Shown piece by piece: positions 1 to 45,837 of a stretch of 45,837 nt of DNA. The stretch covers positions 1-45,837 of the IMG/VR virus record IMGVR_UViG_3300024432_000023; one strand, written 5' to 3'. How positions within the stretch are numbered: position 1 is the stretch's first letter; each line of letters starts with the position of its first letter. A program made the translations under genes and the position numbers. The notes below the pieces were generated by a model that saw nothing but the letters and a program-made list of their open reading frames with translations, had not been told where the DNA came from and searched no databases. Origin of the DNA: a virus.

Positions 1-360
1 CATCACTTCGCGGGCCTCTTCGGGCAGGTGCTTTTGAATGAGGTCACGCGTCTTATTGCGCTCGACAGTGATGTGTTTGCCGATGCGATAGCGGCACAGT
101 GCCCAGCCCAGTGCGTTGAGTGTCTTCGACTCGACGTGGTCCGGAAGCTTGTTGCCAAGCTCGGTGGCAATGCTCTTATTGAATGCGAGAAACACAGCCT
201 TCGCCGATGTGGGAATCAGCTGCGCTGCTTTAACGATAGTGAAAGTTTTGCCGCTGCCTGCTACTGCTTCGACTATCAGTGCAGCTGCGACTCCGATGTT
301 ATCAACGTGATGCTGTACCCAGTCGATAACAGCTTGTTGGTAGGTAGATAGTGTAATCAT
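1..360 (-). CDS. SF1 (UvrD/PcrA-type) DNA helicase, N-terminal part, cut by window edge
   Basis: The leftward frame opens with ATG at 360 and stays open for 120 codons to the window edge, so only the N-terminus is present. Residues 30-38 form a Walker A motif (EAVAGSGKT) and are followed by a motif Ia-like FLAFNKSIATEL. This pair is the start of UvrD/PcrA/Dda-type superfamily 1 helicases, which unwind DNA 3'-5' or 5'-3' using ATP in replication, repair or recombination. An AGC-rich ribosome-binding stretch (CTGGAGCAAGAC) precedes the ATG. The gene sits directly behind promoter module P1 (-10 at 412-417) with a leader of about 50 nt holding a small GGCGA/TCGCC hairpin. DEAD-box-like motif II and the later motifs would lie outside the window, so the exact subfamily cannot be decided. 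Confidence 0.85.
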   Translation of the reverse strand, partial: MITLSTYQQAVIDWVQHHVDNIGVAAALIVEAVAGSGKTFTIVKAAQLIPTSAKAVFLAFNKSIATELGNKLPDHVESKTLNALGWALCRYRIGKHITVERNKTRDLIQKHLPEEAREVM

Positions 361-411
361 GTCTTGCTCCAGTTTGTGGGCGAAATGTCGCCGTCGTTAT
401 ATAAGGAGTCC

Positions 412-460
412 ATCTTACCACATTAGCGCTCCCGTGTCAAATCCGGGGATTATGTTAAAT
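412..460 (-). promoter_or_regulatory. Early promoter module P1 (leftward)
   Basis: On the minus strand the order is box ATTTAACATAATC (460-448), 7 nt, -35 TTGACA (440-435, perfect consensus), 17 nt spacer, -10 TAAGAT (417-412). The spacer contains GGGAGCGC. The same arrangement occurs at 1882-1930, 2934-2980 and 6550-6599. It should transcribe the helicase gene to its left. The upstream box overlaps the 3' end of the preceding 44-residue gene. Confidence 0.8.
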
Positions 461-584
461 GGCTCTTTTCCCGGTCTTGGCGCAGCTGGTCGATCTCCTT
501 TTGCATCGCTTCCATAGCTGCGCGTATGTTTTCCTGCACCTCATTCAGGTACAGCTGTTGAGCAGGTGTGAAGGGTTGCATCAT
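450..584 (-). CDS. Small coiled-coil-like protein, 44 residues
   Basis: ATG at 584 overlaps the TGA of the upstream gene (ATGA, 583-581) and has a good ribosome-binding site (AAGGAG, 5 nt before the ATG); a second ATG follows at 581. The product is a short, charged, heptad-like helix (EVQENIRAAMEAMQKEID) with no cysteines and no membrane segment. I do not recognise the family. Translational coupling to the gene before it and the intact frame support it as real. Its last codons (CAT TTA ACA TAA) lie inside the conserved upstream box of promoter module P1, so coding and regulatory sequence overlap here. Confidence 0.6.
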   Translation of the reverse strand: MMQPFTPAQQLYLNEVQENIRAAMEAMQKEIDQLRQDREKSHLT

Positions 585-1039
585 GAGCGCTCCTTGCTTG
601 CGTTAGTGTTATCGAGACTGGCACCGAGTGCTTCGTTGTAAAGCTTGACGCCATCACCGTGATCGTTGTAAGTCTCACCTTGGTAATCACCGTAGCCATC
701 ACTGCGCCAGTCAAACTTGCTGCCAAGGTATTGCTTCGCTGCGATCAGTATCGCCACGACCGGGGCATCGTAATCCTTGCGGGCTGTCTTGCAGAACTCG
801 AAGTCACTGACTTTGTTCGCGAAGTAAAATGTCTCGTGACCATCCTCATCGGTGCCGTTGAATCGGACCAGTTCCATGCTCACCTCAGGCTTGCGGTCTA
901 GCTGATCGTATTCCCACGCCAGATTAATCATGTAGGAATTCTTAGCCTTGCTGATGATCTTCGCAGCTGCTTCCATGAACGCAGTCCATTCCGAATCGGT
1001 AGGCTTGCTGTCGATTTGCCAGTAGTGTGTATATCCCAT
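581..1039 (-). CDS. Conserved phage hypothetical protein beginning MGYTHYW, 152 residues
   Basis: The N-terminal MGYTHYW and the central phrases FNGTDEDGHETFYF and FEFCKTARKDYDAPVVA are features I associate with a hypothetical family seen in phages and some bacteria; no activity is known to me. The product is soluble and acidic, with aromatic clusters and no signal peptide or membrane segment. The start at 1039 is supported by CTAAGGAGCACGATC ahead of the ATG. It lies 11 nt downstream of the GP88-like gene, in the transcription unit expected from promoter P2, and its stop overlaps the next small gene. It is probably an early accessory protein. Confidence 0.75.
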   Translation of the reverse strand: MGYTHYWQIDSKPTDSEWTAFMEAAAKIISKAKNSYMINLAWEYDQLDRKPEVSMELVRFNGTDEDGHETFYFANKVSDFEFCKTARKDYDAPVVAILIAAKQYLGSKFDWRSDGYGDYQGETYNDHGDGVKLYNEALGASLDNTNASKERS

Positions 1040-1050
1040 GATCGTGCTCC

Positions 1051-1839
1051 TTAGTTGTCGAGTACAAAGCCAGACCGGTCGCGACGTGCGCTACCTTTTG
1101 CTTTGAGTGTTACGATTGAATTCGGCTTGTCCAAAAACCTGAGGTCATGCGCGTCACCATCGATGACGTTAACGCGACACTCTTCGAGAAACATGCGCGC
1201 TTCGGCGAGTGTTTCCTTGTCACGGTATACCTTGATCAGATTGATACCGTACTCGCTGTGCATGTACTGACATTGCTTCGCGTACTTCTCGTTGGCTTGC
1301 GAGTAACTCAGGCTCAGGTGATAGTTGCGCGGCAGATCACGATTAAACCGCTTGTAGATTTTGGTGTAATCGTAAAACTGTAAGTCCTGAAACAGATCGA
1401 AGATGGTGCAGCTATCGCGACCAGCTGATGAGTCTACCGGGATGCGTTCCCATTGGATGTCGCTGGTACCGTTGAGTCGCACGACTGGCGTCAGGTCTTT
1501 ACGTTCGGCCTTGCGTACGAACAGATAGATTTCGTGGGTTAGTTGCGCCATGAATCCGTCGCGGTCTTCGGCATAGAATCGCGTACGCTTGATGCGGCAA
1601 TTCTGAATTGCGTTGTCCGGCAATTCGATTCCGTACGGTGCAAACTTCACTGAGCCTTTCGAGATGCCGCCACGTCCGGCAGTGTTCAGGCATCCGCGCC
1701 AGCATCCTGCTAGCTCAGCCATCGGACATACGTTGATGCCTGCAGACTTGAAAGGTGCCAGATACAGGACGGCAGTCATGTAGCCTTTCGCCTGCCCCTT
1801 GATCGTTTTCGCATTGGCGTCGATGTTTAAAAGTTTCAT
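1051..1839 (-). CDS. GP88-like phage protein, 262 residues
   Basis: The sequence matches what I recall of the phage GP88 family: an early NVCPMAELAGCWRGCLN segment rich in cysteine (residues about 37-51), then AGRGG, then VRLNGTSDIQWE (about 122-133), then FYDYTK (about 154-159) and a later YHLSLSYS. The closely spaced cysteines suggest metal or Fe-S binding, but the molecular function of the family is not known to me. The start at 1839 follows CCTAGGAGCGCTACATC, a good ribosome-binding site. It is the first gene behind promoter module P2 (-10 at 1882-1887). No truncation is seen. Confidence is in the family, not in any reaction. Confidence 0.7.
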   Translation of the reverse strand: MKLLNIDANAKTIKGQAKGYMTAVLYLAPFKSAGINVCPMAELAGCWRGCLNTAGRGGISKGSVKFAPYGIELPDNAIQNCRIKRTRFYAEDRDGFMAQLTHEIYLFVRKAERKDLTPVVRLNGTSDIQWERIPVDSSAGRDSCTIFDLFQDLQFYDYTKIYKRFNRDLPRNYHLSLSYSQANEKYAKQCQYMHSEYGINLIKVYRDKETLAEARMFLEECRVNVIDGDAHDLRFLDKPNSIVTLKAKGSARRDRSGFVLDN

Positions 1840-1881
1840 GATGTAGCGCTCCTAGGTGCTTGATTTCCCTCATGAAACACC

Positions 1882-1930
1882 ATCTTACCACAGGAGCGCT
1901 ACCATTGCAAATCAGGGGATTATGTTAAAT
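1882..1930 (-). promoter_or_regulatory. Early promoter module P2 (leftward)
   Basis: Minus-strand order: box ATTTAACATAATC (1930-1918), 7 nt, -35 TTGCAA (1910-1905), 17 nt, -10 TAAGAT (1887-1882). The spacer carries GTAGCGCTCC, a half-palindromic form of the GGAGCGC motif seen in the other copies. It lies just downstream of the terminator at 1966-2001 and drives the GP88-like gene and the two genes after it. Confidence 0.75.
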
Positions 1931-1965
1931 GGGGGGATTCCTGCTTCACGGTGTAATCGGGCAAT

Positions 1966-2001
1966 AAAAAACCCCCCGTCACCATCGCTGGATCAGGGGG
2001 G
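1966..2001 (-). terminator. Intrinsic terminator after the DUF932-like gene
   Basis: On the minus strand CCCCCC (2001-1996) pairs with GGGGGG (1977-1972) across an 18-nt loop and is followed at once by TTTTTT (1971-1966). It sits 16 nt beyond the stop codon of the gene at 2018-2767 and separates that unit from promoter P2. Confidence 0.8.
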
Positions 2002-2017
2002 CAGGAGCACTACAGCA

Positions 2018-2767
2018 CTATGCCGCCAGTGCGTAGTCCGATGCCTTACCGATGAGGTCATGCAGTTTCTGCGACCGCTCGGTGTAGGTGCTGATCGGTG
2101 AGCCTTTGAACGCTTCGGTCGCTGCGTTGAACAGCGTCCAGTTTGTGCGTTCGCCATTCTCATTCAAGTGCTCGACGTGAGACGGCTCGTAGTATTCGTT
2201 GACGACCTTCTCGACGCGTTGCGTGTTGATGATACCAGTCCGCAGCATCTGGATGATAGTGTGATTCGCTGTCGCATCCTTCAGCTGTGCCTGCTTGTAC
2301 CGCTCTACCTGTACAGCCCGGTCTTCGATTGACTGCGTGACTCCGCCCATGAACGTGCTGAGCATGTCGCGCAGGTCATTCATGATGAACGTGGTCTGCT
2401 TGCGTTTCAACACGACACTGCCGAACAGGTCAAGGTTGGTGCAGATTGCAAGTGCCTCACCAAGGCAGGCTTGCCAGCTCAGCGACTTGTTAAGTGCGCT
2501 GCGAACACCAAGGCAAATCTTGCTCTCGTCGCTGGTGAAGTTAACGACTTCGATCAGGCCGAACAGCTGCGTGTCGTTGCGAGCTAGTACGTACTGCTCT
2601 TCGCCGAAACGGAAACCGTTGGACTCTGCGACATCCTGCACGAGATCGATACCAGTAGAGAAAGGTACGGGCTTGTGCGAGCGGGTATGCAGCGCGAGGG
2701 CTTTGTCATCAAACCGCGACAGCTCCTCACGTGTTACGACGTTGTCATCCTTTGAAAACATTAACAT
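2018..2767 (-). CDS. DUF932-like phage protein, 249 residues
   Basis: The product resembles the DUF932 / phage-plasmid-like family: an N-terminal segment about short-chain-rich substrate-free folds is absent, while the C-terminal half carries the long helices and the WTLFNAATEAFKGSP and YTERSQKLHDLIG segments typical of these proteins. The function of the family is not established; members are common in phage and plasmid early regions. The start at 2767 has a strong site (AAGGAG, 7 nt before ATG). The gene stands alone as a transcription unit: promoter P3 upstream, a structured leader of about 135 nt, and a strong terminator just after the stop. That isolation suggests dosage or ligand control of this one protein. 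Confidence 0.65.
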   Translation of the reverse strand: MLMFSKDDNVVTREELSRFDDKALALHTRSHKPVPFSTGIDLVQDVAESNGFRFGEEQYVLARNDTQLFGLIEVVNFTSDESKICLGVRSALNKSLSWQACLGEALAICTNLDLFGSVVLKRKQTTFIMNDLRDMLSTFMGGVTQSIEDRAVQVERYKQAQLKDATANHTIIQMLRTGIINTQRVEKVVNEYYEPSHVEHLNENGERTNWTLFNAATEAFKGSPISTYTERSQKLHDLIGKASDYALAA

Positions 2768-2793
2768 GGTAGTACTCCTTTACGTTTAAAAAT

Positions 2794-2928
2794 GTGAGTG
2801 GCGGGATCAACGCTCCTGTTATTCCTACCCCGGTCATCAATCAACGGTGCCTCGCCATCTAGGGGTCAGTAGCTCCGCATCTCTCGCGGGATCAACGGCA
2901 GGGTTCTGATAGCTACCCCACCACTCAC
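2794..2928 (-). ncRNA. Structured 5' leader RNA of the DUF932-like gene
   Basis: Between promoter P3 and the gene start the transcript can fold into a closed multibranch structure. P1 pairs 2928-2917 with 2805-2794: 12 bp, one U-G wobble (GUGAGUGGUGGG with CCCGCCACUCAC). Inside it P2 pairs 2916-2911 with 2874-2869 (GUAGCU/AGCUAC) and contains a CCGC/GCGG hairpin, and P3 pairs 2866-2862 with 2831-2827 (ACCCC/GGGGU). The 3' strand of P1 is followed by AUUUUUAAAC and then the ribosome-binding site about 20 nt on. The unit GUUGAUCCCGC occurs twice. I do not recognise a known riboswitch or ribozyme class. Folding is by eye. Confidence 0.5.
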
Positions 2929-2933
2929 TTCCT

Positions 2934-2980
2934 ATTATACACACCTGCGCTCCCATTGCAAATCAGAGGATTATGTTAAC
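2934..2980 (-). promoter_or_regulatory. Early promoter module P3 (leftward)
   Basis: Minus-strand order: box GTTAACATAATC (2980-2969), 7 nt, -35 TTGCAA (2961-2956), 16 nt spacer with GGGAGCGC, -10 TATAAT (2939-2934, perfect consensus). The upstream box again overlaps the end of the previous coding region (stop at 2963). It should make the structured leader and the DUF932-like mRNA. Confidence 0.8.
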
Positions 2981-3121
2981 TAGCCTGATCAGCACCTCGA
3001 ACGGCATGAGCAGCAGGATCAGGGCGCAGAGATTCAGCATCATGTTGCGCGCTGCGATCAATACCAGTCCCAGTGCGGCTAACGAGTACACGAATATGTA
3101 GTTGAAAGGTGTCAAGAACAT
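2963..3121 (-). CDS. Small two-helix membrane protein, 52 residues
   Basis: The start is placed at the ATG at 3121, which overlaps the TAA of the preceding gene (TAATG); a longer frame upstream would be out of step with this coupling. The product is almost wholly hydrophobic, with two predicted membrane segments (about residues 7-25 and 31-50) separated by a short basic-polar turn (AARNMM). No family is recognised. Its position after a secreted small protein suggests a pair acting at the host envelope early in infection, but this is inference. The stop codon lies within promoter module P3. Confidence 0.6.
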   Translation of the reverse strand: MFLTPFNYIFVYSLAALGLVLIAARNMMLNLCALILLLMPFEVLIRLVNIIL

Positions 3122-3336
3122 TACAAATCCTCCTCTATGACACAACCAAAGCCAACGTAGATATCCTGATCAGTTAGGATCAACGCTCCTTCGTTCGTAC
3201 ACTCTCTCAAAGTTTCGAACGTACCTATCTGCGCTTTGAAGTGCTTGCCCTTTGTTATGAGCACGAGCGTGTAGGGTCCTGTCGCCGCTGATGCAGCTAG
3301 CGCGATCAGTGCCGTCAGTAGTATCAGTCGTTTCAT
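3121..3336 (-). CDS. Small secreted protein with signal peptide, 71 residues
   Basis: The N-terminus (MKRLILLTALIALAASAA) is a textbook signal peptide: a basic start, a hydrophobic core and an A-S-A-A cleavage region near residue 18. The mature part of about 53 residues holds two cysteines (in RECTNEG and GFGCVIEE) that could form a disulfide in the periplasm. The ATG at 3336 overlaps the stop of the upstream gene (ATGA). Similar short signal-peptide proteins with a paired FETL..C and C..EE layout are common in phages and carry no known function. It overlaps the next gene at TAATG. Confidence 0.7.
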   Translation of the reverse strand: MKRLILLTALIALAASAATGPYTLVLITKGKHFKAQIGTFETLRECTNEGALILTDQDIYVGFGCVIEEDL

Positions 3337-3518
3337 TCTTCACCCTCCCATTTCACACGCACGTCAGAGTGCGAGGTATCCCAGTCGTCGCTTTGGAGAT
3401 CAGCTTCCTGCTGACCCTTCGCGTCTTCGCAGTAGTCGTCTTCCTGCTCGAAGGAGATACCCTCGAACTCGTACTCCTTCACGACAACAGTTGAAACCCT
3501 TACAGTTAGCTTCGGCAT
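3333..3518 (-). CDS. Small acidic protein, 61 residues
   Basis: The start is set at ATG 3518 because GAGG stands about 9 nt ahead of it; a GTG at 3527 is also in frame but lies on top of the ribosome-binding site. The N-terminal third (PKLTVRVSTVVVKEYEF) reads as beta strands and the rest is strongly acidic (EQEDDYCEDAKG). It has no membrane segment and no recognised family. Acidic mini-proteins of early phage operons often bind host proteins or mimic DNA, which is possible here but unsupported. It is coupled to its neighbours by short overlaps. Confidence 0.6.
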   Translation of the reverse strand: MPKLTVRVSTVVVKEYEFEGISFEQEDDYCEDAKGQQEADLQSDDWDTSHSDVRVKWEGEE

Positions 3519-3523
3519 GTCGA

Positions 3524-3682
3524 TCACCTCGGGTACGTGTTACGGATGCAGGTGAATCCAAAGTCCAGCTCGCCATTCTCTTCAGCCTCATTGAGGACTT
3601 CGAGGATGCGGTCAGTCTGCTCTTCGGTCTCGGTACGAATTGTCAGTTCGTTGTTGTACTCTTTTTCGTTGTCGATACTCAT
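3524..3682 (-). CDS. Small acidic protein, 52 residues
   Basis: ATG at 3682 overlaps the TGA of the preceding gene (ATGA); AAGGAGCAAGACAA ahead of it gives a good ribosome-binding site. The product has a beta-like stretch (YNNELTIRTE), then an acidic helix (EEQTDRILEVLNEAEE) and a short tail with one cysteine (FTCIRNTYPR). I do not recognise it. The beta-helix layout resembles the beginning of small ferredoxin-like folds, but it is too short to be sure. The intact coupling on both sides supports a real gene. Confidence 0.6.
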   Translation of the reverse strand: MSIDNEKEYNNELTIRTETEEQTDRILEVLNEAEENGELDFGFTCIRNTYPR

Positions 3683-3858
3683 TTGTCTTGCTCCTTGCTG
3701 TTGTGGCGCTCCATTTGTATGCCATCCTCTACACCGATGCAGTAAGCGCGCCTAGCTGCATCTCGGATGCGGTCCGCGATATGCGGCATGACTCCCTTAC
3801 ACGCACGGTCTACCATGGCGCGAAGTTTGTCGTGAACTCGATTGTTCTCAGTACTCAT
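3679..3858 (-). CDS. Small basic protein, 59 residues
   Basis: ATG at 3858 overlaps the TAA of the gene before it (TAATG). The product is mixed-charge, mostly helical, with two cysteines (RACKG and AYCIG) and a basic middle (ADRIRDAARRAY). There is no membrane segment, signal peptide or recognised domain. It is one of a chain of six overlapping small genes transcribed leftward from promoter P4. Function unknown. Confidence 0.55.
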   Translation of the reverse strand: MSTENNRVHDKLRAMVDRACKGVMPHIADRIRDAARRAYCIGVEDGIQMERHNSKEQDK

Positions 3859-4127
3859 TAGATCACCTCACCGATCTTGCGCATGACGTCGTGCGCCCTG
3901 CCCGACTTGATGTCGCAGCTGGCAACCCAGTCGTCAGCGATCTTGAAGTACCTGATCATGTCGTAGTACAGACTCACCTCATCATTCACACCAGAGATTC
4001 CCTCGACTATGATGCTGAGGTACGCGTCTCGGTTAGGTAGCTCGAAATGCGTGACCAGTCTCTTGCGGGGACTGTCTTCGATGTGACCTTCCCAGCTGTC
4101 GCGTTCTTCCTGTAACGTTTTACTCAT
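3858..4127 (-). CDS. Hypothetical protein, 89 residues
   Basis: The start is placed at ATG 4127, preceded by GTAAGGAGC, rather than at the far upstream ATG of the same frame, which would lie inside the neighbouring gene. The product begins MSKTLQEERDSWEGH and is a soluble alpha/beta protein with an acidic middle (GVNDEVSLYYDMIRYF) and one cysteine (ASCDIKSG). I do not recognise the family. It follows the AcrVA2-like gene by 5 nt and is coupled to the next small gene. Confidence 0.65.
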   Translation of the reverse strand: MSKTLQEERDSWEGHIEDSPRKRLVTHFELPNRDAYLSIIVEGISGVNDEVSLYYDMIRYFKIADDWVASCDIKSGRAHDVMRKIGEVI

Positions 4128-4132
4128 GCTCC

Positions 4133-5149
4133 TTACTCCTCTTGGTGTAGCGTTAGCTCGTAATCCTTTTTCACGACGCCGAGATTCTCGTCGCCGCGCC
4201 AGTGCGACCTGACCCATGACACCTTGCCTGACTTGTAGTGTCGAAAGAATCCACGCACCTGATGCATTCGTTTCCGCGGTTGCCATACTGTGCGCCCCTC
4301 TTGCTGCGGGTCAGGCTCATCGACTTCCATCTCAACAATGAAATGCTCGAAGTGTGGGTGATCTCTTTTCTTGCGCAGTCGTTTGCGTTTGCACTTGTCG
4401 CCCAGTGCGGCAGGCAATCCAGCCTGCTTACGTCGCAGCATCGACGAGAGGTGGAATGAGTGAATCCACACCAGTGCCATCTTGCGCACCATCTCTACTA
4501 CCTGCGCTCCACGTTCGGTGATGTTGACACCCTCAGCGATTGCGTTAAGGAACGTCGTCTCACTTTCGAGCATCCCCTTATTAAAGTGCAGCTCGACTGG
4601 GCAGTAACTTAGTCTCTGTCCTGTGTTGATTGTGCCGTCCATCATCTCGACACCAGTCGAGCGATAGAATGCGATGTTGCAATCGATGAACTTCTCGCCT
4701 GCATCGATGTTCAGTTCGGGGTAGTCTCGATTGTCTTTAGGGTCAGTTTCATTCAGACATACCATGATGTCGTCAGTCGCAAACCCGGTGATCACGAGTG
4801 TGCACCATTCGAATGGCAGATTAATCGGACGCGTGTTGCGGATGTAGTTCAGCTCAGCGTCGTACTTGTTTGCCATCGCTATCAACGTGCTAGCCTCCAC
4901 CTTGTACTTCGTTGACGAGCGCACGATACGTGCGTTGTAAGCATCGACAGGTGTGAGGTCTTTCATCATCTGCGTGAAGTCTTCATCACTGTCGCACTTG
5001 AACAGTTTGTCGTTCATCGCCATGTACTTGGGCTTGCCCTTGATAGGACCAGTGCCCAGCAGGACATGCTCGATGTGCTCAAGCCATTCAAGCCACGTGT
5101 GAAACGCAGGACCCAGCGAGCCGGGTTTGTTGTGACGCTGTCTGGTCAT
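4133..5149 (-). CDS. AcrVA2-like phage protein (candidate), 338 residues
   Basis: The product has the layout I recall for AcrVA2 of Moraxella and its many phage relatives: a helical N-terminal part, a central beta region starting at LPFEWCTLVI (residues 111-120; AcrVA2 has LPDWCVYVD), a helical stretch with ALVWIHSFHLSS, and a basic C-terminal domain with HQVRGFFRHYKSG and SHWRG (about 296-319; AcrVA2 has a similar RRGHW...W region). AcrVA2 blocks Cas12a synthesis by acting on its mRNA; other family members are untested. Sequence identity is clearly low and the link is inference. Start: ATG at 5149 overlaps the preceding stop (ATGA). It is the largest gene in the chain of small early genes. 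Confidence 0.5.
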   Translation of the reverse strand: MTRQRHNKPGSLGPAFHTWLEWLEHIEHVLLGTGPIKGKPKYMAMNDKLFKCDSDEDFTQMMKDLTPVDAYNARIVRSSTKYKVEASTLIAMANKYDAELNYIRNTRPINLPFEWCTLVITGFATDDIMVCLNETDPKDNRDYPELNIDAGEKFIDCNIAFYRSTGVEMMDGTINTGQRLSYCPVELHFNKGMLESETTFLNAIAEGVNITERGAQVVEMVRKMALVWIHSFHLSSMLRRKQAGLPAALGDKCKRKRLRKKRDHPHFEHFIVEMEVDEPDPQQEGRTVWQPRKRMHQVRGFFRHYKSGKVSWVRSHWRGDENLGVVKKDYELTLHQEE

Positions 5150-5340
5150 TTGAGCCGTCCTAAGATCGAGGCACGGTTGTCATGCCTCCACTGCTCGCCG
5201 TCGAGCCGCTTCAGGTTGTTACAAATGATCGCAAACGCCAATCGGCTCTTCACGCTGTCACGGTCGGGGGAACTTTCAAGCTCCGCCAAATCTCGCTGCA
5301 GCTCGTCACGAGTCTCATTGATTTGTGCTTGCGTCATCAT
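5146..5340 (-). CDS. Small helical protein, 64 residues
   Basis: Starts with ATGATG at 5340, overlapping the stop of the upstream gene (ATGA), and its own stop overlaps the start of the AcrVA2-like gene. The product is charged and helical (NETRDELQRDLAELESSPD, then SRLAFAIICNNLKRL) with one cysteine; no membrane segment or known domain. Its tight coupling to the AcrVA2-like gene means the two are made together. Function unknown. Confidence 0.65.
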   Translation of the reverse strand: MMTQAQINETRDELQRDLAELESSPDRDSVKSRLAFAIICNNLKRLDGEQWRHDNRASILGRLK

Positions 5341-5609
5341 GCCTGCAGCTCCTCGAAGTAAGCCTTGAACTCATCGGTGCACGACTCCAACTTACCGTAT
5401 CCGAGAACGTCGCTGACGTATGTGTCGCCCATCTCATACTCACCGTAAGTGAACGGTGACTTCGCAGCGAGAAACCAGCGCGAGTACTTGTCGCCCTTGT
5501 CTGTCTTCGCAGCGCGGTACACCTTGAGTATCTTCCACGTCCAGCCAGCCCGTTCGTTGGTGAACGTGGCATGCGGGGTTTCCAGTTCTGCTGTTTTCTT
5601 AAGTGACAT
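5337..5609 (-). CDS. Conserved phage hypothetical protein, 90 residues
   Basis: The protein reads as a compact beta-rich domain: ATFTNERAGWTWKILKVYR, then SRWFLAAKSPFTYGEYEMGDTYV, then a helical end (TDEFKAYFEEL). I associate the phrase KSPFTYG..EMGDTYV with a family of phage hypotheticals of about this length with no known function. The ATG at 5609 follows AAAGGAGAGAGACA, a strong ribosome-binding site. The gene is separated from the one before it by 124 nt holding a stable hairpin (5634-5696), unusual in a region where other genes overlap. Confidence 0.7.
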   Translation of the reverse strand: MSLKKTAELETPHATFTNERAGWTWKILKVYRAAKTDKGDKYSRWFLAAKSPFTYGEYEMGDTYVSDVLGYGKLESCTDEFKAYFEELQA

Positions 5610-5633
5610 TGTCTCTCTCCTTTAATTAGATCC

Positions 5634-5696
5634 GGGGGCGTCTGCCTCATAGCTCGTTGTGATCAACCAACGATTGTCTAGCAGCTAATAGCCCCC
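5634..5696 (-). ncRNA. Stacked intercistronic hairpin, possible processing or control element
   Basis: The 124-nt gap between two early genes holds three nested stems: GGGGGC/GCCCCC (5696-5691 with 5639-5634), AGCUA-type stem (5687-5683 with 5654-5650) and CGUUG/CAACG (5672-5668 with 5659-5655). There is no U-run after it, so it is not a standard terminator. It may protect or expose the mRNA of the next gene, or mark a processing site. It is not a tRNA (see rejected items). Confidence 0.4.
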
Positions 5697-5733
5697 TCGC
5701 TTCCCGATATCCAGCTGTAGCATCGCCGGGTCA

Positions 5734-6045
5734 CTAGTTAACTTCCTGTTCCTGTAGCCATCTCTCGACTTTCAGGTTGCAATTCTCCAGCGTCTCAGTG
5801 AGCGCTGCCCAACTTTCCAAATCCCACTCGCGTCTATTACCCGCAGCGATGTCGAACAGTGCGTCCGAGAGCGGGGAGTCAGTACGTACCACTGTCCTGA
5901 CCTTGCGCGTGTCCGCCTCCCGGAGCAGCGTCACCTGAGGTTCGAGGTCAGGTGCGCCGACTACCTTCCGGCTGTAGTAACACTTGGTGCACTTACGTGC
6001 GGTCGTGTTACGTGAGTACCCACATTCTGGGCACTGCCATGTCAT
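5734..6045 (-). CDS. Zinc-ribbon protein, 103 residues
   Basis: Residues 5-22 form a zinc ribbon: CPEC, ten residues, CTKC. The rest is a charged, mostly helical domain (VRTDSPLSDALFDIAAGNRREW) ending in WLQEQEVN. Such N-terminal ribbons bind zinc and often contact nucleic acid or polymerase. The C-terminal part is not recognised. ATG at 6045 overlaps the stop of the 56-residue gene before it (ATGA) and is preceded by TTAGAGGAGTAC. Likely an early regulatory or accessory protein. Confidence 0.7.
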   Translation of the reverse strand: MTWQCPECGYSRNTTARKCTKCYYSRKVVGAPDLEPQVTLLREADTRKVRTVVRTDSPLSDALFDIAAGNRREWDLESWAALTETLENCNLKVERWLQEQEVN

Positions 6046-6212
6046 GACATGTACTCCTCTAAGTTAATCAGGCGCGTCGTTATCGCCTGTGTCTTATTGT
6101 TGATCTCGTCGAGTGCCTCTTGCGCATCCTTCTGCGCCTTCTTGATGAACATCAGATCGAGTCCGATCTGTGCTTTGCACTCCAGTACAGCTTTGCGGTC
6201 TGCTTTGTTCAT
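6042..6212 (-). CDS. Small coiled-coil protein, 56 residues
   Basis: ATG at 6212 overlaps the TGA of the preceding gene (ATGA), and its own TGA overlaps the start of the zinc-ribbon gene in the same way. The product is a nearly continuous charged helix (DRKAVLECKAQIGLDLMF, then KDAQEALDEINNKTQAITT) with heptad spacing, likely a coiled coil. One cysteine. No family recognised. Its length is below usual gene-calling limits, but coupling on both sides makes it convincing. Confidence 0.7.
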   Translation of the reverse strand: MNKADRKAVLECKAQIGLDLMFIKKAQKDAQEALDEINNKTQAITTRLINLEEYMS

Positions 6213-13969: not shown

Positions 13970-15381
13970 TGATTCGGACGGAACTTCGTCCGTATCAGAG
14001 TGAAGCTGTCGCTGCGGCTTTGCCGTACGATGGCTTCGCTTTTTTTCCTGAGCAACGCACGGGGAAATGTCTAATATCTCTGGCTGTGGTGGATCACCAC
14101 AAGCCGGAGGTGTTAGTCATCCTGTGTCCAAAAAAAGCACTCCTTACGTGGGAAGAGCAGATCGAGGAACACCTTGACAACGACTGGGGCTGCGATATTT
14201 ACACCGTCACGTACCAAGAACCCGTCAAGGATAAGCAGCTCCGAAAGGAGTGGTACGCCGAAACACTGAAGTGGCAAAAAGATGGTGTGTCGATGATGAT
14301 CATCGCTGACGAAGCACACATGATCAAAAAACCGGGAGCTGCCCAGTCTCGGTTTGCACGTACGCTTGCGAAGCGTTGTCAGTGGAAGCTCGCACTCACA
14401 GGCACCCCAATTGATGAAGGCTTCGAGCAGTACTGGGCAGTCTTCGATTTCATCGGGAAGAATGAGATTTTTGGTACCTACGGGGACTTCAAAGAGCAGT
14501 ACCTCATTTTTGAGGAGCGTCAGCGGCGTGATAAGCGAACGTATCCTGTGATTGTCGGCTACCGATACACCGAAGAGATCATGGAGAAGATTCACACGTA
14601 CAGTTACCGCATCACGTTCAACGAAGCACGGAAATCCATGGGCAAGCAGCCTGTGAAGGTGCGTAGAAAGAAAGTTAAGTTCGATCTCAAGCGTAACACT
14701 CGTCACATCTACGATGAGTTGAGGAAGGATCTGGAAACCACCATCGAAGACATCACGATTGATGTGCCGTTGCCCATGCACCTCATACAAAAACTACAAC
14801 AAGTGTGCGGAGGTCATCTCCTGCATCAGGAGCGCATTCCCGGTGAGAAAAAACGCAAACGCATCGTCCTTCCTGTCGGTACGGAGAAGCTGGACAGGCT
14901 CATGGGGCTCCTGTCAGGTTTCGGTCAGGAGAAAGTCGTCATCTGCTGTCGCTTCACGCACGAAATCGAATCCATCGCTAAGGAGTTCGACGAGTTCGGC
15001 TGGACCTACAAAATAATCTCTGGACAGCACGAGTGGGACGGTCAGTTCGACGTAGACTTCGTCCTGCTACAGGTGAAGAGCGGACTTGGGTTCGACCTGT
15101 CAGCAGCGAATACTTATGTGCTGTACAGCTGGGATCACAGTCATATTACATTCGAACAATCACGCATGCGCATCATGCACATGGAGAACACCGACTGGGT
15201 GAAGTACTTCTTCCTGATGGCACGTGACACAATTGAAGATGAATACTATGAAGCGATTGCGAAGAAAAAAGATTTCTCGACGCTCGTCCTCGACCGGTAC
15301 CGCAAAAAGAAGATACGGCACCGTCGAGGAACAGCTCGCAAAGGTGCGAGAAGAATTCGCAAAACCAAAATGCTCGCCTAA
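13969..15381 (+). CDS. SNF2-type superfamily 2 helicase
   Basis: SF2/SNF2 motifs run in order: Q-like LRPYQSEAV, motif I EQRTGKCL (G32-K33), Ia LVILCPKKALLTWEEQ, II DEAH (114-117), III LALTGTPID, IV KVVICCRF, V LLQVKSGLGFDLSAA and VI EQSRMRIMH. Motif I ends GKC where GKT or GKS is usual. The C-terminus is very basic (RYRKKKIRHRRGTARKGARR). Phage SNF2 proteins remodel or translocate on double-stranded DNA, probably at forks or recombination intermediates. ATG overlaps the previous TAA (TAATG). A hairpin TCGCC/GGCGA surrounds the stop codon but has no U-run. Confidence 0.85.
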   Translation: MIRTELRPYQSEAVAAALPYDGFAFFPEQRTGKCLISLAVVDHHKPEVLVILCPKKALLTWEEQIEEHLDNDWGCDIYTVTYQEPVKDKQLRKEWYAETLKWQKDGVSMMIIADEAHMIKKPGAAQSRFARTLAKRCQWKLALTGTPIDEGFEQYWAVFDFIGKNEIFGTYGDFKEQYLIFEERQRRDKRTYPVIVGYRYTEEIMEKIHTYSYRITFNEARKSMGKQPVKVRRKKVKFDLKRNTRHIYDELRKDLETTIEDITIDVPLPMHLIQKLQQVCGGHLLHQERIPGEKKRKRIVLPVGTEKLDRLMGLLSGFGQEKVVICCRFTHEIESIAKEFDEFGWTYKIISGQHEWDGQFDVDFVLLQVKSGLGFDLSAANTYVLYSWDHSHITFEQSRMRIMHMENTDWVKYFFLMARDTIEDEYYEAIAKKKDFSTLVLDRYRKKKIRHRRGTARKGARRIRKTKMLA

Positions 15382-15431
15382 AGGCGAATCTGAGAAAAGT
15401 TGACAAAAATTTTGGTGGGGATTTTAGTTTT

Positions 15432-15884
15432 ATGAACGAGTCAAATTTATGGGAGTGGCTGCGAGATGTTGTTCTGCCTCTAGGGCATTACTCCAGAATC
15501 GAATCTCCAGATACTGCGCCGGGATTTCCTGACGTGCACTACCAAGTAGGGGAGGGCTGCGGCACCATCGAACTCAAAGCCAACGACCAGCCTGCGAAGA
15601 GACCCTTCCCTGATGAAGAGAAAGGGCTGCACACATCTCAATTGAAGTGGATCAGAAAGGACATGGAACACGGTGGCATCGTCTGGATCATTGCCGAGAC
15701 ACCGGGCGCTATCTATATTATCCACGGCAAGGATGCTGAGCGATTCAACGGTGCAACACACGAAGACCTGATCGAGATGGCATGGCAGGTAATGCATCGC
15801 AGTGCACCTAAACAAGCTGCTAGTATGCTGGATTCTGCACTCAGAACACCCGGTAACTTCAGATTATTTGCGGAGTATCCCTAA
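15432..15884 (+). CDS. VRR-NUC-type PD-(D/E)xK nuclease, 150 residues
   Basis: The catalytic signature is GFPDVHYQV followed by GTIELKA: D34, E47 and K49, with the G-x-P-D and E-x-K spacing of small VRR-NUC and Hjc-like phage nucleases. Such stand-alone domains cut branched or flap DNA. The rest (HTSQLKWIRKDMEHGGIVWI, then GAIYIIHG) fits the usual helix and two late strands. ATG at 15432 has GGTGGGGA about 10 nt ahead. It stands 50 nt after the SNF2 gene, the only real gap in this operon. Confidence 0.82.
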   Translation: MNESNLWEWLRDVVLPLGHYSRIESPDTAPGFPDVHYQVGEGCGTIELKANDQPAKRPFPDEEKGLHTSQLKWIRKDMEHGGIVWIIAETPGAIYIIHGKDAERFNGATHEDLIEMAWQVMHRSAPKQAASMLDSALRTPGNFRLFAEYP

Positions 15885-16306
15885 TGACAGAACGCACCTG
15901 TACCTACCGAGACAAACACAACACACCGTGCTGCACTGAATGTGGCAGCGACCTGACCATCTGTCAGTGCCCAACACCTGACGAGCAGGCCCAAGAACGT
16001 TGGACCAGTCCCGATGGTCTGGTCATGAAGATGATCGTTGACGAACTGGTTGCTGCACGTGAAGCATTCCCTGAGAACACGCACAAGCTCGCCGCACTAG
16101 TCGAAGAGGTAGGTGAGTTAGCTCAAGCAATGATGCATCACGACCGCAAGCTGGGCATCAGCGTACACGAGGTGCTGCGTGAAGCAGTGCAGGTAGCAGC
16201 GATGGCAATTCGAGTTGCAGTTGAAGGGGATGATAATTTCTTGTACATATTTCCTGTGGTCGAAGATGAATTGCCACGAGGTCCAGTGAGTAGACAATAT
16301 GACTGA
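15884..16306 (+). CDS. MazG-like protein with N-terminal cysteine cluster
   Basis: Residues 70-110 resemble the all-alpha MazG/NTP pyrophosphohydrolase core: ALVEEVGELAQAM supplies the first metal-binding EExxE set (E74, E75, E78) and LREAVQVAAMAIRVAVEGD the second helix, though its expected aspartate is glutamine here (Q103), so activity is uncertain. Residues 6-29 hold six cysteines (C6, C16, C17, C20, C27, C29) that could form a zinc knuckle. Phage MazG proteins alter host ppGpp or clean nucleotide pools. Coupled to the nuclease gene by TAATG. The fusion of the cysteine part to the MazG part is not one I recognise. Confidence 0.65.
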   Translation: MTERTCTYRDKHNTPCCTECGSDLTICQCPTPDEQAQERWTSPDGLVMKMIVDELVAAREAFPENTHKLAALVEEVGELAQAMMHHDRKLGISVHEVLREAVQVAAMAIRVAVEGDDNFLYIFPVVEDELPRGPVSRQYD

Positions 16307-16511
16307 TAAACAACCAACGATAAGTGAAGGACAGGGTCAAGACCAAGGAGTCGGTACCCAAGTCGGCGTGGAGAATGGCAACGTTCTTATTCTCTTCTCT
16401 GAGAAGTTAAGTGTCGTGGGATACTCTCCCAAGGCCGCAAGAGGTCTGGCTAAAGCCCTGAAAAAGCACGCTATTGAGGCTGAAAACATGGCTCGTGAAA
16501 ATGCGATCTAG
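16299..16511 (+). CDS. Conserved small phage protein, 70 residues
   Basis: The first 28 residues are glycine and glutamine rich and likely disordered (EGQGQDQGVGTQVGV). The rest is a small strand-helix domain: NVLILFSEKLSVVGYSPKAA followed by a charged helix (AKALKKHAIEAENMAREN). I associate this domain with short phage proteins of unknown role. ATG at 16299 overlaps the previous gene by 8 nt. Confidence 0.65.
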   Translation: MTDKQPTISEGQGQDQGVGTQVGVENGNVLILFSEKLSVVGYSPKAARGLAKALKKHAIEAENMARENAI

Positions 16512-16516
16512 TTCAC

Positions 16517-16544
16517 TTTACACGAGAGCGGATGTGTGTATACT
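16517..16544 (+). promoter_or_regulatory. Rightward sigma70-like promoter
   Basis: -35 TTTACA (16517-16522), 16-nt spacer, -10 TATACT (16539-16544), in the short gap after the gene ending at 16511. The spacer GAGAGCGGATGTGTG resembles the spacer of early module P3 (GGGAGCGCAGGTGTG), but the upstream ATTTAACATAATC box is absent. It would drive the last four rightward genes. Confidence 0.6.
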
Positions 16545-16575
16545 GTAGTCCTTGAAACTCATCGGAGATAAGACC

Positions 16576-16767
16576 ATGGCTGCTGTAAGAGCCCCAACTG
16601 ACAGTATCGGCGCACAGATGGCAATGATGCGTAAGCGTAGCAAGAAAACGTGCGCCAACTCGGAATGTGGTAGGAGATTTGAAGGCCTCACTATCACAAA
16701 CTACTGCTCTGATGAATGTCGTTTCAGAGCGGCTTACTTACGTCGTACAAAAAAGAATAGGAAATAA
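16576..16767 (+). CDS. Small zinc-finger-like protein, 63 residues
   Basis: Four cysteines in KTCANSECGRRF and NYCSDECRF form a C-x4-C-x13-C-x3-C knuckle, followed by a basic tail (AYLRRTKKNRK). This should bind zinc and nucleic acid. Start: ATG 16576 with CGGAGATAAGACC ahead is chosen over an in-frame TTG at 16552, which overlaps the promoter region. It is the first gene after the promoter at 16517-16544. Confidence 0.7.
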   Translation: MAAVRAPTDSIGAQMAMMRKRSKKTCANSECGRRFEGLTITNYCSDECRFRAAYLRRTKKNRK

Positions 16768-16770
16768 AAC

Positions 16771-16965
16771 ATGGCATTTTTAAAGCAGCATCGCAAGGGC
16801 ACCCTTGAGATTGAGGGTAGAAAGCTGAAGGGTAACTTCGAAGTGAGCCTAACGAATCAGGGCGACCGGGAGATGATCACTGAGTTCATCAGTGAGATAC
16901 GCAAGCAGTTGCTGAAGTTTAACCCGACGAAGAAAAAGAAAAAGAAGATCAAGAGACGTAGGTGA
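16771..16965 (+). CDS. Small protein with poly-lysine tail, 64 residues
   Basis: A short beta-alpha unit (GTLEIEGRKLKGNFEVSLT, then a helix DREMITEFISEIRKQLLKF) ends in a strongly basic tail of 13 residues (TKKKKKKIKRRR). This is the third protein of the rightward block with such a lysine-rich arm, after the Sak4-like and DUF669-like proteins. It probably binds DNA or RNA. No family recognised. ATG at 16771 follows GGAAATAAAAC, 3 nt after the previous stop. Confidence 0.65.
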   Translation: MAFLKQHRKGTLEIEGRKLKGNFEVSLTNQGDREMITEFISEIRKQLLKFNPTKKKKKKIKRRR

Positions 16966-16967
16966 TC

Positions 16968-17450
16968 ATGATCGATCTGGAGGGGACGCTGAGCGATCAC
17001 ACCGACCGCTTAGCTCTCCTGCAGGTCAATCAAGAAAAGTATCTCAACCGAGACCCCACTGCGTGGAAGACGTACTACAAGGGACTCATCGAGGACGAAC
17101 CACGTCCACACATCATGGAACTAACGCGAGAGTACATCGCAGATGGCATCCGACCACTCGTGTACAGCACTCGCTTCATCAACAAGTACAACCACGAAGA
17201 AGAGTGGCTTCGCATGCACAACCTGTGGAAGTACGTCGATCTCATCCAGCGTCTCAAAACAGAGACAAAGATTAAGGGACCAGACCTAGTCCTTCAGTGG
17301 GTACGCAGGTATGATCCGGAAGTCGTGATCGATGACCGTGATGATGTACGTGAGTTAGTCCGTAACGCTTCACGCAGAACCATGGTGTACGGTCCAGACG
17401 CTTTCCTCCAGACAGAGGGAGAGTCCGATGAACATCCACTGCAAGAATGA
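16968..17450 (+). CDS. HAD-superfamily phosphatase, polynucleotide 3'-phosphatase-like
   Basis: HAD motif I is IDLEGTLSD (D3, E5), motif II LVYSTRF (S67-T68), motif III a lysine in TKIKGPD (K101/K103), motif IV VIDDRDDV (D122-D126). Size and layout match the phosphatase half of phage T4 Pnkp and related phage HAD proteins, which remove 3'-phosphates from nucleic acid or act on nucleotides. The second acid of motif I is glutamate where aspartate is the rule, which may weaken or alter catalysis. ATG 16968 is chosen; a GTG at 16962 overlaps the previous stop and is also possible. No kinase domain is attached. Confidence 0.78.
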   Translation: MIDLEGTLSDHTDRLALLQVNQEKYLNRDPTAWKTYYKGLIEDEPRPHIMELTREYIADGIRPLVYSTRFINKYNHEEEWLRMHNLWKYVDLIQRLKTETKIKGPDLVLQWVRRYDPEVVIDDRDDVRELVRNASRRTMVYGPDAFLQTEGESDEHPLQE

Positions 17451-17646
17451 CTGGCTATTTCATCTTTGGGGTACCGACGGCAAATGCATTCGAGGCTGCG
17501 GTGCTACCGGGTTGGACCTGCACGCCCGAACGCGGAGCGACGTGACATCGGTGGACGACCGGTCCCCCGTTGCAACGCTCTCGCCATCGATCCCTGTTGA
17601 TCCTGCATCCCGACACGGTTTCCGCCTCCCCCTACGGGGCCACTAG
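17428..17646 (+). CDS. Small Cys/His protein, 72 residues, overlapping the opposite-strand late gene
   Basis: The first 30 residues (IHCKNDWLFHLWGTDGKC, then IRGCGAT) have a C-H-C-C pattern suited to zinc binding. ATG at 17428 has GAGGGAGAGTCCG before it and overlaps the HAD gene by 23 nt, both signs of a real gene. From about 17504 on, the sequence also encodes the C-terminus of the leftward late protein, so residues 27-72 may be shaped by that frame. It is the last rightward gene; no terminator is seen between the two converging operons. Confidence 0.5.
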   Translation: MNIHCKNDWLFHLWGTDGKCIRGCGATGLDLHARTRSDVTSVDDRSPVATLSPSIPVDPASRHGFRLPLRGH

Positions 17647-19627
17647 GCGGACGATTCTGCATGCGCATTTTCTGCAGGTAGCCTTGCAGGTTAGGTGGCA
17701 CTCTGGGTCCACCCATTGGCAACTGTGGTCCGGTCGGTAAGGGACCTCCCGGTCCACCCGGATATACAGGTGGTCGTCGTGGGAACCCCCCCGGCGGAAC
17801 GAACGGTCCACTTCCACCCGGCGGCTGCTTACCCGGTGGAGGTGGAATCCTTCTACCGGGCAGCTGCTTCCATGGAGGAATGTTTCCACCACCGGGGATG
17901 CCTTCACCCGGTGCGAACGTCGATCCCGGTGGTGGTGCAGCCCTATAACGTGGATCTCTTGGGTCCATTCTCGGACCGGCAGAACCTAGTGGGTACTCTC
18001 CGTAACCGGGACCACCTAATGTGCCGGACATTCCGGGAGCAACACCTCCAGCTCCGGCTCGTTGAGCTTGTGCCTCACGAATTCGGGCAAGGATTCCTCC
18101 ACCCGGTTGCGCACCACCAGCTTGCTGTTGCTGCTGTTGTTGTGCCTGACGAATCCGGGCCATGATCCCTCCCTGTGGCGCACCGGCACGTTGCGCCGGA
18201 GTACCAACTATTCCGGCTTGTGCGTCCCTCTGCTGCTGTGCTTGCTGCATCATTGCAGCTAAGGCACCTGTAGGAGCCGGACCTCCACCTATCGGCATCC
18301 CATCTCTATACCGAGTCGTAGTTCCGGGTCCTAGTTCGCCTCGTGCTGCCATGCCCCTGAACCCACGTGTCGGAGTTGCACCACGCTGAATGCCTCCTCG
18401 CTGCGGTGGAACTCCACGGTACCGACGCATTGCCGCTCCGATTGCCGGTGACATTCCCCCTGCAAAGCCACCGAACTGGTATCCCTGAGGCTCGGGCTCG
18501 TAGTCACCCCCGTATCCAGCCCCACTTCCGACAGGTTCTATCCACGGTGGAACACCTCCAACCGGTGGAAGCATCCTTCCCGGTGCAGCTTGTGCAAGAC
18601 CACCTGCCTGATAACCAACACGACCACCGTAGGCTTGAGCTTCGACGCCTTCACCTTCTGCGATCCTTCTTTCAATTGCCTCGATGTTGGCTGTCTCGGG
18701 ATCATCAATGAACAAACCTCGTAAGTACGCTGCTATTCCGCCACTCTCTTCTTCTTCAGGCTCAACAACTTCTTCTTCAACCTCTGCTTCTACCTCGGCA
18801 ACATCCGGGTCTCGACCGTACTTGCGCTCCCAGCTGCGCCACTGATATTTCTGTGCGACGGGATCGAACGGGTTGTCCGCTCTCGTTGTTCCGCCTTCTG
18901 CATAACCTCTCACGTGACCTCCTCGGGCACTACCTGTACCTAGTGTTGCTGCGATTTTTGCTTGATGTTGACGTAACTGTTCGACGTGCGGACTCGCTGC
19001 ACCTGAGGCAGCAGGTGCTGCCCCTACATAACTTGCGGGAGTCGTCGGAATAATTCTTGGTGGGGTTGTACCGGGTCCACCGGGGCGCGGTCCACCACCT
19101 GCGCCTCCGCCGCGGGGACCACCACCATCTCTGCGACCACCTCCACGTCCACCTCGGCGACCTCCGCCACGTCGAGGTCCAGCAAGCCGTGGTCCTACAT
19201 ACTGAGGTGTAGGTGTATAAGTTTCTGCGGTCGGTGCAGGAGGTTGATACGTCGAACTTACCCAGCGTGATCCTGAGTAAGGGGCAACAGGCTCCGGCTC
19301 ACGCATCACGTTCGCGACGGGATCATGCTCATATCCCTGTGCCGACAAAGCTGCTCGCCGCATGCCACTTCTTATGCCACCTCCTAATGGAATGACACGT
19401 CCTCCTGCTCGCCATTCAAGTCTTCCTTCGTAACCAGCGTTCGGGTTATCCATGGCTGCAAGGCCTCCTGTCCAGTACCGGTTCTCTGCAAAGCCACCGG
19501 AGTATTTTTGGTCTGCTTCGACGAATTCCTTTGCCACACTAACGGGAGGTGCTTTGGTACGAGATGGTTTCCATCCGTGTGCGACAGCACGCATGAATTT
19601 AGCCTGCTTCGGAGTTTTCGATGGCAT
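17504..19627 (-). CDS. Glycine/proline-rich late protein with conserved N-terminal head, 707 residues
   Basis: The first 40 residues (MPSKTPKQAKFMRAVAHGWK, then a VAKEFVEAD motif) match a short conserved phage protein motif I recognise as widespread but of unknown function. The remaining about 660 residues are low-complexity: GGR and GGG runs (about 150-180), acid-rich linkers (EVEAEVEEEVVEPEEEE), and long glycine, proline and glutamine stretches toward the C-terminus with no cysteines. It is last in the late operon, just after the small terminase gene. It may be a disordered virion or DNA-associated protein. The C-terminal 140 nt overlap the last rightward gene. Confidence 0.7.
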   Translation of the reverse strand: MPSKTPKQAKFMRAVAHGWKPSRTKAPPVSVAKEFVEADQKYSGGFAENRYWTGGLAAMDNPNAGYEGRLEWRAGGRVIPLGGGIRSGMRRAALSAQGYEHDPVANVMREPEPVAPYSGSRWVSSTYQPPAPTAETYTPTPQYVGPRLAGPRRGGGRRGGRGGGRRDGGGPRGGGAGGGPRPGGPGTTPPRIIPTTPASYVGAAPAASGAASPHVEQLRQHQAKIAATLGTGSARGGHVRGYAEGGTTRADNPFDPVAQKYQWRSWERKYGRDPDVAEVEAEVEEEVVEPEEEESGGIAAYLRGLFIDDPETANIEAIERRIAEGEGVEAQAYGGRVGYQAGGLAQAAPGRMLPPVGGVPPWIEPVGSGAGYGGDYEPEPQGYQFGGFAGGMSPAIGAAMRRYRGVPPQRGGIQRGATPTRGFRGMAARGELGPGTTTRYRDGMPIGGGPAPTGALAAMMQQAQQQRDAQAGIVGTPAQRAGAPQGGIMARIRQAQQQQQQQAGGAQPGGGILARIREAQAQRAGAGGVAPGMSGTLGGPGYGEYPLGSAGPRMDPRDPRYRAAPPPGSTFAPGEGIPGGGNIPPWKQLPGRRIPPPPGKQPPGGSGPFVPPGGFPRRPPVYPGGPGGPLPTGPQLPMGGPRVPPNLQGYLQKMRMQNRPPSGPVGGGGNRVGMQDQQGSMARALQRGTGRPPMSRRSAFGRAGPTR

Positions 19628-19628
19628 G

Positions 19629-20207
19629 TTATTCGTCTACCTTCCCAGTCCGACCGTCAATGACTGCGTTGTCTGGTTTCGGTTTAATCAGTGAGAGAAT
19701 ACTCGCCATGACTTCCATCTTTGTCTCGTCACGAATACCGATAGGTGCATTGTCATCCTTGCCGGACACGTTCGTGTGATGACGATCCTTCCAGTTTTCT
19801 TTCTGCCGGTTGGTCAGCCACAATTTAATTGCTGCAGTGTCTGGCTTGTAATGTTTGACTGTCTCGGCACGGACGATCTCTCCGTCCCACTGAAAAATTT
19901 TCTCTTCATCGTGCGTGTAACCGACGGCACTCTGGTACAAAGCACCCAGCACTGCGGCATCAGCATCTGTGTACCCTGCTTCGAGTGCTTCCTTGAACAA
20001 CGGGTACTGTGATTTCCACAGACCCATCTGTCGGGCACCGATGTCGAAGATCTCGCACATCTGATCTTCTTTAATACCTCGCATTGCAATCGCACGCACT
20101 TGGTCGAGGTGATCAGGGAGGAACAGACGTGAACGCTCAGCCAGCAGGTGACCTGCACAGTTGCGTACAAATTTCTTCTTCCCGTTTGTAAGTCGTCGTG
20201 CTGGCAT
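19629..20207 (-). CDS. Terminase small subunit-like protein, 192 residues
   Basis: The N-terminal third is a helical segment (DHLDQVRAIAMRGIKEDQMC, EIFDIGARQMGLWKSQY) like a helix-turn-helix that binds packaging sites. The second half (ADAAVLGALYQSAVGYTHD, then VKHYKPDTAAIKLWLTNRQK and WKDRHH) follows the pattern of phage small terminases that recruit the large subunit. Start: ATG 20207, 4 nt after GGAGG and overlapping the preceding stop; an ATG at 20210 is only 1 nt from GGAGG. It sits near the distal end of the late operon, far from the coat gene, and no large terminase is in the window. Confidence 0.75.
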   Translation of the reverse strand: MPARRLTNGKKKFVRNCAGHLLAERSRLFLPDHLDQVRAIAMRGIKEDQMCEIFDIGARQMGLWKSQYPLFKEALEAGYTDADAAVLGALYQSAVGYTHDEEKIFQWDGEIVRAETVKHYKPDTAAIKLWLTNRQKENWKDRHHTNVSGKDDNAPIGIRDETKMEVMASILSLIKPKPDNAVIDGRTGKVDE

Positions 20208-22294
20208 CATTCCTCCGGCGGGAGTTGCTGTTGCTGTGCAGCTTCTCCAGCTTGTCGTAACATCTCCATGCCGGGACCTTGCAGCCATGATCCTTGACCT
20301 ATGTTCCTTGGATCAGCAGGTGAAAGCCCCTCTAATGTTTCCGCTTCTCCGCGGGGACGACCCATGACGCTCCCAATAGCTTCACCGGTAGTCCCCATGG
20401 TTGCTCTCAACATTTGCATCGCCGCTTCCGAACCAGTTGCCGCCCCCTCCTGTATCATGTCAGGGTTCATAGACATGTTCAGCATGGGCATGTCCACGCC
20501 TTCCTGCAGTGCCAGATTACCCGTTCCTACTACTAACGGGCGTAACTCACGCATGATTTGGTTCTGCAACTCAGGATTGCCTTTGGCATGTTTCAGACGC
20601 AGGAACAGATTGCGAGCCAATCTACTTTGCATTGCATGACCTGCCATTGCAGTACCGAATCCGGCTAGCGCACCCCCCATGATGTCGAAGAGATAAAATC
20701 CTCCACCCGCTGCCATCGCTGCAGTCATGCCTGCACCTGCGCTTGCTTTCTCTGCATCATCGGTAATTCTGAGAAATTCTCTAAACCCTTCAAGGTATTC
20801 CCGTTGTTCTTGCAGGGCCGGGGCTGGTCGCTTTCCGGCTGGCTGACCTAGTTCTCCGTAGAGCCCTCCCGGAAACTTTTTAGGGTCCGTAATCGTATCG
20901 GGAAAGAGTTCCTTTATTATCTTGTCATGCTCATCGAGATACTTGACAAAGGCTCCCGGATTATTGATGCCAACCTGTTGTCCCGGTCTATAGCCAGCGT
21001 TCTCCAAACCTTTTTGTATGAATCTTCGGCGTGCTGCGTCCTGTCCTTCAGGAGTAAGTTTTCTCATGAAGTCCCTGACCATCTGGGGCTTGTTGCCTTT
21101 GAAAACCGTATCGACCAACACGTCATCGATGTTCCCGTTGTCTACTGTCGCACCCTTAATTTTTCTTTTGAGAGTACTGTCAATAACTTCTCCTGCCTCT
21201 TTCTGAAAAGCACGATCTATCATTTCATCTGTTGGGTCGGCGTGCTTACCAAAGAAACGCCAGCTCTTCATCCGATCCATAAAACTCTCAGCAATTTCCT
21301 GTCCGAGATCAGTTTCGATATCAATATCAAACTTGTCTGCCATTCTCTTCAGAGCGTCAGCACGTTGTGCCTTCTGATTGTTTTTAATTCTTTGTGTACC
21401 GAACACCGGAATACGCTCAGTAATTTTGAGGAAAATTCTCTGGGGAGCTGTGAGAAATTCTTGCAGTGCATCTGATGATGTAACTTTGTATCCCTGCTTC
21501 TCAGCAAATGCCAGTGCGCTACGAATGGTCGCCGGGACTGCGTCAGGAAGATTTTTAGCAAGCAGTTCTTTGGTTTTTAATGCCAGCCCAACTGCAGGTT
21601 TGGCTACAATTTCCGGAACGGCACTGAACGCTGTCGCCAATGCAACATCCTCAGGATCAAACTCACCTCCAAGATTAGCTTGTCCCGCTTGTATTGCAGT
21701 CTCCGTAGCGAAAGAACTACCAGCGGCTGTTGCTATCCGCGGAGCTAATGTTTTGACTGCGGTTGTGGCTTTTGCAGCAGGCAAGTACTGACCTACCAGA
21801 CCGATGGTCTGTAACACATCCTGACCACTCATGCCCGGTTTGTTGATCACAGCTTCGTAACCAGTGAGTTTATTTCTGGCAACCGGAATGTAAGAACCGT
21901 CTCCCTCAGGATTAATTGCAAGTCGTACCTCAACGACATCCGGGAATCGATTCTGTAGCTGCGATCCCAGTTCCATGGGGTCTGACGTTGACATCTGCAT
22001 CCATCCTTGTTTCAACTCAGTACCTATACGTCTCAGCGTTCCCATCATGGGTCCGTCCACCCCTTCCCCCGGTTCAGCAAACCCTTCGATCATTTTTGCG
22101 GTATTCGTCATCTCCGGCAGCACGTCTAGTTGCTCCGCAGTCATTTGCGGATCGATAGGAAATCTCTTACCCGTTACGTCGGGCTGATTCATCCAGTCAT
22201 TGACAGTACCCGGTCCCTTCTCAGGTTCGGGTTCATAAATCGACTCGTCTAAATACCACGGTGTCGGTTCGAGTGTCTCTTCGTGTTGAGGCAT
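20207..22294 (-). CDS. Large late protein, probable internal virion/ejection protein, 695 residues
   Basis: No catalytic motif is visible. The first 110 residues are acidic and proline rich. Residues about 165-240 and 545-590 are alanine- and glycine-rich hydrophobic stretches (AGMTAAMAAGGGFYLFDIMG, GALAGFGTAMAG) that could cross or perturb membranes, separated by long amphipathic helices. This layout, and the place after other helical virion proteins and the gp10-like protein, fits DNA-ejection proteins such as those of P22 (gp7, gp16, gp20), though I see no sequence match. No lytic transglycosylase signature. Stop overlaps the small-terminase start. Confidence 0.55.
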   Translation of the reverse strand: MPQHEETLEPTPWYLDESIYEPEPEKGPGTVNDWMNQPDVTGKRFPIDPQMTAEQLDVLPEMTNTAKMIEGFAEPGEGVDGPMMGTLRRIGTELKQGWMQMSTSDPMELGSQLQNRFPDVVEVRLAINPEGDGSYIPVARNKLTGYEAVINKPGMSGQDVLQTIGLVGQYLPAAKATTAVKTLAPRIATAAGSSFATETAIQAGQANLGGEFDPEDVALATAFSAVPEIVAKPAVGLALKTKELLAKNLPDAVPATIRSALAFAEKQGYKVTSSDALQEFLTAPQRIFLKITERIPVFGTQRIKNNQKAQRADALKRMADKFDIDIETDLGQEIAESFMDRMKSWRFFGKHADPTDEMIDRAFQKEAGEVIDSTLKRKIKGATVDNGNIDDVLVDTVFKGNKPQMVRDFMRKLTPEGQDAARRRFIQKGLENAGYRPGQQVGINNPGAFVKYLDEHDKIIKELFPDTITDPKKFPGGLYGELGQPAGKRPAPALQEQREYLEGFREFLRITDDAEKASAGAGMTAAMAAGGGFYLFDIMGGALAGFGTAMAGHAMQSRLARNLFLRLKHAKGNPELQNQIMRELRPLVVGTGNLALQEGVDMPMLNMSMNPDMIQEGAATGSEAAMQMLRATMGTTGEAIGSVMGRPRGEAETLEGLSPADPRNIGQGSWLQGPGMEMLRQAGEAAQQQQLPPEE

Positions 22295-22298
22295 GTGC

Positions 22299-23717
22299 TT
22301 ACTCCGGCACCGGTTCAGGTGCCCCTATCTTTCTCGTTATTAACTCGCCGGTTGCAGGGTCTGTGTATCGTATCCATGTTCCCGTCGCTGGTCTGGAACT
22401 ATTCGGACCGACATCTAATGGATTGTGACGCGTTGAGCCCGGTTCATCTTTTTCAACTGACGCAAATGAACCAATAGGATCTTTAGTTAGATCATTCGGA
22501 TCAAGTCCCATGGCTCGAAAGTCCACCCCCATCATGCCCCGAAGTACTTCGTTTTTATTCAATTCTACAGCGGAAGTTTTTCCCCTCTGCCAGCGTTCCT
22601 GCTGTAGTTGCAGAGCTTCTCGAATAAGTTCTATGTTTATGCTGGTTGATTTCGCAATAGAAGTTTCCAGTCTCTCCACGTACTGCCGTTCACCCTCTGA
22701 AATTTGCCCCGGAAAATGTTTGAGACCATCAAGGACGTTCTGACCTAACTTGTGACGTAGCACGCCTACGTTAGTGACATCTCTAGTATCAACACCAAAC
22801 CATTCCTGCAGTCCCTGCACTAATGCTACCCATCCACTTGTGCCGGGTCCTCCTTCCCCTACCTCGTCCAGTAATGCCATTGTCCTTTGAAGTTTCGGGA
22901 TCTGTATCCATGCGTCCCGCGCACCTTCGATGTCATTACTGGCTCGTGCTATGAAGTCCTCTGAAAAGTTTGTAGCATTTGCTAAGTTCGTCTGCCTCCA
23001 TACATCGTAAGGAGATGTTGCAAACGGAATACTCCCATCCGTTGGATTTGAATCCAAATACTCCAGATCCATGGCACCCAGTTTGACTACCTGCTCACCG
23101 TTCTCATCGAGCATCGGAGTCCCGTCCTCATTAAATTGCGGTTCCTCTTTGTCAGCGTCCCATATCGGCTGAGCACGTGCATCCCGATTAGGGTCTTCAG
23201 GATGAGCGAACAGACCAGCTACACCTACCGGTGTACGTCCGGACCCATAACGTCCTGCTCTGCCTGTTTTTTCGATGCGCTCTTGCGCCTGCAGCTGAGA
23301 AATGTAATCTGTCCCAACGTCAGCTTCCTGTCCTGCAAGTAACATTTCTTCGTCTAAGAGGTCGCTCATTCCCTGACGAGACAGTTCTTGTTCTTGCCGT
23401 AGCAATCCAGCAGTTGTACCCAGAGATTCACCGAAGCCACCGGTCTTTGTCGGTGCCAACATACCCTGTGCGAGTGCAAACCATCTGGCTTGTTCATCTT
23501 TCTTTTGCATCTCCGCACGTCTCGCTGCGATTCGTTCCTGACCACCTTTGAGCTTTTGCATTTGCTGCTCACGGTGTATGTCAATCAGCTCACGTGTAGT
23601 GGTAGGCTTTGTCTTCGGCATCGGGTCCGGAATTAATTGGTCAACCGTAGTAATGGTCTCCTCATCATCGAGGACACCACCACCAAATTCATATCCACGT
23701 TCTACTTCTGCTCTCAT
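22299..23717 (-). CDS. Helical late protein, probable internal virion protein, 472 residues
   Basis: Mostly helical and charged, with a coiled-coil-like segment at about 35-75 (DIHREQQMQKLKGGQERIAA), a loop-rich middle, and a second helical region at about 330-380 (YVERLETSIAKSTSINIELI). The C-terminus ends in a small beta-like piece (WIRYTDPATGELITRKI) typical of short strand-turn tags on phage virion proteins. No known domain is clear. ATG at 23717 is 4 nt after the preceding stop. Context places it among the ejection and tail proteins. Confidence 0.55.
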   Translation of the reverse strand: MRAEVERGYEFGGGVLDDEETITTVDQLIPDPMPKTKPTTTRELIDIHREQQMQKLKGGQERIAARRAEMQKKDEQARWFALAQGMLAPTKTGGFGESLGTTAGLLRQEQELSRQGMSDLLDEEMLLAGQEADVGTDYISQLQAQERIEKTGRAGRYGSGRTPVGVAGLFAHPEDPNRDARAQPIWDADKEEPQFNEDGTPMLDENGEQVVKLGAMDLEYLDSNPTDGSIPFATSPYDVWRQTNLANATNFSEDFIARASNDIEGARDAWIQIPKLQRTMALLDEVGEGGPGTSGWVALVQGLQEWFGVDTRDVTNVGVLRHKLGQNVLDGLKHFPGQISEGERQYVERLETSIAKSTSINIELIREALQLQQERWQRGKTSAVELNKNEVLRGMMGVDFRAMGLDPNDLTKDPIGSFASVEKDEPGSTRHNPLDVGPNSSRPATGTWIRYTDPATGELITRKIGAPEPVPE

Positions 23718-23721
23718 GACA

Positions 23722-24945
23722 TTAATCCTGCTTATGATCCTGCTTCAGGAGTTTTCCGCCTGCTACGCCAATGCTCCTGCTTTGGTCTGGGTATAGCGAG
23801 CGCGCCCACCTACTCAACGCGCCCGCTCCCTGTTTTCCCAAGCCGAATAACCTCGCTCCGGCGTCACGCACCATTCCTCCTAGTGCGTAATCTTCCAGTC
23901 CTCCCGGTTCGATGTAACCACCTTCCGCTTGTGGATTCATACCACGGTACACACCGTAGCCACCGATGATTTGTGACAGCGGTGACGGCTGGTAGACCGA
24001 TGCAGGTCCAACATCAGTACGCTGCGTTGCTCTCGGTACAAACGATGGCGGCAAGCCTCGGATGATTTCTGACATCTGTCCCAGACGCTGCCATGGCAGA
24101 TCACGTTGCTCCAAGAAATCCTGATACGCGAGGTCCATACTTCCCTGTTCAAGTCCACGTCTCTGCGCACCAACGGCTTCCATCGCAGCAGCATCAGTGA
24201 GACCCATCCGCTGAGCTGCTTCACCCATGCGGCCCGCTACGTCAGCACCTTGGTACAGTGCGCCAGCCTGTGCCTCATCGAGGGCACCTGATACACGTGC
24301 CAGTTCTCGTGCAGCCGTAATATCCTGTCCGCGAATGTCAGCCGCCTGACCGTAGGCTCCAGAGAGTGCTTCAAGACGCTGTGCTTCGAGCCCTTCTTGA
24401 ATATCCCTCATGCCTCGGATGCCCATGGTTTCCATCGAACCCTCGCCACCACGAGAGCCGAGTTGTCCGGCTCCCGCGAAAGCCTTTTGTAAGGACGGCA
24501 GGAAACTTTCTTGTAACGTACGCGTGGCAAGATCTTCTTGTCGCCCAAGCACGTTCCCAATGAACGGGTTCATGTACGATTCGACGACGCCGGGATCAGT
24601 CCACTTTCCAGTTGCCTGATCAATGTAAGGCTGTGCTCTGCCCCGCATACCACCCGCGGCTTCCAAGCCTCCAGCAAGACCTTGGGCTCCACGTTCCATG
24701 TAGGGTTGGTACGCTCCGACATTCTGCTCAGTCAGTCCAAACGCAGCTTCTTGTGCAGGATCAAACCCAGCAATCCTCGGTCCACCGTACGGGATATAAG
24801 GCTCAGCTGCCGCTGCGTTCGCACGTGCAATCAGTCCCTGCGTGTAGTCCGACATCCACTTCGGGGTGCCTTCTACAGTCGTCCCGTAGGTTGTAGTCGA
24901 TTGCGGAGGCCTCCCCTCAAATAGGAAGTCTAAGTTCGCGCCCAT
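23722..24945 (-). CDS. Phage virion protein, helical, possible ejection or tail-lumen protein, 407 residues
   Basis: The N-terminal segment (WMSDYTQGLIARANA, then PYGGPRIAGFDPAQEAAFGL) and the YMNPFIGNVLGRQEDLATR region are hallmarks of a phage structural protein family I have seen in short-tailed marine and environmental phages. The middle is glycine- and alanine-rich helix with repeated AG..G spacing. It has no catalytic motif, signal peptide or clear membrane helix. ATG at 24945 has GGGAGAATTTAA ahead. It is followed 4 nt later by the next helical virion protein. Function inferred from context. Confidence 0.65.
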   Translation of the reverse strand: MGANLDFLFEGRPPQSTTTYGTTVEGTPKWMSDYTQGLIARANAAAAEPYIPYGGPRIAGFDPAQEAAFGLTEQNVGAYQPYMERGAQGLAGGLEAAGGMRGRAQPYIDQATGKWTDPGVVESYMNPFIGNVLGRQEDLATRTLQESFLPSLQKAFAGAGQLGSRGGEGSMETMGIRGMRDIQEGLEAQRLEALSGAYGQAADIRGQDITAARELARVSGALDEAQAGALYQGADVAGRMGEAAQRMGLTDAAAMEAVGAQRRGLEQGSMDLAYQDFLEQRDLPWQRLGQMSEIIRGLPPSFVPRATQRTDVGPASVYQPSPLSQIIGGYGVYRGMNPQAEGGYIEPGGLEDYALGGMVRDAGARLFGLGKQGAGALSRWARSLYPDQSRSIGVAGGKLLKQDHKQD

Positions 24946-27018
24946 TTAAATTCTCCCTGATTCGATCATCGCTCGACGGAGTCTTACCATGCCGCCTTGC
25001 GCCATGTACTGGTGCGGTTGCTTCGCCTTGTGACTGAAGCCACCCTTCCGGAGGTTCTTGGCTTTGTGCTGGCGAAGGTTCCGACGCATCTCGTCAAGAC
25101 GGCGAGCGCCCGCACTCCCCGATCCGTCACCCAAGAGTGCCACCGTTTCTGCGTCCATGACGTACTCACCGTCGCTCAGTCGAGCGGGGATGTCGTCCGA
25201 CCTACCAGTGCCCTGCCCCTTAACATAACGTCCGTTAGAAGCCACTGTGGGCGCTGCCCGTGGAACGTCGGCATTCTGCGACCAGTAGTCGTATTCGCCT
25301 CCACGTTGGTAACCTCCACGAGCCTGCGGCAAGCCCTGTCCCAACTGCGGTGGGTTCCAGTTGCCTGTGCCGGGGTCTTGCGTGTAGCCAGCCTGCGTCA
25401 AGGCTTGTGTTCCCTGTATCCCTACCGCGCTAGCCGGGACCGGCTGACCTGCCGCAATCATAGACTGCATGTCACCCCCAGCTCCCGGAGTTGGAGTCGT
25501 CGGATCTTGGGGCACTCCGGCGAACGGCTGAGGTTCCATGAACAGGTGCTGTCCAGACTGGGGCGAACCTGCCTGTCCGTATGTGTAGTACGCACTGGGG
25601 TCCATGCCTGCGAACTGTCGATCCATCTCGTAAAGCGGCAACGGATCGTTCCAGCCTTCCGGCAGCGGTGGCTGCTCGGGCTGTTCCTGCTCGCCACCAC
25701 CGAGTGCGCTTGCAGCCAGTAATGCAGGCATAGCATATTTCTCTATGAGGCTGGGGTCTTGTACAGCAGCAGCAGTAGCCTCCGGGGTTGTGATCTGTTG
25801 TTGTTGTTTATCCCCACCACCTACAGGTTGACCAGCAGGCATGCCTTCCACACCTAGAGCGGGCTGAGAAGCAAGTGCGACTTCCCCAAGACCACCTGCC
25901 TCCGCAATTGCCGCATCCTCAGGGGTTCGTACGGCTAGGATTCCACCTGCTTCCGGATCTTGGAGACCGAATGCCTTCTGTCCTCCCGCAGTGACTTTCT
26001 CCATCATCGGACGCATCATCTCTCCGGTAGCTCCGGCAAGTGCACCCTGAACAAAGTCACCACCTGTTACTGCAGAAGCTGCACCTCCAGCTAAGCTCGA
26101 TCCGATGATTGCCCTCGTGCCCTCAGAGACTCCGGGAAGAACGTTGGCGAGCTTGCCGCCTGCAACCTTACCGAGACCACCTGTGATCGCACCGGAGAGT
26201 GCTCCCTTCACGAAGTCACCACCACCAGCTGCGCTCAGTCCGCCCTGAAGCACTGCGTTGCCTACGGTACTGGCAACTAAACCTGTACCACCTCCGGTGA
26301 GCATGCCACCGATAGCAGTACCGAGACCCGGCGCAAAGATCGAAAGTGCGATAGGCGCAATGACCTGAAAGATCTTCGACGACACGACTTTCTTCACAAC
26401 TTTCTTGACCTTCTTCCAGATCTTGCTCAGGAAGCCATACTCGGGCATGCCGGTGTTCGGGTTGATATCAGGATCACCCCACATGTTTTTGAGAACACCA
26501 AACTCTTCCTCAGTCATGTGAACCAGCATCTCGTCTTCACCACGTCCCGCACTGCGTGTCCGCTCTGCTGCAGCCTTGACCTTGCCACCTTCAGCGTAGG
26601 CTCGTTCGACCGAACCACCGTATTTGTAGAGACGAACCTTCTTGGTATCTTTCTTCGGCATACCTTGGAACTGCATCAGCTCTTCAGCTGCCTTGGTATA
26701 GAGCAACTCCTTGCCCCCCGGCGTATCTTCAATCTGCTGCACAGCCTTGACCATGGATTTGTCTGCGCCCTTCGCCTTCATCATCTGAGCCAGACCACCC
26801 TGCGGTTGGATCTGTTGTGCCATCTGTTGCTGCTGCTGAGCCTTGTTCTGCATCTGCGTACCCCCCATCAGACGTCGAGCCGACTCTCTCCCAGCTGCCA
26901 GTCGGGATCGATTCGGGTCAAGCGCTGCCATGCCTTCCCCACGTGAAGCACGTGCAAGCATCCGTCCTTGACCAACCAGTTCTTTCCCCTTTTCCATTGG
27001 ACCTTTATGTAATGGCAT
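24946..27018 (-). CDS. Large glycine-rich virion protein with hydrophobic core, 690 residues
   Basis: Two features stand out. A central region (about 200-340) has a basic helix (KKVKKVVKKVVSSKIF) followed by long glycine-zipper-like hydrophobic stretches (IAPIALSIFAPGLGTAIGG, then repeated GG.F..GAL.G), suited to insertion in membranes. The C-terminal region has GRSDDIPARLSDGEYVMD, a motif common in phage virion and tape-measure proteins, and a basic end. Start: ATG 27018 with AGGATAGAGCT ahead, just past the preceding TAG; an in-frame ATG at 27087 would overlap the previous gene. Likely an ejection or tail-interior protein. Confidence 0.65.
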   Translation of the reverse strand: MPLHKGPMEKGKELVGQGRMLARASRGEGMAALDPNRSRLAAGRESARRLMGGTQMQNKAQQQQQMAQQIQPQGGLAQMMKAKGADKSMVKAVQQIEDTPGGKELLYTKAAEELMQFQGMPKKDTKKVRLYKYGGSVERAYAEGGKVKAAAERTRSAGRGEDEMLVHMTEEEFGVLKNMWGDPDINPNTGMPEYGFLSKIWKKVKKVVKKVVSSKIFQVIAPIALSIFAPGLGTAIGGMLTGGGTGLVASTVGNAVLQGGLSAAGGGDFVKGALSGAITGGLGKVAGGKLANVLPGVSEGTRAIIGSSLAGGAASAVTGGDFVQGALAGATGEMMRPMMEKVTAGGQKAFGLQDPEAGGILAVRTPEDAAIAEAGGLGEVALASQPALGVEGMPAGQPVGGGDKQQQQITTPEATAAAVQDPSLIEKYAMPALLAASALGGGEQEQPEQPPLPEGWNDPLPLYEMDRQFAGMDPSAYYTYGQAGSPQSGQHLFMEPQPFAGVPQDPTTPTPGAGGDMQSMIAAGQPVPASAVGIQGTQALTQAGYTQDPGTGNWNPPQLGQGLPQARGGYQRGGEYDYWSQNADVPRAAPTVASNGRYVKGQGTGRSDDIPARLSDGEYVMDAETVALLGDGSGSAGARRLDEMRRNLRQHKAKNLRKGGFSHKAKQPHQYMAQGGMVRLRRAMIESGRI

Positions 27019-27022
27019 AGCT

Positions 27023-27289
27023 CTATCCTGTAAAATTTGTCGTTGCAAACATTCTCTCTGCCCACTCGCGCCAGTCATCATATGCAAATGGATCGGGTAC
27101 GTCCTGTCCCAGTGGATCTACTCCGCCGAACACTCCTGCTGCCCAGTCCTGCCACTTGTCAGGATCATCCAGTCGCTCGAACTGATCATCTGAACCAGCC
27201 ACAGGATCGGTGAAGAATCCCAGTGCGCCAGCCATGAAATCTGCCCACTCGATTACGTCTTTAAAACCTGTGGGATTGATGATGGTCAT
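27023..27289 (-). CDS. Small acidic late protein, 88 residues
   Basis: Aromatic and acidic throughout: EWADFMAGALGFF, DKWQDWAAGVFGG, DDWREWAERMF, three W-centred amphipathic segments of similar look, perhaps internal repeats of one short helix. No cysteine, membrane segment or known domain. ATG at 27289 overlaps the stop of the gp10-like gene (ATGA), so it is co-translated with it. Function unknown; a small virion or assembly factor is possible. Confidence 0.6.
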   Translation of the reverse strand: MTIINPTGFKDVIEWADFMAGALGFFTDPVAGSDDQFERLDDPDKWQDWAAGVFGGVDPLGQDVPDPFAYDDWREWAERMFATTNFTG

Positions 27290-28851
27290 GACTCAACCCT
27301 TCCGTCTGCAGGTTCGATGTGTGCGAAGGTCTTGCCCAGTTCGTAGTTCCCTCCGCCCACGTTTGACTCAAACTTGAAGCTCATCAACCGTCTTATATCT
27401 TTGAACTTCACGGTCTCTTCATCGGACGTAGCTGGTGTCTCGAAGATAGTTGCCGGTGGAGTTACTTCCGTCACCGCAGCCTTCGCGTTCGCACGTCCCT
27501 TCAACGTCACGGTCATGTCACCTACCTGCACGAAGTCAGGTTCTATGTAGGAGCAACTAATTGACTTGGTACTCTGACCAGTGTCCAGCAGTGACATCTC
27601 GTGTGTCTCGAAAAACGATTGGACAGCGCTGATTGATGATGTGCGGATCTTGTCGAATGCCGTCTCGTGTTGCCAGAGCGTACGACCGTTCGCAGTCACC
27701 TCGTTGTCCACCATGAACGGACGTTGGTACACGTCAGCAAAGACACCCGCGGTGCGTCCCTGATTAACATCGTCGGAGTCAGGTAACGGTGTGTCGTACC
27801 AGTACCCTTCACGTACATTGAAGATCACTGCGTGAGTGCATTCAGTTGCAGACCCACGTGGATAGCACCACCAAATCTCACCGTAGCGAGGCACTTTGAA
27901 ACCGAAAACTTTATTCCGATGCGTGAAGTTGATGTTGTCAAAGAACCAGTTCTGGTTCATATCGTTGGGCATCTCTCGCACGACACCGTTGAACAGCAGC
28001 CAACGATCAACACCCGGCCAATAGTAAATGCCGTCCAGCTCGACGATACCCTGTGAACTCAGGACCGTAAGACCTCGTGCAACGATGTCCCATGCAAAGT
28101 CCGGCGGACCATTAGGTTGGAACGTCCCACGAATGAGTGAATCGAGACCCCAGAGCAAAACAGCAGGACCACTACCTGCACCTCGAAGAGGAAGTCCCTT
28201 AACAATTTTTTGTGTGCCTAAATTAAATTCGGCAGGTACCTCACCCAAGTTGTTAATCTGTGACTGTTTGATCAATCCGTCACTGCTGTACGCAAACAGG
28301 TACTGACCACTGACGACGATGCCACCACTTACGGGTCCGAACGTGCCGGTATTCCAACCCGTTGTTGCATCGGTATTCAGTCCCGTCGTAGTAAGCACTG
28401 TGCCTGCAGTAAGCGTGTCAATGTAGATGTCGCCACCAACAGAGTTATCGATGTCGAGTGCGTTCGGTGCTGCATGTGCAACCAAAACATGATTGGCAGT
28501 GCCTAACGTGTCAGCATAGACATCGAACTGCCACAGCATGTCGAGCCCCACGGGGAAACCTGCGGGCGTGCGGTCGTTGAAGGCTGCTAATGTACCGTTA
28601 GAAACAATGTACTGACCTATCGTGTTGGGATGTCCCAAGTGCAAGAACTGCTGGTTATCTTCGGAGAAGGTAGCCATGCCGCGTGTAATTTCCGGCACAG
28701 TGTCAGTCACCTGTTGGTAGCCGCCCATCTTTTTCGGTTTGCCACGTTGGAACCTGCACCATCGACCATCGATATAGTTCTCGCTATCGAAACGGGAACT
28801 GTCCCGTTTGATACCGGGCTGCGAGATGATGAGTGCAGGTTGCTTAGCCAT
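27286..28851 (-). CDS. P22 gp10-like DNA-stabilisation/tail protein, 521 residues
   Basis: The N-terminal segment (SRFDSENYIDGRWCRFQRGK) and the later GEIWWCYPRGSATEC with FNVREGYWYDT are typical of the phage stabilisation family exemplified by P22 gp10 (about 470 residues), which closes the tail below the connector and keeps DNA in the head. The body is beta-rich and propeller-like, with repeated strand-turn units (GQYLFAYSSDGLIKQS, GIVELDGIYYWPGVDRWLL). It is preceded by a fibre gene and a gp4-like connector gene, as expected for a tail cluster. ATG at 28851, 3 nt after the preceding stop. Confidence 0.8.
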   Translation of the reverse strand: MAKQPALIISQPGIKRDSSRFDSENYIDGRWCRFQRGKPKKMGGYQQVTDTVPEITRGMATFSEDNQQFLHLGHPNTIGQYIVSNGTLAAFNDRTPAGFPVGLDMLWQFDVYADTLGTANHVLVAHAAPNALDIDNSVGGDIYIDTLTAGTVLTTTGLNTDATTGWNTGTFGPVSGGIVVSGQYLFAYSSDGLIKQSQINNLGEVPAEFNLGTQKIVKGLPLRGAGSGPAVLLWGLDSLIRGTFQPNGPPDFAWDIVARGLTVLSSQGIVELDGIYYWPGVDRWLLFNGVVREMPNDMNQNWFFDNINFTHRNKVFGFKVPRYGEIWWCYPRGSATECTHAVIFNVREGYWYDTPLPDSDDVNQGRTAGVFADVYQRPFMVDNEVTANGRTLWQHETAFDKIRTSSISAVQSFFETHEMSLLDTGQSTKSISCSYIEPDFVQVGDMTVTLKGRANAKAAVTEVTPPATIFETPATSDEETVKFKDIRRLMSFKFESNVGGGNYELGKTFAHIEPADGRVES

Positions 28852-28854
28852 AAT

Positions 28855-30789
28855 TTAATCGAGCAGATATATCAACAACGTCTGTTGAGAAATTCCTTTA
28901 ATTCCGAATGCTGTGAATAAATTGGGAGATATGCCGAAAGGTGTACCAGCGATACCACTATCTCTGCCCATTCTGAAAGCCATTACTCCGGTGAACCCTA
29001 CACTGGCATTTCCAATCAAGAGCAGGCTTCCGTTGTCTATGAGTTGCGAACACATCGTAGTCTCTGACCCTCCGATAGCACCCGGAGTAATTGCTCCCGG
29101 AATATTCGTAATGGTCATCGTAGTAGCGTTGGATGTTCCAGTCGGCAGCCCCGGAGGACCAAACCGCATGATTGCAATGTCACTCGCACCCGGTACAGTA
29201 GAGGTAAGTCTCGTCCAGAATACAGTGAGCGTCGGGGAAGCCCCTCCTGCGAACCCAGTCCATACAGGAACGAAATTTCCACTTGTTACGGTGTACACAG
29301 ATCCAGCTGCCGGAAGGTTCGCCACCTTCAACGGTGTCATGAAAACATTATCTAAGAGACCTGCATCTGCCTCCCCTTGCGTTGCGATCTGTCGGACTCC
29401 TTCCACAGTTTCCGTCGCTAAATTGGCGTTGATTGTCCTGTCAGCGGTGATGTTTCCCAACCCTGCAGCACTGATTCCTGTACCAGCTAAGAGATCGACG
29501 TTAGCGTGATTGGTATTGCGGGTATCAGTCAGGTCCAACGCGATCTCAATTCCCAAAGGAATGTCGAGACCGAGTCCAACCTGAACGTCAAGGGTTAAGT
29601 CAGAGCTGAGATCCCCACCTCCATTCAGTGCGTCTCCGGAATTAATTAATCGTGTAGTTGGGACAGCCTCTGACGTTGAAGGAACATCCAAATTCGTACG
29701 TGCATCAGCTGCATTCGTCGCTCCCGTACCACCTTGTGAGATTTGAATCGGGAACATGACGCTGACAGCATTCACTGCATCGACCACTTCGATACTGTTG
29801 GAGTACATGATCGCAGTCTGACCCGGATCTAGGGTCGGAGGAGACGCCTGTGCATTTGTTCCAATTGTCAGAGTGAAAGCACCTGACGTCTGATTGTCAC
29901 ACCAGTACTGCTGCGTAGTGTCGGGCACAACTACCTTTCGGTCACCGGTAAGCGCGCCTGTGAAGCGATACGAAATCCGGTCGAGGTTCGCGCCAGAAAG
30001 TACAAAGTCTCCTGACCCCGGAATGGGAAGTGAAACGAAATCGAACGCAATGGTTGAAGAAGCAGTAAGTCCAATGGTGAACCAGTCGGCACCATCGGTG
30101 AAGATGAAGCAACTGCTATTTGTATCTAAGGCAAGGTTCGAACTACCGTCAATCTCACCTGACGGTGGCACGACAGTCAGCGTACCCGATCCGGAATTTC
30201 TCAGCATGAAAAACCAGTCGTTACCAACTCCAGCAGCAGCGGGCAGATCAGCTTGTCCGGCACCACCGACATAGATCAAACACTTCGCTCGATCACCATC
30301 GACGACAGTAAGCGGCGTTGCACTCTCTTCATCAGAATCGATCTTCTGAGAAAGTTGTGCGCCGTCAGCTCTGAGACCTGCACCTGCCAGTACAGAAGCA
30401 GATGCCGGGGTAGCTGCATTGCCACCTAACAGGAAGGTGGTCCAAGTACCTGCGTCCGTCGTGTTGTCTGTGAGTACCAAGACCCACTGTTCACCGGGCT
30501 GCACTGTCTGGATGGTGCCTCCGGTGTTGTCACGCACATTAAATGTCTCGCCACCAACGTTGTTGAACGTAGTCTTGTTACCTTCCGATGTGTTCCGGGC
30601 ATCCGGCATGTCGATGTTGAGTGATGCGACCGAAGTCGTCACGTCCATGACATCGGCAACGACATTGTCACCTGTGATCTGTTGCTCAGTCGGCCACTGC
30701 AACGTGACATCAACTGCAGTAGTAATTGCTAAGTAACTAAGCTGGGACGGGAAAATCAGTTCTCCGCCAAAGACATCGGTGTAAGACAT
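28855..30789 (-). CDS. Tail fibre/appendage protein, 644 residues
   Basis: Beta-rich protein with fibre markers: an N-terminal segment (DVTLQWPTEQQITGDNVVAD) shared with other phage appendages, repeated NVGGETFNVRDNTGG-type turns, a collar-like ISQGGTGATNAADARTNLD at about 380 (a well-known fibre motif) and a TVEGVRQIATQGEADAG segment near 500. The C-terminal part (about 530-644) is a compact beta domain that probably binds the host surface. No chaperone domain is seen. Overlaps the previous gene by 1 nt. Third of three large fibre-type proteins in the window. Confidence 0.75.
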   Translation of the reverse strand: MSYTDVFGGELIFPSQLSYLAITTAVDVTLQWPTEQQITGDNVVADVMDVTTSVASLNIDMPDARNTSEGNKTTFNNVGGETFNVRDNTGGTIQTVQPGEQWVLVLTDNTTDAGTWTTFLLGGNAATPASASVLAGAGLRADGAQLSQKIDSDEESATPLTVVDGDRAKCLIYVGGAGQADLPAAAGVGNDWFFMLRNSGSGTLTVVPPSGEIDGSSNLALDTNSSCFIFTDGADWFTIGLTASSTIAFDFVSLPIPGSGDFVLSGANLDRISYRFTGALTGDRKVVVPDTTQQYWCDNQTSGAFTLTIGTNAQASPPTLDPGQTAIMYSNSIEVVDAVNAVSVMFPIQISQGGTGATNAADARTNLDVPSTSEAVPTTRLINSGDALNGGGDLSSDLTLDVQVGLGLDIPLGIEIALDLTDTRNTNHANVDLLAGTGISAAGLGNITADRTINANLATETVEGVRQIATQGEADAGLLDNVFMTPLKVANLPAAGSVYTVTSGNFVPVWTGFAGGASPTLTVFWTRLTSTVPGASDIAIMRFGPPGLPTGTSNATTMTITNIPGAITPGAIGGSETTMCSQLIDNGSLLLIGNASVGFTGVMAFRMGRDSGIAGTPFGISPNLFTAFGIKGISQQTLLIYLLD

Positions 30790-31433
30790 CAGACACTCCC
30801 TCTCGTAACGTTCCTATCAATGATGCGTTTCATGTCTTGCGCCTCGAGTATTGCAACATCCTTATCGTAAATTGTCTGCCAAACAGGAATGCGTTCATCG
30901 TTTTTCAAAAAGGGAGTCGCCTGCAGCAGCGCACCATGAAGTAGACTGTTGGGGGCGAAGTCCGTTGTCCAATTCGTTTGATTGGTACTATCCAACAACG
31001 CAGGCAACTCCCAGTAATTGACTTCAAATGGGTATGCAAAGTCTGCTGACGGAGCTATCAGCCAGTTGAAGTAGTCGTAATCAGAGTAGAACTTCGGCTG
31101 ATCAGTGAGATCTTCATCCGGCCAATAGGTCCGACAGTACTCGTAGGAACGAGGAAACAATTGTGTCCGTACTTGCTCTGCTCCCACACCGAAGTTGATC
31201 GAGATCGTGTCACGCCAGCGGTTTGGTTTTGGAATAACTGACTGTCCGACACCCATCGTATCTGTCACTACCTTTACAAACCCCAGTATTTTCAACTGGT
31301 TCGCCAGCTCCCGTTCAGCCAAGTTGATCAGGCTGGGGAGCTGGTCGAACACAGAGGGATCGACAGCCGTACCTCGCTCCAGATACTTCTTCATATCTTC
31401 AAGGAGCGAGTTGAATGTCATCGAGACAGCCAT
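30789..31433 (-). CDS. gp4-like head-to-tail connector (phage adaptor), 214 residues
   Basis: An N-terminal helix (PSLINLAERELANQLK), a conserved PKPNRWRDTISIN, then YCRTYWPDEDLTDQPKFYSD, PFEVNYWELPALLD and FAPNSLLHGALLQATPFLK form the pattern of phage adaptor proteins of the P22 gp4 type that plug onto the portal. It lies between a fibre gene and the HeH protein gene. The window holds a second, longer connector at 39137-40210. Starts at ATG 31433, 3 nt after the preceding stop. Confidence 0.72.
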   Translation of the reverse strand: MAVSMTFNSLLEDMKKYLERGTAVDPSVFDQLPSLINLAERELANQLKILGFVKVVTDTMGVGQSVIPKPNRWRDTISINFGVGAEQVRTQLFPRSYEYCRTYWPDEDLTDQPKFYSDYDYFNWLIAPSADFAYPFEVNYWELPALLDSTNQTNWTTDFAPNSLLHGALLQATPFLKNDERIPVWQTIYDKDVAILEAQDMKRIIDRNVTRGSV

Positions 31434-31436
31434 GGA

Positions 31437-31871
31437 CTACTCCTCGACAGCCTCTAGCAGTTCTATGATCTGAGCCTTTGTTGCGGAAGAAGGAACCGAG
31501 ACTCCATCCCTTGCAGCCTGCGCTAACAACTCAGCCTTGGTCAGCTCCTCCAGAAAGACTTGCTCCGTCTCTTCTTCAGTTGCAGCTGCAGCTGCTTGAA
31601 TGATGTCGTGAGCAGCATCGCTTCGACCACGGAGCGTGTCCCACTCAACCCGGTTCGGCGCTCGACCCTGCGCTGCCATCCCTTCCACTACCTTCGTAAA
31701 CGCAACAAGCTCGTCGTGAGCTTCATCACCACGCGTCAATAGTTCGCCCAGTAATGCGAGCAACTCGGAAGCGTCCTGAAACTTGACGCTACTTTTGCCG
31801 CCGACTGCCGGATTGTTCAGAACCACGGACAGTCCTTTTATCGCCACTAAGGCGAGTTCTATAATGCCCAT
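31437..31871 (-). CDS. Late protein with HeH/LEM-like C-terminal domain, 144 residues
   Basis: The C-terminal 38 residues (LTKAELLAQAARDGV, then SSATKAQIIELLEA) fit the short helix-extended-loop-helix motif (HeH/SAP-like) used by phage proteins to bind DNA. The N-terminal hundred residues are helical with no recognised domain, starting with a hydrophobic IIELALVAIKGLSVVLN that could sit in a membrane or bury in a complex. The gene overlaps the upstream lipoprotein gene at TAATG. It may link virion or lysis proteins to DNA, but this is inference. Confidence 0.6.
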   Translation of the reverse strand: MGIIELALVAIKGLSVVLNNPAVGGKSSVKFQDASELLALLGELLTRGDEAHDELVAFTKVVEGMAAQGRAPNRVEWDTLRGRSDAAHDIIQAAAAATEEETEQVFLEELTKAELLAQAARDGVSVPSSATKAQIIELLEAVEE

Positions 31872-32293
31872 TACTCAGCTCCTCTCACAGCGGATATTAA
31901 GTTAGCGATCAGGGGTCTCGCTCGTTCGACCCAGCCGTTTAATTCATTCATAGCTCGGACAAATTGCTCTTCCCCTGTTCCGCCAGATTCAAACTCTGCC
32001 CGAATCACTGTGAATTCGAGTGTCGCATCTAGCAGGGAATCTGCCACTGACTTCACTTGTGAATCTGCACGTGCAATAGCACGCACAGCACTGTCCGAGA
32101 TCTGTCCGCTGGAGACCAGCTTCGCAGCTTGCTCCTCGATGATCACGAACGTGCCGTACGTTGCGAACGCTCTCTGCTCAGTCGTTTCTGCCTTCGCAAT
32201 CGGATTCGCTCCTGCACATGCTTGCAACAAGAGCATGATTGCGAGTAGGTAGAACGTCTGAAACTGACGCACTCCTACGGTTACGTGGTTCAT
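31871..32293 (-). CDS. Lipoprotein, outer-spanin candidate, 140 residues
   Basis: Start: ATG 32293, 8 nt after GGAGG; an in-frame ATG at 32311 lies inside the preceding gene. The N-terminus (FQTFYLLAIMLLLQACAGA) is a lipoprotein signal with lipobox L23-Q24-A25-C26, so the mature protein should be lipidated at C26. The rest is a helical, charged periplasmic domain with no known enzyme motif. Next to a holin-like protein, a DUF5675 protein and a membrane-anchored coiled coil, it suits the outer-membrane half of a two-component spanin, though it is longer than classic Rz1. Confidence 0.6.
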   Translation of the reverse strand: MNHVTVGVRQFQTFYLLAIMLLLQACAGANPIAKAETTEQRAFATYGTFVIIEEQAAKLVSSGQISDSAVRAIARADSQVKSVADSLLDATLEFTVIRAEFESGGTGEEQFVRAMNELNGWVERARPLIANLISAVRGAE

Positions 32294-32294
32294 A

Positions 32295-32519
32295 CTAGAT
32301 ACCTCCATCACCCGTGCCTGTGACTTTATTCACCAAACGTCGGGCGGAAATCGCTTGGAAGTCTTTACCAAATGTGATCAAGCCACCAATAAGCAGGATG
32401 GTCCACTGGAGACCGGAGATGTCACTCAAAGAAGTGACTTCCGGTCCACTCAACAGTGCCAGTGCTGCCGTCGCCATGGCGATGATGGTCGCGATAAGTG
32501 CACCTATAATCGTATTCAT
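32295..32519 (-). CDS. Holin-like membrane protein, 74 residues
   Basis: Two hydrophobic segments (about 3-25 and 40-55), with a charged C-terminal tail (KDFQAISARRLVNKVTG), match a class II holin layout. Start: ATG 32519 (with AGGGGGAACGAC ahead), overlapping the stop of the DUF5675 gene (ATGA), instead of the longer frame from 32540. Holins open the inner membrane to release the lysis enzyme. The neighbours (DUF5675 protein upstream, lipoprotein downstream) support a lysis cluster. Confidence 0.65.
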   Translation of the reverse strand: MNTIIGALIATIIAMATAALALLSGPEVTSLSDISGLQWTILLIGGLITFGKDFQAISARRLVNKVTGTGDGGI

Positions 32520-33004
32520 GTCGTTCCCCCTGTTCCGCACCTTGGGCGGATAATTAACGTATGGGTTTCTTCACGTCCTAACACTGTGCGAAGAATTTTC
32601 ATTGCTTCTCCGCTGCTCGAAACTGCTCGTTCATACGTACCGGTCTTCTTGTCTTTCATAATGACTCTCTGAGTCCCCGGTCCGACACAGCCAACTACGT
32701 TTCGAACGTAATTCGCAATGTGGATGAGCACAAGAAAGCGACCTCCTTCTTCCGGCAGGTCGTCTTCCAATCTGTACACTCCCAGATCGAAGTTCGTGAG
32801 GATGTAAACTTCACCTCTGTTCGGTCTTGTCCACGGTTCAAGTACGTACGTTCCGTCTGGGACACAGGACGCGAACGGCTTTCCTCCCGGAGTATCAACA
32901 GGCACCCACGGACGTTCAATAGTAGCCAGATTGTGATCAGGCAAACTAAGAACACCCTCAGTCTCCGTGGACGCATAACTGAATCTCTCAAGGATCAGGT
33001 CCAT
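32516..33004 (-). CDS. DUF5675 protein, candidate lysis enzyme, 162 residues
   Basis: Family features: ERFSYASTETEGVLSLP near the start, ATIERPWV, SCVPDGTYVLEPW, then IHIANYVRNVVGCVGPG and SSSGEAMKIL. These match the DUF5675 family seen in phages and prophages. The H...N...GC arrangement recalls the active site of L,D-transpeptidase-like folds, suggesting action on peptidoglycan; this is inference. It lies directly before the holin-like gene (ATGA overlap) and after a spanin-like gene. No other endolysin is seen in the window, so it may serve that role. Confidence 0.7.
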   Translation of the reverse strand: MDLILERFSYASTETEGVLSLPDHNLATIERPWVPVDTPGGKPFASCVPDGTYVLEPWTRPNRGEVYILTNFDLGVYRLEDDLPEEGGRFLVLIHIANYVRNVVGCVGPGTQRVIMKDKKTGTYERAVSSSGEAMKILRTVLGREETHTLIIRPRCGTGGTT

Positions 33005-33375
33005 CAGCTTGTGTTATCCGCTATAAGGGCTGCTTTCGCCTCTTCCAGCGCAGCTAATTGAATCTCCAAATCTGCCAGATACTCTGCGTCAACTGCTGTC
33101 CAGTCTTCATCCTGTCGTTGTCGGAACTTCAACGCCGCGATATCCTTTTTCGTGGCGTTGATGTCCCGTTGCAGCAAGGCTACGAAGGCACTGTTGATCG
33201 GGTCCACCTGCTTCGCAACCGTCTGCTCAATCGACTGTTGCATCTCTTCAGCCAGTGCATTCACGAGAATGGGCTGGATGATGAACCAGAAAATAGGCAC
33301 GAGACCTGCGTAGGTGATAATTTGATTAACACCTATGCGAATTCCCGCTTCTTTGACTTCGGCCTTGCTTGCCAT
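33004..33375 (-). CDS. Membrane-anchored coiled coil, inner-spanin candidate, 123 residues
   Basis: Start: ATG 33375 with AGAGGAAATAAA ahead, not the longer frame from 33411. One membrane segment (about 20-38, ITYAGLVPIFWFIIQPI) near the N-terminus is followed by about 85 residues of charged helix (AALKFRQRQDEDW, LEIQLAALEEAKAALI), a likely coiled coil in the periplasm. This is the layout of an inner-membrane spanin (Rz type). It is coupled to the DUF5675 gene by TGATG overlap and lies 700 nt from a lipoprotein that could be its partner. A virion role cannot be excluded. Confidence 0.5.
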   Translation of the reverse strand: MASKAEVKEAGIRIGVNQIITYAGLVPIFWFIIQPILVNALAEEMQQSIEQTVAKQVDPINSAFVALLQRDINATKKDIAALKFRQRQDEDWTAVDAEYLADLEIQLAALEEAKAALIADNTS

Positions 33376-33376
33376 T

Positions 33377-33739
33377 TTATTTCCTCTGTCCCTTTGCAGC
33401 CTCCGCCTCATTAGCTGCGGGCGGAGTCTCTTCGGATTCCACGGGAGCTATAGGCGCAGCCTCGCCTTTCCCATTATTTTTCATAGCAGTTGCAACTGCG
33501 TCTGCTACTTCCTTATTGGGGGGCTCAGCCGGAGGTGCTTCTTCCAGCTGCGGTGGCACGTTAACTATCATCACCTCTCGGTTGACGATAGCTGACAACA
33601 GAGCGTACAAAGTTCCCGTCACTCCACTGACAGCCATAGGACCCGGAACATTCACAGCTCCGGGTGTATTCAGTAACGTCATTCCTGCATTAGCAGCAGC
33701 AAAAATTTGTTGCGTATTAAGATCTATCTTATTTGTCAT
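33377..33739 (-). CDS. Late hypothetical protein with acidic proline-rich tail, 120 residues
   Basis: Start: ATG 33739 (AAGGGCGAAGACA ahead); the frame is open farther upstream but would overlap the neighbouring gene. A small N-terminal domain (IDLNTQQIFAAANAGMTLLN, then PMAVSGVTGTLYALLSAIV) is followed by a proline-, alanine- and glutamate-rich tail (EEAPPAEPPNK, then ETPPAANEAEAAKG). The role is unknown. Its place just before the spanin-like gene could tie it to lysis or to the fibre cluster. Confidence 0.55.
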   Translation of the reverse strand: MTNKIDLNTQQIFAAANAGMTLLNTPGAVNVPGPMAVSGVTGTLYALLSAIVNREVMIVNVPPQLEEAPPAEPPNKEVADAVATAMKNNGKGEAAPIAPVESEETPPAANEAEAAKGQRK

Positions 33740-33752
33740 TGTCTTCGCCCTT

Positions 33753-34241
33753 TTAGTTATCGGCATCGCCGGATGAAATCTCGTCCTTGTAGTCTTGAAT
33801 CGCGTCATTCCGTGGACGCGTTGCTGTTGGTAAGAAGTTCGCCGGAATAGCGGCACGGATGCTATCCGCTGCTCCTACACTTGCTTTCATCGCATCCATT
33901 GCGTCCTGCAACTGTATGATGCGAGTAGTCAGGAAGTTGTCTCGCTGATTGAATACAGCGATGAGCGAACGAGCACTCATGCCGCCACTCCCCTCTCCAT
34001 CGGGAGCTATTTCTGCCTGATTGCGTTGACGAACTGTGTTCGCCTCTGCAGTGGCAGCATCAATGTTCGCCTGATCAGCCAGATATGCTGTATGTGCCGT
34101 GTCGAGCGTAGCCTGATCGACGGTCTCACATTCCAGTTCAAGAGTACCCGGATGCCAGATGTTGAGGAACGGATCAGCACTTGCCATCTCGGCAATCTTG
34201 ACCCAATCTTCCGTCAGACTTGACGTTACTCGGAACCCCAT
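33753..34241 (-). CDS. Fibre-cluster hypothetical protein, 162 residues
   Basis: Helical: a start like a small attachment domain (VTSSLTEDWVKIAEM), then two long helical stretches (TLDTAHTAYLADQANIDAA and FNQRDNFLTTRIIQLQDAM) and an acidic tail. Overlaps the stop of the 1,511-residue fibre (TAATG-type, 1 nt), so it is co-translated with it. Small helical proteins right after a fibre gene often help fibre assembly or attachment; no sequence family is recognised to confirm this. Confidence 0.55.
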   Translation of the reverse strand: MGFRVTSSLTEDWVKIAEMASADPFLNIWHPGTLELECETVDQATLDTAHTAYLADQANIDAATAEANTVRQRNQAEIAPDGEGSGGMSARSLIAVFNQRDNFLTTRIIQLQDAMDAMKASVGAADSIRAAIPANFLPTATRPRNDAIQDYKDEISSGDADN

Positions 34242-37200
34242 TACAGTACCCTCTCTGCGGTAAATGTTATTTCGTTTGCATCGTCGTCGTCACTACCCGA
34301 TATTTCCGTCTTGCTCACCTGCAACGTTATGAAGTCGCTGGCAGCAAGAGTTGCGTAGAACGTGATATCTAAACGATTGGGAACTGCCTCGCCATCTATC
34401 GAGGAGTCATTGAAGAAGCCAGTACTAGCGATTGAACCAGCGATACCCGTTCCACCATCGTTGAGCCGCACTCTGCCATTGAGCAGCATGTTTCGATTGG
34501 ACGTGACAGTCGGATCACCCTTGACTCCATAGTGAATTCTAAAAGTACCAGCCACTCCAGCGATGATGTTGTCACTGTTGGTAGCGAGATCGTGATCGAG
34601 GACAGCGGAGTCAGTCTCGATGTCAGTCACGTCCAACGTGACGTCTTGGAACGCAGTCGTGAGCGCAAGATCAGTCGTGCGTCTGGCCTGAACTGCGTCG
34701 TTGACAAGTTGCTTGTCAACTCCAGTATCCGTTGTGAACACCAAAGTGTTCGGTACATCATCCCGTACCCATACCTGACCAACACCTACCTCATCCCCCG
34801 GCGCAGCAGATTTCTCTAGCATCGCCAGATTAGGTTGATGTAAGAAGAGCCGTTCAAATCCAGTCCCTTCAACATGCCAATCGGTCAATCCTGTTAATGA
34901 TGTGACCATATCGAGAGGGTCACTTACAGGGTCAACAGCCATGAAAAATGATTCAGCCCCGATGTCAGGTCTCAGCCTGAACGCATCGGAGAACATTTCT
35001 GATATCCCATTAGCGATTCGGAATTGCTCTGTACTACTCGTTGTGAATTTTAGTATGGTTGCAGTATCGCTATACATTCCCATGTTAGTTGAGCGAACCG
35101 CAACAGCAGGATCAGCCGCAGTACCGAATCCAGCAAAGATCTGCCCTCCGCTTGTCATCTGAATATCAGTGTCAAACGTATAAGCTCCAGCCCCAATGAA
35201 GTTCAGGTCTGCGGTCAGTGTGCAAGTGATATTGCCATCAGTTCCGTCGTGATCGATAGTTACTGAATCAGTTGCGAGCGTATCAAGAGCGACAAGTTGA
35301 TTGCCTCCAGCAGCTGTGATATCCCCCGCGACTACGACGTTATTATCGAAGAAGTATTGAGTAGCAACTCCGGTAAAGTTCAGTGCCGTCGAACCGACCG
35401 AAGCAATAGTTCCTGCTGCTCCGTTATGGCTGATAGATACGGAGTCAGTTAGCCCAGCGTCGAGGACGGAGAAGACACCCGCAGCTGTGACTTGTACCTG
35501 AGTCTCTTCAATGAATGCCGCTCCGTCAAAGCGGAGCATCGAATTGGTTGTAGTACCTGCGACAGCTCCTCCACCGAAGAGCAGCAAGATGCCGAATTTT
35601 TCACCGTTGGTGAAGTTAGCATTTGAAGCGGAGACCGAACCTGCAAGAGAATACCAACCACCATTGTCCACGTTCGCTGTAATGTCGAACAGCATGAACT
35701 CGGTGGCATCTTCAATATTCTGGATGTAGAGCTGATCGCCATTACCAAGGAGCCCTAAGATGACATCAAAATCAGCGTTGGTTTCACTTACGCTGTTGAT
35801 GAATACTTCGGTGACCGAACCGATGGTAGCGTTATCGTTTCGGAAGAGGCCTTGACCCGGATCAGCCTCAGTAGTGTTGCTGTCAAACTGCCATTGCCCG
35901 GAGACAGTCGCTCCACCTGTAGCGATCTGGTTAGGATTGCCGTTGAACAATGTATCCCAGTTTGTAGCATCACGACCAAGGAACACCCCGACGTGTCCAC
36001 TCTCAATGTCAATGGCCGTATTAACTCCGGCTCCAATGTTATCTCCCAGTGCTGGGAAGAGTTGAAGTGAATTAGCACCATTGTTAATGACTTCGAGCTT
36101 AGTACCGGCAGTGACTGCGAACGCAGTGAGAGCGTCACCAGCATTCGCTACCGTCTGAATCTCGTTGCGAGAGCAACGTAGTAAGAGGCCTCCGGCCTGA
36201 GTTTGCGTGACGCTCGCGGTCAGCCCGACTTCGTTCTCATTCGTTTGTACGATGCGACCAGTAGCCTCTGAATACAAGACGGCTGTTCCACTATCAACAA
36301 TGATTGCAATATTGTTGTTAGCGGACGAACCGATACCAGTGCCGACGTTGTCAGCGATGGGAGCGAGACCCGGTGTCGTCAGGCTGACAGTACCAGCATT
36401 GACAAGCCCCGGACCAGTTGTCGTAACAGACGCACCGAAATCAGACCCAGAAGCTCTCCAAGTATCTACTCCGTTAATAACTATACGAAGCTGACTGAAG
36501 AGTGTATTGAATCCAATCGCAGCACTACCTAATTGTAGAGCAGGGAAAGCTGGTGCTCCGATAGTGGCAGAAGCCGGATGGAGTATGAGTTGATCAGTCG
36601 CAGCATTAACCGCACGAGCAATCTCTATGCTATCTGCAATGATTGAAACCGTAGCAGAACCGTCACCACCGATACCTGAGTTGTTGTCGTTGTTGAAAGC
36701 ATAGATCGGGTTGGTATTTGTAGCAGCTTCATCACTGACCAGATACCAAGTTGGTGCAGAAGCGGATGGTCCGAGAACACCAGTGTCATCCATACGCATG
36801 ACTTCAGTGCCAATGACTGACCACTTCGGTTGCCCGTCGTAGTACATGCCACTGTTGGTTTCGCTCGCGAAGGAATAACTCGGCGCACCAACCGCTCCGT
36901 TAGGAGCCAAGATAGGACCAGATGTATTGATAGAAATTGCTGACGCTGCTTCAGTAACTCGTATACCTTCAACTCCGCCAGCGATGAGCGCCAAGATGTC
37001 GCTGCCATCACCACCAATACCGGTGTCGTCGTCATCGTTTCTCGGAACAAGCGTAGGACTGGTGAGGCTTGCTATTTGATTAAAGAGTTTACCGGCTCCA
37101 ACAGCAGCCCCTGTGAACTGTGCGCTATTAGTTGGGAAAGCTGACGTGGGTACAGTGATAGGTCCACCCGTTGCATAACGAGCAACCCCATTCGTGATGC

Positions 37201-38776
37201 GTACTTCGTCAATCCAGCCATCAACAAAAGCTGCGTTAGCGCCACCAGTCGGATCTAATACACCGAGTTTGAGGGTGGTAGTTGAGTTATTTAGTACCGA
37301 ACCTGTGAAGATGCCACCAGCTTCAAATTCAAGTAAGCCATTCCACCAGATACTAAGTGTGTCGCCTGCCGATCTCTGTGCGGTGAAATAGTGCCATGTA
37401 TTCAGAGCCGGTGCGCCACCAAGACCACCTTGTTCAAAAACGCCCACGCCGCCTTCGGATTCAAATCTTATCCTGTAATCAAGACCATCCTGAATAAGAC
37501 TGACAGCGAATGCTCGATCAGTGCCACCACCAATGACCCACTGAGAGACCATTGTCATTTCGTCGCCAACTGCTGGCAGTGAAGCGAATCTTACAAATCC
37601 CTCTATTGTGAAAAGATTAGATCCGAAAGTGTAGCCAGCAATGTCAGGAAAATGTAGATAGTCATTAAGACCGTCTAGCAGTAACGATGCAGTGCCGAAT
37701 TTGAACTGTGCGGTATCGAGTTCTGCACCACCAACGAATGTAGCAACAGCAGCATTGTTTGATTGCTCAGTGAATGACGTAGCACCGTCAGGACCATCCA
37801 AATTTGTGAGCAGTTCCACACTGGAGAAATCGGGATCAGCACCTGTAATAGGTCCGAACTCAAATTCTTTTGCACCCTCCAGTGCGACAGCGATAGTGTC
37901 ATCTACTTCTTCATAGAAGCCGCTGTCACCGTCACCGAAGGCAAGCGTCGGAGCAGCCGGATTGTCATCTATCAGGCCGGGAGTGAGGATGAACTGGTTC
38001 GCACCTACGACTTCTGCTGCCTGAGCAATTTGAACTCCGCCAGCGATCAGCGCAAGACTATCTGCGCCATTTGCTCCAATTCCTGTGTCTGAATCATTCG
38101 TAAAAGGAATTATGTTTGGCACAGTCAAAGTTGCTGCAAGGTTCTCCAAACGAGGTCGATCACCACCCGACACATCGACGGTCCCAGCGAATATCGAGAT
38201 CCCGGCAGCAAACGTCACTCTGAGAACACCAGCGGTCGCAATCGCAAGATTGTCATCGGCGATTTCGTAGAGACCAGTGTCACCGTCGCCGAAGGCGAGG
38301 CTAGGTGTCGCCGGAGCATCTTGGAACACTCCCGGAGAAACGATAAACTGATTCGCACCGACAACTTCTACTGCCTGAGCAATCTGAACACCACCGGCAG
38401 CGAATCCAAGAACATCAGCCGACGGATTGTAGACACCAGTATCTGGATCTCCGGCAAAACTGTAAGTCGGCGCAGCAACCGATCCGCCACTGAGCAACAA
38501 CGGATCATCGAGACTGACCGTGATCGTACTGTTCGGTCCCGCATCTACAATGGAGATGCCAGCCCCTTCAGTTAGTATACGTTCGTTCGGAAGTTGCGCG
38601 TTCGCCGACACTGTGACGAACGTCGCATCCAATCCAGTGGTAGCTATAAGCTGGTCTAACGAAACTCTTCGGCTGACATCTTGTGCGGCTTCAACTGTCT
38701 GCACCTCGAAGAAAGTTGCAGCTCCATCGAGAGGTAGCGCAGCAGGTTCCAGATCCGAAATTTTTATATTAGGCAT
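34241..38776 (-). CDS. Giant tail fibre with LamG-like domain and beta repeats, 1,511 residues
   Basis: Opens with a short attachment segment (KISDLEPAALPLDG), then many copies of a fibre unit of the kind YSFAGDPDTGVY...LGFAAGGVQ and IPFTNDSDTGIG...LALIAGGVQ across about 90-300 and 560-900. Residues about 320-540 form one concanavalin/LamG-like sandwich (FKFGTASLLLDGLNDYLHF, IEGFVRFASLP, YFTAQRS, GWIDEVRITNG), a sugar-binding type fold. The C-terminal about 130 residues (GTFRIHYGVKGD, FFNDSSIDGEAVPNRLDITF) look like a C1q/TNF-type jelly roll. Shares repeat units with the fibre at 41091-43751. Probably the main receptor-binding fibre. Overlaps the previous gene by 8 nt. Confidence 0.8.
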   Translation of the reverse strand: MPNIKISDLEPAALPLDGAATFFEVQTVEAAQDVSRRVSLDQLIATTGLDATFVTVSANAQLPNERILTEGAGISIVDAGPNSTITVSLDDPLLLSGGSVAAPTYSFAGDPDTGVYNPSADVLGFAAGGVQIAQAVEVVGANQFIVSPGVFQDAPATPSLAFGDGDTGLYEIADDNLAIATAGVLRVTFAAGISIFAGTVDVSGGDRPRLENLAATLTVPNIIPFTNDSDTGIGANGADSLALIAGGVQIAQAAEVVGANQFILTPGLIDDNPAAPTLAFGDGDSGFYEEVDDTIAVALEGAKEFEFGPITGADPDFSSVELLTNLDGPDGATSFTEQSNNAAVATFVGGAELDTAQFKFGTASLLLDGLNDYLHFPDIAGYTFGSNLFTIEGFVRFASLPAVGDEMTMVSQWVIGGGTDRAFAVSLIQDGLDYRIRFESEGGVGVFEQGGLGGAPALNTWHYFTAQRSAGDTLSIWWNGLLEFEAGGIFTGSVLNNSTTTLKLGVLDPTGGANAAFVDGWIDEVRITNGVARYATGGPITVPTSAFPTNSAQFTGAAVGAGKLFNQIASLTSPTLVPRNDDDDTGIGGDGSDILALIAGGVEGIRVTEAASAISINTSGPILAPNGAVGAPSYSFASETNSGMYYDGQPKWSVIGTEVMRMDDTGVLGPSASAPTWYLVSDEAATNTNPIYAFNNDNNSGIGGDGSATVSIIADSIEIARAVNAATDQLILHPASATIGAPAFPALQLGSAAIGFNTLFSQLRIVINGVDTWRASGSDFGASVTTTGPGLVNAGTVSLTTPGLAPIADNVGTGIGSSANNNIAIIVDSGTAVLYSEATGRIVQTNENEVGLTASVTQTQAGGLLLRCSRNEIQTVANAGDALTAFAVTAGTKLEVINNGANSLQLFPALGDNIGAGVNTAIDIESGHVGVFLGRDATNWDTLFNGNPNQIATGGATVSGQWQFDSNTTEADPGQGLFRNDNATIGSVTEVFINSVSETNADFDVILGLLGNGDQLYIQNIEDATEFMLFDITANVDNGGWYSLAGSVSASNANFTNGEKFGILLLFGGGAVAGTTTNSMLRFDGAAFIEETQVQVTAAGVFSVLDAGLTDSVSISHNGAAGTIASVGSTALNFTGVATQYFFDNNVVVAGDITAAGGNQLVALDTLATDSVTIDHDGTDGNITCTLTADLNFIGAGAYTFDTDIQMTSGGQIFAGFGTAADPAVAVRSTNMGMYSDTATILKFTTSSTEQFRIANGISEMFSDAFRLRPDIGAESFFMAVDPVSDPLDMVTSLTGLTDWHVEGTGFERLFLHQPNLAMLEKSAAPGDEVGVGQVWVRDDVPNTLVFTTDTGVDKQLVNDAVQARRTTDLALTTAFQDVTLDVTDIETDSAVLDHDLATNSDNIIAGVAGTFRIHYGVKGDPTVTSNRNMLLNGRVRLNDGGTGIAGSIASTGFFNDSSIDGEAVPNRLDITFYATLAASDFITLQVSKTEISGSDDDDANEITFTAERVL
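37925..38404. repeat. Two copies of a 126-nt fibre unit
   Basis: Positions 37925-38050 and 38279-38404 are closely similar in DNA and protein. On the minus strand each encodes a GGVQIAQA(V/A)EVVGANQF unit followed by a PS/PTLAFGDGD(T/S)G stretch. They mark a recent duplication inside the large fibre gene. Confidence 0.65.
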
Positions 38777-39134
38777 CTGGATCTACCTCGTTCTGGTTCA
38801 CCGTCGCGTCTTCAAGCACGCGTAACCTCCCGTCTTCCGTTTCACGTGGACTCTCGCCAAAAGCATCTCGAACACCGAACAGGGATATCGGATTGGGATT
38901 CGGTCCTCCCGGTGTTAGAGGCTCATCAGGACGATAGAACGGCAGCGTAATTCGATCCGCTTGCCGCGGAGCTAAGCGATACGGATCGTAATCATCGAGA
39001 TCATCGATGCAGACTTTCAACCCCGGTGTGTTCGGATCAGAATGCAACTCATGCAAGAACATCTTCCGTGAGCAACGCTGACAAATGCCAATGCCGTAAG
39101 TTGAATTCCCCGTTGGGTCTAAAAAAATTGCCAT
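38769..39134 (-). CDS. Late zinc-binding-like protein, 121 residues
   Basis: The N-terminal part has a cysteine pattern CQRC (residues 18-21) and a later cysteine in GLKVCIDDLDDYDPY, a pattern I associate with a phage late-protein family of unknown function that sits in structural operons; the last zinc ligand pair is replaced by aspartates here. After that come proline-rich stretches (RPDEPLTPGGPNPNPISLF) and a C-terminal acidic tail. Lies 2 nt after the connector gene and 8 nt overlapping the giant fibre gene. Perhaps a connector-fibre joining protein. Confidence 0.6.
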   Translation of the reverse strand: MAIFLDPTGNSTYGIGICQRCSRKMFLHELHSDPNTPGLKVCIDDLDDYDPYRLAPRQADRITLPFYRPDEPLTPGGPNPNPISLFGVRDAFGESPRETEDGRLRVLEDATVNQNEVDPDA

Positions 39135-39136
39135 GA

Positions 39137-40210
39137 TTATCTCGTATACGGTGATATGTTGGGACGCAGGTACACTTCAGACTCATCAGTCTCACCTGTC
39201 CATGCGTCACTCAAATACTTTTCTGCGTCGAGATCCAATCGAGGAACGATCACCTCGTCCACCTCTTTAAGCTCCCTGCCCAGTTCTGCTGCCAAGTTAC
39301 ATACAATGGCAAGGTACCAGCGGTCAGGGACCTCCAGTTCATCTGTCATCACACCGACATCTTGCAACTGTCGCTGCACGAAGCCAGTGATCTGATCGAA
39401 CGTAAACTCAGCACCGGGGTTCGGCCAAAGCTCTATCTCTGGCTGCGTGCGTCGTTTGTCATACCAGAATTGCGTCGGTCGCCCAGTGCTGAACTTGTCC
39501 GGCAAGTTCGCATAATCATTTCGATTGAGCTTGTACATCGGAATCTCATTGGGCTTGTTCTGATACACCAGCTCAATCACATCGAGCACTGTGGTACCTG
39601 TCGCACGCAGTCGCCAATACTGGAACTCTGTCACACGTGACACTGCCGGTACGTCTTCCCAGAGCCACTCATTTGCAACGACTGCTTGACCTGTCTTGGT
39701 GATGTATGTCGTGGCTGTAACGAAGTTGTCGTTCGAGGCCTCGATCACGTAATCCCACGTCCCGGAGACGTTGGGCATGATGCCAAAGGTGAAGATCGCA
39801 GTGGCACCATCGGTACCCAGATCCATGCTGATGTTGCCTGCAGCAGCCACCTGTGTACATGCCGTAGTCAGATCACTATCGAATGCATTGCCCGCAATCC
39901 CCTCCGTAGCAGTTGCATCACCGGTAATCCTATTCCCGTTGCGCAGATTGATGGTGTATGTATCTACCGTACCAAGCGGACACGGAACAGTTGCCTGACG
40001 CCAGTAAATTGGCAGAATGATCGGGTCCACATTCCAGAGCTTGATACCTTTGTTGACCAAGGTCTGAGTGAACAACCACAGCAAATCGAGAGCAATTGTA
40101 ATGTGCTCACCTGCGATCTCTTGCTCGACCATCTTGCACCGACGAAACGCATGATCAATGATCTGCTGATTCGAAAAGATGGTCGAACCGACTGTGTCTG
40201 TAGTTGGCAT
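39137..40210 (-). CDS. gp4-like head-to-tail connector with inserted F5/8C-like beta domain, 357 residues
   Basis: The N-terminal helices (IIDHAFRRCKMVEQEIAGEH, then LWLFTQTLVNKGIKLW) and the C-terminal half (YKLNRNDYANLPDKFSTGRP, FWYDKRRTQPEIELWPNP, then AIVCNLAAELGRELKEV) match gp4-type connectors. Between them (about 95-215) is a separate beta domain: TATEGIAGNAFDSDLTTACT, ISMDLG, DYVIEASNDNF, YWRLRATGTT. This has the strand order and motifs of a discoidin/F5/8-type C galactose-binding fold, making the protein far longer than P22 gp4 (about 166). ATG at 40210 has AGAGGAGG ahead and overlaps the stop of the frame-shifted gene upstream (TAATG). Confidence 0.72.
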   Translation of the reverse strand: MPTTDTVGSTIFSNQQIIDHAFRRCKMVEQEIAGEHITIALDLLWLFTQTLVNKGIKLWNVDPIILPIYWRQATVPCPLGTVDTYTINLRNGNRITGDATATEGIAGNAFDSDLTTACTQVAAAGNISMDLGTDGATAIFTFGIMPNVSGTWDYVIEASNDNFVTATTYITKTGQAVVANEWLWEDVPAVSRVTEFQYWRLRATGTTVLDVIELVYQNKPNEIPMYKLNRNDYANLPDKFSTGRPTQFWYDKRRTQPEIELWPNPGAEFTFDQITGFVQRQLQDVGVMTDELEVPDRWYLAIVCNLAAELGRELKEVDEVIVPRLDLDAEKYLSDAWTGETDESEVYLRPNISPYTR

Positions 40211-40356
40211 TAACCTCGACCTCCTCTTACTGCGCTACGACCACCACGCGCACCTTGCCCGTGTCCTCGCGGACGCGGATGTCGAACGTGGTCTTTCATT
40301 ACGTCTTTGGCGACTCGACGTGCGACCTTTTCTACTGAGCCGCCTCGGCTTTTTTT
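40210..40356 (-). other. Candidate -1 frameshift site and 46-residue C-terminal extension
   Basis: Codons ATA AAA AAA GCC cover a seven-A run (40356-40350) in the X XXY YYZ form. A -1 slip there skips the TAG at 40334 and reads SRGGSVEKVARRVAKD, then a basic GRG-rich tail, to TAA at 40212-40210, which overlaps the next ATG (TAATG). The extension keeps the RGG-x-V style of the main frame. It has no start codon of its own except one ATG 28 codons before the end. An AGCCG/CGGCT stem begins at the last A of the run, and AGGGTGG lies about 6 nt upstream. A homopolymer sequencing error would give the same picture. Confidence 0.6.
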
Positions 40357-41078
40357 ATTACGCCACCCTGTGCGTACTCCACAAGACCACCACGAGCTTT
40401 CTTCGTCCCCTTCAGCGCCCCTTTGCCTCCGCGTGCCGTTATCTCCTCCATCTTCTTCCGTTCAAAGTCAGATATCTGACCTTTCATGGCTCTCAATTTT
40501 GCTTCGACAGCTTTCGAATCCAGTCCCTTACGCCTGACGAGACCAAGCAATCCCTTTAGTCCCGTCGTCTTTGGCCCGTATGTGGTTCCGAAGAACTCCG
40601 CTACTTTCTCCTTCAGCTCTTCCATAGACACATCCTTGTCTCCGTTGCTTTTACCTTTTTTAACGGTGCCGCCTTTCCTGTAACGCGTTTGGCGCACACC
40701 ACCACCTTCCTTGTATCCGGCCTTCAGACGTTTGTTGCCACCAGCCTCAACTTCGGCCTCATTGCGACCTTCCTGCGCAGGCTGCACACCGTGGTCCATG
40801 GTGTCCTGCTTACCGCTCTTCATCACAAAGTCGGCAGACGTTTTCTTGACCGTACCACCATAGGCATAGCCCATCTTTGCGCCTTCATTCTTCAGCTGGT
40901 CGTGCACAGTGCCGCCTTTCGCTTTGACGTTCTTCGGCATCTTCTGGTGCGCTTTCGACTTCACGTGTCCGCCACGCATGTAACCGCGCACTTTGTGCAC
41001 ACCCGCAGAACCGGTGAAGCCCTGCTCTGCGGGGAACGAGAAGTCCTTCACATATGTCAGTCCTACGTTCTTACCCAT
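40332..41078 (-). CDS. Basic glycine-rich late protein, 248 residues in frame (289 with -1 shift)
   Basis: Starts MGKNVGLTYVKDFSFPAEQG at ATG 41078 with AACAGGAGAAAGAA ahead. Lysine- and glycine-rich throughout, with spaced GG-x-V units (RGGHVKSK, KGGTVHDQ, YGGTVKKT, KGGTVKKG, QGGVIKKA) and one helix (MEELKEKVAEFFG, SKAVEAKLRAMKGQ). It reads as a DNA- or head-binding virion protein; no family known to me has a function. The zero-frame product stops at 40332 after AEAAQ. A slippery A7 run just before this stop opens the -1 frame for 46 more residues (next entry), and the GG-x-V style continues there. Confidence 0.7.
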   Translation of the reverse strand: MGKNVGLTYVKDFSFPAEQGFTGSAGVHKVRGYMRGGHVKSKAHQKMPKNVKAKGGTVHDQLKNEGAKMGYAYGGTVKKTSADFVMKSGKQDTMDHGVQPAQEGRNEAEVEAGGNKRLKAGYKEGGGVRQTRYRKGGTVKKGKSNGDKDVSMEELKEKVAEFFGTTYGPKTTGLKGLLGLVRRKGLDSKAVEAKLRAMKGQISDFERKKMEEITARGGKGALKGTKKARGGLVEYAQGGVIKKAEAAQ

Positions 41079-41090
41079 TTCTTTCTCCTG

Positions 41091-43751
41091 TTAAGCTGTA
41101 ATCAATCCCAGTGCAACTAAGGCCGCGTGAACTGCGCCGATTGTTACTGCGACCCCAGTCTGTAATGCGATTGGCGTAGTTGCATAGAAGCCGACTTCAC
41201 CCCCGTTGAGGCTGAGTGCTTCGGTTGTCGTAAGGGTGATGTTTCCATCAACACCGGTACCACCGGCTATGCCGCCAGAAATATCTATTGAGCCACCATC
41301 ACCAGTGCCAGTACCGACACCACCGTCAAGACTGACTAGACCGCCCCCGCCATCTGTTGCTAGTGAGGCACCGCCAGAAATTACAGCACCTCCACCAAGG
41401 CCACTTCCGGCTCCAGAGCCGCCTGCGCCGCCTCTCATGAAGGCGCTACCACCGCTACCACCACCGGCTGAGCCTGCTCCAGCGATCAGAGAGGTTATGC
41501 CACCATCTTGATTTGTGCCAAACCCGGCACCACCGAGAACGCGTGCTGCACCGCCAGCACCGCCGACAGTTGCTACGCCGCCCTCAACTTCTGCGTCACC
41601 CGGCTGAGTGTCACTCTCGCCACCGTAGAGGTGAGCATTACCACCTGAGCCTGCTCCACCCCCTTGACCTCCGCCAAAGAGGTTAAGATCGCCACCGATT
41701 GCCGCCGCAGTAGTGCCCGCAGCATATCCGCCCCAGATATCGACGTTACCTGCCTGTCCTTCGGCACTATGTCCGGCACCGTATATTGCTACGAGTCCGG
41801 CAGTTGAAGTTCCTGCTACTGATCCACCGTCAGCACCGATACCAGTTAGAGTATTAACGAACCAGTTGCCACTCGCAGCTGTACCTCCGCCCAAACCAAC
41901 TTGCATGATGAGATCGCCACCAACACCACCCGCACCACCGTCGCCAGTCGTGATGTTAATATCACCACCATCGGCTACGCCTGATCCTGCTCCGGAGAGT
42001 AAACTAAGTGCGCCACCTAGGCCTCCTGCGCCACCTGCGTTTGATGCACCGGCTGTAATTGATACTGCGCCGCCTGCATCAGCAGCAACAGTACCTGAAG
42101 CACCTGCGTCCAAGTCCAGATCGCCACCGTCACCAGATGCGACTGTGCCTGCCAGCATGAAAGCATTGCTAGCAGCGGAAAGTCTAAGATGCTCAACACC
42201 ACCTGCGATAAGTGAAAACTCATTTGCTGCGTTCCAACCAATACCCGTGTCAGGATCACTGCGTCCCGGTATTACTGTTGGGTTGGTCGCCGATGGAACT
42301 TCATTTACGAAAGCAGGACCATTCGAGAGTGTGCCTCCAAAAGAGACTCCTGACCAAAACCACGCTTGAGCACCTGCAATGGATAATGTCAACGAATCAT
42401 CTACAGTTTCATAGAATCCTGTATCTCCATCACCCCATGCCAAGGAGGGTAAAGCTGCGGTTCCGATTACGCCCGCAGGTCCAATAATGACCTGATCTAC
42501 GGTAGCTTCCGTCAGGCGTAAAAGTTCAAGACCGCCAGCAATTAAGGAAAGTTGGTCTGCTGCATTAGAGCCTAGACCTGTATCTTGATCTCCTTTATTC
42601 GGATGAATATTGGCAGCGGTAGCAGTAGAACTTACGTTACTGAGAGCAGGACCAGTGGTTGCTTGTCCAAAGATGTCAGCACCATCGAAATTCCACGTTA
42701 ATGATCCAGCTGAAGATAAACCAACACGACCAGCACCCACACGATAGAACCCGGTAGTTATATCTGAGAGGAATCCGAAAGCCGTGAGAGTTGGTGATCC
42801 ATTCGGTGCGCGAATGCTGTCACCAGTAATCTTGACTGCATTCGTACCATTGATTGCAAAATCAATTTGTCCGAGACCCGCTTTCCAGATACCAGTATCA
42901 GGGTCACCTGAGAACGAATACGATGGCGCACCTACTGTTCCATCAGGAGCTAACGACGGGAATGAAGCACCAGCACCCGGTTCAGAGACGATCATCCAGT
43001 TGGTCGAATCGAGGGTGTAGAAGGTCATGCTCTTGTTTACAGCCAGCGTTACTGACGCATTGACAGCATTCCCTAAAATAGTCTCACCCACTGGTGGGAA
43101 AATCTGCAACTGATTCGCCCCAGAGTTCATGATAGTGATATGGAACCCTGCGGCAGAAGTGTTGTGCAGTGTAATGACGTCGTCTGGGTTCGCTACGGTA
43201 GTAACTTCAGTAAAGCGTCCACCGTTAATCAATCCATTACCTTGCGTCTGCGTTGTGCTAGCAGTGACGCCAGTTGTTATCCGAACAAACTGTCTGATTG
43301 AGTTGTCGGCAGCTGTACTATGCTGCCAAGTTTGAGCGAAGTCTCCATCACAAGTAACACTTACATTTCGTATCGCGCCAGATCCGATCCCAGTACTGAG
43401 ATCGTCCATGCGAGGAATCAAAGTTGGAACCGTAGAAGACGAAGCTACGTTTCGGATACCACCGGCATTCGACAAACCACCACGAATTGCTCCACCCGCA
43501 GCAAGATTACGAAGAGCTGCTGTATCAAACGTGAGCCCAACATTGCCTGTAATTGCAGTACCGTCTGGATTCCAAAACGCAACCTGCAAATTAGCCGGAG
43601 TTCCGGTAATGCTGACGCCACCGAACAAGGTCTTGAGCTGCGCCGCTGTTAATTTTTTATCTCGCGTGTCCCCACTCTGACGCACACCGAACAAGTCTGT
43701 GAGCGCAGGAACAGTTACAGCAACAAGACCGGGAATAGTTGAGTTAGCCAT
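41091..43751 (-). CDS. Fibre/adhesin with glycine-rich C-terminal region, 886 residues
   Basis: Residues 1-280 resemble fibre attachment and beta units, with a motif (NPDGTAITGNVGLTFD) and a LIPRMDDLSTGIGSG unit. About 280-560 hold the same repeat units as the 1,511-residue fibre (YSFSGDPDTGIW, GLGSNAADQLSLIAGGLE, SDPDTGIGWNAANEFSLIAGG). From about 565 to 845 the sequence is dominated by GG, GAGG and GGxGG spacing (GGAGGAGGLGGALSLLSG style), alternating with DG and short aliphatic steps, like the polyglycine-II receptor-binding domains of T-even gp38 adhesins. The end is a small beta piece. ATG at 43751; it follows a small gene at 43753-43932. Confidence 0.7.
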   Translation of the reverse strand: MANSTIPGLVAVTVPALTDLFGVRQSGDTRDKKLTAAQLKTLFGGVSITGTPANLQVAFWNPDGTAITGNVGLTFDTAALRNLAAGGAIRGGLSNAGGIRNVASSSTVPTLIPRMDDLSTGIGSGAIRNVSVTCDGDFAQTWQHSTAADNSIRQFVRITTGVTASTTQTQGNGLINGGRFTEVTTVANPDDVITLHNTSAAGFHITIMNSGANQLQIFPPVGETILGNAVNASVTLAVNKSMTFYTLDSTNWMIVSEPGAGASFPSLAPDGTVGAPSYSFSGDPDTGIWKAGLGQIDFAINGTNAVKITGDSIRAPNGSPTLTAFGFLSDITTGFYRVGAGRVGLSSAGSLTWNFDGADIFGQATTGPALSNVSSTATAANIHPNKGDQDTGLGSNAADQLSLIAGGLELLRLTEATVDQVIIGPAGVIGTAALPSLAWGDGDTGFYETVDDSLTLSIAGAQAWFWSGVSFGGTLSNGPAFVNEVPSATNPTVIPGRSDPDTGIGWNAANEFSLIAGGVEHLRLSAASNAFMLAGTVASGDGGDLDLDAGASGTVAADAGGAVSITAGASNAGGAGGLGGALSLLSGAGSGVADGGDINITTGDGGAGGVGGDLIMQVGLGGGTAASGNWFVNTLTGIGADGGSVAGTSTAGLVAIYGAGHSAEGQAGNVDIWGGYAAGTTAAAIGGDLNLFGGGQGGGAGSGGNAHLYGGESDTQPGDAEVEGGVATVGGAGGAARVLGGAGFGTNQDGGITSLIAGAGSAGGGSGGSAFMRGGAGGSGAGSGLGGGAVISGGASLATDGGGGLVSLDGGVGTGTGDGGSIDISGGIAGGTGVDGNITLTTTEALSLNGGEVGFYATTPIALQTGVAVTIGAVHAALVALGLITA

Positions 43752-43752
43752 G

Positions 43753-43932
43753 TTAAGTCTCTATTAGTCTGTTGTCCGAAGTAGCGTCTTCAATGAGAAG
43801 AGCATCACCACCGTCGTCGATGAGAAGAATATCCCCGACAGCACTAGCTGGCGGACCAGTGACTCTGTCATTGGTCACAGTGTCGGAAGTGACCGACGAT
43901 GCGGTCACTCCCGATCTAGTGATGCCCCCCAT
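43753..43932 (-). CDS. Small late protein with IDDGGDALLIED motif, 59 residues
   Basis: ATG at 43932 overlaps the TAA of the preceding gene (TAATG) and the frame is open to TAA at 43755-43753, directly ahead of the next gene. The first half is threonine/serine/valine rich (TASSVTSDTVTNDRVTGPP); the second half repeats a short acidic-hydrophobic unit (DILLIDDGGDALLIED). Similar LLxxDG units occur in phage head or fibre proteins as short beta turns. Too short for most gene callers; coupling on both sides makes it credible. Function unknown. Confidence 0.65.
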   Translation of the reverse strand: MGGITRSGVTASSVTSDTVTNDRVTGPPASAVGDILLIDDGGDALLIEDATSDNRLIET

Positions 43933-44567
43933 TACAGGGTTCCGGCTTGAATTATCCTCAGGACCGCTGTACCAACACCAGAGTTGGTTAGCAGTCTACA
44001 GGCGCTGACTGGCGAGATGAATGTCGCGTCATCGTCAACTGTTACGTTGGTAAGATCCGGATGAGGTATCCAGTTATGAGGTCCGGGGAAGTCTCCGAAC
44101 ACGTCATCACCAGTGAACTCAACAGTGACATCCACCGTTCCAGTGATGTCAATGAACAGACTCACGTTGAACGGAGTCAGGTACTGATCAAGCGGAACTG
44201 TTTGTGAAGCTCCTAGTGCGTTCGTCCCAACTTCTACATCTGAACCGACTGCTGCGTCAGCAGCAATCCGCGTCACAGTCGCAAAGTTGAGTAGTGTCGC
44301 AACGGCACTCCCATTGATGCCTGTCACTGTGTCAGTGATCTCCGCACCAGAGTCATCCGTGCCGAAAACCGTGAAAACCACGGTCGCGATGTTGCCAGCC
44401 GACTCGAACTCAACTTGTCGTTGAGTGCCTAGCTGAGCAACACCGTCGGCATCGACTAACGCCGCACCTGTAAGAACCAGATCTCCAGCTGCTCCCAACT
44501 GTTGATCGAGAGCAATGCCATTCGGATCAGCAGCGGCAAGTTGCCGCGTTTGTACAATGGGTCTCAT
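43932..44567 (-). CDS. Late virion protein near the coat gene, probable head-decoration or fibre base, 211 residues
   Basis: Beta-rich: IVQTRQLAAADPNGIALDQ, then strand-turn series (VVFTVFGTDDSGAEITDTV, DVTVEFTGDDVFGD) and PHNWIPHPDLTNVTVDD near the C-terminus. No cysteine pair, catalytic motif or signal peptide. It follows the jelly-roll protein at 44583-45308, and both lie behind the coat protein gene, so head decoration or a head-fibre base is likely by position. ATG 44567 has GGGAGGGCTCGCC ahead. Confidence 0.55.
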   Translation of the reverse strand: MRPIVQTRQLAAADPNGIALDQQLGAAGDLVLTGAALVDADGVAQLGTQRQVEFESAGNIATVVFTVFGTDDSGAEITDTVTGINGSAVATLLNFATVTRIAADAAVGSDVEVGTNALGASQTVPLDQYLTPFNVSLFIDITGTVDVTVEFTGDDVFGDFPGPHNWIPHPDLTNVTVDDDATFISPVSACRLLTNSGVGTAVLRIIQAGTL

Positions 44568-44582
44568 GGCGAGCCCTCCCTA

Positions 44583-45308
44583 TTAGCGAGAGCCTCCGAA
44601 GAGGACCCAGTCAACGTCCAACGTCTTCGCTGCAGCTTCACCGGCAGAGAACAGATAGGATGGAAGCGTGCCTACCGCAGGCAAGTTCGCCCCCGGAATT
44701 ACCGTCCCACCACCACCAATGACACCATCCGGCCCCGTGAACTGAGCAGAGATTTTGTCGATGCCATCCCAGTAGAACGCAGCTTCGTACCACGTGTCCG
44801 CTTCAAGCGTACCGAGTGCTGTCAGCGATTGAGCCGCACCATTGTTCTCGGAAATGAGATTGAGAACGGCACTGCCATCATCACTGCGCAGATAAACACC
44901 ATCTGTCGGAGCTACCGTACCAACCGCAGGCCAGAAACCAAAGAGAAGGATGTTTTGGATTGGATCATCCGTTCTGAAGCGAATTCCGTACCACGCTTCT
45001 TGACCAACTGCGAGTTCGAACGTGTCCGTAAACAAGCCATCACCATCCGCTTGCAATTTGTTTCCGTCAGTCGCTGCACCTGCAGACACCTGACGCTGGA
45101 CACCAGCAGAACTCAGCAGAAAAGTTTGAGTCACTCCGGCACCGATTGCCGTAGCAGTCCAAAGTATATCCCGCAGGGTGTATGGTCCAAAATCTTCGAT
45201 GGACAGTAGTGCGAGTGGACCGGGAAGAGGAATAGCATTCAGTACACTGTTGTCTCCAGCGGTACCGATACCATTCGGAAATTGTGTTACTTCAATATTT
45301 AAAGGCAT
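44583..45308 (-). CDS. Jelly-roll late protein, probable capsid decoration or head fibre, 241 residues
   Basis: From about 60 on the protein reads as a concanavalin-like sandwich: FTDTFELAVGQEAWYGIRF, NILLFGFWPAVGT, DGVYLRSDDGSAVLNLIS, DTWYEAAFYWDGIDKISAQF, ending KTLDVDWVLFGGSR. This is the strand layout of lectin-like decoration or head-fibre proteins. It lies directly after the coat gene and its terminator, with ATG 45308 and AGGAGTTAGAC ahead. No enzyme motif. The sugar-binding role is inference from the fold. Confidence 0.6.
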   Translation of the reverse strand: MPLNIEVTQFPNGIGTAGDNSVLNAIPLPGPLALLSIEDFGPYTLRDILWTATAIGAGVTQTFLLSSAGVQRQVSAGAATDGNKLQADGDGLFTDTFELAVGQEAWYGIRFRTDDPIQNILLFGFWPAVGTVAPTDGVYLRSDDGSAVLNLISENNGAAQSLTALGTLEADTWYEAAFYWDGIDKISAQFTGPDGVIGGGGTVIPGANLPAVGTLPSYLFSAGEAAAKTLDVDWVLFGGSR

Positions 45309-45334
45309 GTCTAACTCCTGATTAAACTAGGAAA

Positions 45335-45362
45335 GGTGGAGCCCAATTTTCCGGGCTCCACC
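45335..45362 (-). terminator. Hairpin terminator/attenuator after the coat protein gene
   Basis: GGTGGAGCCC (45362-45353) pairs perfectly with GGGCTCCACC (45344-45335) over an 8-nt loop on the minus strand and is followed by TTTCC. The 10-bp GC-rich stem with a weak U-run, between the coat gene and the next late gene, fits a leaky terminator that lets coat protein mRNA dominate. Confidence 0.6.
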
Positions 45363-45385
45363 GTGACGTAAAGAAGAACCCTCGT

Positions 45386-45837
45386 TCAGAGTCCCGGAGT
45401 ACCGAACACAGCTCGCGGATCAGTCCAGTCCGGAATGTAACGCTCGGTGGACTTGTACCGCATCGAGTCGGTCTCGAAGTCGCCTTCCATCGACTTTTCA
45501 AGCCCGCGGCGCATCATCATCTGCAGACCACGTGGCGCATCCGTCTGGACCCACCATGCAGTTGTCGAAGTAATACGCGACAGGTTTGCCTGACCCTGAG
45601 ACAGAAGCCCCATGGACAGGATCGGGTTGATGTCATTGTTAGCCGTTCCTGCACGCAGGACAGACTTCAAGAGGACTTCAGCTTGGAAGACCTGACTCGG
45701 ACCCGTAACGATCTTGAGCGGCGTCAACCGGATGCGCTTGCCGTTATTGTCCACAGCATTGCGAATCTGAATGAGCTGTTGCTCAAGTGACGTTTGCGAC
45801 AGAGCCGCAGCAGTCGTTAACAGGTTCGAGAACACAC
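45386..45837 (-). CDS. Major capsid protein, C-terminal part, cut by window edge
   Basis: The frame is open to the right edge, so the N-terminus is missing; an internal GTG near 45835 is unlikely to be the true start. The C-terminus (SMRYKSTERYIPDWTDPRAV, then FGTPG) matches the end of HK97-type phage coat proteins, which finish with a similar RYK..ERY..GWTDPR..YG.PG pattern. The middle (LKIVTGPSQVFQAEVLLKS, INPILSMGLLS) fits the A-domain core. It is followed by a terminator, as common for abundant coat proteins. Confidence 0.8.
   Translation of the reverse strand, partial: VFSNLLTTAAALSQTSLEQQLIQIRNAVDNNGKRIRLTPLKIVTGPSQVFQAEVLLKSVLRAGTANNDINPILSMGLLSQGQANLSRITSTTAWWVQTDAPRGLQMMMRRGLEKSMEGDFETDSMRYKSTERYIPDWTDPRAVFGTPGL

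Follow-up and report, generated by a model that had tools for sequence, protein, structure and literature searches.

A probable programmed −1 ribosomal frameshift adds a conserved basic tail to a Lys/Gly-rich phage protein

Organisation of the locus

The window, that is, the whole stretch of DNA analysed here, is the 45,837-nt IMG/VR virus record IMGVR_UViG_3300024432_000023, a metagenomic contig. The gene under study runs from 41078 to 40210 on its minus strand, and the following features are found in it or around it:

45386..45835, upstream: capsid-like ORF matching phrog_4523 (major head and protease)
41091..43751, minus strand: fibre-like gene, neighbour of the frameshift gene
40332..41078, minus strand: 0-frame ORF, read by standard decoding as a 248-aa Lys/Gly-rich basic protein with KGG/RGG repeats; homologues in 27 loci
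40363..40369, minus strand: Shine-Dalgarno (SD)-like AGGGTGG (contains GGTGG), 6 nt 5′ of the heptamer, possible 5′ stimulator
40350..40356, minus strand: slippery heptamer A_AAA_AAA
40338..40350, minus strand: 5-bp stem AGCCG/CGGCT, overlapping the heptamer and the ribosome footprint
40332..40334, minus strand: 0-frame stop TAG, 15 nt past the heptamer
40309..40344, minus strand: 8-bp stem GGCGGCTC (40344..40337) / GAGTCGCC (40316..40309), candidate 3′ stimulator, 5 nt past the heptamer
40213..40350, minus strand: −1 frame tail of 46 codons (SRGGSVEKVARR...RGGRG), with a homologous domain in frame in distant relatives
40220..40226, minus strand: GAGGAGG, the adaptor gene's own Shine-Dalgarno sequence, within the tail reading frame
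40210..40212, minus strand: −1 frame stop TAA, overlapping the adaptor ATG by one base (TAATG); TAATG, TGATG or TAGATG in 22/22 relatives
39137..40210, minus strand: downstream gene, 357 aa, homologue of phage 'tail adaptor' proteins

The 0-frame ORF begins at ATG 41078, ends at TAG 40334..40332 and encodes a product with a pI of 10.1 that contains 42 Gly and 39 Lys. Its last lysine codons make the A7 run (40356..40350), which is read in phase as ATA AAA AAA GCC, and five codons (GCC GAG GCG GCT CAG) separate the heptamer from the TAG. In the −1 frame, reading from the last A of the run yields SRGGSVEKVARRVAKDVMKDHVRHPRPRGHGQGARGGRSAVRGGRG (46 aa), a tail more basic than the 248-aa product (pI 12.0, +10 in 46 residues), whose TAA (40212..40210) and the adaptor ATG (40210) have one A in common. 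Without the shift, a 121-nt gap would stand before the adaptor gene. One-base stop/start overlaps are likewise present at the window genes 30789, 31871, 33004 and 34241. Rereading the sequence thus recovered what an initial annotation of this DNA had described: an in-phase A7 run five codons ahead of the stop, an AGGGTGG about 6 nt 5′ of it (40369..40363), a 46-residue extension ending in TAATG in place of a 121-nt gap, and a similar junction in neighbouring genes.

The 357-aa protein matches the 'tail adaptor' of MW202545 (35% over the full length, E 2e-57) and a hypothetical protein of Caulobacter phage RW (37%, E 6e-65), together with a weak match to phrog_12985. As this next gene matches a 'tail adaptor' and a capsid-like ORF lies upstream, the frameshift gene is placed in a structural module. 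The large fibre-like proteins of the minus strand (34241..38776 and 41091..43751) have common repeats of the 'DTGIG...LSLIAGG' type, and the longer of them (34241..38776) contains a stretch that looks LamG-like by eye. For the adaptor, a single-sequence AlphaFold model was useless (pLDDT 32), and pLDDT reached 65 with 27 homologues in an alignment that left out two phage-record proteins. A fold search with the adaptor model gave matches mainly to an inserted, beta-rich domain that is apparently present at roughly residues 85-220; there the model resembles carbohydrate-binding domains of the CBM32/CBM62/F5-8 type C (discoidin) kind (E about 1e-7). Such a carbohydrate-binding-like insertion would be unusual for a short-tail adaptor, and the matches of some relatives span only residues from about 206.

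Neither Pfam nor PHROGs has a family for the protein of the frameshift gene, PHROGs has none for its in-frame homologues (see below), and among 50,697 isolate phage records there was no match to the main protein, to its tail or to either of two in-frame homologues. To judge by its composition, the 248-aa protein is likely to be disordered, and nucleic acid or acidic surfaces are possible binding partners.

Slip site and tail among relatives

Relatives in IMG/VR were collected by searching with the main protein (27 loci), the tail (32 loci), the adaptor encoded by the next gene, a query that is neutral as to the presence of the tail (47 loci), and an adaptor profile (79 loci, 39 of them new). 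Once identical regions were removed, a script was run on the 22 distinct tail regions that remained, and one more (L115) was added by hand. In these 23 distinct tail-bearing sequences, which come from ~30 metagenomes, the tail always occupies the −1 frame with respect to the Lys/Gly-rich ORF, and no single-frame fusion was found among these close relatives.

Each 0/−1 overlap, just 3-9 codons wide in several relatives, contains one strong X_XXY_YYZ heptamer at the homologous site (22/22, and L115 also); L068 and L095 each have an extra, weaker motif. The heptamer is A_AAA_AAA in 18 of the 22, and the others are A_AAA_AAG (L005), G_GGA_AAA (L042/L077) and G_GGA_AAG (L067, L068). Outside the slip site, none of the 4609 other in-phase positions of the 22 ORFs holds a strong heptamer. 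When synonymous codons were permuted within each ORF, 2.7 of the 22 slip sites were expected by chance on average (maximum of 8 in 300 trials), against 22 observed, a number that does not amount to 22 independent events because the sampled relatives are related. The same permutation expects 11.0 strong heptamers over all 22 ORFs, and 22 are observed, every one at the slip site. It also places about 8 elsewhere in these lysine-rich 0-frame ORFs, where they are missing. This distribution suggests that strong heptamers are retained at one place and actively avoided elsewhere. The alignment of homologues that the initial annotation had proposed as a check, in which both frames and a slippery heptamer are kept and single-frame fusions are absent from close relatives, supports its core claim of a programmed −1 shift at A7 adding a 46-aa tail.

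The same annotation also named slippage during transcription as a route to the same product, in which RNA polymerase would slip on the A7 run and add one A in some transcripts, the resulting A8 messages encoding the same fused protein. The A7 run is indeed present in the window and in most relatives, and many IS elements are known to use transcriptional slippage instead of ribosomal frameshifting (PMC5009743). However, the shift is retained with A6G (L005), G3A4 (L042) and G3A3G (L067, L068), which are not long homopolymers and fit tandem −1 re-pairing, and with respect to the 0 frame the heptamer invariably has the X_XXY_YYZ phase. L042, for instance, has GTAGTGGGAAAAGCC where the aligned relatives have GTAGTAAAAAAAGCC, so that all three X bases are changed (G_GGA_AAA vs A_AAA_AAA) and the X_XXY_YYZ pattern is kept. 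Read from the sequence, this triple change is the one expected from two tRNAs re-pairing and not from homopolymer slippage. Slippage of the polymerase is therefore the weaker alternative, and we consider it unlikely.

The position of the shift also varies. In type A, to which the window belongs, the shift follows GGxxKK and the tail starts with SRGGSVEK; in type B it follows RGGSVKK, immediately before the TAG, and the tail starts with IARR or IATR; in type C it comes after GKK or AKK, ahead of the TAG, and the tail has two extra codons and then MARGGSVEK. The shift point of type B lies ~24 nt downstream of that of type A in fused-protein coordinates. As the fused products align across these differing joints, conservation applies to the fused protein and not to a single junction in the DNA. 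The frameshift region of L042 is of type A (compared with L035, L113 and others), yet the L042 adaptor groups with those of type-B phages, which suggests recombination between the two adjacent genes; on the adaptor tree, the label sets require 14 changes.

Past the 0-frame stop, the −1 frame of the tail has dN/dS values of 0.13 (13 sequences) and 0.18 (9 sequences), and both other frames exceed 1.4; although the pairs compared are not independent of one another, the frames differ strongly. By these ratios, purifying selection acts on the tail in the −1 frame only. This bears on the possibility, already named as a risk in the initial annotation, of an assembly or sequencing error, or of a recent indel that inactivated the gene and left a pseudogene tail, for which a metagenomic contig with an A7 homopolymer would be a plausible setting. 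However, the architecture is common to the 23 distinct sequences, some of which have no long homopolymer, the selection just described acts on the tail, and in 22/22 relatives the 0-frame stop is a TAG. The tail region of 3300028835_000381 (L002) is identical to that of the window, weak evidence alone, as this may be nearly the same virus. For the family, such an error or pseudogene is already refuted, and we regard it as hardly conceivable.

In more distant phages, the N-terminus that they have in common with the window's protein (YVKDFEFPSxxGFxGSA) and the C-terminal domain are encoded in a single frame. The tail profile matches these in-frame homologues with E values of 3e-8 (L121, whose region is identical in L122), 3e-5 (L126), 0.004 (L141) and 0.027 (L139), and L136 aligns too. 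At the joint, GGVIKK/SRGG of the window stands opposite GGPVAAKKGG of L122, and GGPVAAKKGG...KHVRSPAPKGHG of the in-frame homologues matches GGVIKK/SRGG...DHVRHPRPRGHG of the window. Another distant relative (L132:2300-2500) has a tail-like −1 ORF behind TCA AAA TAG, with only an A_AAA tetramer before the stop, and this is possibly a weaker frameshift site. The tail is absent in L049, L050, L052, L053, L062-L066 and L069 and, since several relatives do without it, it is dispensable in some lineages.

A further possibility is that the tail is a separate small gene with its own start, translated by reinitiation after the TAG or from an internal ATG, and in L005 and L010 an ATG does occur soon after the TAG in the tail frame (TAGGAATGGCGCGAGG). 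Types A and B, however, have no start codon before the conserved RGGSVEKVARR/IARR, their first ATG lying in the middle of the domain; the sequences that do have such an ATG also carry the heptamer; and the in-frame homologues place the domain in the upstream protein. We thus consider a separate gene very improbable. The heptamers of the 23 sequences, the selection in the −1 frame, the moving slip site and the distant relatives with an in-frame tail, taken together, make a sequencing error or a pseudogene very unlikely and favour ribosomal frameshifting over slippage of RNA polymerase.

Candidate stimulators and coupling to the adaptor gene

With spacing criteria taken from PMC4066793, an SD-like sequence was found 6-17 nt upstream of the heptamer in 20 of 22 relatives, compared with 28% of other in-frame positions and with 37 of 75 (49%) other KK codon pairs, and Gly-Gly codons explain this signal in part. 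L067 and L068 are without an SD-like sequence, yet they show strong downstream folding (z about −2.7 and −3.1) and, with L010 and L019, the strongest of the set. Across the 22 sequences, downstream folding is stronger on average than in synonymous shuffles (mean z −1.46), and in type B a hairpin is intact in most sequences. The downstream region of the window itself folds no better than its shuffles (dinucleotide z −0.53, synonymous z −0.97).

All 8 pairs of the 8-bp stem are intact in 9/9 type-A sequences, with no double changes, and the stem is absent from the minimum free energy fold of the window strand; its role as a 3′ stimulator is suggestive. The stem that the initial annotation had drawn from the last A of the run does exist, as the 5-bp AGCCG/CGGCT pairing, but it is unlikely to be a stimulator because it starts inside the ribosome footprint, and the 8-bp stem is the better candidate. 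RNA structure as a proven stimulator was rejected, covariation being lacking. These comparisons suggest possible stimulators of the window's shift.

It had also been proposed that the shift restores operon coupling. The positional part of this proposal stands, as the tail ends in TAATG. Coupling by the shift is possible but unneeded, however, because a GAGGAGG of the adaptor gene's own stands 9 nt ahead of the adaptor ATG, and in the tail-less L050, L052, L062 and L064 the main frame itself stops near that ATG.

Proposed mechanism and comparison with known systems

Sequence comparison shows that the −1 frame is coding and under selection, that a slippery heptamer is obligatory and how the tail joins the adaptor gene, and the gene 41078..40210 is very probably expressed via a programmed −1 ribosomal frameshift. 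We infer both the ratio of the two forms and the slipping agent, namely ribosomes rather than RNA polymerase. Most ribosomes would presumably terminate at TAG 40334, producing the 248-aa Lys/Gly-rich protein, while a fraction of them, those whose P and A sites both contain tRNA-Lys on A_AAA_AAA, would slip back one base. Both tRNA-Lys would then re-pair and reading would resume at AGC (40350..40348), appending 46 conserved and very basic residues to give a protein of 289 aa. In this way, a late protein encoded directly before the tail adaptor would be made in two forms. As the full-length protein of the family, encoded in a single frame in distant relatives, has the C-terminal domain, the shift would set the ratio of domain-bearing to domain-free copies. 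The protein may take part in virion assembly, probably by acting as a disordered basic linker, with a C-terminal domain that would bind a neck partner or DNA.

The tail assembly chaperone genes G/GT of phage lambda are similar in that a −1 shift near the 3′ end of a gene of the late structural module yields a minor, C-terminally extended product. The lambda slip site is itself G_GGA_AAG, the heptamer of two relatives found here (L067, L068). By contrast, the window gene is not located between a major tail protein and a tape measure; it neighbours a fibre-like gene and precedes a podovirus-type tail adaptor, its main product is Lys/Gly-rich and probably disordered, and no sequence relation to G/GT was seen. 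Additionally, lambda gpG and gpGT are not in virions (PMC5009743).

Gene 10 of T7/T3 (10A/10B) and the capsid and tail genes of Lactobacillus phage A2 and Listeria phages also place a C-terminal extension on a fraction of a late virion protein, and phages related to those with capsid or tail frameshifts may encode the extension in frame (PMC5009743). Those genes encode major capsid or tail proteins, in which the extension is often Ig-like, whereas the window has a short basic His/Pro/Gly extension on a minor repeat protein; its capsid-like ORF is a different one (45386..45835), and the frameshift gene has no Pfam or PHROG match.

The site fits the X_XXY_YYZ class, with an in-phase heptamer in an ORF overlap and with both heptamer and protein extension conserved. 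As in bacterial dnaX and the IS3 family, there is an A_AAA_AAR heptamer, an SD-like element upstream at similar spacing and a candidate 3′ stem 4-10 nt downstream (criteria of PMC4066793), although the genes are others and the stimulators of the window are candidates only. The motifs with the highest efficiency in E. coli are C_CCA_AAG, G_GGA_AAG, which L067 and L068 use, and A_AAA_AAG (PMC4066793).

In mode of action, the closest functional analogy is found in CsoS2A/CsoS2B of alpha-carboxysomes, a repetitive disordered scaffold in which a basic C-terminal domain with a conserved peptide is present only after ribosomal frameshifting (PMC11365436). In contrast to the window gene, CsoS2 belongs to a cellular organelle and not to a phage, and its long form is about half of the product; no homology is claimed, the window protein having no Pfam match and a phage context.

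A search by eye for a similar overlap upstream in Caulobacter phage RW, Roseobacter phage CRP-901, Pelagibacter phage HTVC027P and MW202545 revealed none, and no prior report of frameshifting in this gene was found in the open-access literature. Thus, the mechanism is of a known kind, and the gene, its product and the spread of slip-site variants are new. The family joins the small set of phage frameshift genes, and automatic annotation would omit its tail and leave a false gap. With four heptamers, at least two slip positions in one protein, and both in-frame and tail-less relatives, it offers an unusually clean natural experiment, and this set of relatives permits a direct test of the two-form ratio that a phage needs and of how slip sites move in evolution. 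It is conceivable, as a tentative proposal, that this clade of uncultured phages uses a disordered Lys/Gly-rich assembly protein, encoded beside the head-tail adaptor, for which frameshifting fixes the ratio of copies that carry a conserved basic C-terminal anchor to those that lack it. If true, phages would have their own counterpart of the CsoS2A/B principle, with many fillers and few anchors, counted by the ribosome.
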